Source: Terriglobia bacterium
GTDB taxonomy: Bacteria; Acidobacteriota; Terriglobia; JAJPHL01
DNA: 64,000 bases
Direction: 5' to 3'
Assembly: GCA_021325275.1 (NCBI GenBank)
Contig: JAJPHL010000059.1
Location: forward strand, 62,001 to 126,000
This document shows positions 1 through 64,000 of this stretch, piece by piece. The translations under genes and the position numbers were made by a program. Each line of letters begins with the position of its first letter. The first letter of the stretch is position 1. The notes under the pieces are model-generated. The model did not search any database. It had not been told where the DNA came from and saw only the letters and a program-made list of their open reading frames with translations.

Positions 1-336
1 CGCCAGCGACGAGCCGCCTTCCACCGAGGTCCGCACTTCGCTGATGACGTGCGCGAAAAACTTGTTCTCCTGATTGTTGCCCATGATCTCCAGACACTGC
101 ACCAAGGGCAAACCAGCGTCGATCATCACGGAGAATTGCTTGAAGAAGATCGCCAGTTCCTTGGGCGGCACGCTGCCCTTGACGGTCTTCTTGACCTCCA
201 CCTTCTCCTTGATCACTTGGGGGATGATCTGTTCCTTGCGCAGAAGCTGTGTCAGTTGAACCTTGCTCTCCGCCGAGAGTTCGCCGGTAACTTTGGCGCC
301 TTTCGCGTTCTTCCCCGTGTAGGTGTAGGTCGGCAT
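1..336 (-). CDS. pilC: Type IV pilus inner-membrane platform protein PilC (N-terminal part, cut by window edge)
   Basis: The N-terminal 112 residues (MPTYTYTGKNAKG...) match the start of PilC/GspF platform proteins: a short cytoplasmic lead-in with the YTGKNAKG and GELSAES region, then the first T2SF helical domain (KELAIFFKQFSVMIDAGLPL). In the family this protein anchors the PilB and PilT motors to the growing pilus. It starts with an ATG at 336 behind a GGGAGG ribosome-binding site. It is the third gene of a pilB-pilT-pilC run, 48 bp after pilT. The gene continues past position 1, so its C-terminus and membrane helices are not visible. Confidence 0.93.
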   Translation of the reverse strand, partial: MPTYTYTGKNAKGAKVTGELSAESKVQLTQLLRKEQIIPQVIKEKVEVKKTVKGSVPPKELAIFFKQFSVMIDAGLPLVQCLEIMGNNQENKFFAHVISEVRTSVEGGSSLA

Positions 337-384
337 ATCGGTCCTCCCTTATCTCACTTTACTTCGTCATGGCCGGCGCGCCGG

Positions 385-1503
385 TCATTTCTTGATCGCC
401 GGCGCTCCCGGCTTGGCGCCCGGAGCACCACCCGCGGCCGTGCCGCGATTGATGATTTCTTGCAACTCGTCCGCATTGCTGGAGCGGACCAGCGCCGTTT
501 CCAGCGTGATTTTTTTCGCGAAATACAAATTCGCCAGGCACTGGTTGAACGTCTGCATCCCCGATTTTTCCTGGCCTACCTGCATCGATCCGTAGATCTG
601 GTGAATCTTGTCCTCGCGGATCAGGTTGCGAATGGCGCTATTGGGCACCATGATTTCCATGGCGCAAGCACGTCCTCCACCGATCTTCGGTAAGAGAGCT
701 TGGCAAACCACGCCTTCCAGCACCAGCGACAACTGCGCGCGAATCTGCGATTGCTGGTGCGAGGGAAACACGTCGATCACGCGGTTGATCGTGGACGAAG
801 CGGAGTTGGTGTGCAAGGTGCCGAACGTCAAGTGGCCCGTTTCGGCGATACGCAGAGCCGACTCGATGGTTTCCAAGTCGCGCATTTCGCCGATCAGCAC
901 TACGTCGGGATCTTCGCGCAGCGCGGCGCGCAAGGCGTTCGTGAAACTGAACGTATCCGCGCCGATTTCGCGCTGGTTCACGATGCATTTCTTGTGCTGA
1001 TGCACAAATTCGATCGGGTCTTCGATCGTGATCATGTGCTCGTGACGCTCGCTGTTGATCTTGTCGAGCATCGCGGCGAGCGTGGTCGACTTGCCCGAGC
1101 CCGTGGGGCCGGTGACCAGAATCAGCCCGCGCGGTTTATCGCACAAACGCGCGATCACCGGCGGCAATTGCAATTGCTCGAAGCTCTTGATCTCGAACGG
1201 AATCACGCGGAAGACGGCGGCGACCGCGCCCCGCTGATTGAACAGATTGCCGCGGAAACGCGCCAGGCCCTTCAAGCCGAACGAGAAATCCAGCTCCCAT
1301 TTTTCTTCGAACTTATGTTTCTGCGCGTCGGTGAGAACGGAGTAGGCCAGCGCCTTGGTGTCGGCCGGCGTCAACTGCGCCATGTCCAGCGGCGTCATGT
1401 GGCCGTGCACGCGAATCTGCGGCGGACTGTTGGTGGTGATGTGAAGATCGCTGCCGCCCAACTCAAGCATCGTCTTGAGCAATTCGCTCAATGAAACTGA
1501 CAT
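385..1503 (-). CDS. pilT: Twitching motility ATPase PilT
   Basis: A 372-residue hexameric retraction ATPase of the type IV pilus. Visible features are an N-terminal PAS-like half (LKTMLELGGSDLHITT), Walker A GPTGSGKST near residue 135, the Asp box (TIEDPIEF), Walker B (VVLIGEMRD), the His box (TGHLTFGTLHT) and the C-terminal AIRNLIRE motif typical of PilT and needed for retraction in studied homologues. The last about 25 residues are a Gly/Ala/Pro-rich tail. It lies 24 bp downstream of pilB and just upstream of pilC, probably in one transcript. Confidence 0.97.
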   Translation of the reverse strand: MSVSLSELLKTMLELGGSDLHITTNSPPQIRVHGHMTPLDMAQLTPADTKALAYSVLTDAQKHKFEEKWELDFSFGLKGLARFRGNLFNQRGAVAAVFRVIPFEIKSFEQLQLPPVIARLCDKPRGLILVTGPTGSGKSTTLAAMLDKINSERHEHMITIEDPIEFVHQHKKCIVNQREIGADTFSFTNALRAALREDPDVVLIGEMRDLETIESALRIAETGHLTFGTLHTNSASSTINRVIDVFPSHQQSQIRAQLSLVLEGVVCQALLPKIGGGRACAMEIMVPNSAIRNLIREDKIHQIYGSMQVGQEKSGMQTFNQCLANLYFAKKITLETALVRSSNADELQEIINRGTAAGGAPGAKPGAPAIKK

Positions 1504-1527
1504 TTGACCGTTTTCTCCCTCTCGCGA

Positions 1528-3240
1528 TTACAGAACCGTTTCCTTCACCACTTCTTCAATGTTCGCCGCACCGTCCATGATCTTGCGCAATCCCGAGCGA
1601 CGCAGCGTGATCACGCCCTGCTCGACCGCCTTGCGGCGGATTTCCAGCGACGAGGCGCCCACCAGAATCAGTTCGCGCAACTCGTCGGTGATGGCCAGGA
1701 CTTCGTACAATCCGACGCGGCCCTTGGTGCCCGATCCACGGCAGACTTCGCAGCCAGCGCCTTTGTAGATCTTCACCGTTTTCGATTCTTCCGGCGTGAA
1801 TCCCAGTTGGATCAACGCTTCCGGCGAGTGTGGATCTTCCACTTTGCAGTTCGAGCAGATGCGGCGGATCAAACGCTGCGCGCAGATCAAGTGGACCGAC
1901 GTGGCCACCAGGAACGGCTCGATGCCCATGTTCATCAAGCGGCTGATGGTCGACGGCGCGTCGTTAGTGTGCAGCGTCGAGAGAACTAAGTGTCCGGTGA
2001 GCGCGGCCTTGATGGCGATTTCCGCCGTTTCAAAGTCGCGGATCTCGCCGACCAGAATAATATTGGGATCTTGCCGCAGGAATGAACGCAGCGCGGCCGC
2101 GAAATTCAGGCCGATATTGTCGCGCATCTGCACCTGATTGATGCCGGGAAGCTGGAATTCCACGGGATCTTCGGCGGTGACGATATTCGTGTTCGGCTTA
2201 TTGAGCAGCGCGATGGAAGAATACAGCGTATTTGTTTTTCCGCTGCCCGTGGGACCGGTGACGAGCACCATTCCGTACGGTTTCAACACGGCGGCCTGGA
2301 ATTTTTCGAGCGATTCCGGCTCGAAGCCGAGTTTCGTCATGTCCAGGCGAAGATTTTCCTTGTCGAGAAGCCGGATACAGACTTTCTCGCCCCACAATGT
2401 CGGCAGGATGCTGACGCGATAGTCGAGCTGTTTCTTGCGCCCGTCCATGGTCATCTTCAGCATGATGCGGCCGTCTTGCGGCAGGCGCTTTTCGCTGATG
2501 TCCAGCTTGGACATGATCTTGATGCGCGAGATGATGGCGTCGCGCAGCTTCATCGGCGGATTCATGATGGTCTGCAACTCGCCGTCAATGCGGTAGCGGA
2601 CGCGATATTCCTTCTCGTACGGCTCCATGTGGATGTCCGAGCCGCCGCGCCGCACGATTTCGGTGAGGATCACGTTGACGAGTTTCACCACCGGCGCTTC
2701 GTCGGCGGCGTTCTCCAGCGCCTCCATGGAAAGCTGCTCTTCGTCGGCTTCCATTTCCAGGGCGGTGTCCTCGGCGTTTTCGAGCTCCGCCATCATGTTC
2801 TTGACGGAGTCCTCGGCGCTTCCGTAAAGCTTCTTCAGCGCTTCCGCGATCGCCGCTTCCGACGCCACCACCGGCTCGATGTTGAAGCCGGTCATGAACT
2901 TGATATCGTCCATGGCGAAAACGTTGGTGGGATCGGTCATCGCGATGGTCAGCGACGATCCCACGCGGCTGAGCGGCAGCACTTCGTAGCGGCGTGCGGT
3001 ATCTTCGGGAATCAGCTTAGCGACCGCGGGATCAAGGTCGAAGTAGGAAAGATTAATCGACGGAACGCCGTACTGGCGCGACAGGAACGTGGTGACGTCC
3101 TCTTCGGAAACGAACTGCAGCTTCACCAGGCAACTGCCCAGGCGGCCACCGTTCTTCTTCTGGTGGTCGAGAGCCTGCTGCAACTGTGCTGCGGTGATGA
3201 CGCCTTCTTTTACTAAGAGATCGCCGATTCGCGCCGACAT
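1528..3240 (-). CDS. pilB: Type IV pilus extension ATPase PilB (GspE/PulE family)
   Basis: A 570-residue assembly ATPase. An N-terminal MshEN-like domain (residues about 1-150, GDLLVKEGVITAAQLQQAL) precedes the ATPase core with Walker A GPTGSGKTN, Asp box (TAEDPVEF), Walker B (ILVGEIRDFETAEIA) and His box (TGHLVLSTLHTND). A zinc tetracysteine motif follows near residue 470 (CSNC then CEVC). MshEN domains in related ATPases bind cyclic di-GMP, so nucleotide control of pilus extension is plausible but inferred. It is the first gene of the pilB-pilT-pilC operon. Confidence 0.97.
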   Translation of the reverse strand: MSARIGDLLVKEGVITAAQLQQALDHQKKNGGRLGSCLVKLQFVSEEDVTTFLSRQYGVPSINLSYFDLDPAVAKLIPEDTARRYEVLPLSRVGSSLTIAMTDPTNVFAMDDIKFMTGFNIEPVVASEAAIAEALKKLYGSAEDSVKNMMAELENAEDTALEMEADEEQLSMEALENAADEAPVVKLVNVILTEIVRRGGSDIHMEPYEKEYRVRYRIDGELQTIMNPPMKLRDAIISRIKIMSKLDISEKRLPQDGRIMLKMTMDGRKKQLDYRVSILPTLWGEKVCIRLLDKENLRLDMTKLGFEPESLEKFQAAVLKPYGMVLVTGPTGSGKTNTLYSSIALLNKPNTNIVTAEDPVEFQLPGINQVQMRDNIGLNFAAALRSFLRQDPNIILVGEIRDFETAEIAIKAALTGHLVLSTLHTNDAPSTISRLMNMGIEPFLVATSVHLICAQRLIRRICSNCKVEDPHSPEALIQLGFTPEESKTVKIYKGAGCEVCRGSGTKGRVGLYEVLAITDELRELILVGASSLEIRRKAVEQGVITLRRSGLRKIMDGAANIEEVVKETVL

Positions 3241-3323
3241 TCGTCTCCCGTCTCCAAGAGCCCTTAAGCCCCGCGCGTGGCATGCCTACACCACGGCTAG
3301 GACACGCAAGTAGCGTAAAGCAA

Positions 3324-3351
3324 AGTATACGGCATTCAGAGGTTAGGTCAA
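3324..3351 (-). promoter_or_regulatory. Predicted sigma-70 type promoter of the pil operon
   Basis: On the minus strand TTGACC (3351-3346) is followed after 16 bp by TATACT (3329-3324), close to the -35 and -10 consensus. Transcription would begin near 3317, about 75 nt before the pilB ATG at 3240. This is pattern matching only. Confidence 0.6.
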
Positions 3352-3658
3352 GGGGCCGTGAAACCTAGGAGATTGGAGTGGTAACTGGGGCTTCGTGCGC
3401 GCGTGGTATATAAACGTGCTGCGGGGGCACGGTCGCCAACGGAACCGCGATCCCATTCATCGTCGCGCTGGATCCGCCGAGCGGCATCGCTGTCGTCGGG
3501 AAATGTCTCGACGAAATCGTCGCGATGTCCGGGACGAAACCGAATGCACGGGCGGCCATCCTGGTTTTGCTGGTGCGGAAATATCCCGATACGCTGCAGC
3601 GCCTGGAAAGTTTAGCAGTCAAGCCACAGGGCTGGGGATGGCCTGATTGGGCGGGGCT
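3352..3658. other. Intergenic stretch with a 47-bp fragment of a mannonate-dehydratase-like gene
   Basis: No gene with a credible start was found between the pil promoter and the regulator that ends at 3659. Within it, 3485-3531 matches 9126-9172 (inside the mannonate dehydratase-like gene) at 45 of 47 bases. Read on the minus strand, this piece still encodes GHRDDFVETFPDD, the conserved motif of that enzyme, in a frame that does not continue as a gene. It looks like the remnant of a former paralogue. The plus-strand frame across 3413-3680 is also open but has no start codon with a ribosome-binding site. Confidence 0.55.
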
Positions 3659-5713
3659 TTACGGAATGGCGATCTTGTAGATCCCCCAACTGCGATTGCG
3701 GTCGCGCGCGAAGGCCACCCAGCGGCCGTCCGGCGACCAGGAGGGTTGCATGTCGAAGACGCGGCGAGCGGTGACGCGGGTTTGCGCCGAGCCGTCCGCG
3801 TTCATCACGAAAATCCCAAAACCAAAGCGGTCTCGATTGCTGTTGAAGGCGATTCGCGAGCCGTCCCGGGTGATCATGGGAGTGCCGTTGCCGCGGGCGT
3901 TGTTGGTCACGTTGGCGACGCCGCCGCCGTGCGGATTCACGCTGTAGATCTCGCGCACGTTGCCCAGCGGCCAAGCGAACAAGATACGTCCGGAACTGCC
4001 CGCATCCCAACTGCACTCCACGCCGTCGCTCAATTGACGGGACGCTCCGCCGACCGATGCCACCACTCGAATGCGGTCCGCGCGGTCGAAGCAAATCTGC
4101 CGCCCGTCCGGCGACCACGCTGGACTGTTGTCGTCGGGGCCTTCGCTCACAGGATGCGGATCGGAGCCGTCGGCGTTCATCACATAAATCGCGGACTTCC
4201 CGTCCCGGTCGCTTGTAAAAGCGATTTTCGTTCCGTCCCATGACCATGCCGGATGGTGGCTGGCCGGGCCGCGCGTGAGGTTGCGGACTTGCCGTCCATC
4301 CGCGTCCATCACGAAGATGTTGGGTGTTCCGTCTCGATTGCTCTCGAAGGCGATCCATTTCCCGTCCGGCGACCAACTGGGATGAACGTTGTTGGCCAGG
4401 CCGCTGGTCAGGGCGATGGCCCCATCGGGCGCGTCCGGCAGGCGCATGCGGTAGATGTCCGAATTGCCGCTGCGCTCGCTTTCGAAAACCAGGCTGCGGC
4501 CGTCGGGCCACCACGCGGATTCGTCCTCATCCACCGAGGCGTCGGTGACGCGATGTGGCAGCGTGCCGTCGGACTCCATCACGAACAGCGCGTCGTGCCC
4601 GTCGCGAGCGCTGTTGAAGGCAATTCGGCCGTCGCGAAACCACACCGGCAGGCGATTGGCGCCGCGTCCGGCGGCCAGCACCACGCGATCCGTGCCGTCC
4701 AAACGCATGGACTGAATTTCCAGGCCCTGCGCGCCCGCGCTGGTGAAAGCCAGCCGCGTTCCATCGGGAGACCAGGTGGGGTCGGCGCAAAAATGGTGAT
4801 CGAAGGTCACCTGGCGCGGCGGCGACGAGCCATCCGCGGCGACCACGAAGATCTCCGAATGGCCGTCGATTGACCGCGCGCACGCCAGCATCTTGCCATC
4901 CGGCGACCATGCCGCGCGCGCGCCGGGCGCGATCGGAGTCGGATGGCCGCCGTCCGCATCCATCGTGAAGATGTCCGAGACGGAGCGGCGATCGCTCTGA
5001 AACGCGATCTTGCGGCCGTCGGGCGACCAGGCCGGCGAGTCGTCGTGAATCTTGGGGTCGCCGGTGAGATTGCGCGGATGGCTGCCATCAGCGTCCATGA
5101 CGTAGATCTGCCCCTTCCCGCCATCGCGATTACTGACGAAGACCACGTGCCGGCCGTCCGGCGAGACATCGGGTTGGGTGTTGCTGCCGGCGTGAGCGGT
5201 CAGACGGGCCAAGACCGGCTCCGGCGTTGTGGTGCGGCGGACCAACTGCATTCCCACGGCGGCGGCCGCCGCGATGGCGATCAACAGGAGCCAACCCAAC
5301 CGCGATCTGTGGCCTGCGATAGGGGGCTCGGCTGCCGCGGATGCGGGCGGCGCGGGCGTCTCGATCTTTTCAACCGGGGGCTGGATGGAAACCTGCTCGA
5401 CCGCCGCGATGAAACGATAGCCGCGCTTGGGAAGCGTCTCAATGAAGTGCTCGCCGCCATCGCTGTTCAAGGTCCTGCGGAGAATGTGGATATTGGAAGC
5501 GAGATTGCTTTCATCCACGAAGGTGTCCGGCCAGACCGCCTGCATCAGTTCTTCCTTGGTGATCAGTTCGCCGGGCCGCTCCACGAACGCCAGCAGCGTT
5601 TGGACGACTTTGGGAGCCAGGGGAACCAACTCGCAGCCCCGATAAAGCAGGCCCGGGCCGCAATCCAGATGAAACTCGGCGAATTGCAATAAGCGCTTGG
5701 CTTGCTTAGGCAT
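3659..5713 (-). CDS. Membrane-anchored winged-helix regulator with TolB-like beta-propeller (CadC-like architecture)
   Basis: A 684-residue one-component regulator. Residues about 10-105 form an OmpR/PhoB-type winged-helix DNA-binding domain (LAPKVVQTLLAFVERPG, ending LPKRGYRFIA). A Pro/Ala linker and one transmembrane helix follow near residues 140-160 (WLLLIAIAAAAAVGM). The rest is a long WD40-like/TolB propeller of repeated WSPDGRKIAF units with DADG turns (PD40 repeats). The layout suggests a cytoplasmic DNA-binding head and a periplasmic sensor, so a surface or envelope signal could be passed to the promoter. This architecture is common in Acidobacteriota. It is divergent from the PEP-CTERM gene at 5832, a possible target. 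The inducer is unknown. Confidence 0.85.
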   Translation of the reverse strand: MPKQAKRLLQFAEFHLDCGPGLLYRGCELVPLAPKVVQTLLAFVERPGELITKEELMQAVWPDTFVDESNLASNIHILRRTLNSDGGEHFIETLPKRGYRFIAAVEQVSIQPPVEKIETPAPPASAAAEPPIAGHRSRLGWLLLIAIAAAAAVGMQLVRRTTTPEPVLARLTAHAGSNTQPDVSPDGRHVVFVSNRDGGKGQIYVMDADGSHPRNLTGDPKIHDDSPAWSPDGRKIAFQSDRRSVSDIFTMDADGGHPTPIAPGARAAWSPDGKMLACARSIDGHSEIFVVAADGSSPPRQVTFDHHFCADPTWSPDGTRLAFTSAGAQGLEIQSMRLDGTDRVVLAAGRGANRLPVWFRDGRIAFNSARDGHDALFVMESDGTLPHRVTDASVDEDESAWWPDGRSLVFESERSGNSDIYRMRLPDAPDGAIALTSGLANNVHPSWSPDGKWIAFESNRDGTPNIFVMDADGRQVRNLTRGPASHHPAWSWDGTKIAFTSDRDGKSAIYVMNADGSDPHPVSEGPDDNSPAWSPDGRQICFDRADRIRVVASVGGASRQLSDGVECSWDAGSSGRILFAWPLGNVREIYSVNPHGGGVANVTNNARGNGTPMITRDGSRIAFNSNRDRFGFGIFVMNADGSAQTRVTARRVFDMQPSWSPDGRWVAFARDRNRSWGIYKIAIP

Positions 5714-5831
5714 AGGCGAACCAAGAATTTCCCAAGAAAAAAATCAGACCGATCCAAAGACTTTGCTTTTGGAGTTATAGCAAAGTTGATTTCCTCGAAG
5801 CAAGTCCCCCCAGAAGAAAGGAGCAGTCACT

Positions 5832-6593
5832 ATGAACAAAGGAAGTAGCCTGAATCACTCCTTAGGCACTACGGGGGGAGACCATATGAGCAACCGCCTT
5901 GGAGTCTTGGTTGCGATTGTCGCCATCGTGTTTGGCCTTACGGCGCCCGGCGCTCAAGCGGAGCCTATTGCTGCCAATTTCAATGCCTGTGCTCACGCAG
6001 CGCAAGTCACCCTGACCACCGTCTGTGCGAATCCAACCTGGGGAGTTCTGGGCAGTCCGCTCTCCTATTCAATCGACGCCGTAAGTGGAGCCGAGTCTTC
6101 CTATTCCGACGGAACGTCGTCTTGGGGACCGGGCGGCGATTCAGGAACGTTCACCATGGACGCCGGCTGGATTGTCGGGGCGCAGGGCGAGTCCGTTAGC
6201 TCAACCGATATCTGGTACTACGATTTCATTGCCGACGCCACCGGCACATTCACTTTCGACTGGGACGTCACAACGACTCCGTCTTACTTCGGGCTGGCGA
6301 TTTACACCAGTATTTATCCCCTTCCTCAAATCGGTTTCGACTTGAACACGTCGGGTCAAGCGACCGGCACGGTTATCCAAGGGCAAGGATACGCTTTCGA
6401 GGTAGAAATTCAGCCCAACGTAAGCGGCAACATATATCCGAGCTTGAGCGGCGAGGAGGAAACGGGCGTGTTCAGCTTTACGTTGCCCGGGGCGCCAGAG
6501 GAAACGTCCGTTCCAGAACCTAGCAGCTTGGTCCTTTTGGGAAGTGGCGTGCTCAGCCTGGCAGGAGCGGTCCGGCGCAAGCTGAGGCCGTGA
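5832..6593 (+). CDS. PEP-CTERM sorting domain protein
   Basis: A secreted protein with a signal peptide ending AQA|EP and a C-terminal PEP-CTERM tail: VPEPSSLVLLGSGVLSLAG followed by basic residues (VRRKLRP). In other bacteria this tail is recognised by an exosortase; none is encoded in this window. The middle is a Gly/Ser/Thr-rich beta-type domain of unknown role. Two starts are credible. The ATG at 5832 has AAGGAG 8 nt upstream. The ATG at 5886 has GGGGAG 5 nt upstream and gives a more ordinary signal peptide (MSNRLGVLVAIV). It is divergent from the winged-helix/propeller gene. Confidence 0.8.
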   Translation: MNKGSSLNHSLGTTGGDHMSNRLGVLVAIVAIVFGLTAPGAQAEPIAANFNACAHAAQVTLTTVCANPTWGVLGSPLSYSIDAVSGAESSYSDGTSSWGPGGDSGTFTMDAGWIVGAQGESVSSTDIWYYDFIADATGTFTFDWDVTTTPSYFGLAIYTSIYPLPQIGFDLNTSGQATGTVIQGQGYAFEVEIQPNVSGNIYPSLSGEEETGVFSFTLPGAPEETSVPEPSSLVLLGSGVLSLAGAVRRKLRP

Positions 6594-6629
6594 CTTGCCG
6601 TTAGCAAACTTGCACAAAGGAGATTGCCA

Positions 6630-8947
6630 TTGCGTGGACAACTGTTATTGGGCGCTCGGAGTGCATTTGCGGCTGTATTGCTTTCTCTTTTCGCTTCTCT
6701 GAATCTCGCGGCCCAAACGACGGTGACGGTAACCTCGGCCACCAAGAGCCAAGTCGTGCTCACCTGGACCCCAGTTCTCCTTCCCGGCACGGTCAACTAC
6801 CAGGTCCAACGGCGCGCCATCAGCGACGGCTCCTATGGGTCCGGCGGTTCGATCGTGTCGACAACAACCTACACCGACACCACCATTGACGCCTTCACGG
6901 CATATTCCTACCGCGTCTACACGATTTGGAACGGCAACATCCTGCCGCCCCCCTCGGCGGAATCGTACGTAGGACCTCCTCCGACCGGATTCAGCGTGGT
7001 CTCGGCCGAGCCGCAAGCGGAGTTCACCACCGCCACCGGAAGCGCCACGGATTACGGCGATTACGTTTCCATGGCGCTTGACGCCAACGGCGATCCGGCC
7101 GTCGTTTTTGCCGACGCGGTCAACGCCTCAGCGCAAAACAAATACCTGACCTCGATCTATTTTGTCGGCTGGGATCGCGCCCACCACAAGTGGAAAACGC
7201 CGGTCCTGGTGGATACGCCGAATGAATTCAGCATCGGCAAGCCGTCGATGACGCTCGCTTACGACTCCAGCACCAACATGTTTGGGGTTCTCTACACCAA
7301 CCAGACAGGTACGAGCGGATCTTTTGTCATAGCGCTTTCCAGCGATGGCGGGGCAACGTGGTCCAAACAGACGGTTGTAACGCTGGCCGCCAGCGCCGAT
7401 GTCGTGGTTGGAAGCGGCCTGTTTCCATTGCAAATGGCCAACGGGCAAGTTTATTTGCTGTTAAGCGAAAATCCCGGAGCGATTTATTACATCACCGGCG
7501 CGGAGACGACCGCGCCCGGAACCTGGAAGATGACCGCGGTACCCGTCAGCAATGATTCCAACCCGGCCTTCGACTGTATCGCCTGGATGTCGCTGGACAG
7601 TTCCAACAGTCCCGGCGTGGCCTACGAATGCAGCAACGGAAATGTGTCGTTCTGGAGGCCGGGCGCCGCAGCCCCCACTCTGGCGATGAACCCAGGGACG
7701 TCGTTCGGCGGGTTCGGTGCGGCAGACGACATCAAGGTGGCGTTCGCCGGAACCAATCCTCGCATTCTGGTGCATGAGTTCAGGAACAATCTCGGCGGGA
7801 CCATCGTGAACAATCTCTACATGACCGATCTTTGGGTGGTGGCCTCGAATGACGGCGGAAACACTTGGGGCACGCCGGTCCAACTGCCGGATGATGGGAA
7901 CACCGGACTGAACAATTTCGTCACGCTGGCGATTGGCCCGCAAGGGCAGGCTGCCGTTTCCGCGCGTTCCGCGGGCGGAAACTCCGACCTGGTGACCTGC
8001 GGCTACCCGAAGTTGATGCAATCGACGGATCTAATCAACTGGACCCATTGCAACCCTGGGAACAGCCCCGCTCCGATCGTAGGGGACGATTACGAGACCG
8101 CCCTCTTCGCCTCCAACGGGAAGCTCTATCTCGCTTTTCAAAATTACAATCCTGCATTCTTCCAGAACAATGGAAGCGCTGACCTGCCGGCCGGCGTCAT
8201 CCTGTGGCGGCAAGCGCCGCAAGCGAGCGGATTGCCCGCCCCGATGGTCGGTCTGGGAGGCGTGATCAACAACGCTGGCGAGACTCCCGGTGCGCCCGTC
8301 GCGCCAGGCTCGATCATCGAAATTTACGGCACGAACCTCGGCGCTACCGCGGGCTCCACGAGCCTTCCCCTGAGGGACACGCTGGGGCCAGTCCAGCGTT
8401 GACCACGTCGGTACTGATCGACGGCGTGCCCGCACCGCTCTTTTTCACGAGTGCCGGCCAAATCGATGCGCAAATGCCGTTTGAATGGCCGGGTCCGCTA
8501 GCAGTGTCGCCGCCGGGAACGAATGCTGGAGTTCAGGTCACGGTGAACGACAGCATCAGTCCCGTGTTGGGGTTTGTCTCCAGCGCCGTCGCGCCGGGGA
8601 TCTACGTGGCGATCAACGCGAACGGGACGGGTCAAGCTCCGAACTCTCCGGCCAAACCGGGCGATTACCTCACCGTGTATGTGACCGGCTTAGGCGCGGT
8701 CAGCAATCAGCCGGCCGACGGCGCGGCATCGCCGGCCAATCCGCTGGCCAGCGCGACGGCCACGGTCACGGCGACTATCGGCGGACAGACCGCGAACGTC
8801 TCGTTTGCAGGTCTGGTTCCCGGTTCGGTTGCCTTCTACCAAGTCAACGTGCAGGTCCCGAATCTTGCGAACGGAACGTATCCGCTGGTGATTACGCAGG
8901 GAGGAGTGCAAAACTCCAACAAGTATCAGATCGCGGTTTCGAATTGA
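6630..8947 (+). pseudogene. Secreted FN3/sialidase-like protein with Solibacter C-terminal domain, split by a frameshift
   Basis: The reading frame begins at TTG 6630 (AAGGAG 7 nt upstream) with a signal peptide (LLSLFASLNLAAQ). A fibronectin type III-like domain follows (residues about 20-90, VVLTWTPV...YQVQRRAI), then a long BNR/sialidase-like propeller region. The C-terminal TIGR03437-like domain starts in this frame (VAPGSIIEIYGTNLGATAGS) but hits a TGA at 8400-8402. The domain continues in another frame from about 8385 (LIDGVPAPLFFTSAGQID ... VTGLGAVSNQPADG) to the stop at 8947. One indel between about 8345 and 8395 explains both halves. This is either a sequencing error or a genuine recent inactivation. 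The function of such secreted proteins is unknown. Confidence 0.8.
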
Positions 8948-8964
8948 TCGAATCGATCATTGCT

Positions 8965-10035
8965 TCACGATTCGGTGGCCTGGATCAGGGCCCGAATATA
9001 CCCATAGCAAAATGCAAACGACTGCAGGCCATTGGGATCGTCCGGCGCCTGCGGGACGTGGTCGGGCATCAGCAATCCGTTGTAGCCTACTTCGCGGTAC
9101 GTCCGGATCGCGCGCACGAAATCGACATCGCCGTCGTCGGGAAATGTCTCGACGAAGTCGTCGCGATGTCCGCGGATATTGCGAAAATGTACATTGAAGA
9201 TTTTCTGGCGCGATCCGAAATAACGAATCACATCGAAAATCTCTTCGCCCGGACGCGCGAGCATTTCCGAAACCGTGCCTTGGCAGAAATTCAGCCCGTG
9301 ATACGGACTTTCACGAATCGCCACAAACTTCTTGAGACCATCCACCGTGCCGAGCACGCGCGCGACACCCTGATATCCCTCCGGCGGCACACCGGGATCG
9401 TGGGGATGGCACGCCATGCGGATTTTGTTTTCATTGGCCGTGGGAATCACGCGATCGAGGAAATACGTGATGCGGTCCCACGCCGCGTCGGCGCTGACGC
9501 GGCCGGCGCGCGTCAGTTCCGGATTCGGATGGGCGTCGCGCAAACGCCACTGGCTGTATGTGGAGTCGCCGCGGCCGGGCGCGCGGCCCGTGCGCAGCAC
9601 GCCCAGGATGCTCATGTTGTATTTGATCTGCGGAATGCCGGCAGCCGCGCAGTTGCGGATCAGCGTTTGCAATTGCTCGATATCGCGGTCGCGCTCGGGA
9701 CTCTGGGCCAACATGATCGCGCCATGCTTCTCGCGGTCGATATGACTGGAAGTAAGAAACGGCGCGGCGATGGACTCGAGATTCAGGCCGTGTTTCTCGG
9801 CGAGATCGCGGAGGCGTTGCAATTCTTCCTTCGTGGCGTACAGACGGTCCCCCGCGATTTCCGGATAGCCGCACACGTAGCGGACGCCGTAGCGCGCGAA
9901 GTACGCAAAATGTTTTTCGTTGCTGGGGGCGCTTTGGCAACCGAGTCGCGGCTGTCCAGGACCGGCTGCGTACAGCGGAAGTTGGCGTGCGGCCAGTGCG
10001 CCCGCGGCGGTGAGCACGAAATGTCGGCGATTCAT
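8965..10035 (-). CDS. Mannonate dehydratase-like TIM-barrel protein with Tat-type signal
   Basis: A 356-residue protein that starts MNRRHFVLTAAGALAA, a twin-arginine-like signal, followed by a xylose isomerase-like TIM barrel. Motifs of the UxuA family are visible: HPHDPG, GLNFCQGT, NVHFRNIRGHRDDF and LLMPDHVP, which carry the His, Cys and Asp metal ligands. UxuA converts D-mannonate to 2-keto-3-deoxygluconate in hexuronate breakdown, but the export signal and absence of uxuB/uxaC nearby make the substrate uncertain. It is downstream of two codirected permease genes. Confidence 0.75.
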   Translation of the reverse strand: MNRRHFVLTAAGALAARQLPLYAAGPGQPRLGCQSAPSNEKHFAYFARYGVRYVCGYPEIAGDRLYATKEELQRLRDLAEKHGLNLESIAAPFLTSSHIDREKHGAIMLAQSPERDRDIEQLQTLIRNCAAAGIPQIKYNMSILGVLRTGRAPGRGDSTYSQWRLRDAHPNPELTRAGRVSADAAWDRITYFLDRVIPTANENKIRMACHPHDPGVPPEGYQGVARVLGTVDGLKKFVAIRESPYHGLNFCQGTVSEMLARPGEEIFDVIRYFGSRQKIFNVHFRNIRGHRDDFVETFPDDGDVDFVRAIRTYREVGYNGLLMPDHVPQAPDDPNGLQSFAFCYGYIRALIQATES

Positions 10036-10095
10036 GCCGCCATCATAACGTGCTTCGCTTTGGGAGTGCTGCGGTTGACGCCGCGCTCCAAAGCG

Positions 10096-11346
10096 TTACT
10101 CGTAGCGCAAGCAATCGATCGGATCCAAATTCGCCGCGCGATTCGCCGGGTAGTAGCCAAAGAACAATCCCACCGAAGCGGAAATCAGGAAGCCCATGGC
10201 CACCCACGGCCACGACAACTCGGCGGGCAAGCCCGGAATGAATGTTCGCACCAAAAACGATATCGTCGCGCCGAGCAATACGCCGGCAATCCCGCCGAGA
10301 CTTGTCAGAGTGACCGCTTCGATCAGGAACTGCGCGCGAATGTCCTGCTTCCGCGCGCCCACCGCTTTGCGTACGCCGATTTCCTGCGTCCGCTCGGTGA
10401 CGGAAATCAGCATAATGTTCATCACGCCGATGCCACCCACCAGCAATCCAATCGAACTAATCACCGACGTCAGGACGACAATCGCACCGGTGAGCTGATT
10501 CCACAAATCCTTGATGAAGTCCGGCGTGGTCAATTCGAAATCGTTGGGCTTGGCGGCGGGAACGCGTCGCAGGCGGCGCAGGATCTCCACGATTTCGTCT
10601 TCGGCAAGGTTCATCAAGCGCGGATCCTTCACGCTGATCGCCAGCATGTGCTCCTTCGATTCCGGGTACACCTTCAGAAACGTGGTGAGCGGAATCACCA
10701 CGAACTGATCGACGCCGGGACCGCCGAACAATCCCGAGTCCGGTTCGAACACTCCGATCACTTCATAGTGCCGGCCGTCGAGATTCACTTCCTGCCCGAT
10801 CGGATCGATCGCGGGAAACAACGTGGTGGCCACGGCGCGCCCCAACACGCAGACGTCGCGGGTATGTTCCATGTCGTACTTGGAAATGAAGCGCCCGTCG
10901 GCGACCGTGAACATCGGGATCGCGTCGGAGTACTCGGGCTCCACGCCGCGGATGAAAGGATTCTCCACTTCCTCCCGGCCATGACGTATCACGTCGATGT
11001 CACCGAAGAAAACGATACGCGTGCTGAAGCCCGTGTTTAAATCGCAGGACTTGCATTGCTCGCGCGCCGCCAGCACTTCGTCGTAGTTCAAGTATTTCCG
11101 CGTGCGGATTTCCTCCGTCATGCGGACCATGCCGTTGGGAATGCGCGTGATGAAGAATACCTTCGACCCCAGCGAATTCACGCGATCGGCCACGTTGCGA
11201 TTCAATCCCGTGATGATCGCGGCCACCGAAATCACCGACGTGACGCCGATGACAATGCCAAGGATGGTGAGCGCGCTACGGCCTTTGCGCGCCCGGATGG
11301 TGTCCATGGCGAGAAGAAAATTTTCGTTCAGCTCGGTCTTGGTCAT
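10096..11346 (-). CDS. MacB-like ABC transporter permease
   Basis: A 416-residue permease of the MacB/FtsX type. An N-terminal helix (SALTILGIVIGVTSVISV) is followed by a periplasmic MacB_PCD domain (residues about 50-260) and three C-terminal helices with the family motif RTQEIGVRKAVGARKQDI and the ending DPIDCLRYE. It lies 6 bp downstream of a paralogous permease gene. No ATP-binding subunit is encoded nearby, so the partner ATPase must lie elsewhere. Substrates in this family range from lipoproteins to peptides and macrolides; none can be assigned here. Confidence 0.88.
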   Translation of the reverse strand: MTKTELNENFLLAMDTIRARKGRSALTILGIVIGVTSVISVAAIITGLNRNVADRVNSLGSKVFFITRIPNGMVRMTEEIRTRKYLNYDEVLAAREQCKSCDLNTGFSTRIVFFGDIDVIRHGREEVENPFIRGVEPEYSDAIPMFTVADGRFISKYDMEHTRDVCVLGRAVATTLFPAIDPIGQEVNLDGRHYEVIGVFEPDSGLFGGPGVDQFVVIPLTTFLKVYPESKEHMLAISVKDPRLMNLAEDEIVEILRRLRRVPAAKPNDFELTTPDFIKDLWNQLTGAIVVLTSVISSIGLLVGGIGVMNIMLISVTERTQEIGVRKAVGARKQDIRAQFLIEAVTLTSLGGIAGVLLGATISFLVRTFIPGLPAELSWPWVAMGFLISASVGLFFGYYPANRAANLDPIDCLRYE

Positions 11347-11352
11347 GGCCGG

Positions 11353-12576
<1,224 letters not shown>

Positions 12577-12681
12577 TCTTTCGAGCCCCTGTCCCTCGCA
12601 CTCGCCGCCCTATGTTCCGCCCTACGTTCATTGTATCGCGGCTCTCGTCTCAACGTTCCAGCTTGCAAAAGGTACGGCTGC

Positions 12682-12687
12682 TATAAT
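12682..12687 (+). promoter_or_regulatory. Perfect -10 box 7 bp before the HIT gene start
   Basis: TATAAT occupies 12682-12687. The usual start site would fall at or next to the ATG at 12694, so the mRNA may be leaderless. No good -35 box at proper spacing was seen, and there is no ribosome-binding site before this ATG, which fits a leaderless transcript. Confidence 0.5.
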
Positions 12688-12693
12688 CACGGC

Positions 12694-13035
12694 ATGGCCG
12701 AATGCATTTTCTGCAAAATCGCCGCGGGACAGATCCCCGCGCGCATCGTTCATCAGGACGATCAGGCGGTGGTCTTCGAAGATCTGAATCCACAAGCGCC
12801 CGTGCATCTGCTGATCATTCCGCGCAAGCATTTCATGTCGCTCAACGAGGCTGCGGCGGAAGATCGCGACGTTCTGGGCCACATCCACCTGCTGGCCGCG
12901 AAGGTCGCGGCGATGCGCGGAATTTCGGACGGCTTTCGAACGGTGCTGAACAACGGCGCGCGGGCCGGCCAAACGGTGTCGCACTTGCATCTGCATGTCC
13001 TCGGCGGCCGGCAGATGACGTGGCCGCCTGGATAA
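12694..13035 (+). CDS. HIT family nucleotide-binding protein (HinT-like)
   Basis: A 113-residue histidine-triad protein. The N-terminus MAECIFCKIAAGQIPA has the CxxC pair typical of bacterial HinT, and the catalytic triad HLHLHVLGG lies near the C-terminus. Family members hydrolyse purine nucleoside phosphoramidates and AMP-lysine; their cellular role is broad. The start at 12694 was chosen because it matches the family N-terminus; an upstream in-frame extension lacks similarity. It is divergent from the permease pair. Confidence 0.95.
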   Translation: MAECIFCKIAAGQIPARIVHQDDQAVVFEDLNPQAPVHLLIIPRKHFMSLNEAAAEDRDVLGHIHLLAAKVAAMRGISDGFRTVLNNGARAGQTVSHLHLHVLGGRQMTWPPG

Positions 13036-13073
13036 TTGTGCTACGAACGGAAACGCCAAGAATTACAGCGGCG

Positions 13074-13499
13074 TTACTTCAGCGCCACCAGAATGATCAG
13101 GGTATTTTCTTTCCGTAGAAAAAAGTGCAGCGGCTCGTTCTGCTTGGCGATATCCAACGGCGCGGGCACTTGCACGCATCGCAAATGCGCATAGCCGGTG
13201 CCGGAACTGCCGTGTTCCACGTGGACCGTAACGGCGCCCTGCGCCGGAGCCCCCGGTAGCGGATCGCATTTGCCTTGCGGACAATATCGCGACGCCCCAA
13301 ACGTCACGCGATAGGTTTGGTGCACGCCGTATCTCGGCGAGTATAGAACGTCCTTGACCATCACCGTATCGCTTTGCAGTTGATGGGCGGCGTTGCACAC
13401 GTGCTGACTTAGACGCGAACCTTCGTCGTAAAACGGATCACACGCGGCGAGTGCGATGGTCAGAAGAAAGAGTCCCGCCAACGCCTGTTTAGTGCGCAT
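13074..13499 (-). CDS. Putative lipoprotein of unknown function
   Basis: A 141-residue protein with a lipoprotein signal: MRTKQ, a hydrophobic stretch and lipobox ALAAC, with Cys20 as the predicted lipidated residue. The mature part has several Cys (CNAAHQ, CPQGKCDP, LRCVQVP) and beta-rich sequence. I do not recognise the family. It is convergent with the HIT gene and starts 60 bp from the divergent phosphatase gene. Confidence 0.65.
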   Translation of the reverse strand: MRTKQALAGLFLLTIALAACDPFYDEGSRLSQHVCNAAHQLQSDTVMVKDVLYSPRYGVHQTYRVTFGASRYCPQGKCDPLPGAPAQGAVTVHVEHGSSGTGYAHLRCVQVPAPLDIAKQNEPLHFFLRKENTLIILVALK

Positions 13500-13559
13500 A
13501 AAAGAAAGTATAACCTGTCGCGAATCAAAGCCGGAGTGCGGCTGGATGGGCCTGATACC

Positions 13560-14954
13560 ATGAACTTCATGCTCGACGGTTGGTCGCATCAAGATTTGCT
13601 CTGGGAACTAGCGGGAATCGTTGCGGCGACCTTGTTTCTCTGCACCGGCCTCGCGTCAATCACTCTGGGCACACTGCGTTCACGCGACCGCACGCTGTTG
13701 TGGTTCGGCGCGCTCACACTTTTGTACGGAGTGCGCCTGACGGTGTCGAATCGTTTGACATCGTTGGCGATGGAATTCTCCGTGGTGAGCCAGCGCCACA
13801 TCATCTTGGTCATCGCCGCGATCATCCAGATTCCGGCGGTCCTCTTTTTTCGGGAAATTCTCAGCCAACGCTGGAGAAGAACGGCCACGGTTTGGGCGGG
13901 CGTCGAGATCGCGTTCATGCCGATTGGAATTGCCTTTGGTTTCTCGCGTTATCAGCAGGTTTTTTGGACCACCAGCAACGTGCTGGCGATCTTGAGCGCG
14001 CTTTTGCTGATGACGGTGGTTTTTTGGCCGGGACTCTCGGGACTCGACAACGTCAGTCTCGACAAGACGAGCCGCCGTGTAATGTCGGCGACGTTGGTGA
14101 TCTTCACGGCGTTTGTGATCGCGCGCAATTTGAACTGGCTTCCTCAGGGACACGATCTGGAGCCGATCGGCTTCGGCATCCTTGTGGCGGGACTCGGCTA
14201 TGCGGCGGCGCGCGTTTCCACGCAGCGCGAAAATAAACTGCGCGACGTGGAGTATGAATTGGAAACGGCGCGGCGCATTCAACGATCGATCCTGCCGCGG
14301 CACCTTCCCTCGGTCCCGGGACTCGAACTCGTGGCGCGCTACGAACCGATGACCGCCGTGGCCGGCGATTTCTATGATTTTCTCCCCGTGCCCGGCCGCC
14401 GCGCCGTGACGATTCTGGTGGCCGACGTTTCCGGGCACGGCGTGCCCGCCGCGCTGATTGCCTCGATGCTGAAAGTGGCGTTCACAGCGCAAGCGGAATA
14501 CGCCGATGATCCCGCGCGCATTCTCGCGAACCTGAACGCTACGCTCGCCGGACAACTCGACGGCCAATTCGTAACCGCGGCGTGCGCGTTCGTGGATCTC
14601 GACGCGGGCCAAGTGGTCTACGCGGGCGCCGGACATCCGCCGGCGCTGCTGGTGGGCGGCGACGGATCGATTTTCGAACTCAAGGAAAACGGATTGATGC
14701 TGGGACCGTTTCGCCAAGCGGCGTATCGCAACGTTTCGGCGAATTTCGCGAGGGGCGACAAGTTGGTGCTGTACACCGACGGCATCATTGAAGCTACCCT
14801 CGGCGACGGTGAGCAATTTGGTCTCGACCGCCTGAAAACATTTGCGCGCGGCCCACGCAAGTTCTCGGATTTCGCGGACCATTTGATCGCGGCAGTGGCG
14901 GGTCCCGTGCGCGAAGACGATCTCACGGTGGTTGTCGCGGAAGTGCATCACTGA
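13560..14954 (+). CDS. Membrane-bound SpoIIE-type serine phosphatase (PP2C)
   Basis: About 464 residues. The N-terminal half has six to seven transmembrane helices (7TM-like sensor, residues about 10-215). A short coiled linker (ENKLRDVEYELETARRIQRSIL) leads to a PP2C/SpoIIE domain with ARYEPMTAVAGDFYDFL, VADVSGHGVPAALIASM and GDKLVLYTDGIIEA, whose Asp residues bind the metal pair. Family members dephosphorylate anti-sigma-factor antagonists, so this probably passes an envelope signal into partner switching; the partner is not nearby. The ATG at 13560 is preferred over an in-frame GTG at 13536. Confidence 0.9.
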   Translation: MNFMLDGWSHQDLLWELAGIVAATLFLCTGLASITLGTLRSRDRTLLWFGALTLLYGVRLTVSNRLTSLAMEFSVVSQRHIILVIAAIIQIPAVLFFREILSQRWRRTATVWAGVEIAFMPIGIAFGFSRYQQVFWTTSNVLAILSALLLMTVVFWPGLSGLDNVSLDKTSRRVMSATLVIFTAFVIARNLNWLPQGHDLEPIGFGILVAGLGYAAARVSTQRENKLRDVEYELETARRIQRSILPRHLPSVPGLELVARYEPMTAVAGDFYDFLPVPGRRAVTILVADVSGHGVPAALIASMLKVAFTAQAEYADDPARILANLNATLAGQLDGQFVTAACAFVDLDAGQVVYAGAGHPPALLVGGDGSIFELKENGLMLGPFRQAAYRNVSANFARGDKLVLYTDGIIEATLGDGEQFGLDRLKTFARGPRKFSDFADHLIAAVAGPVREDDLTVVVAEVHH

Positions 14955-15008
14955 ATCTTTCTCTGATGTCACGGCATCTCATACCAATCATCCGAATGGG
15001 AGGACGAT

Positions 15009-15761
15009 ATGGGCAAACTTGAAGGCAAAGTGGCCGTGGTTACTGGTGCGTCCAAGGGAATTGGCGCTTCCATCGCCGAACATTTGGCAGCGGAAGGCGC
15101 GTCCGTTGTGGTGAACTACGCGAGCAGTAAGAGCGCTGCCGACAGCGTGGTGAAACACATTCAAGAAAAAGGCGGCAAGGCCGTCGCGGTGCAGGCGGAC
15201 GTCGCGAAGTCCGAGGACGTCAAACGACTCTTTAGCGAAACGAAAAAAGCCTACGGGAAAGTGGATGTGCTGATCAACAACGCCGGCGCGTATGAATTTG
15301 TGCCGCTCGAATCGATCACCACGGAACACTTCCACAAGCTTTTCAATCTCAACGTACTCGGACTGCTGCAAAGCACGCAGGAAGCCGTGAAGTTGATGGA
15401 CGGCCGCGGCGGATCGATCGTCAACATCAGCTCGATTGTCGGGCCGATGCCGGTGGGAACGGCGTCGGTTTACAGTGGAAGCAAAGCCGCGGTGGACGCC
15501 ATCACGGTTTCATTGTCGCAGGAACTGGGCCCGCGCAAGATCCGCGTGAATTCACTGAATCCGGGAATGGTGGCGACCGAAGGGCTCTCGAACAGCGGTT
15601 TTAGCGAAAGCGAATTCCGCAAGGTCATCGAGGCGCGCACGCCGCTCGGAAGAATCGCGCAACCGGAGGACATCGCGAAAGCCGCAGTCTTCTTCGCTTC
15701 CGATGATTCCGGATGGGTGACGGGCCAGACGTTGATCGTGGCAGGCGGCGATCGCCAATAA
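15009..15761 (+). CDS. Short-chain dehydrogenase/reductase
   Basis: A 250-residue classical SDR: NAD(P)-binding TGASKGIG near residue 13, NNAG near 89, active-site Ser and YxxxK (YSGSK), and the C-terminal DIAKAAVFFASDDSGWVTGQ region. The sequence is of the FabG/glucose 1-dehydrogenase-like group; the N-terminal VNYASSK pattern suggests NADP preference. The substrate cannot be assigned. GGAGG lies 6 nt before the ATG. It is convergent with the peptide-export operon, with 35 bp between the stops. Confidence 0.93.
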   Translation: MGKLEGKVAVVTGASKGIGASIAEHLAAEGASVVVNYASSKSAADSVVKHIQEKGGKAVAVQADVAKSEDVKRLFSETKKAYGKVDVLINNAGAYEFVPLESITTEHFHKLFNLNVLGLLQSTQEAVKLMDGRGGSIVNISSIVGPMPVGTASVYSGSKAAVDAITVSLSQELGPRKIRVNSLNPGMVATEGLSNSGFSESEFRKVIEARTPLGRIAQPEDIAKAAVFFASDDSGWVTGQTLIVAGGDRQ

Positions 15762-15796
15762 TAAAGATCGCCGCGGGCGGCGACCCGTCCACAAAC

Positions 15797-17902
15797 TTAG
15801 GGATGCGCGATCACCAAAAGTGTCTTAGCGCGAGATAGTACGCAGTCAAGCGCCCGCTGCATCGTTTCCGGATCGAGCGCCGCGAGACTCTCGTCGAGGA
15901 CCACGAGACTGGCGTCCTGAAGCAGCGCACGTGCAATGAAGACCCGGCTGCGCTCGCCTTGCGAAAGTTGCCATCCGGTTTCGCCAACCATTTGGAATAA
16001 TCCGCCGGGCATGCGTTCGAGCAAATCGCCCAGACCCATCTCGCGGCAGATTTCGAGCGCCTCTTGCATTTCCGCTTCGCCGATCGCGCCGCGCCGGCCC
16101 ATCAGCAAATTGAAAAACAGTGGTCCTGTGATCACGTGATTCAAGTGGAATTGCGGCGCTGCGACGATGCGGCGGCGCCAGCCGTCCGCGCCCAACGTGT
16201 GACGATCAAGTCCGCCGGCCAGCAAGAGTCCCGCGCTCGATTGGCGAATTCCGGTGAGCAGCGAGACGAAGGTCGACTTTCCGCCGCCGGAACTGCCGCC
16301 CATCAGCACGCGCTCGCCGGCGGAAATTCGCAGCGAGCAGCGGCGCAACACTGGCTCGTCGCGCGTGGGATAACGGAAAACTAATTCCTGCGCTTCGAGA
16401 GGAACTTCATCGCGCGACGCCGAAGTGGCGACGGCGAACACCGGCGATCCTTTGAGACTGGGACCAATTTCCGCCATCAACGGCGTGAGCTGCTCCCAGG
16501 CGATTCGCGCGTCGACCATCTGCCATGCCGCCGCCGAAAGCCGTTTGAAGGCGCGCTGCGCTAGAAAGATTCCGCCGATGCCGACGGCAAGCGGCGTCAC
16601 GTTTCCTTGTGCCGCCAAGAATGCGGGCGCCATCGCGAGTAGTCCGGCGATGAGCCAACCTTGCGGAATCGCGGAGAGCAGTGCGGCTTCGGCGCGATCG
16701 CGGATGATCGAGGAATCGAGATAGCGGTCGAGTTCCTGATCTTCGTCCTCATGGCGCTGCTCGGGACGCTCTTGCGCGAGCCGGGTCCGATGGCCCACCA
16801 TGCGTTCTACAAGCGAATGCGTCATGTCGAGGCGCAGCGACGTCCAGCGTCGCGCGCGTTTGAGATAACGCATGCAAATCAGCGCGCACACCGCGCACCA
16901 CGCGGCGAGCAGCGCGGTGAGACCCCAGGCGCCCGAGGCAATCAGCACCGCGGCCGCGGCGGAAAGCTCCATCAACGCGATCACGCCGGTGAATCCGCCG
17001 CTCAACACCAGCGTTTCGAGGGAATCCGATTCGATCGCGCGGCCGAGCAATTGTCCCGCGCCTTCCGCCAGCACCGACTCGGGATCGAGTTGCAGCGCGC
17101 CGGCCATCAACCGCTGGCGCAGCCACGATCCCAGCGTCACCGCGACGCGTGCTTGCATGCGAATCGCCGCCATGCGGATCGGCGGCAGCGTCATCAGCAG
17201 CAGAATCCAGGCCCACAACCAGCCGCGATCCAAGCGTCCTTGCAGCGCGGCTTGGCCGATCACCACCCACGACAATAAGTAGATCGCTAAGAACGCCGCG
17301 TGCGCGCCGAGCGCTTTCATCAGGCGCGGGCCTTGTCCGCCCGATGCAGCGAGGCGGCGAAACGGCGCTTCAATCGGAAGGCGCAACATCCAACTGGAGA
17401 TTTTCATGGCGCCGAGTTGTTCCGCCAGCATTGCGCGGCGCGCGGCGACGCGTGCCTTCTGCTCGATGCCCACAGATTCGAGAAACGCTTCAATGCGCTC
17501 GAGCGGTTCGGCCTCGCTCTCGGCGCAAATGGCCGCGCGAATTTCGGAAATCGGCAAGGTGTGCAGTTCGCGATCTGCACCGAGGACGACGCCGCCCGAT
17601 CGCACCATCAGCAGATAGCGCGTGCCCTCAGAATGCGCCACGGGAATCAGCACGATTCGCGATGACGCAATGTACGATTCCAATTCCGCATACGGCGTCT
17701 CTACGCGTTCGGCTTCGATTCCCAGAATTTGCGCCGACGCTTCGATCCAATCGCCGTGGGCCTGCGACGGAAGATGCGGCGGCACGGGCAAATCCTTCGG
17801 CAGCGGATCGAGTCCGCCACGACGCGCGAGAGCGGTGATGGCTTCACCGATGCGCTCGAAGGGCCAGGCGATGACCCATGCGCGATTGGGGGCGCGATTC
17901 AT
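15797..17902 (-). CDS. ABC transporter, membrane/ATP-binding subunit without peptidase (NHLM-type second exporter)
   Basis: A 701-residue half-transporter. The ATG at 17902 overlaps the stop of the upstream exporter (ATGA), which suggests translational coupling. Residues 1-about 240 are soluble and lack any C39 Cys, then five to six transmembrane helices (about 270-490) and an ATPase domain follow: Walker A GSSGGGKST near 540, signature LSQGE, Walker B LVVLDESLAALD, H-loop VIAHP. The protein ends directly after the H-loop, shorter than usual. NHLM-type bacteriocin operons carry such a second ABC protein next to the peptidase-bearing one. It probably forms a heteromeric or paired exporter for the mini-peptides encoded upstream. 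Confidence 0.85.
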   Translation of the reverse strand: MNRAPNRAWVIAWPFERIGEAITALARRGGLDPLPKDLPVPPHLPSQAHGDWIEASAQILGIEAERVETPYAELESYIASSRIVLIPVAHSEGTRYLLMVRSGGVVLGADRELHTLPISEIRAAICAESEAEPLERIEAFLESVGIEQKARVAARRAMLAEQLGAMKISSWMLRLPIEAPFRRLAASGGQGPRLMKALGAHAAFLAIYLLSWVVIGQAALQGRLDRGWLWAWILLLMTLPPIRMAAIRMQARVAVTLGSWLRQRLMAGALQLDPESVLAEGAGQLLGRAIESDSLETLVLSGGFTGVIALMELSAAAAVLIASGAWGLTALLAAWCAVCALICMRYLKRARRWTSLRLDMTHSLVERMVGHRTRLAQERPEQRHEDEDQELDRYLDSSIIRDRAEAALLSAIPQGWLIAGLLAMAPAFLAAQGNVTPLAVGIGGIFLAQRAFKRLSAAAWQMVDARIAWEQLTPLMAEIGPSLKGSPVFAVATSASRDEVPLEAQELVFRYPTRDEPVLRRCSLRISAGERVLMGGSSGGGKSTFVSLLTGIRQSSAGLLLAGGLDRHTLGADGWRRRIVAAPQFHLNHVITGPLFFNLLMGRRGAIGEAEMQEALEICREMGLGDLLERMPGGLFQMVGETGWQLSQGERSRVFIARALLQDASLVVLDESLAALDPETMQRALDCVLSRAKTLLVIAHP

Positions 17903-20532
17903 GGCCGTGACTCCGTTTCCATCAATTGCCCGCCGAGGAGCGAAATGCGCCGCCACTCGGCGTTCTGCCACATATTGCGCGACACTCTTTCTTCGGCCGC
18001 GAGCATTTCCGCATAGCGCGATCCCGCGCGGCGCGCCAACTCGCGCGGTGCGCCGTCTTCGGCCACGCGTCCGTCTTCGATCACCAGCACGCGGTCGAAC
18101 GTCAAGGCATGACTCACGTCGTGCGTGATGCACAAGATCGTGGCAGTACGCCACCACTCGCGGCAACGTTCCAGCAAGCGCGCGCGGCGTTCGCGATCGA
18201 GTCCCCGAAACGGCTCATCGAGAATCGCCAGACGCACGTTGTCGCGCAAAAATGCCCGGCCGAGGCGCAAGCGTTGTCCTTCGCCTCCCGACACACGCGC
18301 GCCGCCTTCGCCGAGCACGGTCTGCATGCCTTCGGGCAAACGTTCCAGGACGCCACGCAGGTCGGCGGCCTCGATTACGTTGGTCACGCCGGCTTCTGCC
18401 CCAGGAGGCGCGCCATAAGCAAGATTCTCGAGCACCGTTTTGTTCCACAGATGAACTTCGGGATTCAGCCAAGCCATTTGGCTGCGCAAGTCCTCGGGCA
18501 TTTCCGAGATCGCGCGGCCGTCAATGCGCATTTCGCCCTCGGCCGGACGATGCCATCCGAGCAGCAAACCGGCCAAGCTCGATTTGCCTGCGCCCGACGG
18601 GCCGACGATGGCCACATGGCTGCCCGGCGCAATTTCCAATTGCAGTTCGCGAAGGATCAAGTGTCCAGCGGCGCGCACGGCAACGTTCTCAAGCGCGATG
18701 GCCATGCCACCCGCGGTTTCCTGGTGAGTGGCGGCGGGCGATGGCCGCGGCATTTCCGCGTGCTCGATGGCCCCCAGCGGCTCGAGCAAACGAAGCGTAA
18801 CGTTGCGGTAGGCGGGATACTGCCACGCGGTCAGCGACAAATCTTGCGCGATGTTGGGAAGGTTCAGCGCCCAATAAACCAGCAGCAACGTAGATCCGCT
18901 TTGCCCGAAGCGCGCGAAGTGATCGAACAGCAGCCAGCCGCACAATCCGAATCCCACGGCGATCTGCCACCCTTCAACACGCGCCACCGCTTCTTGCAGC
19001 GAAAGTCCCGCGCCGGCCCATTCGCGCAGCAACTCGCGATGGGCCTGGCGCATCGCGGGCTGCGCGCCGTGCGTGCGAATGGGAATCATGCCGAGGAGCG
19101 CGTCGAGATAAAAGCGCGTGAGCGCGCCTGCATGTACGCGCAAACGCAAGTCGCGCTCGTTCAGTGCGCGTTGACCGAGTAGCGGCAGCGTGATCGCCGC
19201 AAGACACGCCAGCAACACGATGGGCCAAGCGCGCGGGTCGAGCCAAATGATTCCCGCCGCGGTGAAAAATAATTCAAAAAACGATCGCACCACGCGTCCG
19301 CCCAATTCCGGCAAGTGCCGGATGCGATGCAGGCTGTGACTGCGCTCCGCCATGTCCGACTTCGGACGGCTTTGGAAATAGCGGTCGCCAAGCCGTGGGA
19401 TTTTCGTAAGAAACGCCAGACGCAAGCGATTTTCCAGTTGCCGCCCGAGCCGCAAGATACCGCGCGCCAGCGGCCACTCGATCGCCGGCAGCATCGCGCA
19501 CAAGAAAATCACGGCGGTGTACGCGGCCAGCCGTTGTCCACTCAGTTGCAGTTCGCGGCCGAGGTCCAGCAATCCGCGCAACAACAACGCTTCTACCACC
19601 GTGCCTGCAGCGGCCAGGAGACTCGCGCCGGCGAGAATCGCGGGTGAGAGAAGTCCGTCTTGCTTCAAGAATCCGAAGAGCGCGGACGCCGGACGCAGCG
19701 GACGCTCGGCTAGCGCGGCGGCGAGTTCGGGCGAAAGCTTTTCTTCGCTCGCGGCCGACACGGCGCGGCGTCCCGACACCGAGATGAACACGGCGCCGCG
19801 CAATCGCACACAATCGGGATCGTCGTCCTGCCGGATGGCCCAACATGGCCCTGGCAGCAACGAAGGATCGGCGAGAAAACGGCGGATCGCACCGAGCGAT
19901 TGCTCGCCGGTCTTCAGCGCGCCGGCATCCACGAGTGTTTGGGTTGCGCGAATAGCGGCGTCGAGCGCGCCGAAGGGCAGCCACGTGGGCGCGGCGGCAG
20001 CGGCGTCGGTGAATTCGCGCGCGGCGGTGGCACCGGCGCCCAAATTCGCGAGGCGCTCGTGAAACAACGCGCGCGCCGAGTCCGACGAGGCCCAATCGAG
20101 CCACTGATCTCCGGTCAGCGTCTGCTCGTGCACGAAAACTTCGCGCAGGAATGCGTCGACCGTGGTCCAGCGGCGGCCGGAACCTGGATCCATCACTTGC
20201 AGGAACGGGCCGATGACGCGCCACGCCACCACAAAGTGCGTGGAGCCGTTGGGCATCCGCACCACGATCAACGCCGGCAGCGAATCCGCTTCTTTCAGAA
20301 AAACTTGATCGAGCGGCAGCATGTTTTGCTGCGCTTCCAAACCAAGCCGCTGCGCGATTTCTTCGAGTGTGTCGATCGACGTGCCGTCGACGTCGGTTTG
20401 GCACGCTTCGCGCAAGCGGCCATAGCTGACCGGTACGCGAAACCCTTCGAAGAGACATTTCAGCGCGGCGGGACCACAATCCATCGCCGACGTTTGGATC
20501 ACTTCATACGCGAGCAGAGGTCGGCGAGGCAT
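17899..20532 (-). CDS. C39 peptidase-containing ABC exporter (PCAT, NHLM-type)
   Basis: An 877-residue peptidase-containing exporter. The N-terminal C39 domain has all catalytic residues: Cys19 in MDCGPAALK, His99 in STHFVVAW and Asp115 in VMDPGSG, so leader cleavage after a double-Gly-type site is expected. About 150 residues of unusual soluble sequence (about 140-290) separate it from the helices. The ATPase domain carries Walker A VGPSGAGKSS near residue 650, signature VSGGE, Walker B LAILDEPFRGLD and H-loop CITHD. In PCATs the precursor leader is cut on the cytoplasmic face and the core is exported. It lies 35 bp after the HlyD gene, in the operon headed by ten NHNE mini-genes. Confidence 0.93.
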   Translation of the reverse strand: MPRRPLLAYEVIQTSAMDCGPAALKCLFEGFRVPVSYGRLREACQTDVDGTSIDTLEEIAQRLGLEAQQNMLPLDQVFLKEADSLPALIVVRMPNGSTHFVVAWRVIGPFLQVMDPGSGRRWTTVDAFLREVFVHEQTLTGDQWLDWASSDSARALFHERLANLGAGATAAREFTDAAAAAPTWLPFGALDAAIRATQTLVDAGALKTGEQSLGAIRRFLADPSLLPGPCWAIRQDDDPDCVRLRGAVFISVSGRRAVSAASEEKLSPELAAALAERPLRPASALFGFLKQDGLLSPAILAGASLLAAAGTVVEALLLRGLLDLGRELQLSGQRLAAYTAVIFLCAMLPAIEWPLARGILRLGRQLENRLRLAFLTKIPRLGDRYFQSRPKSDMAERSHSLHRIRHLPELGGRVVRSFFELFFTAAGIIWLDPRAWPIVLLACLAAITLPLLGQRALNERDLRLRVHAGALTRFYLDALLGMIPIRTHGAQPAMRQAHRELLREWAGAGLSLQEAVARVEGWQIAVGFGLCGWLLFDHFARFGQSGSTLLLVYWALNLPNIAQDLSLTAWQYPAYRNVTLRLLEPLGAIEHAEMPRPSPAATHQETAGGMAIALENVAVRAAGHLILRELQLEIAPGSHVAIVGPSGAGKSSLAGLLLGWHRPAEGEMRIDGRAISEMPEDLRSQMAWLNPEVHLWNKTVLENLAYGAPPGAEAGVTNVIEAADLRGVLERLPEGMQTVLGEGGARVSGGEGQRLRLGRAFLRDNVRLAILDEPFRGLDRERRARLLERCREWWRTATILCITHDVSHALTFDRVLVIEDGRVAEDGAPRELARRAGSRYAEMLAAEERVSRNMWQNAEWRRISLLGGQLMETESRP

Positions 20533-20567
20533 GAAGGATTAGGATAACGTAAGGCGAACGCGTTACA

Positions 20568-21788
20568 TCACTGCGAAGCTTGATTGGCGGGGCTTTGATT
20601 GACAGGACCTTGATTGGGACGCGGCGCCGCGCTGATTCGTCCGGCGAGACGCAAGGTGAGAACGGCGGGCGAAACGCGCTCCACTTCTACTTCCACCGAG
20701 CCGGGCAGCCCATGCTGCAACGGAATGGTCGACGATGACGCGTCCACCGACATTTCCACGCGCACCGTTCCGTTGCGCACTTCGCCGGCCACGCGTTCCA
20801 CACGCACCGGCAGACTGCCGTATTGCATCCACGGGAATCCTTGGAGCCGCAAATGTCCTTCTTGTCCTGGGCGGATTCTTCCGAACGCCGACGCCGGCGC
20901 GTATTCCGCAACCAAACGCAGTTTGCCGCTGGGCACAATCGCCGCCAGGCGATCGCCTTCCTTGACGATCGCGCCCGGGCGGATCGCGGGAACGTCGGCC
21001 AGTTCGCCGGCCACCGGCGCGCGAATCACGCGACGCTCGATTTCCAGTTGTAGGCGCGCCAGCATCGCGGCGGTGGAATCGATATCGCCTTGCATTCGCG
21101 CGATCTCGCCGCGCAGACGTTGCAAGCGCGTCTGGCGCTCGGCGTCGCGCGTGGTTTGCTCGCGCTCGGCGCGCGCCATCGCCAGTCGCAAGCTGTCGAC
21201 GGCGGCGCGGCGGCTCTGCGCGTCGGATTCTCCCTGTGCGACCTCGCGTTCGGCGACCAATCCTTCTTTGTTCAAAATTTGCAGACGTCCGACGTCTTCC
21301 TGCGCAAACTTGGCGGGAGCTTCGGCTTGGCGGACTTGCGCGCGCATCACTTCGAGCTGAGCGTTCAACGCTTGGCGCTCGTCGCGTCCGGCCTGTTCGT
21401 TGGCCGCGATCTCGGCTTCTAACGGCTGAATCTGAGGACGAAGCGCCGCCAAGCGCGCTTCCTGCTCGCGCCGCTGCAACGTTTGCGTGTCGGATTCAAC
21501 GCGCGCCAGTTCGTCGCCTTCACGAACCTCGCGGCCCAGGGCGAGATTCGTGGAAATCAAGCGGCCTTCCACCGGCGATTGCACGGAGTATCCCGTGCGT
21601 CCATTTTCCACGCGCGCCGATTCGGTGACTTCGTACAGGGAAACGCGCGCCAGGAAAAACCACGCCAGCCACGCCGCGAACAACAAACTGGCCGGAAGAA
21701 GTCCGGCGACGGATCGCGCTAGGCGGTCGGCCTTCAAAGCGTGACTGGTGCGGCCAAAGCGTGCAGGCATCAAACACGAGCCTAGCAC
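20568..21788 (-). CDS. HlyD-type membrane fusion protein of the peptide exporter
   Basis: A 406-residue periplasmic adaptor. One transmembrane helix (about residues 28-48, LLPASLLFAAWLAWFFL), a split lipoyl domain (YSVQSPVEGRLISTN ... RRVIRAPVAGELADVP), an intervening coiled coil (about 95-215) and a C-terminal beta-barrel are visible. It would link the inner-membrane exporter to an outer-membrane channel, which is not encoded here. The start could also be the ATG at 21770 (MPARFGRT). A strong hairpin (21795-21830) separates it from the last mini-gene, so its expression may be lower than that of the precursors. Confidence 0.88.
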   Translation of the reverse strand: MLGSCLMPARFGRTSHALKADRLARSVAGLLPASLLFAAWLAWFFLARVSLYEVTESARVENGRTGYSVQSPVEGRLISTNLALGREVREGDELARVESDTQTLQRREQEARLAALRPQIQPLEAEIAANEQAGRDERQALNAQLEVMRAQVRQAEAPAKFAQEDVGRLQILNKEGLVAEREVAQGESDAQSRRAAVDSLRLAMARAEREQTTRDAERQTRLQRLRGEIARMQGDIDSTAAMLARLQLEIERRVIRAPVAGELADVPAIRPGAIVKEGDRLAAIVPSGKLRLVAEYAPASAFGRIRPGQEGHLRLQGFPWMQYGSLPVRVERVAGEVRNGTVRVEMSVDASSSTIPLQHGLPGSVEVEVERVSPAVLTLRLAGRISAAPRPNQGPVNQSPANQASQ

Positions 21789-21794
21789 ACGGAA

Positions 21795-21830
21795 GCCGCG
21801 CCCGCACTGCGAAGGCTCAGCGGGCGCGGC
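21795..21830 (-). terminator. GC-rich hairpin between the peptide genes and the exporter genes
   Basis: An 11-bp perfect inverted repeat (GCCGCGCCCGC, 14-nt loop, GCGGGCGCGGC). There is no T-run after it on the minus strand, so it may be a leaky attenuator or an mRNA-protecting structure that keeps precursor mRNA above exporter mRNA. Confidence 0.6.
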
Positions 21831-21842
21831 ATCCTTCCGGAA

Positions 21843-21926
21843 CTAGCGGATTTGCTCGTTGTGGTTCGAGGTCAACACACCGGCGCGAACGCGGGACTTT
21901 ACGGCGATCTTCTTCATGGCTTTCAT
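21843..21926 (-). CDS. NHNE mini-precursor 10 (short type)
   Basis: A 27-residue peptide that starts MKAMKKIAVKSRVRAG and ends VLTSNHNEQIR. AAGGAG lies 6 nt before the ATG at 21926. It is the most divergent copy: the Gly-Gly step is Ala-Gly and Arg replaces Lys before it, yet NHNEQ is intact, which argues for selection on the C-terminal motif. If cleaved after Ala-Gly the product would be 11 residues. An internal ATG at 21917 could also be used. Confidence 0.8.
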   Translation of the reverse strand: MKAMKKIAVKSRVRAGVLTSNHNEQIR

Positions 21927-21971
21927 GGCATCTCCTTTTCTTCTTGTGGCTTGGCACGAAAGTGCCGAAAA

Positions 21972-21990
21972 CCTCTGAGCATTTCAGAGG
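21972..21990 (-). other. Intercistronic stem-loop between mini-precursors 9 and 10
   Basis: CCTCTGA, a 5-nt loop and TCAGAGG form a 7-bp stem. A second small hairpin (GGCAC-GAAA-GTGCC) lies beside it at about 21953-21966. Both sit in the 134-bp gap between two precursor genes and may stabilise the mRNA segments. Confidence 0.45.
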
Positions 21991-22060
21991 CTTCCAATCA
22001 GAAAAGGCGCAGAAAGGGGCGAAACCCTATCACGGAGGACGCCCCGTGCCGCGGTCTTGG

Positions 22061-22144
22061 TTAGCGAACCTGCTCGTTGTGATTCCCGGGCAGGCCGCCC
22101 GCCTTCACCTTCGACTTCGTATTGATCTTTTTCTTTGCTGCCAT
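22061..22144 (-). CDS. NHNE mini-precursor 9 (short type)
   Basis: A 27-residue peptide: MAAKKKINTKSKVKAGG, then LPGNHNEQVR. GGGAGG precedes the ATG at 22144. Cleavage after Gly-Gly would leave a 10-residue product, the shortest of the set. It shares the MAAKKKI start with precursor 8, which defines the short subfamily. Confidence 0.85.
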   Translation of the reverse strand: MAAKKKINTKSKVKAGGLPGNHNEQVR

Positions 22145-22182
22145 GACCGATGCCTCCCTGGATGTTTTCAACTACGCGGAAC

Positions 22183-22212
22183 GGGCGGAGAGACTCGTGG
22201 ACGCATCCGCCC
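22183..22212 (-). other. Intercistronic stem-loop between mini-precursors 8 and 9
   Basis: GGGCGGA (22183-22189) pairs with TCCGCCC (22206-22212) across a 16-nt loop. It resembles the other GC-rich stems in the downstream half of the array. Confidence 0.5.
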
Positions 22213-22232
22213 TTTCCTGCCTGAAGCAAACG

Positions 22233-22316
22233 CTAGCGGGCCTGCTCGTTGTGGTTCAGCTGCAGAGCGCCACCCTTCACTTTGGACTTCATCGCGATTT
22301 TCTTCTTGGCTGCCAT
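22233..22316 (-). CDS. NHNE mini-precursor 8 (short type)
   Basis: A 27-residue peptide: MAAKKKIAMKSKVKGG, then ALQLNHNEQAR. A purine-rich AGAGAG stretch precedes the ATG at 22316. It has the KxKVKGG step of the long type but lacks KPKLKVKT. The predicted core after Gly-Gly is 11 residues. Confidence 0.85.
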   Translation of the reverse strand: MAAKKKIAMKSKVKGGALQLNHNEQAR

Positions 22317-22402
22317 GATTCACTCTCTCTTTCCGGGGCGGTTCTGCCGCCTCCACTTGACCATGCGCAACGCGAGGTCGAAATCGCTCAAGAAACACAA
22401 AA

Positions 22403-22425
22403 GGCGGAGCCTGATGGGCCCCGCC
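22403..22425 (-). other. Intercistronic stem-loop between mini-precursors 7 and 8
   Basis: GGCGG (22403-22407) pairs with CCGCC (22421-22425), with additional pairing of GCC and GGC inside. It marks the boundary between the tightly packed long-type genes and the more widely spaced short-type genes. Confidence 0.45.
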
Positions 22426-22439
22426 CCTTGACTCGAAGG

Positions 22440-22538
22440 CTAGCGAAGCTGCTCGTTGTGGTTGAGCTTCACGCCATCGTTGCCGCCGGCTTTCACCTGC
22501 GTCCGAACCTTCAGTTTGGGTTTCGCCGTCTTCTTCAT
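22440..22538 (-). CDS. NHNE mini-precursor 7 (transition type)
   Basis: A 32-residue peptide: MKKTAKPKLKVRTQVKAGG, then NDGVKLNHNEQLR. Its leader is of the long type, but the tail NHNEQLR is that of the short type, so it bridges the two groups. AGGGGGAT lies just before the ATG at 22538. Confidence 0.9.
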   Translation of the reverse strand: MKKTAKPKLKVRTQVKAGGNDGVKLNHNEQLR

Positions 22539-22548
22539 GGATCCCCCT

Positions 22549-22653
22549 TTAGAGAATGCGCTCGTTGTGGTTCAGGGTCCGGCCGTAGTTGTCGCCACCG
22601 CCGCCTTTGACCTGGGTCTTCACTTTCAATTTCGGCTTTCCTGCTTTTTTCAT
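22549..22653 (-). CDS. NHNE mini-precursor 6 (long type)
   Basis: A 34-residue peptide: MKKAGKPKLKVKTQVKGG, then GGDNYGRTLNHNERIL. AGGAGAT precedes the ATG at 22653. The core shares NYG and LNHNER with precursors 3 to 5. Confidence 0.9.
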   Translation of the reverse strand: MKKAGKPKLKVKTQVKGGGGDNYGRTLNHNERIL

Positions 22654-22663
22654 GGGCATCTCC

Positions 22664-22765
22664 TTAGACCCTGCGCTCGTTGTGGTTCAGTTGGACTCCG
22701 TAGTTGGGACCGCCGCCCTTGACCTGCGTCTTCACCTTCAGTTTGGGTTTGGTCGTTTTCTTCAT
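22664..22765 (-). CDS. NHNE mini-precursor 5 (long type)
   Basis: A 33-residue peptide: MKKTTKPKLKVKTQVKGG, then GPNYGVQLNHNERRV. AGGGGGAT precedes the ATG at 22765. The core differs from that of precursor 3 at only a few positions, showing recent duplication. Confidence 0.9.
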   Translation of the reverse strand: MKKTTKPKLKVKTQVKGGGPNYGVQLNHNERRV

Positions 22766-22776
22766 GGATCCCCCTT

Positions 22777-22881
22777 TTAGAGCACGCGTTCGTTGTGGTT
22801 CAGGCTTCGGCCGTAGTTGTCACTGCCGCCGCCCTTCAGCTGCGTCTTCACTTTCAATTTCGGTTTGGCCGTTTTTTTCAT
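22777..22881 (-). CDS. NHNE mini-precursor 4 (long type)
   Basis: A 34-residue peptide: MKKTAKPKLKVKTQLKGG, then GSDNYGRSLNHNERVL. AAGGGGAT precedes the ATG at 22881. The core pairs with that of precursor 6 (DNYGR followed by NHNER). Confidence 0.9.
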   Translation of the reverse strand: MKKTAKPKLKVKTQLKGGGSDNYGRSLNHNERVL

Positions 22882-22890
22882 GGAATCCCC

Positions 22891-22992
22891 TTAGAGCATG
22901 CGCTCGTTATGATTCAGGCTGACGCCGTAGTTGGGGCCGCCGCCCTTGACCGTGGTCTTGACTTTCAACTTGGGTTTAGTCGTCTTCTTCAT
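22891..22992 (-). CDS. NHNE mini-precursor 3 (long type)
   Basis: A 33-residue peptide: MKKTTKPKLKVKTTVKGG, then GPNYGVSLNHNERML. AGAAGGA precedes the ATG at 22992. The codons for NHNE differ from the neighbours (AAT CAT AAC GAG), so the motif is kept despite synonymous change. Confidence 0.9.
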   Translation of the reverse strand: MKKTTKPKLKVKTTVKGGGPNYGVSLNHNERML

Positions 22993-23001
22993 AGAGTCCT
23001 T

Positions 23002-23106
23002 CTAGAGCATCCGCTCGTTGTGGTTGAGGGAGAAGCCGAAGTTCGGAGGATTGCCGCCCTTCACCTGCGTCTTCACCTTGAGCTTGGGCTTGGGTGTCTT
23101 TTTCAT
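23002..23106 (-). CDS. NHNE mini-precursor 2 (long type)
   Basis: A 34-residue peptide: MKKTPKPKLKVKTQVKGG, then NPPNFGFSLNHNERML. Only a few bases separate its ATG at 23106 from the stop of precursor 1 and no good ribosome-binding site is visible, so translational coupling is likely. Its core resembles the truncated remnant at 23319-23357. Confidence 0.88.
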   Translation of the reverse strand: MKKTPKPKLKVKTQVKGGNPPNFGFSLNHNERML

Positions 23107-23111
23107 GGTGG

Positions 23112-23309
23112 TTAGAGCGCGCGCTCGTTGTGGTTGGTGGTCAGCGCCGGCAACCCGCCGCCGCCCTTGACCGTGGTCTTGACCTTCAACTTGGGCTTGG
23201 TTGTCTTCTTCAGCATTTGCTCGTTGTGGTTGAAGGTCAGCGCGGGCTGCCCGCCGCCGCCCTTGACCTGTGTCTTCACTTTCAACTTCGGCTTCGGAGT
23301 CTTTTTCAT
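23112..23309 (-). CDS. NHNE mini-precursor 1, a fused tandem of two units
   Basis: A 65-residue peptide made of two units with no stop between them. The first unit runs MKKTPKPKLKVKTQVKGG, GGQPALTFNHNEQ; after ML the second runs KKTTKPKLKVKT, TVKGG, GGLPALTTNHNERAL. AGGAGA lies 6 nt before the ATG at 23309. An internal ATG at 23216 (the Met of the ML junction) could restart translation. The exporter might therefore receive one dimer or two monomers. It is the first gene after the predicted promoter. Confidence 0.85.
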   Translation of the reverse strand: MKKTPKPKLKVKTQVKGGGGQPALTFNHNEQMLKKTTKPKLKVKTTVKGGGGLPALTTNHNERAL

Positions 23310-23318
23310 GGGATTCTC

Positions 23319-23357
23319 CTCGAGCATTCGCTCGTTGAATTTGTCCGGGGGATTCCC
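23319..23357 (-). pseudogene. 3' remnant of an additional NHNE unit
   Basis: Directly upstream of precursor 1, the minus strand reads GNPPDKFNERML followed by GAG where the other units have the TAG stop. This matches the end of precursor 2 (GGNPPNFG...NHNERML) in order and spacing. The unit has lost its 5' part and one His-Asn, and its former stop is mutated. It overlaps the likely transcription start. Confidence 0.6.
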
Positions 23358-23388
23358 AAAAGTTACCTCTGGCGGTGATCGATGTCAA
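23356..23388 (-). promoter_or_regulatory. Predicted promoter of the NHNE peptide operon with an operator-like site on its -10 box
   Basis: On the minus strand TTGACA (23388-23383), a perfect -35, is followed after 17 bp by TAACTT (23365-23360), which keeps the three most conserved -10 bases. Transcription would start near 23352, about 40 nt before the ATG at 23309. The -10 lies inside GGTAACTTTTGG, a near copy of the motif repeated at 23411-23442 but in the opposite orientation. Confidence 0.6.
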
Positions 23389-23410
23389 GCGGGAATCCGC
23401 TTTCGCGAAT

Positions 23411-23442
23411 AGTACTTTTGGAAAACGGATGGTACTTTTGGA
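23411..23442 (+). promoter_or_regulatory. Direct repeat (two copies, 20-bp spacing) upstream of the peptide operon promoter
   Basis: AGTACTTTTGGA (23411-23422) and GGTACTTTTGGA (23431-23442) are spaced by exactly 20 bp, close to two helical turns. They lie 23 to 54 bp upstream of the -35 box. With the third, inverted copy on the -10 box they form a set of likely regulator binding sites. No regulator gene is adjacent. Confidence 0.55.
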
Positions 23443-23543
23443 CACTGGGACAAATGCGGCGCCGGACAACGACGCAGCGCCGCAATCGGTGGGAAACGGC
23501 CGCGCTTCCGAATCCCGATCGCGACACTGCGCCAACCCGTCGA

Positions 23544-26500
23544 CTAATTCCCCTTGATCGAAATATTTCCCGGCGATGTCGCAATGCCACCGACGGTCAG
23601 CACCACCGGGTAGTCGCCGGTGGTCCACGCCGAGCCATCAGCCTTCGTGGCGGGCAGCGTGATATTGGCTTGCGCCAGTCCCACCGATCCCGGCGTAAGC
23701 CCCGCGAACACAACAGGCGCGGCCGTGCCGCCGATCGTCGCGGTGACGGTCGCGGTCACCTTGGCCGGCGGATTTCCCGGACTCGCGGCGCCGGTGGTTA
23801 CCGCTTGGTCCACCGCGCCTTGACCCGTGAAGTACACGACGGCGATTCCGTTCGGTACGAGCGGTTGAGTCGGGGAGTTGGCGGAAAAATCCTGATTTTG
23901 CGCGGCGAGATGCGACGTGCCGCCGATCAGGAAGAGTCCCGGCGCGGTGGCGACGATCTGCACCGTCGACTGCGCGACCGGGCCGCCCGCGCTGGTCAAC
24001 AATAGTTGTTGCGAGCCGGTGGACAATCCATACGGAATCTGCGCGTTGATCTGCGTGGCGCCGACGTAGAGCAATGGCGCGGCCACGCCGCCGACCGTGA
24101 GGCTCACGTCGCCCAAGTACGTCGGCAATGGAACGGCCGTGGCTCCCGCCGCGGTCGTGCTGCCCATCTGCGTGCCGTAGATCGTGAACAACGATCCCGG
24201 CGCCAAGCCGCCTTGCGCCGAGCTGGCCGCGTTCACCGACGCGCCAATGGAAGGTCCAGGCGCGCCGGAAACGCCGGTCAGGTTGATGATGTGCGGCGAT
24301 CCCACGCCGCCATCGTTGATCGTCAGCACGCCGGTGCGCGTTCCCGTGGTCGATGGCGCGAACGCCACTTGAATCATGCAACTCGCGCCCGCTGCCAGCG
24401 ACGTTCCGCAACTGTTGGTCTGTGCGAAGTCGCCGGTAACGGTGATGCTCGAAATCGACAACGCCGCGCCGCCGGTATTGGTCACGGATACCGATTGCGG
24501 GAAGCTGAACGATCCCTGCGATTGCGGCGGGAAACTCACCGTACCGGTGGAAAGGGTCAGCGAGGGAGGCGCCGCGACGGCCTGCACGGCGATATTCGCC
24601 GCGTCCATCACGTTGGTGTAGTTCTGGCTCGTGGCGGTCAGTTTGAATTGGAGCACCGTGTCCGTCGAAACTGTCGAAGGAGCGGTCACTTTCACTTGCA
24701 CCGATTTGTTGGCGCCGGCCAGAAGACTGAGAGTCGAAGGCAGCGCGCTCCCATCGACGGTCAGGCCGGAATCGGCGGTCAACGCCAGGTTATAGCTATC
24801 GGCCTTGAGTCCGCGATTCGTCACGACGATCGTCACGGTCGCGGAACCTCCCGGCGGAAGTTGCACGCCGTTGGGGTACGACAGGCGCACCGCGGTGAAG
24901 ACAGGGATCGCGTCGGCTTGGTCGCGAGTGATTTCGGCATCACCCGTCACCGGAACGTCTACGTCGATGCCCTTTCCAGAGAGCGATCCGCCGGAGAATA
25001 CGAGTTTGTCCCAATCGGTTTGGCTGGCGCTCATCGGGCCGACGTACGCTGTGCCGAGGGTATTGTCTAAACCGTCGATGTCAACCGACTGCAGCACGTT
25101 CGCCGCTACCGTTCCGCAACTCCAGTCGATCCCGAAGCGGGCGTCCTCGATCGCTTTGTTCGGCGTGCCGTTGTTCTTGGCCAATGGCGCGTTGGGGCAG
25201 AACCACGACGTTCCAATCTTGGGGAAACCCGAGGGGACGCTGAGTCCAAGCTGAGGGTTCAACTGGGAGGTGTCGAGTTGCGGCAGCGCCCAGCGCGAAT
25301 AGTCATAGGAAGGGCCACCGTCCGCGGGCAAGCCGCTCATCTGGAACGAATAGTTCATGATGCTCAAGTAGTTCGGCTTGTAGTTGAATCCTTCGTTGCC
25401 GCCGTGCTGCAGCCCCAAATTGTGGCCCAGTTCATGCATCAGCGTGCCGGCCTGCTCTTGAATGGTCCCAACGACAGTCGGGAATCCACCAAGCGTGATC
25501 ATGAGTTTCGACGCGCCATCGCTGAAGGTTGCAGTGTTCGCCGACAGTCCGCTGCTGGTGGTGGTGCTGTTTTGCAGGTGCGAAGAAATCACATGGTGGA
25601 AAATCATCGCGCGTCCACTGGCGTTGAAGTTCGCCGACATCTTGTCGAACAATACCCAGGTGTCCGGCGAGGGGGACTTGGAGTTCGGCGGGTCCGACAT
25701 CATGTATGTCGCTTCGTTGTTCGACAAAAGCGCCGCCTGCGTGTAGGGTTTGCCGTTGGCGTCGAGCGTACCCCACGTCTTGGTCAGTGTCATCGGGCAT
25801 TTCGGTCCGCAATCGATGTGCATGTTGATGCCCTTTTGGCCGTCCACCGGCGCCTGTTTGAACGAATTGACGAGAATCAAGGCTGCAAAGGGATCGAGCT
25901 GATGCGAGTGGTACGGCAACCCCGTGGTCGCATTGCCTGGGAACGACGTCCAATCGACTTGTATGAAAATGTCCTTGGTATTGGGATCCGCGCCCATGCC
26001 CGGTAAGTCGATGAAGATGTCCTTGCCATTGGGGCGCATGTACACGCCGTGCAGCTCCCAATCGTCGCAAAGGCCATCGCCGTCAGCGTCAGGACAAGCG
26101 GTCTTATCCGACTTCGGTCCGCCATAGCCATTGGCGGTCAACGTCGGCGGATTGGCGGCGTTGCTGTTGAACGTGATCGTCACGTTAAGCGTGCCGGTAA
26201 TCGTGGGATGGAACGTGAGGACTGCTTGACACGACTGCTGCGGCGTGAGAGTCAGCGGACAGTTTCCGAAACTGAAGTCGTAATTGACGAGGTCGGAGAC
26301 GTTCGCCGAAGTCAGGTTCAACAGAGAAGTGCCGCTGTTGGTGATCGTAACCGTCTTCGGCCCCGTGCTGGTGCCGATCACGAAGCCGCCGAGATTGAAA
26401 AGTTGCGGCTGCAACGTGAAGGTGGGCGGCGCCGACGCCGTGCTGGTTCCCGTGACTGCAATATTCACGTTGGCGCCGGCGTTGGACGCGATGACGATAT

Positions 26501-28493
26501 TGGTATGGAAGGTTCCGATGTCGGAGGGGATCCATTTCACCGAAAGGGTGCAAGAGTTGCCGGTCGTGATCGTCGCCCCGAGACAAGACGTGAGATCGAA
26601 GGAAAGCCCGATGTTCGGGGATTGCGTGATGTTGCTGATCGTCAAGGCCGCGCCGCCAGTGTTCGAGATCGTCACGGTTTGCGAGGAACTAGCGTTGCCG
26701 ACAGAGGAGTCGAACGCCAGCACATTCGGACTGACCGAAATAATCGGCGTGTTCGGCAACTGCGCCGTCAAGCTGACGGGAATCGTTGTCGTCGCGGGCG
26801 ACGCGTTCGTGGTGATCGTGATATTCGCGTTCGAACTTCCGGCCACGCTCGGCGTGTACGTCACGCCCAGCGTGCAGGAATTACCCGCTTGAATCGTCTG
26901 ACCCAAGCACGAAGTCAAATTCAGCGAGAGTCCGGAGTTCGCTGTGGCCTGAATATTCGAAATCGTCAGGGCCGCGCCGCCGGTGTTGCTGAGCTTCACG
27001 TTTTGCACCTGGCTTGTCGTTCCCACGGGCGTGGAAAAGCTCAGACTCGTGGGACTCACCGTCAGGATCGGAATGTTGGGGGGATTGGCTACGAGCACCA
27101 CCTGAAGCGTTACCGTGCTCGGCGTGGCGGTGGTCGTGATCGTGATGTTGACCAGTTGGCTGGCGACCTGCGACGGCGAATACGTCACGCCGAACTTGCA
27201 GTTTTGTCCGCCTTGCAGTGTCGTACCGAGGCAGTTCGTCAGGTCGAGAGAGATTCCGCTGCCCGATGGCGCCTGAATGTTGTTGACCGTGATCGACGAT
27301 GTGGTGTTGTTGGTGATCGTGACCTGTTGCGACGCGCTGGTGACCCCCACCGTGGTGGTGATCGTGAGACTGCTGGGCGACAGCGTAATCGGCGGCGGGG
27401 TTGGCTTCACGACACGGATACGATTGTTGCCGCTGTCGGCGATGTAAAGATCGGTCCCGGTGCCGGACAAGTCGTTGGCCACCGCGATGGCGCGCGGAGA
27501 ACTCAATTCCGCCGCTGTTGGCGAGCCGCCGTCGCCTGAAAATCCTGCCGTGCCGCTGCCCGCGATGGTGGTGACGTTGTTGCCGCCGTCGATCATGCGG
27601 ATTCGATTGTTGCCGAGGTCGGCGACATAAATATTGAGGTTCGCATCGGTCCAAATGTTGCGCGGCGAATTGAATTGCGCCGATCCGACCTTCCCGCCGT
27701 CGCCCGAGAATCCGGCCGTCGATCCGCCGAGCGTCGCGACCGCTCCCGAGGACGCGTCGGCTACGCGGATGCGATTGTTGAGGGTGTCGGAGATGTAAAG
27801 CTGGTTGAACGCCGGGCTGTACGCCACTCCCACGGGAGTGTTGAGCGTGGCCGTCGATCCGTCCCCGACGAGCGTCTTGATGGTGCCCGCTTGCAAATCG
27901 ATTTCGCGAATTCGATTGTTTCCGGAGTCGGCGACATAAAGGTATTGCGCGCCGGCCGAAGTGAAGACGTCGTTCGTGGAATCGGTGAATTGCATGCCCA
28001 GGCCGTTGGGCGCGTTGATTTGCGCCGCGGTCGCCGGACCGTTGTCGCCGGAGAATCCCGCGGTGCCGGTTCCCGCCAGCGTGACGATCGTGCCGTCCGG
28101 CTTAACTCTGCGGATTCGCTGATTGGCCGTGTCGGAGATGTAGACGCTGCCATCGGTATCATCGTAGGCGACACCTGACGGCCGATTCAGTTGCGCCGAT
28201 GTAGCGGGTCCGCCGTCACCCGAAAACCCTGCCGTGCCGTTGCCCGCGACCGGCTTGATGATCCCGTTCTTGATCATGCGGACGGTGCTGTTGCCCGTGT
28301 CGCAGAAATAGATGACCCCGTTTGCCGTTACCGTGATCGCCGTCGGCAGGTTGAGCTGCGCCGACGTGGCCGATCCGTTGTCGCCGGAGTTTCCGGCCGT
28401 GCCGGTCCCCGCGGACGTGCTGATAGTAAGGGTTTGCGCCGAAAGCGACAGGATAAACAGTGTACTGGCAAGCAATTGAGTAATGGTTTTCAT
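23544..28493 (-). CDS. Giant secreted NHL-repeat / metzincin protein with Solibacter C-terminal domain
   Basis: About 1649 residues from the ATG at 28493 (signal peptide ending LSAQ). Order: six to seven NHL-type propeller blades (about 20-370, repeated FSGDGG, ADSGNNRIR), four to five ASH/choice-of-anchor Ig-like domains (about 375-790), a Ca-binding DADGDGLCDDWE turn, then a metalloprotease domain. The latter has HELGHNLGLQH, the metzincin HExxHxxGxxH zinc site, and a plausible Met-turn (LSIMNYSFQ). Further Ig-like domains and a TIGR03437-like C-terminal domain (APGSLFTIYG...) follow. It is probably a cell-surface or secreted protease. It lies upstream of and codirected with the NHNE operon. 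Confidence 0.85.
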   Translation of the reverse strand: MKTITQLLASTLFILSLSAQTLTISTSAGTGTAGNSGDNGSATSAQLNLPTAITVTANGVIYFCDTGNSTVRMIKNGIIKPVAGNGTAGFSGDGGPATSAQLNRPSGVAYDDTDGSVYISDTANQRIRRVKPDGTIVTLAGTGTAGFSGDNGPATAAQINAPNGLGMQFTDSTNDVFTSAGAQYLYVADSGNNRIREIDLQAGTIKTLVGDGSTATLNTPVGVAYSPAFNQLYISDTLNNRIRVADASSGAVATLGGSTAGFSGDGGKVGSAQFNSPRNIWTDANLNIYVADLGNNRIRMIDGGNNVTTIAGSGTAGFSGDGGSPTAAELSSPRAIAVANDLSGTGTDLYIADSGNNRIRVVKPTPPPITLSPSSLTITTTVGVTSASQQVTITNNTTSSITVNNIQAPSGSGISLDLTNCLGTTLQGGQNCKFGVTYSPSQVASQLVNITITTTATPSTVTLQVVLVANPPNIPILTVSPTSLSFSTPVGTTSQVQNVKLSNTGGAALTISNIQATANSGLSLNLTSCLGQTIQAGNSCTLGVTYTPSVAGSSNANITITTNASPATTTIPVSLTAQLPNTPIISVSPNVLAFDSSVGNASSSQTVTISNTGGAALTISNITQSPNIGLSFDLTSCLGATITTGNSCTLSVKWIPSDIGTFHTNIVIASNAGANVNIAVTGTSTASAPPTFTLQPQLFNLGGFVIGTSTGPKTVTITNSGTSLLNLTSANVSDLVNYDFSFGNCPLTLTPQQSCQAVLTFHPTITGTLNVTITFNSNAANPPTLTANGYGGPKSDKTACPDADGDGLCDDWELHGVYMRPNGKDIFIDLPGMGADPNTKDIFIQVDWTSFPGNATTGLPYHSHQLDPFAALILVNSFKQAPVDGQKGINMHIDCGPKCPMTLTKTWGTLDANGKPYTQAALLSNNEATYMMSDPPNSKSPSPDTWVLFDKMSANFNASGRAMIFHHVISSHLQNSTTTSSGLSANTATFSDGASKLMITLGGFPTVVGTIQEQAGTLMHELGHNLGLQHGGNEGFNYKPNYLSIMNYSFQMSGLPADGGPSYDYSRWALPQLDTSQLNPQLGLSVPSGFPKIGTSWFCPNAPLAKNNGTPNKAIEDARFGIDWSCGTVAANVLQSVDIDGLDNTLGTAYVGPMSASQTDWDKLVFSGGSLSGKGIDVDVPVTGDAEITRDQADAIPVFTAVRLSYPNGVQLPPGGSATVTIVVTNRGLKADSYNLALTADSGLTVDGSALPSTLSLLAGANKSVQVKVTAPSTVSTDTVLQFKLTATSQNYTNVMDAANIAVQAVAAPPSLTLSTGTVSFPPQSQGSFSFPQSVSVTNTGGAALSISSITVTGDFAQTNSCGTSLAAGASCMIQVAFAPSTTGTRTGVLTINDGGVGSPHIINLTGVSGAPGPSIGASVNAASSAQGGLAPGSLFTIYGTQMGSTTAAGATAVPLPTYLGDVSLTVGGVAAPLLYVGATQINAQIPYGLSTGSQQLLLTSAGGPVAQSTVQIVATAPGLFLIGGTSHLAAQNQDFSANSPTQPLVPNGIAVVYFTGQGAVDQAVTTGAASPGNPPAKVTATVTATIGGTAAPVVFAGLTPGSVGLAQANITLPATKADGSAWTTGDYPVVLTVGGIATSPGNISIKGN

Positions 28494-28663
28494 AAGCCCC
28501 TCTTTGGTTCTCATACCCTATAGGCGGAAGGGACAAAAGGGAACCCTCAACTTTTTTAGGACCACGCGGGGTCGCGCGAGAGACCCCAGCGGCCGCGGGA
28601 ACACACGCTCGCGTGGTACAATGTGGACTCAAGCAAGCTAAATCGCGTACGGGGTACGGAATC

Positions 28664-29410
28664 ATGTCAGGCCATTCAAAGTGGGCCACTATCAAGCACA
28701 AGAAGGGCGCGGCGGACGCCAAACGCGGCCGTGTTTTTACGCGCATCATCAAGGAAATTTCAGTCGCGGCGCGCGCCGGCGGCGGCGACGCCGATTCGAA
28801 TCCGCGCCTGCGCACAATCATCGCCGAAGCCAAGGCCGAGAACATGCCTGCGGACAACATCAAGCGGGCGATTCAGCGCGGCACGGGCGAATTGCCGGGC
28901 GCCACCTACGAGGAAGCGATGTTCGAGGGCTACGGGCCGGGCGGCGTCGCGGTGCTGGTGGAAGTCGCCACCGATAATCGCAACCGCACGGTGAGCGAGT
29001 TGCGCCACATGTTCAGTAAGAACGGCGGAAACCTTGGCGAATCGGGATGCGTGGCGTGGATGTTCAGCAAGAAGGGTTATCTCAGCATTCCGAAGAGCAA
29101 AGCCAGTGAAGACGATTTGATGAGCGTGGTGCTCGACGCCGGCGCCGAAGACTTGAAAGACGACGGCGACGAGTGGGGTGTCCAGACGCCGCCCGATGCT
29201 TTTGAAGCCGTGAAGGAAGCGATGAAGAAGGCGGGCTTCGAGCCGACGTCCGCGGAAATCTCCATGGTCTCGCAGAACAGCGTGAAACTAACGGGCAAGA
29301 ACGTGGCGGCCATGGTGCGGCTGGCCGAAGCGCTCGAGGATCACGACGACGTTCAGAAAGTGCACTCCAATTTCGACGCCGACGAAAAAGAATTACAGGC
29401 CGTCGAATAG
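28664..29410 (+). CDS. YebC/PmpR family transcriptional/translational regulator
   Basis: A 248-residue YebC-family protein. The N-terminus MSGHSKWATIKHKKGAADA is diagnostic; DNRNRTVSELRHMF and GGNLGESGCVAWMF lie in the middle. Family members have been described as DNA-binding regulators and, more recently, as ribosome-associated factors. The ATG at 28664 was chosen by family match; the ORF extends further 5'. It is 12 bp upstream of ruvC, a common pairing. Confidence 0.95.
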   Translation: MSGHSKWATIKHKKGAADAKRGRVFTRIIKEISVAARAGGGDADSNPRLRTIIAEAKAENMPADNIKRAIQRGTGELPGATYEEAMFEGYGPGGVAVLVEVATDNRNRTVSELRHMFSKNGGNLGESGCVAWMFSKKGYLSIPKSKASEDDLMSVVLDAGAEDLKDDGDEWGVQTPPDAFEAVKEAMKKAGFEPTSAEISMVSQNSVKLTGKNVAAMVRLAEALEDHDDVQKVHSNFDADEKELQAVE

Positions 29411-29422
29411 CGGTCCCGCCCT

Positions 29423-29920
29423 ATGCGCATTCTGGGCATCGATTGCGGATGCGATTCCACCGGTTACGGCATCATCGAAACCGACGGGCGTACCCATCGC
29501 ATGCTGATCCATGGGGCGATCCGCACTTCCTCCAAACAAGCTTTTCCGGAACGCCTGAAAATCATCGGCGGCGCGCTTACCGACATTCTTCGTCAATGGG
29601 CGCCGCTTGACGTGGCCGTGGAAGAAGTGTTTTTCGCCGCCAACGCCAAAAGCGCGTTGAAACTCGGTCACGTTCGCGGAGTTGTACTCTTAGAAGCCGC
29701 GCGCGCCGGATTCGTGGTGAATGAATACTCCGCGCTCGAAGTAAAATCGAGCGTGGTGGGCTACGGACGCGCCGAAAAACAGCAAGTGCAACGCATGGTA
29801 AAGGCGCTGTTGCAACTCGCCGAGACGCCCGAACCCGAAGACGCCGCCGACGCTTTGGCGCTGGCGATTTGCCATGCGCATCATGCTCATGCGCGCGCGC
29901 AGATGGCGATGGTGCGTTAA
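29423..29920 (+). CDS. ruvC: Crossover junction endodeoxyribonuclease RuvC
   Basis: A 165-residue Holliday junction resolvase. It starts [17 protein letters not shown] with the first catalytic Asp at residue 6 or 7, has [18 protein letters not shown] with the catalytic Glu, and ends with the Asp pair of [15 protein letters not shown]. RuvA and RuvB are not in the window. The stop overlaps the next start (TAATG). Confidence 0.96.
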
Positions 29921-30540
29921 TGATGCGATTTCTTTGGGCGCTTGCACTGGGCGCGACGCTCACATCCGCTGAAGCCAAGCTGACATTCACGAAATCCTTC
30001 CCGGAGAGCGTGCCCGATTACTATCGCGTAGTGGTGCACGAAAACGGCGAGGCGGAATACGCGACCGCGCCCGACGATCCGCAGCCCGAGAAATTCAAGC
30101 TGTCGGAGGATTTGGTGAAGCAGGCGTTCGATCTCGCCGCTAAACTCGATCACTTCAAGGGCGAGTCGCTGGAAATCCGCAAGAAGATCGCCAACATGGG
30201 GAAGAAAACCTTCACCTACGACAATGGCGACGAGCACGGCTCGCAAACCTTCAACTATTCCGAGCGCCAAGAGGCGATTGACCTGCTGAACATCTTCGAG
30301 CACATTTCGAACACGGAGCAGGCGATCATCGAACTCGACCGCATCATGCATTTCGATAAGCTCGGCCTGATGAAGTATCTGCTCCAGGTGGAGATTCAGT
30401 TCGACCGTAAGGAATTGGCCGAACCAACGCTGTTGACGCGCACGCTCGAGGAAATCGCGGCGAACAAGGCGTACATGGACATCGCCCGCATTCGCGCGCG
30501 GCTGATCCTGACGAAGATTCAGAACGGAGCGAGCAAGTGA
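29920..30540 (+). CDS. Secreted protein of unknown function
   Basis: A 206-residue protein with a short signal peptide ([19 protein letters not shown]). The rest is mixed alpha/beta, with a mid-protein MGKKTFTYDNGDEHGSQTFNY and a helical C-terminal half. I do not recognise the family. It overlaps the ruvC stop by one base and its own stop overlaps the next start, so it is part of the yebC-ruvC operon. Confidence 0.7.
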   Translation: MMRFLWALALGATLTSAEAKLTFTKSFPESVPDYYRVVVHENGEAEYATAPDDPQPEKFKLSEDLVKQAFDLAAKLDHFKGESLEIRKKIANMGKKTFTYDNGDEHGSQTFNYSERQEAIDLLNIFEHISNTEQAIIELDRIMHFDKLGLMKYLLQVEIQFDRKELAEPTLLTRTLEEIAANKAYMDIARIRARLILTKIQNGASK

Positions 30541-30830
30541 AACGCTTATTTACCGTGATTCGCCGGCGCGGACCCGCTTGGGATCACGCGCAATCGCTCG
30601 AAGGTCAAGCGCTTTGGCAACCGCACGCCGATTTCATGAATGGCCTGGCGCGCGAAGGCTTCGTGGTGCTCGCGGGCCCGCGCGAAACGGTCAACGACGC
30701 GCTGCTGATCGTTCGCGCGGAGTCGGCGGAGGAAATTCGCGCGCGCCTCGACACCGATCCGTGGACGCCAAGCGGTCATTTGGTGACGGGCGAAATCCTG
30801 AAGTGGGATCTCCGCATCGGCTCGTTGTAA
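30537..30830 (+). CDS. YciI-like protein
   Basis: A 97-residue ferredoxin-fold protein of the YciI-related group: FTVIRRRGPAWDHA, HADFMNGLAREGFVVLAGP with a conserved His, and DPWTPSGHLVTGEILKW. Its role is unknown in most bacteria. It starts with GTG in a 4-bp overlap (GTGA) with the upstream gene. Confidence 0.8.
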   Translation: MKRLFTVIRRRGPAWDHAQSLEGQALWQPHADFMNGLAREGFVVLAGPRETVNDALLIVRAESAEEIRARLDTDPWTPSGHLVTGEILKWDLRIGSL

Positions 30831-30837
30831 CGCCAAA

Positions 30838-31503
30838 TCAGGATTCCACAAAGTGATAGCTGGCGTGGACGTCGTAGTCGATGGCGTGCTTCTTCTTGAG
30901 TTCGTCGATATAGCGCAGCGTCTTCGCTGTGTGCGGTCCCACGCCTTCGTTGGTGTGCAAGATCATCTCCTCGAGACAACTCCCCACCGACATGTTCTTG
31001 TGCGCCGCTAAATCCTGCAACAACGCGGCGAGGCGTTTTTCCAGGCGAGCCGTCACGTCGACGCGCTCGATCGCGACGTCGGGACCCTCCTTGCAAGAGC
31101 AATCGTCGCCGCAAAGATCGTGACCAAAACACAAAAAGTAGCCGTTCAAGTCGCGGATGGTGTAGTCGCGGATTCCGTAAGGCCGATCGGCGATCGGTTC
31201 GTCCACTTCGACGCCATTGGCGCGGTGAAATTCGAACAACTCATCGGCGTCGCCGACCGAAAAACAGATCGAGCCGCTATTGCCTGCAGGCGGCCGGCTG
31301 AGGGAGAAAAATAAACGCGTCCGGCCCAAGTCGACGCCGGCGAAGGTCGCTTTGTCGAAGCCCTCATGCGGCGCTTCTTGCGACCAAGTGAATCCCAGCT
31401 TGAAGCCGAGCTTTTGCGTGTAGAAATCGATGGCCGCCGGGAGATCGGGGACCATCAACGTTGGCGTGATGCGGTCGCAATCGACGATCGGAGGCTTGGG
31501 CAT
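30838..31503 (-). CDS. Glyoxalase/bleomycin-resistance (VOC) protein with a Cys-rich linker and helical C-terminal domain
   Basis: About 221 residues. Residues 1-130 form a VOC fold (TPTLMVPDLPAAIDFYTQKL ... YTIRDLNGYFLCFGHD). A short segment with CGDDCSC follows, then a mainly helical C-terminal part (about 150-221) that includes HTNEGVGPHTAKTLRYIDEL. The fusion with this helical domain is not typical of single-domain VOC proteins. The ATG at 31503 has GAGG upstream and suits the family start. It is 8 bp from the stop of the next gene upstream. Confidence 0.8.
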   Translation of the reverse strand: MPKPPIVDCDRITPTLMVPDLPAAIDFYTQKLGFKLGFTWSQEAPHEGFDKATFAGVDLGRTRLFFSLSRPPAGNSGSICFSVGDADELFEFHRANGVEVDEPIADRPYGIRDYTIRDLNGYFLCFGHDLCGDDCSCKEGPDVAIERVDVTARLEKRLAALLQDLAAHKNMSVGSCLEEMILHTNEGVGPHTAKTLRYIDELKKKHAIDYDVHASYHFVES

Positions 31504-31511
31504 AGAAAACC

Positions 31512-34500
31512 TCAATTCTGCACAGCGATGTAGAGTTGTTGATTCACCGGCGCGCCATTGTAAGTAAACGTCAACGGAATCGCGTCGCCGCCCGGCACAT
31601 TCGGCACAACGACATTGAACTGATAGACGCCGACCAGATTCGGCGACAGTCCCGAGTAAACGAGCGTGGCAGGTGTGTTTCCAAATTGCACCTGCACGTT
31701 CGCGGATACTGAATTGGCCCCCTGGACAAGTTGACCCGGTGGGATGTTGGGCGTGACCGAACCGAAGCCAACGCCGTAAATTACGATGGTATCGCCGGGC
31801 TTGGCTGGCCGCGATGCGAGGCCGGGAATCGCGCCGGATGGCAGCACGTAGGTAACATTGTCGGGAAAAAACGCCACCACGTATTGCTTCCCGTTAACCT
31901 GAAAACTGCCCGGTGCGAGCACGCCGGGCGAGGCCGCCGCGGTGTTCACGGTGAACGGCGCGCTGACGCCCGACGGTGACGTAACGATGATTTGCTGCGC
32001 GCCGGCGGTCACGGTCGCGGGCGCCTGCACATTCACTTGGCCCGCACTGATGTACGCGACAAACGCCGGCTGGCCACCGATGGTGACGCTGGTTCCGCTC
32101 AAGGAAGTCGGCGCGTTCACGCCGCTGAAGTCGCTGCCGGACCAGCCACGAGAGGACCCCGCGAGGTTCGATCCATAAATCTCGATCCACGACCCCGCGC
32201 CGATTGTCGAAAAGCCTCCGAAGGCGCTCGCGGAGACAACGCCCGCCACTTGCGGATTGTTCACGCCGGCTTGCGTCAACGTGATCGACTGGCCGGCGAC
32301 CGCAGTCGTTGTTGTTCTTTGTGCTCCGGTGTTGGCCGCGAGTGCGGCCGTCACGATACCCGGTCCGCTTCCCGTTGCCGTCAGCGTCACGAACGAATCG
32401 CCGTCCGTCGCTTTGAAAGCGCATCCGGATTGCGTGAACACCAGCACCGCAACGCTGGACGCTCCGGCCGCGACCGATGTCGTGGAAGGGCTCAGTTCGT
32501 ACGTGCAACCGTTGACAGCGGCGATGTTATCCGCGCTATCGAGGAAAAGCGTTCCGAAATATTGGCCTCCCCCGGCGTTGAGCGTGAGATAAGCGCCGCC
32601 GAGCGCAGCACTCGCGGGAAGCTGAAGGTCAATGGAATGCGTGGCGGTCGCTTGGACGGTCGCCGCCGTCGTGGCGCCGCTCGAGTCCGTCAACGTCACC
32701 GTCGGCTGGGCGAGCTTTCCCACGTTGTAAGCATTCAGGCGCACGACGCTCCCGGGCGAATACGCCGCCAGCTCGCGGGATTGCGTGTCACTGACAAAGA
32801 CGACGCTCGAAAAAGAATCGATTGTGTTGTTGGACGTTGTGACGCCCGGTGAAGTCTCCACCACCACCGGCTGGCTTTCTTGCGATTGAAACGCGGGATA
32901 CGCGGTTGAGATCGAGGGATTGTTGTTGGGATTCAAAAAGTAGTTTTCGCTCACCGAACCACTGGCGGCGTTGCCGATCCAAACGGCGGCGCGTCCCGGT
33001 TGCGCGACAAAGTTGTTAGTCACCGCAATCCCTTGATTCGGACTATTCGACATTGGCGTAAAATTCGTACCGAGGCCGAGCGCCTGAATCCCCGCCAATT
33101 GGATCAGGTTATTCTGTCCCGCCGGAACCAGAACGGTTCCGTCGAGGACGTTGTTCTTGATGGTCGCATTGATCGTCGGCGGTACGATCCAGTCCGCGGT
33201 GGCTAGCTGATGCTGCATGTCGATCCCGGCCATGTTGGAGTTGTGGATGTAGTTGCCGGTGAGCGTGGCGTTCATCAATCCCCACAAGCTGATGCCACGG
33301 GCCCAACCCTGTTGCTCCACGGCGTTGCGATCGAGAAACAGATTTCCGGCACGCCAGCTTGGATCGACGGCGTAGAGGTAACTTCCCGTGAGTCCGCTGG
33401 GCAGACTGCCGTTGAAAGTCAACAGCACTTGCGGCAGATTGTTCACGGCGGGTGCGGATGCCTGCGACGAAACGACCGCGCTTCCAAGAATGGCGCCGTC
33501 AGAGGGTCGCTGAAAAACCACGTTCGATCCGTTCGGCAGCGTGTAATATCCGTTGGCCGCCAGCGCGGTATTGGCGTCTCCTTGGACTTGCAGCACGTTG
33601 GTTGTCCCGGTCGGAGCGCTCTGCACCGAACCGAACACCCACGTGTGCGGTGAGATGGCGTCGTCCAAGGTGCGAATCGAACGGTTCAACCGCAGCGTGT
33701 TATTCAATCCCACTTGCGTCGCCGTGATTCCATCGGCCATCGTGCTGACCAAACGGTCGGTGCCGGGTTTGGGCATCACATAGACGTGATCCAACGTGCA
33801 CGACTGCGCGCCGTCGATGGAGAATCCAACGAATCCGGAATAGATCTTGACGTTGTGAAACGTGCAGCCGCTGCAACCGGCCAGCGAACCGCCGTTGACG
33901 ATCACGCCGCTGCCGCCGCCGCGCACCATTACGACGCCGACGTCCCCTGTCTGAACCTGGGCGATGATCGCAGGAGTGAGATCCGGGTCCGTGGTTGTGA
34001 CCACGAGGCTTGTGTCGTTGAGCGGCTGCTGAATCGGCATACGTCCATAGACGCTCCACGGCCGTCCACTCCGGTAAATGAAAAGATACGCCGGAAGGTT
34101 CGAGCCGGCCAGCGCGTTCAACGCGGTCAGATTCTGCCAGTTCGGGGAAATCGTGAACTGTATGGTGCGCGTGGTCGAATTGACCGCGGTAACCTGCACC
34201 TGCGTGTACAGCATTTGCAGATAGTCGACCGTGAAATTCTGCACCGTGACGTTTTTGCCGACGGCGAGGCCGAGGCCCGAATGCAGTGGATTCGCGAAAT
34301 ACAGATCGGATCCCTGAAAGTCGATGGTGACGCCCGTGACCCCAGAGAGCGCGATGTAGCGATCGGAAGCGCCGAGGCTCAGGAAATAATACGCGCCGGG
34401 ATCGGCGATGACGCTGGGAATCTTGTTCTTGTTCGCGTACGTGACTCCTTGTTGCAGCAGCGGACCAGAATCGAGGCTCGGCTGGTTCGGAGTCATGTTC

Positions 34501-34613
34501 GCCGTGGCGATTCCCAGCCGGACAAGGTCCTGCGACAAGTTCAGCGTGGTTTGCGCGAACGCCCAGCACGGGAGGATGGCGAAGGCGATAAACCATCTCG
34601 GCAAAAACTTCAT
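31512..34613 (-). CDS. Secreted right-handed beta-helix protein with Solibacter C-terminal domain
   Basis: About 1033 residues from the ATG at 34613 (GGGAGC before it; signal peptide ending WAFAQ). Residues about 60-600 have parallel beta-helix spacing (many N-rich turns, GNYIHNSNMAGIDMQHQL), as in pectate-lyase-like proteins. A Cys-containing BACON-like domain follows, then a TIGR03437-like domain (GSWIEIYGSNLA ... KPGDTIVIYGVGFGSV). It probably binds or degrades a polysaccharide outside the cell; the substrate is not evident. Confidence 0.8.
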   Translation of the reverse strand: MKFLPRWFIAFAILPCWAFAQTTLNLSQDLVRLGIATANMTPNQPSLDSGPLLQQGVTYANKNKIPSVIADPGAYYFLSLGASDRYIALSGVTGVTIDFQGSDLYFANPLHSGLGLAVGKNVTVQNFTVDYLQMLYTQVQVTAVNSTTRTIQFTISPNWQNLTALNALAGSNLPAYLFIYRSGRPWSVYGRMPIQQPLNDTSLVVTTTDPDLTPAIIAQVQTGDVGVVMVRGGGSGVIVNGGSLAGCSGCTFHNVKIYSGFVGFSIDGAQSCTLDHVYVMPKPGTDRLVSTMADGITATQVGLNNTLRLNRSIRTLDDAISPHTWVFGSVQSAPTGTTNVLQVQGDANTALAANGYYTLPNGSNVVFQRPSDGAILGSAVVSSQASAPAVNNLPQVLLTFNGSLPSGLTGSYLYAVDPSWRAGNLFLDRNAVEQQGWARGISLWGLMNATLTGNYIHNSNMAGIDMQHQLATADWIVPPTINATIKNNVLDGTVLVPAGQNNLIQLAGIQALGLGTNFTPMSNSPNQGIAVTNNFVAQPGRAAVWIGNAASGSVSENYFLNPNNNPSISTAYPAFQSQESQPVVVETSPGVTTSNNTIDSFSSVVFVSDTQSRELAAYSPGSVVRLNAYNVGKLAQPTVTLTDSSGATTAATVQATATHSIDLQLPASAALGGAYLTLNAGGGQYFGTLFLDSADNIAAVNGCTYELSPSTTSVAAGASSVAVLVFTQSGCAFKATDGDSFVTLTATGSGPGIVTAALAANTGAQRTTTTAVAGQSITLTQAGVNNPQVAGVVSASAFGGFSTIGAGSWIEIYGSNLAGSSRGWSGSDFSGVNAPTSLSGTSVTIGGQPAFVAYISAGQVNVQAPATVTAGAQQIIVTSPSGVSAPFTVNTAAASPGVLAPGSFQVNGKQYVVAFFPDNVTYVLPSGAIPGLASRPAKPGDTIVIYGVGFGSVTPNIPPGQLVQGANSVSANVQVQFGNTPATLVYSGLSPNLVGVYQFNVVVPNVPGGDAIPLTFTYNGAPVNQQLYIAVQN

Positions 34614-34629
34614 GAATCGCTCCCAAGGT

Positions 34630-35112
34630 CTACGGATGATCGGGGTCGAGATCGTAGACCTCGCATTCCCAATCAAAATACGGTAGCAGAAAAATCCGAA
34701 AAATCTCGTGAACCAATGCGATAAGTTTGCGCACGGCGTATTCGTAGTCGCCGTCGCGGACGGTGAGGGTGAGCGATACGTTGCCGCGGCGATTCGCACA
34801 CGTGATTTTCGCTTTCTTCGGGTCAATTTGGCGGTGCGTTGGGCGTTCCTTCGATGCGATCTCGCGAAGAAACGCCTGGAACGCGCGATACATCTCCGAT
34901 TTCACGGGGACCTTCGGCAGCAGCGCCGGAAAGTGCAGCGTCTTGCGACGCGTGTCCATCACGAGTTCGAAAACTTGCTCGCGATGCCACAGCAATCGAT
35001 GCACCACGCGCCCGTTCGACGGTTTTCCTTTGTTGTAGCCGCGGAAAATGGCCTTGTCGGCATAGCCCTGCAAGATTGTCGCGACCTGGTCGAAAGTGTC
35101 GTTCTTTGGCAT
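34630..35112 (-). CDS. Conserved hypothetical protein
   Basis: A 160-residue soluble protein rich in basic residues, with MPKNDTFDQVATILQGYADKA at the start and FDWECEVYDLDPDHP at the end. No signal peptide, helix hairpin or catalytic motif was recognised. The ATG at 35112 was chosen because upstream sequence is a repeat palindrome. It precedes the beta-helix gene by 16 bp. Confidence 0.6.
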   Translation of the reverse strand: MPKNDTFDQVATILQGYADKAIFRGYNKGKPSNGRVVHRLLWHREQVFELVMDTRRKTLHFPALLPKVPVKSEMYRAFQAFLREIASKERPTHRQIDPKKAKITCANRRGNVSLTLTVRDGDYEYAVRKLIALVHEIFRIFLLPYFDWECEVYDLDPDHP

Positions 35113-35124
35113 GACGGTTTTGTT

Positions 35125-35204
35125 ACCGCAGAGACGCAGAGGCGCAGAGAAAACCCAGCCCCAGCGATCCCAGGGTTTCTCTGCGTCCTCTGCGCCTCTG
35201 CGGT
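35125..35204. repeat. Intergenic palindrome, CACCGCAGAGACGCAGAG family
   Basis: An imperfect inverted repeat of about 32-bp arms built from the unit ACGCAGAG and its complement, in the gap between two codirected genes. A second member lies at 52067-52147. Confidence 0.85.
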
Positions 35205-35213
35205 GAAAAAGCG

Positions 35214-37163
35214 TTAGTGCATGATCGCGCCGACGCTCGGCTCCGGACCCAAGCGCACGCCGACCGTGAATTCCTTCTTGGCCTGGCAATTGATCAGCGT
35301 GGAAATGCCCTGCTTCGCGGCGATGTCGTACGACCGCTTCAGAGCCACGCGCAACTGTTGCGGCGTCAGCACGTACTCGCCGCGCGCGCCCAAGCCTTCC
35401 GCCATCTGGTCGTAGCGCAAGTTTTCCTGGAACAGATACATGTGCTCGGCACGCGGCGATCCCGCGGCGTTCGGCCACATGCCCCAAGAGTTATTGTTGT
35501 AGACGAGTGCGACGATCGGGATCTTGTACTTCGACGCCGTGTCGAGTTCGAACAAGCTGTGCGCCATTCCAGCGTCGCTGGTGATCACGAACACCGGCGC
35601 GCCTTGATACGGCTTCTGCGGACCCACGCCGCGCTGCACGGCCGCGCCCGCGCCGATCGTCATGGCCATGTCGGGACCGATCGCGCCGTACTGGAACGCG
35701 CAGTTCACCACTTGTCCGGGGCGATAGGCGCGCAACCAGCGTCCCGTTTGATTTCCGATGGTCCAACCGCCCCATCCGAGCACCGTTTGTTTCTTGTCAA
35801 TCGATCCTTTGTAGAGGAAATCGTGCGTCTCCTTGGCGATCACCGCGGGATGCAGCAAGCCCGTTTCGTTGGACGTCGTCAAGCCCTTGGCGTAGATGTC
35901 CGCGATTTCCTTCTCGAACCCGGCGCGCTGCGCGGCGATTTCGCTGACCCACGCGTCGCGCTTCTTCGCGCCCAGCTTGTTGTCCAGCGCTTCCAGGAAC
36001 GCGCGCTCGTCGGAAACGATACCGAGGTCGAGCGGCCAGTTGCGCCCCAAATCTTCCTGCTCCGGATGCACGCGGATCGACTTCACGTCCGGGCTGAAGC
36101 CGTATTCCGTCGGGCTCGGCATCGAATATTGGCCGATGAACAGAACTACATCGGCGCTCATCAGCGCCTTGTAGGACATCGCCGCGCTCAAGCGATGATC
36201 GTCGGGGAAATGTCCGCGCATCGGACCGCTCGACACCACGGCGATTTCGTTGCGCTCCACCATTTGTTGCAGCACGTCCCACGCCTTGCGATGGAACACG
36301 CCGTGACCCGCCACGATCACCGGGCGCTCGGCCTTGGTGAGCATGTCGGCGCACTTCTCCACGTCCTTCGGCGAGGGGAACGCCCGCGACTCGGTGCGGT
36401 AGCGCTCCTTCGTGTAGAAATCGGTGAGTTTCGTCGATTCCGTGTAGCGGGCGCGCGCGACTTCGCCGGGGAAATCGAGATGCACCACGCCGGGCACGCC
36501 CGACTTCAGCGCGCGGAACGCGTACGCACCGTATTCATGCACGCGCGGCGGATCGATCAGGCGCTTGCCGTACTTCTTCATGCCGGTAGTGGTCGGCTGC
36601 TGATAGCCGGTCTGGATGAAATACTCGCGATCGTCCCAGGCCATCTGCATGTTGCTGGCCAGCACCAACAGCGGCGTGCGCGCGGCGTGCGCCGACGCCA
36701 CGTTCATGATCATGCGCGTGAAGCCGGGACCTTCGGTGCCCGACGTGGCGGTGACTTCGCCGGTGACGCGCGAGAATCCGTCGGCCATGGCGCACATCGC
36801 GCCTTCGCAGCGTCCGCCGTAGGTGGGGATGCCGGCGGCGGCGATCGCGTTGATCACCGTGTAATTGCCGGGGCAGCAGAACATCGCCGCCAATTCTTCT
36901 TCCTTGCATAGTTTGGCGAAAACTTCCGCGCCGGTCATGCCGCGCCCTTCGAACGATCCAACCTTGGGTGCTTCGCTGAGCGATTCGGTGATTCTCTTCG
37001 GAATCTGAATTGACGTCGCGCCAACTTCGGCCATCAACGCCGCGGGACTCATGGCCGCCGACGCTTTGGCGGCGACGCTCGCCGCCGCGACGCCCGCCGC
37101 GACCGGCACGGCCAGGAAATTGCGGCGGCTCGTGCCATTGGAGTTATTCTTTGTTTCGCTCAT
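35214..37163 (-). CDS. Tat-exported thiamine-diphosphate-dependent enzyme (acetolactate synthase-like)
   Basis: A 649-residue protein that starts with a twin-arginine signal (SRRNFLAV) followed by an Ala-rich helix. The rest is a ThDP enzyme of the acetolactate synthase/benzoylformate decarboxylase type: N-terminal domain with the catalytic Glu (GGRCEGAMCAMADGFSRVTG), a central domain and a ThDP-binding C-terminal domain. In the last, the usual GDG motif reads SDAG, with NNN about 28 residues later. A ThDP enzyme with an export signal is unusual. It lies 10 bp after a cytochrome c gene, hinting at a periplasmic oxidoreductive decarboxylation; this is inference. The ATG at 37163 starts directly at the Tat signal. 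Confidence 0.85.
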   Translation of the reverse strand: MSETKNNSNGTSRRNFLAVPVAAGVAAASVAAKASAAMSPAALMAEVGATSIQIPKRITESLSEAPKVGSFEGRGMTGAEVFAKLCKEEELAAMFCCPGNYTVINAIAAAGIPTYGGRCEGAMCAMADGFSRVTGEVTATSGTEGPGFTRMIMNVASAHAARTPLLVLASNMQMAWDDREYFIQTGYQQPTTTGMKKYGKRLIDPPRVHEYGAYAFRALKSGVPGVVHLDFPGEVARARYTESTKLTDFYTKERYRTESRAFPSPKDVEKCADMLTKAERPVIVAGHGVFHRKAWDVLQQMVERNEIAVVSSGPMRGHFPDDHRLSAAMSYKALMSADVVLFIGQYSMPSPTEYGFSPDVKSIRVHPEQEDLGRNWPLDLGIVSDERAFLEALDNKLGAKKRDAWVSEIAAQRAGFEKEIADIYAKGLTTSNETGLLHPAVIAKETHDFLYKGSIDKKQTVLGWGGWTIGNQTGRWLRAYRPGQVVNCAFQYGAIGPDMAMTIGAGAAVQRGVGPQKPYQGAPVFVITSDAGMAHSLFELDTASKYKIPIVALVYNNNSWGMWPNAAGSPRAEHMYLFQENLRYDQMAEGLGARGEYVLTPQQLRVALKRSYDIAAKQGISTLINCQAKKEFTVGVRLGPEPSVGAIMH

Positions 37164-37173
37164 AAAAACTGCC

Positions 37174-37623
37174 TCACTGTTTCTTGGATTCTTTCGCGTC
37201 GTCGGGCTGAAGTTGGGGCCGTTGATCCTCCGGCCCCAGGCTGCGGATGTAGTTGACCAGATTCCACAGGTCTTCTTCTTTGAATTGACTCTTGAACGGC
37301 GGCATTTGCAGGTTGGCGCCCGCACCGTCGCGGATGGAGCGATACATTTCTCCGTCGCTCGATCCGTGCTTGTATCCCTTGGGAACGGTCAAATCGGTGG
37401 CGTCGGCGACAACGTCGAGTTGCGCCTTGCCGTCGGTGCCGTGGCAGGTCGCGCAGGAGCGGGGAAAAAGCACTCTCCCCTTCGCCAGCGACGCGCGGCT
37501 GTAAGGAACGGGATTCTTGAGTTTCTTGGCTTCTTCCTGTGTCAACGTTTTGCCGTCATCTTGCGGCCAAACGGCTGTGGAGCACAGCAACACAATCAAG
37601 AAGAACTGGCCCCGTCGATTCAT
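37174..37623 (-). CDS. Periplasmic c-type cytochrome
   Basis: A 149-residue protein with a signal peptide (MNRRGQFFLIVLLCSTAVWPQ) and one haem-binding CATCH motif; MPPF supplies the axial Met. It is a small class I cytochrome of the cbb3-subunit-like type. It immediately precedes the Tat-exported ThDP enzyme and may be its electron acceptor. Confidence 0.88.
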   Translation of the reverse strand: MNRRGQFFLIVLLCSTAVWPQDDGKTLTQEEAKKLKNPVPYSRASLAKGRVLFPRSCATCHGTDGKAQLDVVADATDLTVPKGYKHGSSDGEMYRSIRDGAGANLQMPPFKSQFKEEDLWNLVNYIRSLGPEDQRPQLQPDDAKESKKQ

Positions 37624-37693
37624 CTCCTTGAAAGCTACCAATCGCCGGAACCCATGTCAACGCGAAAGCGGCGCGATACGGTCGTTCAACGCG

Positions 37694-38287
37694 TCACTTC
37701 GAACCGGCCGTAAACACCGCGCCGATCGAAACACTCATACCCCCGCGCAGCGCCGTGGCCGCCGAGGATGGTTCATCGAAGCGCGTGAGCACGTAATTGA
37801 CTTCCGGCAGTTGCAGCGTCAGATGATCGTTCATGCGAACCTGCACGCCGCCGCCGAACTTCGACATCAGCACGGTTTGATTGCGTCCGGTGGTCGAGAA
37901 CGGTGAGTTGGGATCGAATCCGTTAGTGAATCGTGCGCCGCCGGCCAGTCCCTGGATGTAAAAGTTCACTTCGCGCGTCCGGAAATTAACGCGAGGTCCC
38001 GCCATGTAGGTGAGCGCGTTGTCTTCCACGTTCGGGAAACGGCCCACGTCGCCAATGTGATACAAGCCGACATCGGCCAGCAGGCCGAGGTGGTTTGTCA
38101 CGTTGAATTCCAGCGTCGAGTTTCCGCCCTGCATCACGAACGACGGCACCGAGCCGCCGGGCCGCAACATGAGCGCAGAATAATTCAGACCCACCTCCAC
38201 CACCGGAACCGGAGGCAATTCCTGCGCGCTTGCCAACGCGGCGAGGCCTAGCAACATTGTCGCGATCCAAACAATTTGAGTACGCAT
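37694..38287 (-). CDS. Outer-membrane beta-barrel protein
   Basis: A 197-residue protein with a signal peptide (MLLGLAALASAQ) and alternating hydrophobic strands that match an eight-stranded OmpA-like barrel (VEVGLNYSAL, GPRVNFRTR, FGGGVQVRMNDHLTL). The last residues are not the usual terminal Phe. Role unknown. It is 70 bp upstream of the cytochrome gene, on the same strand. Confidence 0.75.
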   Translation of the reverse strand: MRTQIVWIATMLLGLAALASAQELPPVPVVEVGLNYSALMLRPGGSVPSFVMQGGNSTLEFNVTNHLGLLADVGLYHIGDVGRFPNVEDNALTYMAGPRVNFRTREVNFYIQGLAGGARFTNGFDPNSPFSTTGRNQTVLMSKFGGGVQVRMNDHLTLQLPEVNYVLTRFDEPSSAATALRGGMSVSIGAVFTAGSK

Positions 38288-38440
38288 GGGATTTTTCTCC
38301 TTGAAAAATGTTGCGAAGAGACGCGCTTAGCCCACTGACACGACAGGCGTGCGTCCGGTTGCAGTTGGGAACCAACCTTCGTCCTGGGCCTTTGCGGGTT
38401 TTTTGGCAACTTCTGTCCGGCCGAGACCGTCTCATAAGAG

Positions 38441-40870
38441 ATGCCGCGCCGCCCGCTCCAAACCCGCTGGCTGGTGGTGTGTGCGATGGTGCTTTTGACG
38501 GCGGGTATCGCGCGTTGTCAAGAAATCATCGTCGTCGATCAATCGAAGCAACCAATTCCCGGCGCGAAAATCGAACTGAGTGGCGGATCCTCGGCCATAA
38601 CCGACGAAAACGGCAAAGCGCACGTCCCGTCCGGACGCTACGACATGACCATCACGCGCGATGGTTTTGAGACACTGAAGAAATCGGCGGTCGAGATCGG
38701 CGCGGCGACTCTGACCTTCACGCTCACACCCGCCACTCACCACGAAACCGTGAACGTGCAAGGCGCGGCGAGCGGCACACAGCAAGGCGCATCATCGAAC
38801 ACGCCGGTTCCCGTTGCGGTCACTCAAGACCTCTCGAATCGCCCGGCGACCGTGGCCGACGCACTGCCGCTGGTGCCGGGGATCGCGCGCACGCCCTCGG
38901 GCGCGCTGCAAATCTCCGCCGCCGGCGAACATCACAGCGCGATGCTCGTGAATTCCGCCGACGTCACCGATCCCGCCACGGGACAATTCGGTCCCACCGT
39001 GCCGATCGACGAAGTGCAATCGCTGAACGTCTATCAAACGCCCTTCCTCGCCGAGTACGGGACGTTCACCGCGGGACTGGTATCTGTGGAAACTCGGCGC
39101 GGCGGCGACAAATGGAAGTGGGAATTGCGTGATCCCTTCCCGGAATTCCGCATCCGGAGTTGGGATCTCGTGGGATTGCGCGCGGCGTCGCCGCGCCCCA
39201 ACTTTCAAGGTCCCATCATTCCGGGAAAGCTTTACATCTCCGGCGGATTCCTGTTCAACATTCGCAAAACCGAAGTGTACGAGTTGCCGTTCCCGGCGAA
39301 TCAGAAAAAAGTGGAAGGCGAAAACGCGTTCATCCAGCTCGATTGGGTGGTGTCGGACAAACAGCTCGTCACCGCGACCTTGCACGTCGCGCCGCAGAGC
39401 GCCGACTTCGTGAACATGGACTTCTTCAACCCGCAGCCCACCACGCCCGATTCGCGCGCACACAACTACGCGGGCGCGGTGGCCGACCATTGGAGTCTCG
39501 GCAGCGGAGTACTCGACACCACGCTCTCCACGGCTTACAACGACTCGCGCATCTGGGGACAAGGTCCGCTCGACCTCACGATGACGCCCGCCGGCAACAG
39601 CGGCAACTACTTCGCGCAGCAATCGCGCAACGCCTATCGCTATGCGGGATCGTCGACGTATTCGTTCGCGCCGGTGAAAGCAGCGGGATCTCACAACGTC
39701 AAGCTGGGCGTGCTGGTGAACGAGAACGTCGAGAGCGGCCAGGTGATCGATCACCCCATCGACATCATGAGCACGTCGAACGTGATGCTCGAGCGGATCG
39801 CCTTCACAGGCGGTGCGCCGTTCCGCAACTCGGACACCGAGTTCGCATTGTTCGCGCAGGATCACTGGAACATCACGCCGCGCTTCGCCGTTGACGCGGG
39901 ATTGCGCCTGGAATCGCAGGAAATCTCCGGCGCCACGCGGCTCGCCCCGCGCGCCGGTGTCGCCTGGAGTCCGTTCGCGCATTCGGGCACGGTGATTCGC
40001 GCCGGCGTGGGACGCTTCTATGATCGCGTACCGCTGAACGTCTATTCGTTTTCCGATTTCCCTCGCGAGATCGTCACACCGTACGTGAACGGCGTCGCGG
40101 GCGCGCCTATCCTTTACTTGAATACCATCGGCGAGGAGCCTATCAAGCCGCCATTTGTCTTCGGCGCGCCGGCTTCGGGGCGTTTTTCGCCGCGCTCAAC
40201 CACCGGAAGTCTTTACATCGAGCAACCGGTTTCGAGTTTTCTGAAACTGCGTTTGGGATATCTCGAAGGACAATCGGCGGGACTCGTGACGCTCGATCCG
40301 TTTGCGGATGCCCATGTGCTCTCGGGCTCGGGGCAGTCGCGCTACCGCCAAGCGGAGATCACCGCGAAGGTGCGCTTCAAGAACGAAGGCAGCCAGTTGT
40401 TCATTTCCTATGTCCACAGCCGCGCGCGCGGCGATCTGAACGATTTCAACAATTTTCTCGGCGACTACCCCGCGCCGATCCTGCGCCCGGATGCCTACGC
40501 GACGCTGCCCACCGACATGCCGAACCGTTTCCTGTTGTGGGGACTGATTTTGCTGCCGTACAAAATCCGCGTCGCACCGACCATCGAATACCGCAGCGGA
40601 TTTCCGGTGAGTCTCACCGACCAAGCGCAAAACTATTTTGGATTCCCCGATCAAAGCCGCTTCCCGGGCTTCTTTTCCGCGGATCTGAAGGTCGCCAAGG
40701 ACTTCAAGGTCAGCCCGAAGTACAGCGTGCGGCCCTCGGTCAGCGGATTTAACCTGACGAATCACAATGATCCGGAGGCTTTTCACAACAATCTGGCCGA
40801 TCCGGGGTTTGGATTGTTCTTCGGCCATCGCGGGCGGCGGTTTACGGCGGATTTCGACGTAATCTTCTGA
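38441..40870 (+). CDS. TonB-dependent receptor-like protein with N-terminal carboxypeptidase-regulatory domain (Oar-like)
   Basis: An 809-residue outer-membrane protein. After a signal peptide (MVLLTAGIARC) comes a CarboxypepD_reg-like Ig domain (about 27-95, PIPGAKIELSGGSSAI ... VPSGRYDMTI), a plug domain and a long beta-barrel that ends in Phe (DFDVIF). There is no obvious TonB box. Such proteins are abundant in Acidobacteriota and may take up oligosaccharides or peptides. Confidence 0.85.
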   Translation: MPRRPLQTRWLVVCAMVLLTAGIARCQEIIVVDQSKQPIPGAKIELSGGSSAITDENGKAHVPSGRYDMTITRDGFETLKKSAVEIGAATLTFTLTPATHHETVNVQGAASGTQQGASSNTPVPVAVTQDLSNRPATVADALPLVPGIARTPSGALQISAAGEHHSAMLVNSADVTDPATGQFGPTVPIDEVQSLNVYQTPFLAEYGTFTAGLVSVETRRGGDKWKWELRDPFPEFRIRSWDLVGLRAASPRPNFQGPIIPGKLYISGGFLFNIRKTEVYELPFPANQKKVEGENAFIQLDWVVSDKQLVTATLHVAPQSADFVNMDFFNPQPTTPDSRAHNYAGAVADHWSLGSGVLDTTLSTAYNDSRIWGQGPLDLTMTPAGNSGNYFAQQSRNAYRYAGSSTYSFAPVKAAGSHNVKLGVLVNENVESGQVIDHPIDIMSTSNVMLERIAFTGGAPFRNSDTEFALFAQDHWNITPRFAVDAGLRLESQEISGATRLAPRAGVAWSPFAHSGTVIRAGVGRFYDRVPLNVYSFSDFPREIVTPYVNGVAGAPILYLNTIGEEPIKPPFVFGAPASGRFSPRSTTGSLYIEQPVSSFLKLRLGYLEGQSAGLVTLDPFADAHVLSGSGQSRYRQAEITAKVRFKNEGSQLFISYVHSRARGDLNDFNNFLGDYPAPILRPDAYATLPTDMPNRFLLWGLILLPYKIRVAPTIEYRSGFPVSLTDQAQNYFGFPDQSRFPGFFSADLKVAKDFKVSPKYSVRPSVSGFNLTNHNDPEAFHNNLADPGFGLFFGHRGRRFTADFDVIF

Positions 40871-41035
40871 AACGACTTAATATTCTTTTACAATGCCGGA
40901 TCGGCTGATAGGAGATTCTGTAAGGAGAACGATCTTTCGAGCGCTCGTGCGGGCATGCGAGCGGGTATCTTTTCGCTAAGTGGTTTACCGGGAACGGGTT
41001 CAAGCACCATTCGTTGTTCGAAGCGCAAGCACTGA

Positions 41036-42286
<1,251 letters not shown>

Positions 42287-42310
42287 CGAAGTTCCGGTTA
42301 CAATCACAAG

Positions 42311-43345
42311 ATGCGGATTCGAAGGCTGGTGACAGCCCCTGTGGTCCTGGTCTGCGCCGTGCTCGTCTGCGCCGTGCTATTCTGCGCCGCCGGCTTGCCC
42401 GCACAAGAACAAGCGCCGACTTTCCGCACGTCGACGGAGTTAGTTCTTGTGGACGTTCAAGTCGTCCACAAGAAGATGAAGACTCCCGCGCCGCTGCTCG
42501 AGCAAAAGCATTTCGAAATCTTCGAGGACGGCGAACCGCGGACCATCGCGACATTCGGACGCGATCAATTTCCGTTGTCCGTGGTGCTGCTGTTCGATCT
42601 CACCGATAGCGTGCGTCCGGTGCTGCATCGCTTGGCCGAAGGCGCGAAAGCCGCTCTCGAGCATTTGAAGCCCGAGGACGAAGTCGCCGTGATGGCGTAC
42701 GCAGCGTCGGCGCAGATTCTCGACGGCTTTACGAAAGATCGCGCGCGGACCGTCGATGCCATCGTGCGCGCTTCGTACATGAAGTCGGACGAGGCGGCCT
42801 TCTTCAACGAAGGAGTTTTTCAGGCCGCGCAAGAATTGCGCGAGCCGGAGCATGAATCGAATCGCCGGGTGATCATCTGGCTTACCGACAATCTCCCGAA
42901 CGTCCCGACGGAATGGAATCGGGCGCACAACGGGCGAAGCGTCGCGCCGGGCGATCTTCACACGCAGGAGCAGGCTGTAAAGGAACTGCACGAAAGGGGC
43001 ATCACCGTCGCACCGCTGTTGCTGACGGACATGGCGATGGCCACGGCGACGATGCCGCTGCGTGCCGTTGAGGCGTTATGGTACAAATCGCATCCCCCCG
43101 GCGACGCCAACAAGTACGCCGAATGGACCGGCGGTCAAGCGATGCGCATGAGCGGCAAAAACGCCGACGAGCGCCTCGCCGAACTGATCGACGAGTTACG
43201 CTCGCGCTACACTATCGGCTTTCAGCCGTCGCGTAACAAGCCGTCCGGAACGTTCTCGAAATTGCGCGTGACGCTGGCCCCCGATGGTCCGCTGCATCCG
43301 CAGGACTGGAAAGTGCTGGCCCGCGACGGATACTACCGGAAATAA
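42311..43345 (+). CDS. VWFA-related Acidobacterial protein (TIGR03436-like)
   Basis: A 344-residue secreted protein: N-terminal signal peptide, a STELVLVDVQVVHKK motif typical of the acidobacterial VWFA group, then a von Willebrand A domain with VVLLFDLTDS in place of the metal site. The C-terminus (YTIGFQPSRNKPSGTFSKLRV) is also characteristic. The role of the family is unknown. It is 24 bp after sqdB. Confidence 0.88.
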   Translation: MRIRRLVTAPVVLVCAVLVCAVLFCAAGLPAQEQAPTFRTSTELVLVDVQVVHKKMKTPAPLLEQKHFEIFEDGEPRTIATFGRDQFPLSVVLLFDLTDSVRPVLHRLAEGAKAALEHLKPEDEVAVMAYAASAQILDGFTKDRARTVDAIVRASYMKSDEAAFFNEGVFQAAQELREPEHESNRRVIIWLTDNLPNVPTEWNRAHNGRSVAPGDLHTQEQAVKELHERGITVAPLLLTDMAMATATMPLRAVEALWYKSHPPGDANKYAEWTGGQAMRMSGKNADERLAELIDELRSRYTIGFQPSRNKPSGTFSKLRVTLAPDGPLHPQDWKVLARDGYYRK

Positions 43346-43356
43346 TCGGCCACCGC

Positions 43357-45123
43357 ATGCGTTATCACTACTTCATCGTTCTGGCGATTGCGGCGGCAGT
43401 CTACGCGGGCTGCATCATTTCCCCGCCCTCGTTGATGGACGACGTCGACGCGGTGCAAGCGCAGATCGCGCGCAACATGCTCACCAGCGGCGATTGGGTC
43501 ACGCCGCGTCTCGACGGCGTCGTGTATCTCGAAAAAGCGCCGCTCATCTACTGGCTCATCGCCATTTGCTTTGCGATTTTCGGCGTGCACGATTGGGCCG
43601 CGCGGATTCCCGTGGTGCTTTCCGCGCTGGCGCTCGCCTGGATCACGGCCGCGTTCGGCACCTGGGCCTTCGGGCGTCGCGCGGGGATGTACGCGGGCAT
43701 CTGCATTTCTACTTGCCTGGGTTTGTGGTTGTTCACGCGCATCTTGATCCCCGACGTCACGCTCACCGCGTGCATCGCGCTTTCCATGTGGGCGTTTTTG
43801 CGCGCGCTCGACGAAGAAGAATCGCATCCGCGATTGTGGGCGCTGGTGATGGCGGCGTCGCTCGGACTCAGCTTGCTGATGAAGAGCTTGATTGGCGTTG
43901 TGTTTCCGTGCGGCACGGCGGTGATCTACTTGGCGGTCACGCGGAGATTGTTCGTGGCCGATACTTGGCGCAGGCTGCGGCCGTTTTCGGGGGCGCTCGT
44001 CGCACTGGCGATCGCCGCGCCGTGGCATGTGCTGGCGACGTTGCGCAATCCGCCGTATTTCGATTTCACGATGCACAGCGCGGCGGGCGAGTATCACGGC
44101 TTCCTGTGGTTCTTCTTCATCAACGAACAACTGCTGCGCTTCCTGAATCTGCGCTATCCCCGCGACTACGACACCATGCCGCGATGGTTCTTCTGGCTCG
44201 GCCATTTCGCGTGGCTTTTTCCTTGGAGTGTCTATTTTCCTGCCGTCGCGCGGCTGAATTTCCGATGGAACGGCCGCGCGGGGCGCGTGCGTTTCGTCGC
44301 CCTACTGTGGACGGCCGTGATTCTCGTCTTCTTCACGTTCTCCACGACCCAAGAGTATTACTCGATGCCGTGCTATCCTGCGCTCGCATTGTTGCTGGGC
44401 TCGGCGATGGCCGAAGAAAACGTTTGGATCCGCCGCGCCACGCGCGTGCTCGCCGTCGTGCTGGCGGTGGCCGCACTCACCACCGTGTCGCTCTACGTGA
44501 TGTCGCGCCCCTATTCCGCGCCGGGCGATATCTCGCAAGCACTAGCCTCGAATCCTGCCGCGTACAAGCTATCGCTGGGACACATGGGCGATCTCACGAT
44601 CAAGTCGTTCGCGTACTTGCGAACGCCGTTGCTCGTTGCGTCGATCGCGTTGCTCCTCGGCGCCATCGGCACGATGTTCTTCGACGGACAACGGGCATTT
44701 TTCGCGGCGGCGTTGATGGCCGCGCTGTTTTTCCAGGCCGCGCGGCTGGCGATGGTGGCGTTCGATCCTTATTTGTCGTCGCGGCCGCTGGCGGAAGCGC
44801 TGAATCGGGCGCCCGCCGGGCAGTTGATCGTCGATCATCATTACTACACGTTCTCCTCGATCTTTTTTTACACCGGCCGCGGGGCGCTGCTGTTGAACGG
44901 ACGCTTCCATAATCTTGTCTACGGTTCGTACGCGCCCGACGCACCGAACGTCTTCATCAACGACGAACAGTGGAGCAAAATGTGGCGGTCCTCGTCGCCG
45001 TACTATATTGTGGTGAGTGGCGAAGAAGAACCGCGCCTTGAAAAGCTGGTGGGCCGTGAACGCCTGCACGTTGTGGCCGAAAGCGGCGGCAAATTCCTGT
45101 TCGCCAATCGACTCGCCAAATGA
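43357..45123 (+). CDS. Glycosyltransferase family 39 (ArnT/PMT-like) membrane protein
   Basis: A 588-residue membrane protein with ten to twelve predicted helices. The first periplasmic loop has SLMDDVDAVQAQIARNML, with the acidic pair found in polyprenyl-phosphate-dependent glycosyltransferases, and the YLEKAPLIYWLI segment typical of ArnT. It probably adds a sugar from undecaprenyl phosphate to a lipid or glycan. The stop overlaps the next gene by 4 bp. Confidence 0.88.
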   Translation: MRYHYFIVLAIAAAVYAGCIISPPSLMDDVDAVQAQIARNMLTSGDWVTPRLDGVVYLEKAPLIYWLIAICFAIFGVHDWAARIPVVLSALALAWITAAFGTWAFGRRAGMYAGICISTCLGLWLFTRILIPDVTLTACIALSMWAFLRALDEEESHPRLWALVMAASLGLSLLMKSLIGVVFPCGTAVIYLAVTRRLFVADTWRRLRPFSGALVALAIAAPWHVLATLRNPPYFDFTMHSAAGEYHGFLWFFFINEQLLRFLNLRYPRDYDTMPRWFFWLGHFAWLFPWSVYFPAVARLNFRWNGRAGRVRFVALLWTAVILVFFTFSTTQEYYSMPCYPALALLLGSAMAEENVWIRRATRVLAVVLAVAALTTVSLYVMSRPYSAPGDISQALASNPAAYKLSLGHMGDLTIKSFAYLRTPLLVASIALLLGAIGTMFFDGQRAFFAAALMAALFFQAARLAMVAFDPYLSSRPLAEALNRAPAGQLIVDHHYYTFSSIFFYTGRGALLLNGRFHNLVYGSYAPDAPNVFINDEQWSKMWRSSSPYYIVVSGEEEPRLEKLVGRERLHVVAESGGKFLFANRLAK

Positions 45124-46259
45124 CGACTATTCTCCTCAGCGTCGCGGCGATCCCGTTCATCTACTACCTGATCTCCATTTTTAGCGCGTGGCGATTCTTC
45201 CGCCAGCCGGCTGCGGGCGGCGAAGGCGGCTTCACGCCGCCCGTCAGCATCCTCAAACCGGTTCGCGGTCTCGATCCGGAGGCGTACGAAAACCTCGCGA
45301 GCTTTTGCCGCCTCGACTACCCGGAGTACGAAATCGTTCTTTGCGTCGATCCCGGCGATCGCGCGGTGAACGACGTGGTGGAAAAAATCCGCCGCGATTT
45401 TCCCGCGCGGCGTATCCGCGTGCTGCCCGGCTCGGGACGCACCGCCGCAAACGACAAAGTGGCGAAGCTGGTCCGGCTCGTCGACGAAGCCGCGCACGAA
45501 ATCGTCGCGATCAGCGACAGCGACGTGCGCGTGCGCCCCGATTACTTGATTCGCGTGGTCGCACCGCTGCGGGATCCAAAAGTAGGAATGGTCACATGCT
45601 TTTATCACTCCGCGGAAGAGCGCACCTTCGTCGATCGCCTCCAAGCCGCGGGCATGACGTCGGATTTTTACGCGGGAATCTTGGTGGCATGGCAGCTTGA
45701 TGGAATCAAATTCGCGCTGGGTCCCACCATCGTGACCACGCGCGCGAACTTGCGGCGCTTCGGTGGATACGCGGTGCTGGAAAACGGTCCCGCGGACGAT
45801 TTGCTCGTGGGCCGACTCACCGCCGAGCAAGGATGCGAAGTGGTGCTGCTGCCCTATGTGATCGACACGGTGCCGGACTACGATTCCATCGGCGCGCTGA
45901 TCCAAAAACGGCTGCGCTGGATCGTGGTGATGCGCCACATGCGTCCGTGGGGGCATCTCGGCTTGCTGTTCACGCAAGGTCTGCCGTTTTCGTTGGCTGC
46001 CGTCGCGGTGCGGCCGTCGCTGGAAACTTTCGCGGCGTATTTCGGCACGTACTTGCTGCTGCGCGCCGCGATGACCTGGACCATCGGCACGATGGGAATG
46101 AAGGAACGCCGTTTCGTCAGCCACTTCCTGTTGACGCCCGTATGGGACGCGCTAGCGTTGGGGATTTGGCTGGCCAGTTTTCTGCGCTCGGGCATTCGCT
46201 GGCGCGGCGCCGACTACCAGATTCGCGACGGCAAGCTGGTTCGCTCACTGCCCGACTAA
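45120..46259 (+). CDS. Ceramide glucosyltransferase-like GT2 (HpnI-like)
   Basis: A 379-residue membrane-bound GT2 enzyme: VSILKPVRGLDPEAYENL, catalytic SDSDVRV, NGPADDLLVGR and QKRLRW, the Q/RxxRW motif of processive GT2 enzymes, plus C-terminal helices. The closest known types are ceramide glucosyltransferase and hopanoid HpnI, which transfers GlcNAc to bacteriohopanetetrol. The substrate here is uncertain because no other hpn genes are visible. The 3' end overlaps the convergent gene by 15 bp. Confidence 0.8.
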   Translation: MTTILLSVAAIPFIYYLISIFSAWRFFRQPAAGGEGGFTPPVSILKPVRGLDPEAYENLASFCRLDYPEYEIVLCVDPGDRAVNDVVEKIRRDFPARRIRVLPGSGRTAANDKVAKLVRLVDEAAHEIVAISDSDVRVRPDYLIRVVAPLRDPKVGMVTCFYHSAEERTFVDRLQAAGMTSDFYAGILVAWQLDGIKFALGPTIVTTRANLRRFGGYAVLENGPADDLLVGRLTAEQGCEVVLLPYVIDTVPDYDSIGALIQKRLRWIVVMRHMRPWGHLGLLFTQGLPFSLAAVAVRPSLETFAAYFGTYLLLRAAMTWTIGTMGMKERRFVSHFLLTPVWDALALGIWLASFLRSGIRWRGADYQIRDGKLVRSLPD

Positions 46260-46592
46260 AACCACACCGACCAGCACGATCAACGCGCCGCCGGCGCGGC
46301 GCAATCCCACGTGTTCGCGCAAAATCACTTTGGCGGCGATCGTCTCCAGGATCAACGACGCCGCCGACGCCGGCACGGCGAAGCTGAGCGGCTCCACTTG
46401 CACCAGTCGCATGAAGGTGAAGAACGAAACGGCGAGACACGCGATCGAAAGGATCAAGTAGCGGCGCTGAACGATGGTTTTCAGCAGGCGCGGGCCGACC
46501 GTGTGCTCGCCCGCGCGCTTCATCTCGAAGCTTTGCAGCAAGTCGCTGGCGACGGTTGCCGCCACCATGATCGCCACGAGAGTCCACCTCAT
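46245..46592 (-). CDS. Small multidrug-resistance/EamA-like four-helix transporter
   Basis: A 115-residue membrane protein with four helices (MRWTLVAIMVAATVASDLL; ending RRAGGALIVLVGVVLVGQ). It overlaps the upstream SMR-like gene by 4 bp, and the two look like an ArnE/ArnF-type heterodimer, which in E. coli flips undecaprenyl-phosphate-aminoarabinose. Next to membrane glycosyltransferases, a lipid-flipping role is plausible but unproven. Confidence 0.75.
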   Translation of the reverse strand: MRWTLVAIMVAATVASDLLQSFEMKRAGEHTVGPRLLKTIVQRRYLILSIACLAVSFFTFMRLVQVEPLSFAVPASAASLILETIAAKVILREHVGLRRAGGALIVLVGVVLVGQ

Positions 46593-46990
46593 TCGACGAC
46601 CACCTTCGGCGCGTCCGTGCGCGGTGTACCTGTTCCGACGAGCACCGCGCCAATCGCAATCAGTACCGCGCCGGTCCAGCGCTGCGCGGAAATGCTTTCG
46701 TTGAGAAACGCTTTTCCCAGCACCACCGCGACAATGTAACCAATCGCAGTCACGGGCAAAACGTAGCTCAGATCCGCAAGACTGAGCAGCGCCATCCGCG
46801 CGAGCACCGCAAGAATCAGTGCGGCGACACCGGCGATCACGAAGGGATCGAGCACGACGCGCAGAATGGTATCTTGTGGGACTCGTTTCATCCCCAGCGC
46901 GAGGGAGAGATTCCCCACAGCTTTCAGCGCGATGAAGAGAATCAGGATGGAGTACGCGCGTCCCGTAGACGAAGGATGATTGTCGGACAT
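46589..46990 (-). CDS. Small multidrug-resistance/EamA-like four-helix transporter
   Basis: A 133-residue protein with four helices and a VLPVTAIGYIVAVVLGKAFL segment typical of the drug/metabolite transporter fold. It is the first gene of the SMR-like pair; the ATG at 46990 was chosen over upstream in-frame codons for family fit. Confidence 0.75.
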   Translation of the reverse strand: MSDNHPSSTGRAYSILILFIALKAVGNLSLALGMKRVPQDTILRVVLDPFVIAGVAALILAVLARMALLSLADLSYVLPVTAIGYIVAVVLGKAFLNESISAQRWTGAVLIAIGAVLVGTGTPRTDAPKVVVE

Positions 46991-47068
46991 GTAGAGATAT
47001 TGTATGCGCTGAGTGACAAGCGTCGACGTACATCGGTGGACGACGACTTGCGCTATCATACGAGATCG

Positions 47069-47772
47069 ATGGCCAGAACTATAAAGCCGAGTCCTGAACC
47101 GGCATTCCCGCTAGCGCGGTTGTTCCTCAACGATGTTGCGGAGATTGCAGCCGTCGTAAATGAGGCACATGAGAAAGCCTACGAAGGAACGGGATATCTT
47201 CAACAAAAGTTCCGGATCGAAAAACAAAAGAATGTTTCTACGACGGAGTAAATGACCTCGCAACGGAGCGCGGCACAACGCGCAATATGAGGATTGGACG
47301 GGGTGCGACAAGTTTCGTCATCGAAAACGGAGTTTCCATACTACTTGTCCCCGCGGCGAAAATTGAGGATAGGCTGGCCTTCCGACAGAGAGTTACGGCG
47401 GTATTGCAGAGCCGGCCGCTGCCGTTATGGCGAACAAGAACAGCTTTTATCGCGCTCGCTCTTCTCGTCGGGTTTCTCTTGGTCAGCACATCCGAATTCA
47501 CCGCGGCAGTCAAGCTCGGCAACCAGAGATTCGTGGAAACTACTCTACGGGTCTTCCTGGATGTCGTATTTGCGCTGCTGATCAGCCTGGGGCTTGGTGC
47601 GATCTTTTGGCAGAGATTCGGCGGCACAGTTGTGGTGTTCCGCGAGTCGACTGAGCCAGGTCGATTGAAAAAGCACTGGCAGGACCAGTGGCATGTGTGG
47701 TTTTACGCGGGCATAGGAGCGCTCGCCCTTTGGACCGTACAGCAAGTTTGGCACTGGCTGTTTAATAGATGA
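47069..47772 (+). pseudogene. Small membrane protein gene, apparently split by a frameshift
   Basis: An N-terminal part (47069-47251, MARTIKPSPEPAFPLARLFL) stops at TAA. A second reading frame continues from about 47225 without its own good start (ECFYDGVNDLATERG) and reaches 47772 through the ATG at 47287. The second part has two to three transmembrane helices (TAFIALALLVGFLLV, VFALLISLGLGAIFW). One base change in the A-rich stretch near 47221-47233 would join them. If no frameshift exists, these are two genes, at 47069-47251 and 47287-47772. Function unknown. Confidence 0.6.
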
Positions 47773-48081
47773 TCAGAGGCGATTCGGTAGCTTCCTCGCT
47801 CCGTGACGCACGTGCAGAATGCTCACGCGTTCCTCTAACACGGTATAGAAGACACGATATACATGGCGTCTGCCAAATAGAAGTTGTCTGACGATCCGGT
47901 CGGGCTTCGAAAGTGATTGGACCTCAGGGAATCGGTGAGGAAATTGGGATAGGGAATGTAACGCAACCACTAGGCGTTCGTACCAAAGAACGCCCTGGAA
48001 CGGCGCAGCCTCCGCGACACGAATGCAAATCTCGTTGAGGTCCCTTTCTGCGCGGGGTGTGATTTCAACTGTGAAGGCCAA
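47773..48081 (-). CDS. RelE/ParE-family toxin
   Basis: About 102 residues, from a TTG at 48081 that overlaps the antitoxin gene by 17 bp. Family features are EITPRAERDLNEICIRV, FPHRFPEV and the C-terminal RRHVYRVFYTVLEERVSILHVRHGARK. RelE toxins cut ribosomal mRNA and ParE toxins block gyrase; the sequence does not decide between them. It stops one base after the convergent membrane gene. Confidence 0.85.
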   Translation of the reverse strand: MAFTVEITPRAERDLNEICIRVAEAAPFQGVLWYERLVVALHSLSQFPHRFPEVQSLSKPDRIVRQLLFGRRHVYRVFYTVLEERVSILHVRHGARKLPNRL

Positions 48082-48331
48082 GCTTGCTCCGCAACTCGGC
48101 GAGGACTTCGCCAACCGGACGCCCTTCGCCGCGTTCCGCTTGGGCCATGCCTTCAGCGACCGCCGCGCGAACGTCATCGAACTCGGCGTCCCTCTCGGTC
48201 AAGGGCGGCGCTTCGGTCCAGGCGCTGTCGTCCAAAATCAGTTGACCGACGTACTGCTCAACGGTCAGACCCTGCGCATCCGCCTGCCGCTGCAGGAGAG
48301 GATCGAGTTCGTTTGGAACGGAAATCGTCAT
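48065..48331 (-). CDS. Antitoxin of the RelE/ParE-type pair
   Basis: An 88-residue protein (MTISVPNELDPLLQRQADAQG...) with an N-terminal ribbon-helix-helix-like segment and a charged C-terminal tail that would wrap the toxin. It precedes and overlaps the toxin gene, the usual order. Confidence 0.8.
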   Translation of the reverse strand: MTISVPNELDPLLQRQADAQGLTVEQYVGQLILDDSAWTEAPPLTERDAEFDDVRAAVAEGMAQAERGEGRPVGEVLAELRSKLGLHS

Positions 48332-48448
48332 AGCGCCATCATACACCTGGCGGCTGCGCATTGATCAGCGGCACCGTCGTCTTCACAAGCTCACAAAGAT
48401 TCACATCAATCCAACCACGTTTGCACGCCGGACCGTTACCGTGACTGC

Positions 48449-49528
48449 ATGAGCAAATTCACAATCATCGTAGCGACCCTGGGTTTGGCCGCCATTTCCG
48501 CCGAAGCCCAAAATCCGAACCAACTTCAATCCACGTTCATCCACATCCCGCAAGCCAGCCAGCGCGCGGTGTTGATCCAACGGATCGCGATGACCGACGT
48601 GACCGTGATCTATCATCGGCCCGTCGCCGGGGGACGAAAGGTTTTCGGCGGGATCGTGCCGTACGGGCAGGTGTGGCGCGCCGGCGCGAACGACAACACC
48701 ACCATCGAGTTTTCCACTAACGTGAAAGTGGAGGGCCAGCCGCTCGCCAAGGGCGTCTATGGCTTGCATATGATTCCCGGCGAGAACGAGTGGACGATCG
48801 CGTTCTCCAACAACTCCACGTCGTGGGGCAGTTTCACCTACGACGAGAAGGAAGACGCGTTGCGAGTAAAAGTGAAGCCGGCGGCGACGGAAAATCACAA
48901 CGTACTCACCTACGATTTCGACGATCTCACTGACGACTCGGCGGCACTGACACTGCGCTGGGAAAAAACCGCCGTGCCGGTTCGCCTTTCCGTGGACTTG
49001 AAGGGCACTACGCTTGAAAGCCTGCATCAACAACTGCGTTACGTCGCGCAATACACCTGGGAAGGACTGAACGACGCCGCAAGTTGGTGCCTGGAAAACA
49101 AAGTGAATTACGACGAGGCCATGAAGTGGGTAAACCAGTCGATTGGCGCCGAGGAGCGCTTCGAAAACCTGGAGACCAAGTCACAGTTACTGCGCGCGCA
49201 GGGCCATACCGACGAGGCCGACAAGATCAAGGCCCGCGCCATCGACAAGGCCAACGCCATTCAACTTTACGTCTACGGACGCGGGCTTCAACGGGAAGGA
49301 AAAGGAGCCGACGGGCTTGCGATCTATCGGACCGCGGTGAAGAAATTCCCCGACCACTGGATCTCGCACGTGGCGAATGCGCGCGTAATGGTGGCGGACA
49401 AGAATTTCGACGGCGCGGCCAAGGAAATCCGCGAGTCCATCGCGATGCTAAAGGAAAACCCGGCCCAAGCGCAGGCACTCGAAGGCGTGCTCAAGCGCGT
49501 CGAGAACAAGGAGGATATCAACAAATAA
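48449..49528 (+). CDS. DUF2911 domain secreted protein with TPR-like C-terminal half
   Basis: A 359-residue protein. After a signal peptide (AAISAEAQ) comes a DUF2911 domain (about 35-190: VIYHRPVAGGRKVFGGIVPYGQ, VWRAGANDNTTIEFS, LAKGVYGLHMIPGENEW), then helical TPR-like repeats (AASWCLENKVNYDEAMKWV). Found in Bacteroidota and Acidobacteriota; role unknown. Confidence 0.88.
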   Translation: MSKFTIIVATLGLAAISAEAQNPNQLQSTFIHIPQASQRAVLIQRIAMTDVTVIYHRPVAGGRKVFGGIVPYGQVWRAGANDNTTIEFSTNVKVEGQPLAKGVYGLHMIPGENEWTIAFSNNSTSWGSFTYDEKEDALRVKVKPAATENHNVLTYDFDDLTDDSAALTLRWEKTAVPVRLSVDLKGTTLESLHQQLRYVAQYTWEGLNDAASWCLENKVNYDEAMKWVNQSIGAEERFENLETKSQLLRAQGHTDEADKIKARAIDKANAIQLYVYGRGLQREGKGADGLAIYRTAVKKFPDHWISHVANARVMVADKNFDGAAKEIRESIAMLKENPAQAQALEGVLKRVENKEDINK

Positions 49529-49531
49529 TCA

Positions 49532-49601
49532 GCCACCGAGACACGAAGGACACCGAGAAACCTCTTCTTCTTTTTCTCGGTGTCCTCGGTGTCTCGGTGG
49601 C
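49532..49601. repeat. Intergenic palindrome, GCCACCGAGACAC family (downstream of tmRNA)
   Basis: Arms of 29 bp with two mismatches, rich in the unit CACCGAG and its complement. It lies between the convergent DUF2911 and tmRNA genes and could serve as a bidirectional terminator. Confidence 0.88.
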
Positions 49602-49619
49602 AGAATTGCGTGGAAATTT

Positions 49620-49973
49620 TGGTGGAGGCGGCGGGAGTCGAACCCGCGTCCGAAAGGGCCGGCCACCAGGATAACTACATGCTTATTCTGTTCGCAAAGT
49701 TTCGCGGCTGCCGATTGCGAGCAGACAACGACCAACCGCCGCTAGTCCGATTGATCTCACCGCGCGCCCCCGGACCGAGAGCGCTTGGCCAGTCCGCTAA
49801 GAGTGACGTCTCGCCGGGACCGCGGACTTTCCCGGCTCAACGCTATTCAGCCTTTTTTAGGCTGCGTAGGCCAATTGTGTATTGGCAGTTAAAGTTTCCA
49901 AACTGTTACGGGCGCCTGGACCCCGGCATGCCTCCTGGCCACCATTCCCTCCCGTCGAAGCCGTTTCGCCCCC
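49620..49973 (-). ncRNA. ssrA: tmRNA (tag peptide ANTQLAYAA)
   Basis: The 3' end has a tRNA-like T-arm (GTTCGACTCCCGCC) and CCA at 49620. The 5' end starts GGGGGCGAAACGGCTTCGACG at 49973. The 7-bp acceptor stem pairs fully (one GU). The tag frame reads GCC AAT ACA CAA TTG GCC TAC GCA GCC TAA, giving ANTQLAYAA. It rescues stalled ribosomes with SmpB. Confidence 0.96.
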
Positions 49974-49996
49974 ACGTTCGGTGAAGTGACAATTTG

Positions 49997-50002
49997 ATTA
50001 TA
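49997..50002 (-). promoter_or_regulatory. Predicted -10 box of tmRNA
   Basis: TATAAT on the minus strand, 24 bp before the mature 5' end at 49973, gives room for a short 5' precursor. No clear -35 at normal spacing was seen. Confidence 0.5.
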
Positions 50003-50020
50003 GCACTCGGGAGTTCTTCA

Positions 50021-50091
50021 GCCACCGAGACACGGAGAACACCGAGAAACCAAATTCTTCCTCCGCTCGGTGTTCTCGGTGTCTCGGTGGC
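50021..50091. repeat. Intergenic palindrome, GCCACCGAGACAC family (upstream of tmRNA)
   Basis: Arms of about 26 bp, near-perfect complements, matching the palindrome at 49532-49601 in sequence. The tmRNA gene is thus bracketed by two copies. Confidence 0.88.
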
Positions 50092-50104
50092 TAATTCTTC
50101 AACG

Positions 50105-52015
50105 CTAATTCTTCACCTTGGAGCTAAGCCAGCCCTCGCGGAACGCCTTCTGCGCATCCGTCAACGGATCGGCCGACGACGATTCCAGCGCCGGATCGGC
50201 GCGCAGCGTCACGGTCACGGTGGTCTTCGTTCCGTCGCGACGCAAGATACCGAGCATCACTTTGTCGCCGGGCTTCTTGCGCATGATTCCATCCCACGAT
50301 TCGCGCGTCGCCGCCGCGCCGTCGATCGTCGTGATTGTGTCGTCGAGATCGACGCCCGCTTCGTAGAGCGGCGTGTTGAACGCCGTCGGCGCGGTCACGG
50401 GCAGACCATCCGGTGAAGCTTCCACGGGTTCTCCGCCGCCGCGCCCGCCACGACCTCCACCACCACCTCCGCCGCCAAATCCACCGAGCGACCCGATGAA
50501 CGGGCGACCGGGATTCGCGGGCTTCACCACGTATCCAGCCAGCGACATCAAGTGCGCATAGTCGGCGATCTCGCGGCCCTCGACGTATTTGTCGAAGAAA
50601 CTATCGGCCCACGGGCGATCCTTCGATAGGTCGGCGAGCGTGTCGCGCAGATCTTTCAGTGTGTACGGCTTGGCCACCATGCCCGGCGGCTTGCCGCCCG
50701 GCTTGCCGAAGCGCAACCACAGCATCTTCATGTAGTCGTCGAGCGAGATTTTTCCGCCGGACTTTTCCCGCAACGACAGATCGAGCGCCAGCGCGATCGC
50801 CGACCCGTACGTGTAGTAGGAAATGAAAGTTCGGTTGCGATCCGTCACATCGATGGCCGATGCTCCATCCGCAAAAACGGCGTATTCGCTCATTTCCACG
50901 GCCGAGCGCACCATGCGCCCCGATCCGTTGATCACTTGGTTCGGTGGCTGCGTCGGCGCATTCTGCGAGAGTCCCGCGCGATAGAGCAGCAGGGGTCCGT
51001 AGTATTGCGTGAATCCTTCGGCGACCCACAAGCAGCATGTGATGTTGGCGCGCGAAAAGTCGAATGGCTCGAGACCCGCCGGACGGATGCGCCGCACGTT
51101 CCAGTTGTGGAAGTACTCGTGTGAAATCGTGCCCAGCGCCCGCGAGCGTCCCGCCGGCGTTTTCAGCGACAATCGCGGGCCGCCGATCATCGTGCTATTG
51201 CGATGTTCCATGCCGTCGCCCGCGGAACTGGTCGAATAGTCGAGCAGAAACGTGTACGCGCCCGGCTCGTACTCGGGAAATTCGCCAAAAACTTGTTCGT
51301 GTTCCACCACCAAGCGCTTCACCAGCTTCGCCAACTCGTCGACGTCCGCTTGCGCGCCTTCGTAATGCCCCTCGGCCGGATGCACAGCGATCCGGAAATT
51401 CGCCGGCTTGCCGTCGGCGTTCGGCACGCTGAACGTGCTCATCACGAAATCCGAAAACTCCGTGGGACGATCCGTCCAATACTGCAAATTCGGCGCCGTG
51501 AACGTGAACGGATCGTTCGTGGGATACAACTGCGTGGCGACGCGCCAGTTCGATCCGCTGGGCGGAACGAACGTGAATCGCGCGGGACGCATTTCCAGGC
51601 CGTCGGCCCAGATGAACGTCGCGGGCATGTTCATATGCGCGTGACTCGTGTCGACGCCCAGGTACGTTCCGTCGGCGCGGTCGCCGAAAACTTTGTAGAC
51701 CACGCGAACCGTGCCGTCGTGTCCGGCCACGTTCCATTCGGACGCGCTGGGGCGCGTGGTGGTGAGTCTCTTACCCTTGCCGTCGTAGGCTTCCAGCCAA
51801 AAAATGTTTTTCGAAAAACTGTGGGTCGCGTAACGTCCCGGCGACGAGACGCTCATGTGCAAATTCAGAGGATGTTTTTCGAGCGACGGGAACGTCGCTT
51901 CCACCTGGAGCCAGTGATGCTCCGGCTCGGGAATCGTGACTTTGTAAATGATGCTGGGATCGGCGGCTGACGCAAGAACGGTAAAGAAACAAATAAAACC
52001 CACGAATCGATACAT
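50105..52015 (-). CDS. M61 family (glycyl) aminopeptidase-like protein with PDZ domain
   Basis: A 636-residue secreted protein: short signal peptide (MYRFVGFICFFTVLASA), an N-terminal beta domain, a gluzincin catalytic domain with HEYFHNW (HExxH zinc site) and GFTQYYGPLLLYRAG carrying the downstream Glu region, and a C-terminal PDZ domain (LYEAGVDLDDTITTI...). A Gly-rich stretch (GGFGGGGGGGGRGGRGGGE) lies between domains. Family members are glycyl aminopeptidases. The ATG at 52015 gives the signal peptide directly. Confidence 0.9.
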   Translation of the reverse strand: MYRFVGFICFFTVLASAADPSIIYKVTIPEPEHHWLQVEATFPSLEKHPLNLHMSVSSPGRYATHSFSKNIFWLEAYDGKGKRLTTTRPSASEWNVAGHDGTVRVVYKVFGDRADGTYLGVDTSHAHMNMPATFIWADGLEMRPARFTFVPPSGSNWRVATQLYPTNDPFTFTAPNLQYWTDRPTEFSDFVMSTFSVPNADGKPANFRIAVHPAEGHYEGAQADVDELAKLVKRLVVEHEQVFGEFPEYEPGAYTFLLDYSTSSAGDGMEHRNSTMIGGPRLSLKTPAGRSRALGTISHEYFHNWNVRRIRPAGLEPFDFSRANITCCLWVAEGFTQYYGPLLLYRAGLSQNAPTQPPNQVINGSGRMVRSAVEMSEYAVFADGASAIDVTDRNRTFISYYTYGSAIALALDLSLREKSGGKISLDDYMKMLWLRFGKPGGKPPGMVAKPYTLKDLRDTLADLSKDRPWADSFFDKYVEGREIADYAHLMSLAGYVVKPANPGRPFIGSLGGFGGGGGGGGRGGRGGGEPVEASPDGLPVTAPTAFNTPLYEAGVDLDDTITTIDGAAATRESWDGIMRKKPGDKVMLGILRRDGTKTTVTVTLRADPALESSSADPLTDAQKAFREGWLSSKVKN

Positions 52016-52066
52016 CGAAAAATCGTAGCACAGTCCTTTGCGGATCGTTTGGTCTGACGGTTTTGC

Positions 52067-52147
52067 CACCGCAGAGACGCAGAGACGCAGAGAAAACCTG
52101 ATTGATTCGGTTCTTGGGTTTCTCTGCGTCTCTGCGTCTCTGCGGTG
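52067..52147. repeat. Intergenic palindrome, CACCGCAGAGACGCAGAG family
   Basis: Arms of about 29 bp with units of ACGCAGAG, same family as 35125-35204. It lies between folC and the M61 gene, both on the minus strand. Confidence 0.85.
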
Positions 52148-52169
52148 AAAGAACCGCTTGGGCTATCAG

Positions 52170-53408
52170 CTACGTTTCAGGCATGACAAGCTGTGCGCTC
52201 TTGATGTCACCGATCAAGAACAAAGAACCAGCGACGAAAACCGTCCCGCCATCTCCTGCGAGTTTTGCAGCCAAATCGAGCGCCTCGCCGGAAGCGGCAC
52301 GCAAATAGAGATGATCGTTGAGGTGCGAACCGATTTCCGCCAAAGTTTCCGGCGACGCCGCGCGTTTGTGCGAGGGCTGAGTGAGAACCACAGCGTCTGC
52401 TTCGGGAAAAAGAACGTCCGCGATTTCGGAGATCGCTTTGTCGCGCATCGCGCCGAACACCAGGATGCGCGGCGCGGCGCAAGTGCGCATGAAGTCGCGC
52501 AGCACGCGCGCACCGGCGGGATTGTGCGCCCCGTCCAAGTAAACGCTAGGGTGCTGCGCGATTAACTCGAGGCGCCCCGGCCAACGCGTCGTGGCGAGGG
52601 CGCGGCGGACGGCGTCATCGGGCAAATTCCGGCCGGTGCCGCGCAATTCCTCGACCGTCGCCAGCGCAGTTGCAGCATTGACCCGCTGATGCTCGCCGGG
52701 CAGACTCAATTCGTAACCGGATGCCGGCCCGGCGACGCGCACCAAGCGTGCATTGCGTTCGCGCGCAACAGTCGCAATCACTTGCGCTGCGGCAGGAAGT
52801 TGCGGGGCCATCACCACGACCCCGCCTTCCGTGATGATTCCTGCTTTCTCCGCTGCGATCAGTTCCAGCGTGTTGCCGAGATACGTTTCGTGATCCATGT
52901 CGACAGGCGTGATCACCGAAATCATCGGCTGCGCGATGTTCGTGGCGTCAAGACGTCCACCCAATCCCACTTCGAGCACCGATACGTCCACTGCCGACGC
53001 ACGAAAGAGCGCCCACGCCATCGCCGTGACGCACTCGAAGAAGCTGGGATGCTTCGGCAACTGGCCTAATGCCAGCAGTTTTTCGATCGTCCGGCTGACC
53101 AAACTGAAGCCGGCCGCGAAACCTTCGTCGGAAATCTCCTCGCCGTTCACACGAATGCGCTCGTTGATGCGCGCCAAATGCGGGGACGTGTATAGTCCGG
53201 TGCGATAGCCCGATTCGCGCAGCACCGCTTCAAGCATCGCGGCCGTCGATCCCTTGCCGTTCGTCCCCGCAATCAAGATAGATGGAGATGCAAGCTGCGG
53301 ATCGCCCATTGCGCTTGCGAGTCGCGCGATTCCTTCCAAGCCGAACTTGCCCGCCTTCATCTCGGGCCCGAGAGAAAGCAGGGTTCGAACAGCGTCGTCG
53401 TAGGTCAC
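52170..53408 (-). CDS. folC: Bifunctional folylpolyglutamate/dihydrofolate synthase
   Basis: A 412-residue Mur-ligase-like enzyme: P-loop IAGTNGKGSTAAMLEAV, VSVLEVGLGGRLDATN, and the C-terminal domain with YLDGAHNPAGARVL. It adds glutamate to folates. It lies 7 bp after accD, a common folC-accD arrangement. Confidence 0.95.
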   Translation of the reverse strand: MTYDDAVRTLLSLGPEMKAGKFGLEGIARLASAMGDPQLASPSILIAGTNGKGSTAAMLEAVLRESGYRTGLYTSPHLARINERIRVNGEEISDEGFAAGFSLVSRTIEKLLALGQLPKHPSFFECVTAMAWALFRASAVDVSVLEVGLGGRLDATNIAQPMISVITPVDMDHETYLGNTLELIAAEKAGIITEGGVVVMAPQLPAAAQVIATVARERNARLVRVAGPASGYELSLPGEHQRVNAATALATVEELRGTGRNLPDDAVRRALATTRWPGRLELIAQHPSVYLDGAHNPAGARVLRDFMRTCAAPRILVFGAMRDKAISEIADVLFPEADAVVLTQPSHKRAASPETLAEIGSHLNDHLYLRAASGEALDLAAKLAGDGGTVFVAGSLFLIGDIKSAQLVMPET

Positions 53409-53415
53409 AGGAGGA

Positions 53416-54282
53416 TTACGAGGCGGTGACGGAAGCGGTAGTGGGCGCGCAGCAAAAATCGAGCGCGCGCGCGATGTAGGTCTTCAATTCCTTGCGCGGC
53501 ACGATCGCGTCGAGCATGCCCTTCTTCAACAGAAACTCACTGCGCTGAAATCCCTCGGGAAGTTTTTGCCTGATCGTCTGTTGAATCACGCGCGGTCCCG
53601 CGAATCCGATCAACGCACCCGGCTCCGCGATATTCAGGTCGCCCAGCATCGCATAACTGGCCGTGACGCCGCCGGTTGTGGGGTCGGCGAGCACACTGAT
53701 GTAGGGAATCCCGCGCTCGTGCATGCGCGCGAGTCCTCCCGAGACTTTCGCGAGCTGCATCAGGCTGATCGCGCCTTCTTGCATGCGCGCGCCGCCCGAC
53801 GCCGAGACGATCACGAGAGGCATATTGCCGGCCAGGCAACGATCAATGGAGCGCGCGATCATTTCCCCAACCACCGCGCCCATGCTGCCGCCGATAAATC
53901 CAATTTCCATTGAACAGATGGCCACCGGCCGGCTGGCGAGCGTCCCTTGCGCCGCGATCAGCGCGTCTCTCAGTCCCGTGGCTTTGCGTGCAGCGGCGAG
54001 TTTTTGCGGATACGGCTTCAGGTCGACGAAATGGAGCGGATCGCTCGAACCTAAGTCCTGATCGAACTCCGTCCACTCGCCGTCGAAGAGCATTTGCAGG
54101 CGCGTGCGAGCATCTAAGCGAAAGTGATAGCCGCATTTCGGGCAAACATTGCCGCCTTCTTCCAGATCCTTCTTCCAAACAATCTGGCGGCAGCCGTCAC
54201 ACTTGGTCCACAGACCTTCGGTCTTGACGTTTTTTTCGCCGACCGCTTCTAGCGGCGTTTTTTCTTTGCGGAACCAGGCCAA
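53416..54282 (-). CDS. accD: Acetyl-CoA carboxylase carboxyltransferase subunit beta
   Basis: A 288-residue AccD. The N-terminal zinc ribbon is CDGC ... CPKC, followed by the crotonase-type carboxyltransferase domain (GFIGGSMGAVVGE, SASGGARMQEG). It makes malonyl-CoA with AccA, which is not nearby. Confidence 0.97.
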   Translation of the reverse strand: MAWFRKEKTPLEAVGEKNVKTEGLWTKCDGCRQIVWKKDLEEGGNVCPKCGYHFRLDARTRLQMLFDGEWTEFDQDLGSSDPLHFVDLKPYPQKLAAARKATGLRDALIAAQGTLASRPVAICSMEIGFIGGSMGAVVGEMIARSIDRCLAGNMPLVIVSASGGARMQEGAISLMQLAKVSGGLARMHERGIPYISVLADPTTGGVTASYAMLGDLNIAEPGALIGFAGPRVIQQTIRQKLPEGFQRSEFLLKKGMLDAIVPRKELKTYIARALDFCCAPTTASVTAS

Positions 54283-54296
54283 GGAAAATCTCCCAG

Positions 54297-54821
54297 CTAA
54301 TAGTCTATCCCACGAACCGCCAGAATCCCTTTCTCGAAGGGATGCTTGATTTCCTTCATCTCGGTGACCAGATCGGCCATCTCGACGAGCAACGGATGCG
54401 CGTTGCGCCCCGTGAGAATCACGTGAACGTTTTCGGGACGCTGCTTCAAAGTGTCCGCGACTTCCTCGGGCGGCAGCATTCCGTAGTTGATCGCGTAGTT
54501 GATTTCGTCGAAGACCATCAACTCGTACCGGCCGCTCATCATTTTCTCTTTACCGAATTCCCAGCACTGGCGCACCAGTTCGACGTCTTGCGGATCGGGC
54601 TTCTCCGCGCCGATCTTCACGAAGCCGCGGCCCATCGGCACCATTTGAAAACGATCGTCGCCGAGCATTTTCGCGGTGTCAAGTTCGCCGTAATGCCACG
54701 ACCCCTTGATGAATTGCACCATCATCACGCGCAAGCCTTGACCCACCGCGCGGAAGGCCGTGCCCATTGCGGCAGAGGTTTTGCCTTTGCCGTTACCCGT
54801 GTAGATGATTAGGAGAGCCAT
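54297..54821 (-). CDS. Cob(I)yrinic acid a,c-diamide adenosyltransferase (BtuR/CobO type)
   Basis: A 174-residue enzyme with P-loop YTGNGKGKTSAAMG, ELMVFDEINYAINYG and the ending ILAVRGIDY, all typical of the CobA/CobO/BtuR family. It adds the 5'-deoxyadenosyl group to corrinoids. The ATG at 54821 begins at the family start MALLIIYTG. It is 14 bp before accD. Confidence 0.93.
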   Translation of the reverse strand: MALLIIYTGNGKGKTSAAMGTAFRAVGQGLRVMMVQFIKGSWHYGELDTAKMLGDDRFQMVPMGRGFVKIGAEKPDPQDVELVRQCWEFGKEKMMSGRYELMVFDEINYAINYGMLPPEEVADTLKQRPENVHVILTGRNAHPLLVEMADLVTEMKEIKHPFEKGILAVRGIDY

Positions 54822-54831
54822 GGGAGAAGGG

Positions 54832-54927
54832 AAATCAAAAATCAAAAATCAAAAGGCAAAAATCAAAAATGAACGCGGGGGCGTCCTCACTTTTGATTTT
54901 TGATTTTTGACTTTTGATTTTTGATTT
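54832..54927. repeat. Intergenic AT-rich palindrome, AAATCAAAAATC family
   Basis: Arms of about 40 bp built of the unit AATCAAA and its complement, with a GC-rich loop. It has the same layout as the other palindromes but a different unit. It lies just upstream of the adenosyltransferase start. Confidence 0.85.
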
Positions 54928-54938
54928 GCTTTGCATCG

Positions 54939-55907
54939 CTAGTCGAGTCCGTACCGCTTGCGCTTTTCGAGCAGTGTCTTGCGGCTGATCCCCAAGATTT
55001 TGGCCGCGCGGCTCTTGCGGCCATGCGTGTGGTCGAGCACTTCGGAAATGTACTGCTGTTCCATGTCCTCGAGCGACAGCAAACGGTCGAGGCCCGCGCC
55101 AGGACGCGCTTCCGCGAGGTGAGCGGGCAAGTGCGTAGTTAAAATCTCATCGCCCACGGCCATCAGGACAGCGCGCTCGATAATGTTGCGGAGTTCACGG
55201 CCATTGCCGGGAAAATCGTAGACTTCCAGGGCCTTGCGCACGGGCGCGCTCATTTGGAGCAGCGGACGATGATGCAACCCGCAAAGTTTTTCGGTGAGAT
55301 GCAACGCCAACGGCAAAATGTCGGCGCGACGTTGGCGCAACGGCGGAATCTCGATGGGCACGACGTTCAAGCGGTAGTACAAATCTTCTCGAAACGCCCG
55401 CTGCCGGACGGCAGCTTCGAGATCCGCGTGCGTCAACGCGATCAAGCGCGATTCAATCTTCAACGTGACGTTGCCGCCAAGGCGTTCAAACTTCTTCTCT
55501 TCGACAACTCGCAGGATTTTCGCTTGCATCGGCAGCGTGAGCGCCGCCACTTCGTCGAGCACGATCGTTCCCGCGCCGGCCATCTCCAGGCGTCCCCGCT
55601 TTTGCGACGCTGCGCCGGTAAACGCGCCGCGCTCGTGACCGAAGAGTTCGCTTTCCACCAGTTCCGGCGGAAGACTGGCGCAATCGATTTTTACATACGG
55701 TTCTTCGCGCGCGGGGCTCAGGTAGTGGATCACTTGCGCGAGCAAGTCTTTGCCCGTTCCGCTTTCGCCGCGCAACAACAACGTGGACGACGTGGCCGCG
55801 ACCTTGCGCGCCATGTCGAGAATGCGCTGCGACACGGGGTCGACGGCCAGCCACAAGCTGGCCATGGACGCGCCCGGCGCTAATTTATCGGCTGCCTGCA
55901 TGTTCAC
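54939..55907 (-). CDS. Sigma-54 interaction domain transcriptional activator without receiver domain
   Basis: A 322-residue protein: AAA+ sigma-54 activator domain with Walker A GESGTGKD, GAFTGA loop, Walker B TIVLDEVAAL and arginine finger region, plus a C-terminal Fis-type helix-turn-helix (KSRAAKILGISRKTLLEKRKRYG). A receiver or sensor domain is missing; only about 20 residues precede the AAA+ domain, so another protein may control it. Its operon context is with rsfS. Confidence 0.92.
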   Translation of the reverse strand: MNMQAADKLAPGASMASLWLAVDPVSQRILDMARKVAATSSTLLLRGESGTGKDLLAQVIHYLSPAREEPYVKIDCASLPPELVESELFGHERGAFTGAASQKRGRLEMAGAGTIVLDEVAALTLPMQAKILRVVEEKKFERLGGNVTLKIESRLIALTHADLEAAVRQRAFREDLYYRLNVVPIEIPPLRQRRADILPLALHLTEKLCGLHHRPLLQMSAPVRKALEVYDFPGNGRELRNIIERAVLMAVGDEILTTHLPAHLAEARPGAGLDRLLSLEDMEQQYISEVLDHTHGRKSRAAKILGISRKTLLEKRKRYGLD

Positions 55908-55922
55908 TCAACATTATTCAGG

Positions 55923-56282
55923 TTAACCAACTTCATCACGCGGAACTTTTCTTGCCGTTCGCCAGAGGCGTTCGAGATCGTAAAAGCCGCGTGCCTTCTC
56001 CGAGAAAATATGTACCACAAGAAAACCGTAATCCATCAAAATCCATTCGCCTTGATGGTAACCTTCCAGATGCTTGGTGCGGCACCCGGCCTTGGCCAGG
56101 CGCTGCTCGATTTCGTCGCAAATCGCTTGGCTTTGCCGCGTATTGCGCGCGCTGGAAATCAAGAAGTAATCGGTGAACGAAGAATGCTCGCCTAAATCGA
56201 GCAGCACCAAATCCACCGCTTGTTTTGCTTCCGCGCCTTCGACCGCGGCCGTAATGTAGTCCGGAACTGGACGTGATTTCAT
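55923..56282 (-). CDS. rsfS: Ribosomal silencing factor RsfS
   Basis: A 119-residue protein with VLLDLGEHSSFTDYFLISSARNTRQ and GEWILMDYGFLVVHIF, diagnostic of RsfS/Iojap. It binds L14 and blocks subunit joining. It is 7 bp downstream of nadD. Confidence 0.95.
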   Translation of the reverse strand: MKSRPVPDYITAAVEGAEAKQAVDLVLLDLGEHSSFTDYFLISSARNTRQSQAICDEIEQRLAKAGCRTKHLEGYHQGEWILMDYGFLVVHIFSEKARGFYDLERLWRTARKVPRDEVG

Positions 56283-56289
56283 AGTGTCT

Positions 56290-58141
<1,852 letters not shown>

Positions 58142-58145
<4 letters not shown>

Positions 58146-58414
58146 GCCGAAGCGACAGCTTCCACCGGTTGGATATGCACGAAGCGGCCCTTGCTGCCGT
58201 TCTGCGTGTACACCACGAGTCCCGTGATCTTGGCGAACAGCGTGTGATCGCGTCCCAGTCCGACGTTCTTTCCGGGCTTGATCTTCGTGCCGCGTTGCCG
58301 CACCAGAATCGAACCGCCGGGAACCACCGATCCGCCGTACTCTTTGGTGCCGAGTCGCTGCGCGTTGGAATCGCGGCCGTTGCGAGAACTGCCTAAACCT
58401 TTCTTGTGTGCCAT
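58142..58414 (-). CDS. rpmA: 50S ribosomal protein L27
   Basis: A 90-residue protein with [17 protein letters not shown] and [19 protein letters not shown], diagnostic for L27. It is the usual partner of rplU, 12 bp downstream of it. Confidence 0.98.
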
Positions 58415-58426
58415 GAAAAATCTCCC

Positions 58427-58732
58427 TTACGCGGCTGTAATCTCGCCGATCTTCACGGCGGTGAACGCCTGGCGATGGCCGTTGGTGCGCTTGTACTGCT
58501 TTTTGCGCTTGAATTTGAATACGATGACTTTTTTCTCGCGCGCCTCGCGCATGATGGTGGCGCTGACTTTGCCGGCGGACTTCCCAGCGCGCAGCTTCTC
58601 GCCATCCGGAGCCACGGCCAACGCGGGAAACTCCACCGCACTGCCGGCCGCGCCCTTCAGCTTCTCCACATGGAGCACATCTCCGGGAGACACACGATAC
58701 TGCTTTCCACCCGTCTTGATAATCGCGTACAT
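58427..58732 (-). CDS. rplU: 50S ribosomal protein L21
   Basis: A 101-residue protein with [18 protein letters not shown] and the basic [20 protein letters not shown] end, diagnostic for L21. Confidence 0.98.
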
Positions 58733-58801
58733 ATTGAACTGATCCGCCTGACTGTTGAGGTTGCCCTACGGAGTAACGCAGGAGCTTTACCGGAAACCCT
58801 T

Positions 58802-58831
58802 ATCTTACAACGAAACCAGCTGTTTTGGCAA
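58802..58831 (-). promoter_or_regulatory. Predicted promoter of rplU-rpmA
   Basis: On the minus strand TTGCCA (58831-58826) and TAAGAT (58807-58802) are separated by 18 bp. The start site would leave a leader of about 60 nt before rplU. Confidence 0.5.
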
Positions 58832-58930
58832 CATCTGGATGGCATCGATTGGGAGAACGACCCAACCGGACGGCTAATACCTTAGGCCAGGCCCAGACGA
58901 CGAAAGAATTACCACTCGACAGTTCTCAAC

Positions 58931-58951
58931 TTGGTACCAATTTGGTACCAT
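58931..58951. promoter_or_regulatory. Tandem TTGGTACCAA palindromes (operator-like)
   Basis: A perfect 10-bp palindrome (58931-58940) is repeated 11 bp later (58942-58951, one change), one helical turn apart. It overlaps the ATG of a small open frame. Confidence 0.45.
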
Positions 58952-59078
58952 GGCATTGCTCGATCAGGAGGGTTGTGTGAGTTGGGTTTCTAGGAAGATG
59001 CGAGCGGCCCGAGACGCCATGTCCGTCTTAGTCTTCGAGGTAATCGGTAGACTGTTCCCCGAAGGGGATCCGGAGTAA
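58950..59078 (+). CDS. Small open frame, 42 residues, unknown
   Basis: The frame (MALLDQEGCVSWVSRKMRAA...) runs to TAA at 59078. The 58733-59116 stretch otherwise holds only the rplU promoter. There is no convincing ribosome-binding site; the palindromes at its start resemble an autoregulatory operator. It may be a remnant. Confidence 0.3.
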   Translation: MALLDQEGCVSWVSRKMRAARDAMSVLVFEVIGRLFPEGDPE

Positions 59079-59116
59079 ACCGGCGACACGAGTAGGCTAC
59101 GTTTATTCAGGGGCGC

Positions 59117-59854
59117 TTACTTCGTTGCGGTCGCGGTGATATTTCCAAAAAACAGGCGTGCGCGCAGTTGGACTAGGCGATGCTTGTCGTCGTCGGTAAG
59201 CCAGAGTTGCAGGCGTCCGCTCTTGTTGAACAACGTGCCGCCGAAAACCTGCGGTTCAATCCTGATTGTACGAACAACCCCGGCCGGTGTCTTGATTTCT
59301 TCCTTCGCCTGAATATCCACGTCCACGAAAATCGTGCGGCTACCGTCGTTGATGGGAACTTGCAGCGGCTTGCCGACCTCCAACTTCAGCGTGCGCAGAT
59401 AGTACAAGCCCGAGAGCACGTCGAACGTGCACGGCGGCATGGGATTGTCCAGTTGCCGGATCACCTTATTGTTCCGCAAATCGGTCTCGCGAACGGCAGC
59501 CATGCGCCGCGCGGAGTCGAAATCGATCTTCATCTCGTGATGGCGATTCCCTTCCAGAATCGTTTTCTCGAGTTGTTCGGAACAATACGTGCCCGACTGA
59601 AACAGGGAGCGGTAAAGGTCCTCGACTTTGTAGAGACGCGAGACAATTCCGGTAGAGTGCGCTTCCACCGAGGCGCGCCAGGTAGGCTTGCCGTTGATTG
59701 TCTCCTCGGTGAGCGAAAGGCGCGCGACGCCCGCGTTGAAGACGCGCCAGGAAATATCGAAGTCGGTGGATTCGCCGGCGGCGAAGGGAGTTTGCGCTGG
59801 CGCTGCGATGGAAAGCAGCGCGACGAAGGCGGCGCAACCGAGAATTTTCCTCAT
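59117..59854 (-). CDS. DUF3108 domain periplasmic protein
   Basis: A 245-residue protein: signal peptide (MRKILGCAAFVALLSIAAPAQ) and a beta-rich DUF3108 body (STDFDISWRVFNAGVARLSL ... GGTLFNKSGRLQLWLTDD). The family resembles lipoprotein-carrier-type folds; role unknown. The start overlaps the stop of the upstream gene by 4 bp. Confidence 0.85.
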   Translation of the reverse strand: MRKILGCAAFVALLSIAAPAQTPFAAGESTDFDISWRVFNAGVARLSLTEETINGKPTWRASVEAHSTGIVSRLYKVEDLYRSLFQSGTYCSEQLEKTILEGNRHHEMKIDFDSARRMAAVRETDLRNNKVIRQLDNPMPPCTFDVLSGLYYLRTLKLEVGKPLQVPINDGSRTIFVDVDIQAKEEIKTPAGVVRTIRIEPQVFGGTLFNKSGRLQLWLTDDDKHRLVQLRARLFFGNITATATK

Positions 59855-60411
59855 CGCAGAAGCTTCCACAACAGCAAGGCAACGCCGGCGGCAAACCCGA
59901 TGGCGGCGTTGTACTCCTGATTCTGACGATATAGCGCCCAACGGAACGGCATGTCAGCGCGCGTCTGCGAGCGAAGCTTTTTCGAATCAGATGCGGGCCA
60001 AAAGCGCGGGACGCGCTCGGCGTATGCCGCAAATCCGGGAAAAAGATTGCGCAAGTGCGACTCTTCCTCGATCACCACCGGCCAGTAGACGAAACCGAGC
60101 ACCAGCGCGAACAAAGCGGCGATCCACCACTCGCCGCCGGCGATCGCGAATCCCGCCGCGACGGTCGCGGTGCCCAAGTACAAAGGATTCCGCGTATAGG
60201 CATACGGACCGCTCTGGCAGAGGTCACGGTTCTTGTCCAAGTGCCCGGTAGCCCACGCGCGCAACACAATGCCCAGGAACGCGAGTCCCAAACCAGCCGC
60301 GGCGCGCTCCCATACGGGTCGCGCGAAAACGGCGTACACGATCAAGAGCAAAAATCCCAACGGAACGCGCGCCCGCGCCGCGAACTCTTTGTAGCGCTTC
60401 GAGAATGTCAT
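59851..60411 (-). CDS. Isoprenylcysteine carboxyl methyltransferase (ICMT/PEMT)-like membrane protein
   Basis: A 186-residue membrane protein with four to five helices and SGPYAYTRNPLYLG, the SAM-binding motif of this family, plus EEESHLRNLFPGFAAYAERV. Substrate unknown in bacteria; the operon suggests an envelope lipid. It overlaps its neighbours by 4 bp on both sides. Confidence 0.85.
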   Translation of the reverse strand: MTFSKRYKEFAARARVPLGFLLLIVYAVFARPVWERAAAGLGLAFLGIVLRAWATGHLDKNRDLCQSGPYAYTRNPLYLGTATVAAGFAIAGGEWWIAALFALVLGFVYWPVVIEEESHLRNLFPGFAAYAERVPRFWPASDSKKLRSQTRADMPFRWALYRQNQEYNAAIGFAAGVALLLWKLLR

Positions 60412-61406
60412 CGCGACACGTCCACCAGCGCGTTGAAAACTTCGTCCACCGTCACGCGGGCGATGTCGTCCGCTGTCGCCGAGCGTGAGTACGTCGTTTC
60501 GACGCCTTCGGGACGCACGATGCGAGCGCGTTTCGCGTACGGCCCGTTCCGTCGCGGACTGGTGGGACCAAACACCGCGACCACCGGCGTGCCGAGCGCC
60601 GCTGCAATGTGCAGCGGTCCCGTGTCGCCGGCGACGAACGCGCGCGCGCCGCGCGCCATCGCGATCAACTCGCGGAGGCCGCCTTGTGAGACGTGCGTGC
60701 GTCCTTCGCGCGAAATGGCCCGTGCCAGCGATTCTTCACCCGGGCCACAATTGATCACCGTCGGCCATCCAAGCTCGCGGTCGACGCGCGCCGCAAGTTC
60801 CGCGAATTTCTCCACCGGCCAGCGCTTCGCCGCCCATCCCGCCGAAGGACTCACGGCGAGATAGTCGCCGGGAAATGGCCGCGCGGCTTTTGTTGCTTCA
60901 CCAGTAGAACCGGGCAGCGGAAATTCGAACGCGTCTTCTACTTTCGCGAGCGCGCCGTTGGCCACCGCATGCACCAACGCGAGATTCTGCTCGACGACAT
61001 GCGCGGCGGCCGGCACATCCACTCTGTGCCGATACGCCAAGCCCGCGGGTCTCTCTTTCAGTGCATCGGCAGAGAATCCCACGGTCCGCGTAGCACCGGA
61101 GAAATACGCGATCGCCGCCGATTTCATCAGTCCTTGAAAATCAATCACGCAATCGTAGCGGCGCTCGCGTAGTTCGCTCACGGTTCGCATCAACGAAGAC
61201 CAATCTCTGCGTTTGACCGTGCGCACCTGCGTCACATGCGGGTTTCCCTCAAGCAACATCGCCCAATGTTCTTCCACCAACCAGTCGATCTCCGCGTTCG
61301 GAAACGCGCGGCGCAGAGTGGCCGCCGACGGCAGCGCGTGAACGATGTCGCCCATCGCGCCCATGCGAATCATCAGCAATTTTCCGCTGGGGGGAAACGG
61401 AATCAT
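60408..61406 (-). CDS. Glycosyltransferase family 9, heptosyltransferase I-like
   Basis: A 332-residue GT9 enzyme: MIRMGAMGDIVHALPSAATL at the start, VSPSAGWAAKRWP in the middle and AFVAGDTGPLHIAAALGTPVVAVFGPT near the C-terminus. It probably adds the first L-glycero-D-manno-heptose to lipid A-Kdo, as WaaC does. It overlaps the adenylyltransferase gene by 4 bp. Confidence 0.88.
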   Translation of the reverse strand: MIPFPPSGKLLMIRMGAMGDIVHALPSAATLRRAFPNAEIDWLVEEHWAMLLEGNPHVTQVRTVKRRDWSSLMRTVSELRERRYDCVIDFQGLMKSAAIAYFSGATRTVGFSADALKERPAGLAYRHRVDVPAAAHVVEQNLALVHAVANGALAKVEDAFEFPLPGSTGEATKAARPFPGDYLAVSPSAGWAAKRWPVEKFAELAARVDRELGWPTVINCGPGEESLARAISREGRTHVSQGGLRELIAMARGARAFVAGDTGPLHIAAALGTPVVAVFGPTSPRRNGPYAKRARIVRPEGVETTYSRSATADDIARVTVDEVFNALVDVSR

Positions 61407-61891
61407 CCGCGCTCCCGGATACTTCGGATGAGGTCTCGCGTGTTGTGATGCTTGGGATCACCGACAATCGCCGTTTCTCCGCCCGCGGCGATGACCGCGT
61501 CGCGTTCCGGCACGTTTTCCTTCGTGTAATCCGTCCCCTTGGCGTGAAAGTCGGGGCGAATCCCGGCGATCAAGCGACGCACGTTGTCTTCCTGGAAGAT
61601 CACCACAAAATCAACCGAGCGCAGCGCGGCAACCAAGCGCGCGCGTTCGCTTTCCGGGAGCAGCGGGCGACCCACGCCTTTCAATCGGCGCACGCTTTCA
61701 TCGCCATTGACGCCGACGATCAAGAGATGGCCGATCGCCGCCGCGGCGTCGAGATAGCGTAGGTGTCCCACGTGCAGCAGATCAAAGCAACCGTTCGCGA
61801 GCACCACGCGTTTGCCGGCGGCGCGGGCATCCGCAGCCGCCTGCGCGGCGCGATCGAGCGAAACGATTTTCGACGCTGAAGCCCTTACCAT
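61403..61891 (-). CDS. D-glycero-beta-D-manno-heptose 1-phosphate adenylyltransferase (HldE C-terminal type)
   Basis: A 162-residue cytidylyltransferase-fold enzyme with VVLANGCFDLLHVGHLRYL and GTDYTKENVPERD, typical of RfaE2. It activates heptose-1-phosphate to ADP-heptose. The ATG at 61891 is preferred over an upstream GTG at 61915. Confidence 0.9.
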   Translation of the reverse strand: MVRASASKIVSLDRAAQAAADARAAGKRVVLANGCFDLLHVGHLRYLDAAAAIGHLLIVGVNGDESVRRLKGVGRPLLPESERARLVAALRSVDFVVIFQEDNVRRLIAGIRPDFHAKGTDYTKENVPERDAVIAAGGETAIVGDPKHHNTRDLIRSIRERG

Positions 61892-61952
61892 TCTTGTTTT
61901 TCCAATTGACGGCACGCGCGTGTCTAATTGTCCGTCAGCACCGTCCGACTAG

Positions 61953-62942
61953 CTACTGCGACATCGCGTCCAACAATTCGTCAGACGAAGCGGTGGCCGT
62001 GCCGGGTTTCATCACCACTATGCCGCCGGCGTAATTCGCTAAGCGCGCCGCGCTCGAAAAATCCGCGCCCGCCGCCAAGCTCAGCGTAAACGCCGCGATC
62101 ACCGTGTCGCCGGCGCCGGTGACGTCGGTGTTCTCGCTGCCGCCGTGAATCGGGATGTGGCGCGTCGCGGCGCCCGGCTCGAACAGCGCCATGCCGTCGC
62201 GGCCGCGCGTGACGAGAAGGGCTTGCAATTTCATGCGGCGCAACAGGGCCCGGCCGCAGCGTTCGAGCGTGGCGAGATTCGTGCCGATGCGCTTGGAAAA
62301 AACGGCTTCCACTTCCGCTTCGTTCGGCGTGGCCGCCGAAAGCCCCCGATAACGCGCGATGTCGTAGCGCGAATCGACCGTTACCGGCGCGCCTTTCGCG
62401 CGCGAGCGCAATCGTGAAGCCAACGCCGGAGTCGCCGCGCCATAGCCGTAGTCGGAGACGAGCACGCCGCTCGCCTGTTTTGCCAGGCGCTCGGCCGTTT
62501 TCTCGATCCAACGGCGGGATTCCACCGAAGGCGAGTGTTGCGGCTCGCTGTCGATGCGCAAGACTTGTTGGCGGCTGCCATGGATCGTTCCCGCCAGGAT
62601 GCGCGTCTTCGTCGTGGTGGAGAATTGCGCGTCGGTCAAAATGCCTTCGGTGGAAATTCCCGCCGCTTCGAATGCCGCGATCAACGCACGGCCCGCCGCG
62701 TCGTCGCCCACGATTCCCACGGGCAACACGTTGGCACCGAGCGCGCGCAGATTGTAAATCGCATTCGCGCCGCCGCCCGGAACGTAGCGGCTTTCGCGGC
62801 GCTTCAAGATCAGCACCGGCGCTTCGCGCGACACGCGCGCGATTTCGCCGAACACAAACTCATCCGCCACCAAATCGGCGACGGCGAGAATCGTTTGACG
62901 GCGAAATCCCAACACGACCTTTTGAAGCGCGCGCCGGCTCAT
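61953..62942 (-). CDS. D-glycero-beta-D-manno-heptose 7-phosphate kinase (HldE N-terminal type, PfkB family)
   Basis: A 329-residue ribokinase-fold enzyme: YVPGGGANAIYNLRALGA, VSDYGYGAA and DVTGAGDTVIAAFTLSL with the catalytic Asp. It phosphorylates heptose-7-phosphate at position 1. Here the two HldE activities are separate genes, 61 bp apart. Confidence 0.9.
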   Translation of the reverse strand: MSRRALQKVVLGFRRQTILAVADLVADEFVFGEIARVSREAPVLILKRRESRYVPGGGANAIYNLRALGANVLPVGIVGDDAAGRALIAAFEAAGISTEGILTDAQFSTTTKTRILAGTIHGSRQQVLRIDSEPQHSPSVESRRWIEKTAERLAKQASGVLVSDYGYGAATPALASRLRSRAKGAPVTVDSRYDIARYRGLSAATPNEAEVEAVFSKRIGTNLATLERCGRALLRRMKLQALLVTRGRDGMALFEPGAATRHIPIHGGSENTDVTGAGDTVIAAFTLSLAAGADFSSAARLANYAGGIVVMKPGTATASSDELLDAMSQ

Positions 62943-63583
62943 GACTTTTTCGCCTCCGCACTGGCCGGGTGCGCTCCCACGCCGGCGCTGTGTGCCTCGG
63001 CACCGTGCTCGACAATCGCGTGCGCCGCTTCAAGCACATCCTGCGCGATGCGCCACGGCTGATGCGGCCACGAATGGCGATGATATTCGTACTCGCCGAG
63101 TCCATAGCCGGAGAGCACGAAAACCGCGGGCATTCCGGCGCGCCGCGCCGTTTCTACATCGATGAATCGGTCGCCGACCATGAACGAATGCCGCAAATCC
63201 AAATGCAAATCGGCGGCCGCGCGGCGAATCAATCCCGATCCCGGCTTGCGGCAATCGCAATCGCGCTTGTAGGCCTCGACTTTTCCGTCAGGATGATGCG
63301 GGCAATAATAGATTCCCGCGATCTCACCGCCTCCGCCCTCGATGTCCGCGCGCAACTTGGCGTGCAGCAACTCGACCAGGCGTTCGTCGAAGTATCCGCG
63401 CGCGATGCCCGATTGATTCGTGATCACCACTGTCGCGTATCCCGCGCGGTTCAGTTCGCGCACCGCTTCTCCGGCCCACGGGAAAACGTGGAAGCGCGAC
63501 GGATGATTCACGTAGCCGATCTCCTCGTTCAGCGTGCCGTCCCGGTCGAGAAAGACGGCGGGACGGAGTCCAGAATCTGGCAC
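62939..63583 (-). CDS. gmhB: D-glycero-beta-D-manno-heptose 1,7-bisphosphate 7-phosphatase
   Basis: A 214-residue HAD phosphatase: FLDRDGTLNEEIGYV, VVITNQSGIARGY, Zn-loop YYCPHHPD then CDCRKPGSG, and FMVGDRFIDVETA. The C-terminal 30 residues extend beyond the usual end. It overlaps the downstream kinase by 4 bp and the upstream GT9 gene by 55 bp. Confidence 0.93.
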   Translation of the reverse strand: MPDSGLRPAVFLDRDGTLNEEIGYVNHPSRFHVFPWAGEAVRELNRAGYATVVITNQSGIARGYFDERLVELLHAKLRADIEGGGGEIAGIYYCPHHPDGKVEAYKRDCDCRKPGSGLIRRAAADLHLDLRHSFMVGDRFIDVETARRAGMPAVFVLSGYGLGEYEYHRHSWPHQPWRIAQDVLEAAHAIVEHGAEAHSAGVGAHPASAEAKKS

Positions 63584-64000
63584 GATTGTTCAAACACCTC
63601 TTCCACGGAAATAGCTCGCATGCAGCGATGGTCCACCGGACATTCTCGCAACAGGCAGGGACTACACGATACCTCATGTTTCACGATTCGCACGCGTGGA
63701 CCCAAAGGCGCGGTGGCGCGTTCGTCGGTGGATCCGAACACGGCCAGCACCGCCACGCCGGCCGCGGCCGCCACGTGCATCGTTCCGGTGTCGTTGGTGA
63801 CGAACAAATCGCAGCCCGCCGCCAACTGCAAAAATCCACCGAGGGTTGTTTCTCCCGCGAGCGAGACGGCGCGCGCGCCGATTCTCCGAGCAATCGCCGA
63901 CGCTAAATCGCGCTCCACCGCCGATCCGAATAGTACGATGGACACGCCCCGCTCGTCTCGCAAACGGCGTCCCAATTCGGCGTAGCGATCCGGCATCCAG
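63529..64000 (-). CDS. Glycosyltransferase family 9, heptosyltransferase II-like (C-terminal part, cut by window edge)
   Basis: The last about 157 residues of a GT9 protein: WMPDRYAELGRRL at the edge, ATFVTNDTGTMHVAAAAG-like core (CDLFVTNDTGTMHVAAA), GSTDERATAPLGP and CSPCLLRECPVDHRCM, the Cys-rich end typical of WaaF. It is the first visible gene of the heptose operon. Confidence 0.88.
   Translation of the reverse strand, partial: WMPDRYAELGRRLRDERGVSIVLFGSAVERDLASAIARRIGARAVSLAGETTLGGFLQLAAGCDLFVTNDTGTMHVAAAAGVAVLAVFGSTDERATAPLGPRVRIVKHEVSCSPCLLRECPVDHRCMRAISVEEVFEQSCQILDSVPPSFSTGTAR

What the first reader, a model, noticed from the sequence alone, without database searches (positions are those of the whole stretch)
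15797..23442. Candidate new peptide-export system: ten NHNE mini-precursors feeding a C39-ABC/HlyD/ABC exporter
Seen in the sequence: ten tandem, same-strand genes of 27-65 codons, nearly all with their own ribosome-binding site (precursor 2 appears coupled), share a Lys-rich leader, a Gly-Gly or Ala-Gly step and an invariant Asn-His-Asn-Glu, while the residues between vary. They are followed by an HlyD adaptor, a peptidase-exporter with Cys19/His99/Asp115 intact, and a second ABC protein overlapping it by 4 bp. Known: NHLM-type bacteriocin operons carry this trio of exporter genes and C39 domains cut after double-Gly with a hydrophobic residue at -4 (here Val). Inference: the leaders are removed after Gly-Gly and cores of roughly 10-17 residues are exported. 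The precursors are much shorter than nitrile-hydratase-like leaders, and I know of no described family with this pattern.
Basis: partly seen in the sequence, partly recalled or inferred. Interest (0 to 1): 0.95.

Follow-up and report, generated by a model that had tools for sequence, protein, structure and literature searches.

The report
Tiny peptide precursors with dedicated exporter
A bacterium, likely an acidobacterium, carries eleven near-copies of a tiny peptide gene beside an exporter that is predicted to trim and secrete the peptides, and over two thousand database proteins match the same repeat, so this is likely an unnamed family of secreted bacterial peptides.

Summary
Ten minus-strand ORFs at 21843-23309 carry eleven units: a Lys-rich leader, a Gly-Gly or Ala-Gly step, a variable stretch and invariant Asn-His-Asn-Glu. 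HlyD, C39-ABC and a second ABC gene follow. Between copies the leader is constrained (dN/dS 0.06), NHNE has only synonymous changes, and the stretch before it drifts (0.9-1.1): a precursor-like pattern. In related genomes the leader recurs in 15-38 aa genes and in polyproteins with up to 16 units, with NHN[QET], WG[AST]-like and other cores. Exporter and precursors co-occur: 21 of 27 precursor genomes hold the exporter, against 15 of 210 others. Nineteen of 39 exporter loci hold a leader-bearing gene on the same strand. Elsewhere in these genomes precursors sit beside ECF sigma factors and Ser/Thr kinases more often than expected; the window has neither. The NCBIfam and Pfam scans gave the unit no convincing family, and the three exporter proteins miss the NHLP-system cut-offs. 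I read it as a new variant of the C39 peptide-export kind with a short, basic, mostly Ala-Gly leader.

The parts
23112..23309 (-). Precursor gene with two fused units (copy 1 at 23220-23309, copy 2 at 23112-23219), 65 aa
   Evidence: AGGAGA 5 bases before the ATG
23002..23106 (-). Precursor copy 3, core about NPPNFGFSLNHNERML, likely translationally coupled
22891..22992 (-). Precursor copy 4
22777..22881 (-). Precursor copy 5
22664..22765 (-). Precursor copy 6
22549..22653 (-). Precursor copy 7 (a start at 22659 is also possible)
22440..22538 (-). Precursor copy 8 (Ala-Gly step)
22233..22316 (-). Precursor copy 9, 27 aa
22061..22144 (-). Precursor copy 10, 27 aa (Ala-Gly step)
21843..21926 (-). 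Precursor copy 11, 27 aa (Ala-Gly step)
22398..22430 (-). Terminator-like hairpin (14 pairs) after copy 8; may separate the array into two transcripts (inferred)
   Evidence: 7 such sites found in the region against a mean of 5.0 (sd 2.3) in shuffles, so not above chance as a set
20568..21788 (-). HlyD-type membrane fusion protein (likely start ATG at 21770)
   Evidence: PF13437 58.2 bits against cut-off 22.2
17899..20532 (-). C39 peptidase-ABC exporter, 877 aa, Cys19/His99/Asp115
   Evidence: PF03412 63.7 bits against 22, PF00005 81.2 against 25
15797..17902 (-). Second ABC exporter protein, 701 aa, N-terminal domain weakly C39-like but without the Cys
   Evidence: PF00005 62.4 bits against 25

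Best explanation
The array encodes eleven precursor units with a conserved Lys-rich leader, which the adjacent C39 peptidase-ABC/HlyD/ABC exporter is predicted to cut after the Gly-Gly or Ala-Gly step and to secrete as short peptides, likely used as extracellular signals. Shown here: the units, their selection pattern, the intact catalytic residues, genome-level co-occurrence and gene-level linkage of leader-bearing genes with this exporter, and linkage of the wider family to Ser/Thr kinases and ECF sigma factors in relatives. Inferred: cleavage after (G/A)G, export, that the core alone is the product, and the signalling role. In relatives, polyproteins with tandem units would be cut at each Ala-Gly, which would multiply the yield.
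For: Selection pattern of a precursor family. Catalytic triad invariant in 33 aligned sequences and aligned with PCAT1. Co-occurrence in 237 genomes: exporter in 21 of 27 precursor genomes and 15 of 210 others, p=1.9e-15; at E up to 0.01, 15 of 18, p=1.7e-11; by genus 13 of 15 against 3 of 61, p=3.5e-10. Leader-bearing genes at 19 of 39 exporter loci. One leader with unrelated cores, the mark of a recognition tag. Gly at -1 and Val at -4 as in C39 substrates. ECF sigma near 17 of 41 precursor clusters (0.88 expected), kinase near 17 of 41 (2.2 expected).
Against: No cleavage, export or expression was observed. The leader lacks the hydrophobic -7, and most relatives have Ala at -2, where published sites are GG, GA or GS. 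Twenty of 39 exporter loci show no leader-bearing gene on the same strand, and HlyD was not detected at 7 of 39. Six of 27 precursor genomes lack the exporter. Most precursor clusters lie away from the exporter: 7 of 41 within 4 kb, and 24 of 41 have no ECF sigma and 24 of 41 no kinase there. The window has no kinase, ECF sigma, FHA-sigma54 or TPR gene at E up to 1e-8. Eleven different cores in one genome are many for a signal.
Confidence: 0.65

Rival explanations
1. The exported peptides are antagonistic (bacteriocin-like) cocktails rather than signals; cleavage and export are the same, and the kinase/ECF genes only control production.
For: Hypervariable cores and many copies per genome. The trio resembles bacteriocin exporters.
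Against: No immunity-like gene between array and exporter. Some cores are only 5-6 residues long.
Confidence: 0.3
2. The units are secreted structural material: strand-turn-strand repeats that assemble in the matrix or biofilm, cut once or not at all.
For: Spacing between NHN motifs is mostly 19-25 residues in 133 proteins, with alternating Lys/Val and a Gly turn; small GG-motif proteins of a C39 exporter serve biofilm in Synechococcus (PMC4997328, passages). The likeness to amyloid repeats such as curli is recalled, not tested.
Against: Single-unit genes of 15-23 aa with their own ribosome-binding sites and cores unrelated to the repeat.
Confidence: 0.15
3. It is an ordinary member of the NHLP (NHLM) bacteriocin system.
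For: Same trio of genes, HlyD, C39-ABC and ABC (PMC2887384, passages).
Against: 172.7 against 853.3 bits (TIGR03796), 112.3 against 709.4 (TIGR03797), 48 against 156.2 (TIGR03794); no NHLP or Nif11 leader match in the four precursor queries. NHLP and Nif11 leaders are long and rich in acidic residues near the site.
Confidence: 0.04
4. The peptides stay in the cell as kinase substrates or docking peptides, and the exporter link is incidental.
For: Ser or Thr at -6 between Lys residues in 73 of 73 selected units (the pattern allowed Thr, Ser, Val or Pro there) and in 74% of 344 loosely picked ones; kinases near 17 of 41 clusters.
Against: Co-occurrence with the exporter and 19 of 39 linked loci; no kinase near the window's array.
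Confidence: 0.06

Closest known systems
NHLP/Nif11 (NHLM) precursor and export system (TIGR03793, 03794, 03796, 03797, 03798; PMC2887384, passages)
   Same: HlyD, C39-ABC and second ABC trio; several precursors per genome with conserved leader and variable core
   Different: All three exporter proteins far below the NHLP cut-offs; leader here is basic and about 10-17 residues instead of long and acid-rich near the site; no modification enzyme recognised in the window's operon
PCAT / C39 double-glycine exporters (PCAT1, LahT, ComA; PMC10885120, passages)
   Same: C39 domain with the triad; Gly at -1, hydrophobic residue at -4
   Different: Ala at -2 in most relatives, Lys at -7, leader as short as 10 residues, tandem-unit polyproteins in relatives
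EbfG1-4 / PteB of Synechococcus elongatus (PMC4997328, passages)
   Same: Several small GG-motif proteins served by a C39 exporter, with a role other than killing
   Different: EbfG precursors are 9-10 kDa; no sequence comparison was made here
Kinase-activated ECF sigma factors such as PknS-EcfK (PMC13147305, start of abstract in listing)
   Same: Ser/Thr kinase beside an ECF sigma gene, as at many precursor loci of relatives
   Different: No peptide precursor in what I saw of that work; not present near the window's array

Membership tests
NHLP (NHLM) system | Exporter proteins reach the TIGR03796, 03797 and 03794 cut-offs | tested here: not met
   172.7/853.3, 112.3/709.4 and 48/156.2 bits
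NHLP (NHLM) system | Nitrile-hydratase- or Nif11-like leader (TIGR03793, 03798) | tested here: not met
   No NCBIfam family at E up to 1 for four window queries holding 5 of the 11 units; five relatives' polyproteins gave no such family either
NHLP (NHLM) system | HlyD + C39-ABC + ABC gene set | tested here: met
C39 peptidase-exporter (PCAT) | C39 domain with Cys/His/Asp fused to ABC ATPase | tested here: met
   PF03412 and PF00005 above cut-off; triad invariant in 33 aligned sequences and aligned with PCAT1
C39 peptidase-exporter (PCAT) | ABC transmembrane domain | tested here: inconclusive
   PF00664 16.4 bits against 28 in the C39 protein and no match in the second ABC protein; some close relatives carry PF00664; structure prediction off
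C39 peptidase-exporter (PCAT) | Substrate leader with GG/GA/GS and hydrophobics at -4, -7, -12 | tested here: not met
   -4 met in 11 of 11 window copies and Gly-Gly in 8 of 11; -7 is Lys in 8 and Lys or Arg-flanked basic in the rest, and relatives mostly have Ala at -2
C39 peptidase-exporter (PCAT) | Cleavage and export of the precursor | not testable with these tools
   Needs biochemistry
RiPP with modification enzyme | A modification enzyme gene beside the precursor | tested here: not met
   None in the stretch from array to exporter; the upstream neighbour is an NHL/HYDIN-Ig protein and the downstream one reads as a short-chain dehydrogenase (not scanned). Enzymes elsewhere in the genome were not sought

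The most novel reading that the evidence does not exclude
A peptide secretion and signalling system of a new kind: a ten-residue K-x-K-[ST]-x-V-K-A-G tag, phosphorylated at its Ser/Thr by a neighbouring Ser/Thr kinase, gates cleavage and export by the C39 trio, and the released short cores report back through the kinase and ECF sigma factor. Arrays and polyproteins of tandem units set the dose.
Probability: 0.1. Interest if true: 0.95.

Novelty: new variant of a known kind. Interest (0 to 1): 0.8.

Why it matters
Many of these genes are shorter than common gene callers report (recalled, not tested) and the models searched do not cover them, so a large set of likely secreted peptides has no name: one profile search matched 2,172 of 7,979 scored proteins at E up to 0.01, and none of the 120 listed had a Pfam domain. 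To my knowledge the leader is among the shortest proposed for a C39 exporter, and it departs from the published rules for such substrates, which makes recognition directly testable. The link to kinase and ECF sigma genes would tie peptide secretion to bacterial Ser/Thr phosphosignalling.

Tried and rejected
Searches that led nowhere: A1 (the eleven window copies) found only the own genome among 396 phylum genomes at E up to 0.01; among 61 genomes including the own, 12 matched at E up to 1, and the only other one below 0.01 was G434 at 0.008, part of a 180 aa frame, read as chance. Plasmid tblastn with two precursors: no match. Phylum-wide A4 search: the own genome and one other of 247 at E up to 0.001, so outside family f3 the unit looks rare in what was searched. 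PADLOC: ATPase, kinase and TPR background only. Rfam, 15000-24500: none at gathering score. Sigma-54 pattern in six loci and beside the window array: one match, in L158, not pursued. No sigma-70-like promoter in 20400-23700. Upstream scans of 19 exporter loci without a strict leader match gave leader-bearing ORFs in three. Literature: ten searches; five typical unit or core strings occur in no paper of the library. That covers open-licence papers only, so an earlier description elsewhere is not excluded.

Rejected: NHLP membership. Chance ORFs (44 distinct leader-bearing peptides of up to 60 aa in 1.11 Mb of 117 fetched loci, 40 of them with a ribosome-binding-site match, against 0 in 3.33 Mb of order-2 Markov sequence; partly circular because many of those loci were fetched with the same motif). 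An upstream regulatory leader peptide: eleven copies and polyproteins speak against it.

Full report
Observation. Six-frame search finds eleven NHNE copies, all on the minus strand, in ten ORFs; the first ORF (23309 to 23112) holds two fused units. Nine of ten start codons have an AGGAG-like site; copy 3 seems coupled to the stop 5 bases before it. HlyD (20568-21788), C39-ABC (17899-20532) and a second ABC gene (15797-17902) follow, the last two with an ATGA overlap. Pfam gives HlyD_3, Peptidase_C39 and ABC_tran above their cut-offs; the ABC membrane domain is below its cut-off in the C39 protein and unmatched in the second ABC protein.

Selection. Pairwise Nei-Gojobori counts give dN/dS 0.063 for the last 13 leader codons (copies 1-8) and 0.20 over all eleven; NHNE shows no amino-acid change while synonymous codons differ (dS 1.04 and 0.88); the five codons before NHNE give 0.90 (copies 1-8) and 1.08 (all). 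A constrained leader and motif around a drifting stretch is what a precursor family shows. dS near 1 and few codons make the ratios rough.

Relatives of the exporter. A protein search with residues 1-600 of the C39-ABC gave 5,128 proteins at E up to 1e-20 among the 7,997 candidates scored. In 399 genomes of the class, 17 including the own one hold it; in 237 genomes of one family (f3, the family of G641), 36 do. The three full-length relatives with names are acidobacterial, so the unnamed own genome is likely acidobacterial. Thirty-nine such loci were examined: every C39 locus except the own, one not fetched (G766), one unrelated ATPase hit (L028) and one duplicate (L027 equals L047). HlyD was detected in 32 of the 39; it was missed in L047, L053, L155, L156, L160, L163 and L168, and L027/L047 has a shortened one. 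The triad is invariant in 33 aligned sequences and lines up with PCAT1. The second ABC protein has an N-terminal domain weakly similar to C39, without the Cys (85% probability over 62 columns); its membrane part showed no similarity to that of the first at profile level.

Relatives of the precursors. The exporter loci revealed genes of 15-38 aa with the same leader. A profile of ten units (A2) matched 27 of 237 family genomes at E up to 0.1 and 18 at E up to 0.01. Over 237 genomes up to about 24 chance matches are expected at E 0.1, so the stricter figures are given too. Many hits are polyproteins: the G512 frame has 16 units and stands upstream of the exporter; others have 8-14. Among 73 distinct NHN units picked by a pattern that fixes Gly at -1 and restricts -6 to Thr, Ser, Val or Pro, -2 is Ala in 67, -4 Val in 56, -6 Thr or Ser in 73, and the gap from Gly to NHN is 4 or 5 residues in 68. 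Of 56 distinct leader-bearing peptides 23 lack NHN; 14 of these end in a Trp core such as RAVWGA and the rest have other cores of 5-28 residues; 22 of 23 have a ribosome-binding-site match by a loose test.

Spread. A profile of eight precursors (A3) matched 2,172 of 7,979 scored proteins at E up to 0.01; the 120 listed have no Pfam domain, and the names given are 'hypothetical protein' but for one 'CxxC motif-containing protein' and one uninformative entry. An earlier search with one 270 aa polyprotein gave 14. Outside family f3 the unit is rare in the genomes searched: own genome plus one of 247 by A4, own only of 396 by A1. The one other, G063, is outside the class and has the leader MKVKSNVKAG with an unrelated core.

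Linkage with the exporter. Of 27 precursor genomes 21 hold the C39 exporter, against 15 of 210 without precursors (Fisher p=1.9e-15); at E up to 0.01, 15 of 18 (p=1.7e-11). By genus 13 of 15 against 3 of 61 (p=3.5e-10). Relatedness is only partly removed by counting genera. Of the 39 exporter loci, 14 hold a leader-bearing ORF with a ribosome-binding site on the same strand between 7.5 kb upstream and 9 kb downstream of the C39 start. G880 and G859 and G769, G843 and G824 bring this to 19; G662 has one on the other strand. Twenty have none on the same strand; two of these have under 500 bp of upstream sequence.

Linkage with signalling genes. For 41 precursor clusters in 18 genomes (A2, E up to 0.01), an ECF sigma lies within 4 kb in 17 (0.88 expected) and a Ser/Thr kinase in 17 (2.2 expected); the exporter lies within 4 kb in 7. 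In 24 of 41 clusters there is no ECF sigma and in 24 of 41 no kinase. Clusters in one genome are not independent (12 of 41 in G788), so the printed tail probabilities overstate. A TPR protein recurs near precursors and in G512 sits between polyprotein and HlyD. WG-type genes in G787, G858 and G662 adjoin an FHA-GAF-sigma54 activator. Around the 39 exporter loci, 12 have a kinase and 7 an ECF sigma within 7 kb (no expectation computed). The window has none of these at E up to 1e-8.

Mechanism. Precursors are likely recognised by their short basic leader, cut by the C39 domain after (G/A)G and exported through the trio. This is inferred from homology, Gly at -1, Val at -4 and the linkage above. 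Published C39 sites are GG, GA or GS with hydrophobics at -4, -7 and -12 (PMC10885120, passages); here -7 is mostly Lys and most relatives have Ala at -2, so recognition would differ. I favour a signalling role because of the kinase/ECF linkage in relatives, the very short Trp cores and the repeated units, but antagonism is a serious rival and a matrix role is possible.

Known systems. The nearest by gene set is the NHLP system (PMC2887384, passages), whose cut-offs the trio misses by far. EbfG/PteB shows that several small GG-motif proteins can be exported by a C39 transporter in another phylum for a purpose other than killing (PMC4997328, passages). Precursor families of cyanobacterial C39 clusters were also looked at (PMC3140520, passages); the string NHN does not occur in its main text. 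Five typical strings of this family occur in no paper of the library.

Noticed in passing
L161 (G843), ORF read from 7336 on the strand opposite to its exporter: A 52 aa ORF with an acidic segment (VEIDAQELEAIA) before LSVRSRLRAG and a Cys-rich tail; P0209 ends in a similar acidic segment plus leader. They may link this leader to classical acidic double-glycine leaders.
   Followed up: partly
L174 (Piscinibacter gummiphilus plasmid NZ_CP136338.1), 7356-7529: A betaproteobacterial plasmid has a C39-ABC 37% identical over 85% of the query, an ABC gene, MoeB, a DUF692 protein and a 57 aa peptide containing LKAKVNVKLG, reminiscent of the leader; weak likeness only.
   Followed up: partly
L196/L176 (G063), 89 aa frame at L176 position 1524, minus strand: Leader MKVKSNVKAG with an acidic 28-residue core in a genome outside the class; a kinase and an ECF sigma gene lie on the same contig stretch.
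   Followed up: partly
window 23544-28514 (-): A 1656 aa protein with NHL repeats and HYDIN/ASH Ig-like domains lies just upstream of the array on the same strand; relation to the array unknown.
   Followed up: no
L161 position about -4371 from its C39 start; P0243: Some units carry a Pro-rich FNPQP[DE]PPG core after the leader, a further core type.
   Followed up: no
L092 587-1825 (-): The 16-unit polyprotein scores just above the Pfam cut-off of PF03460 (26.4 against 24 bits) with no single stretch passing, likely a repeat artefact that could mislead annotation.
   Followed up: no
L053 and L160 (G591, G834), upstream of C39-ABC: Instead of a detected HlyD, these exporter loci have a histidine kinase gene, and in L053 a PPIC/SurA-type rotamase gene, upstream.
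   Followed up: no
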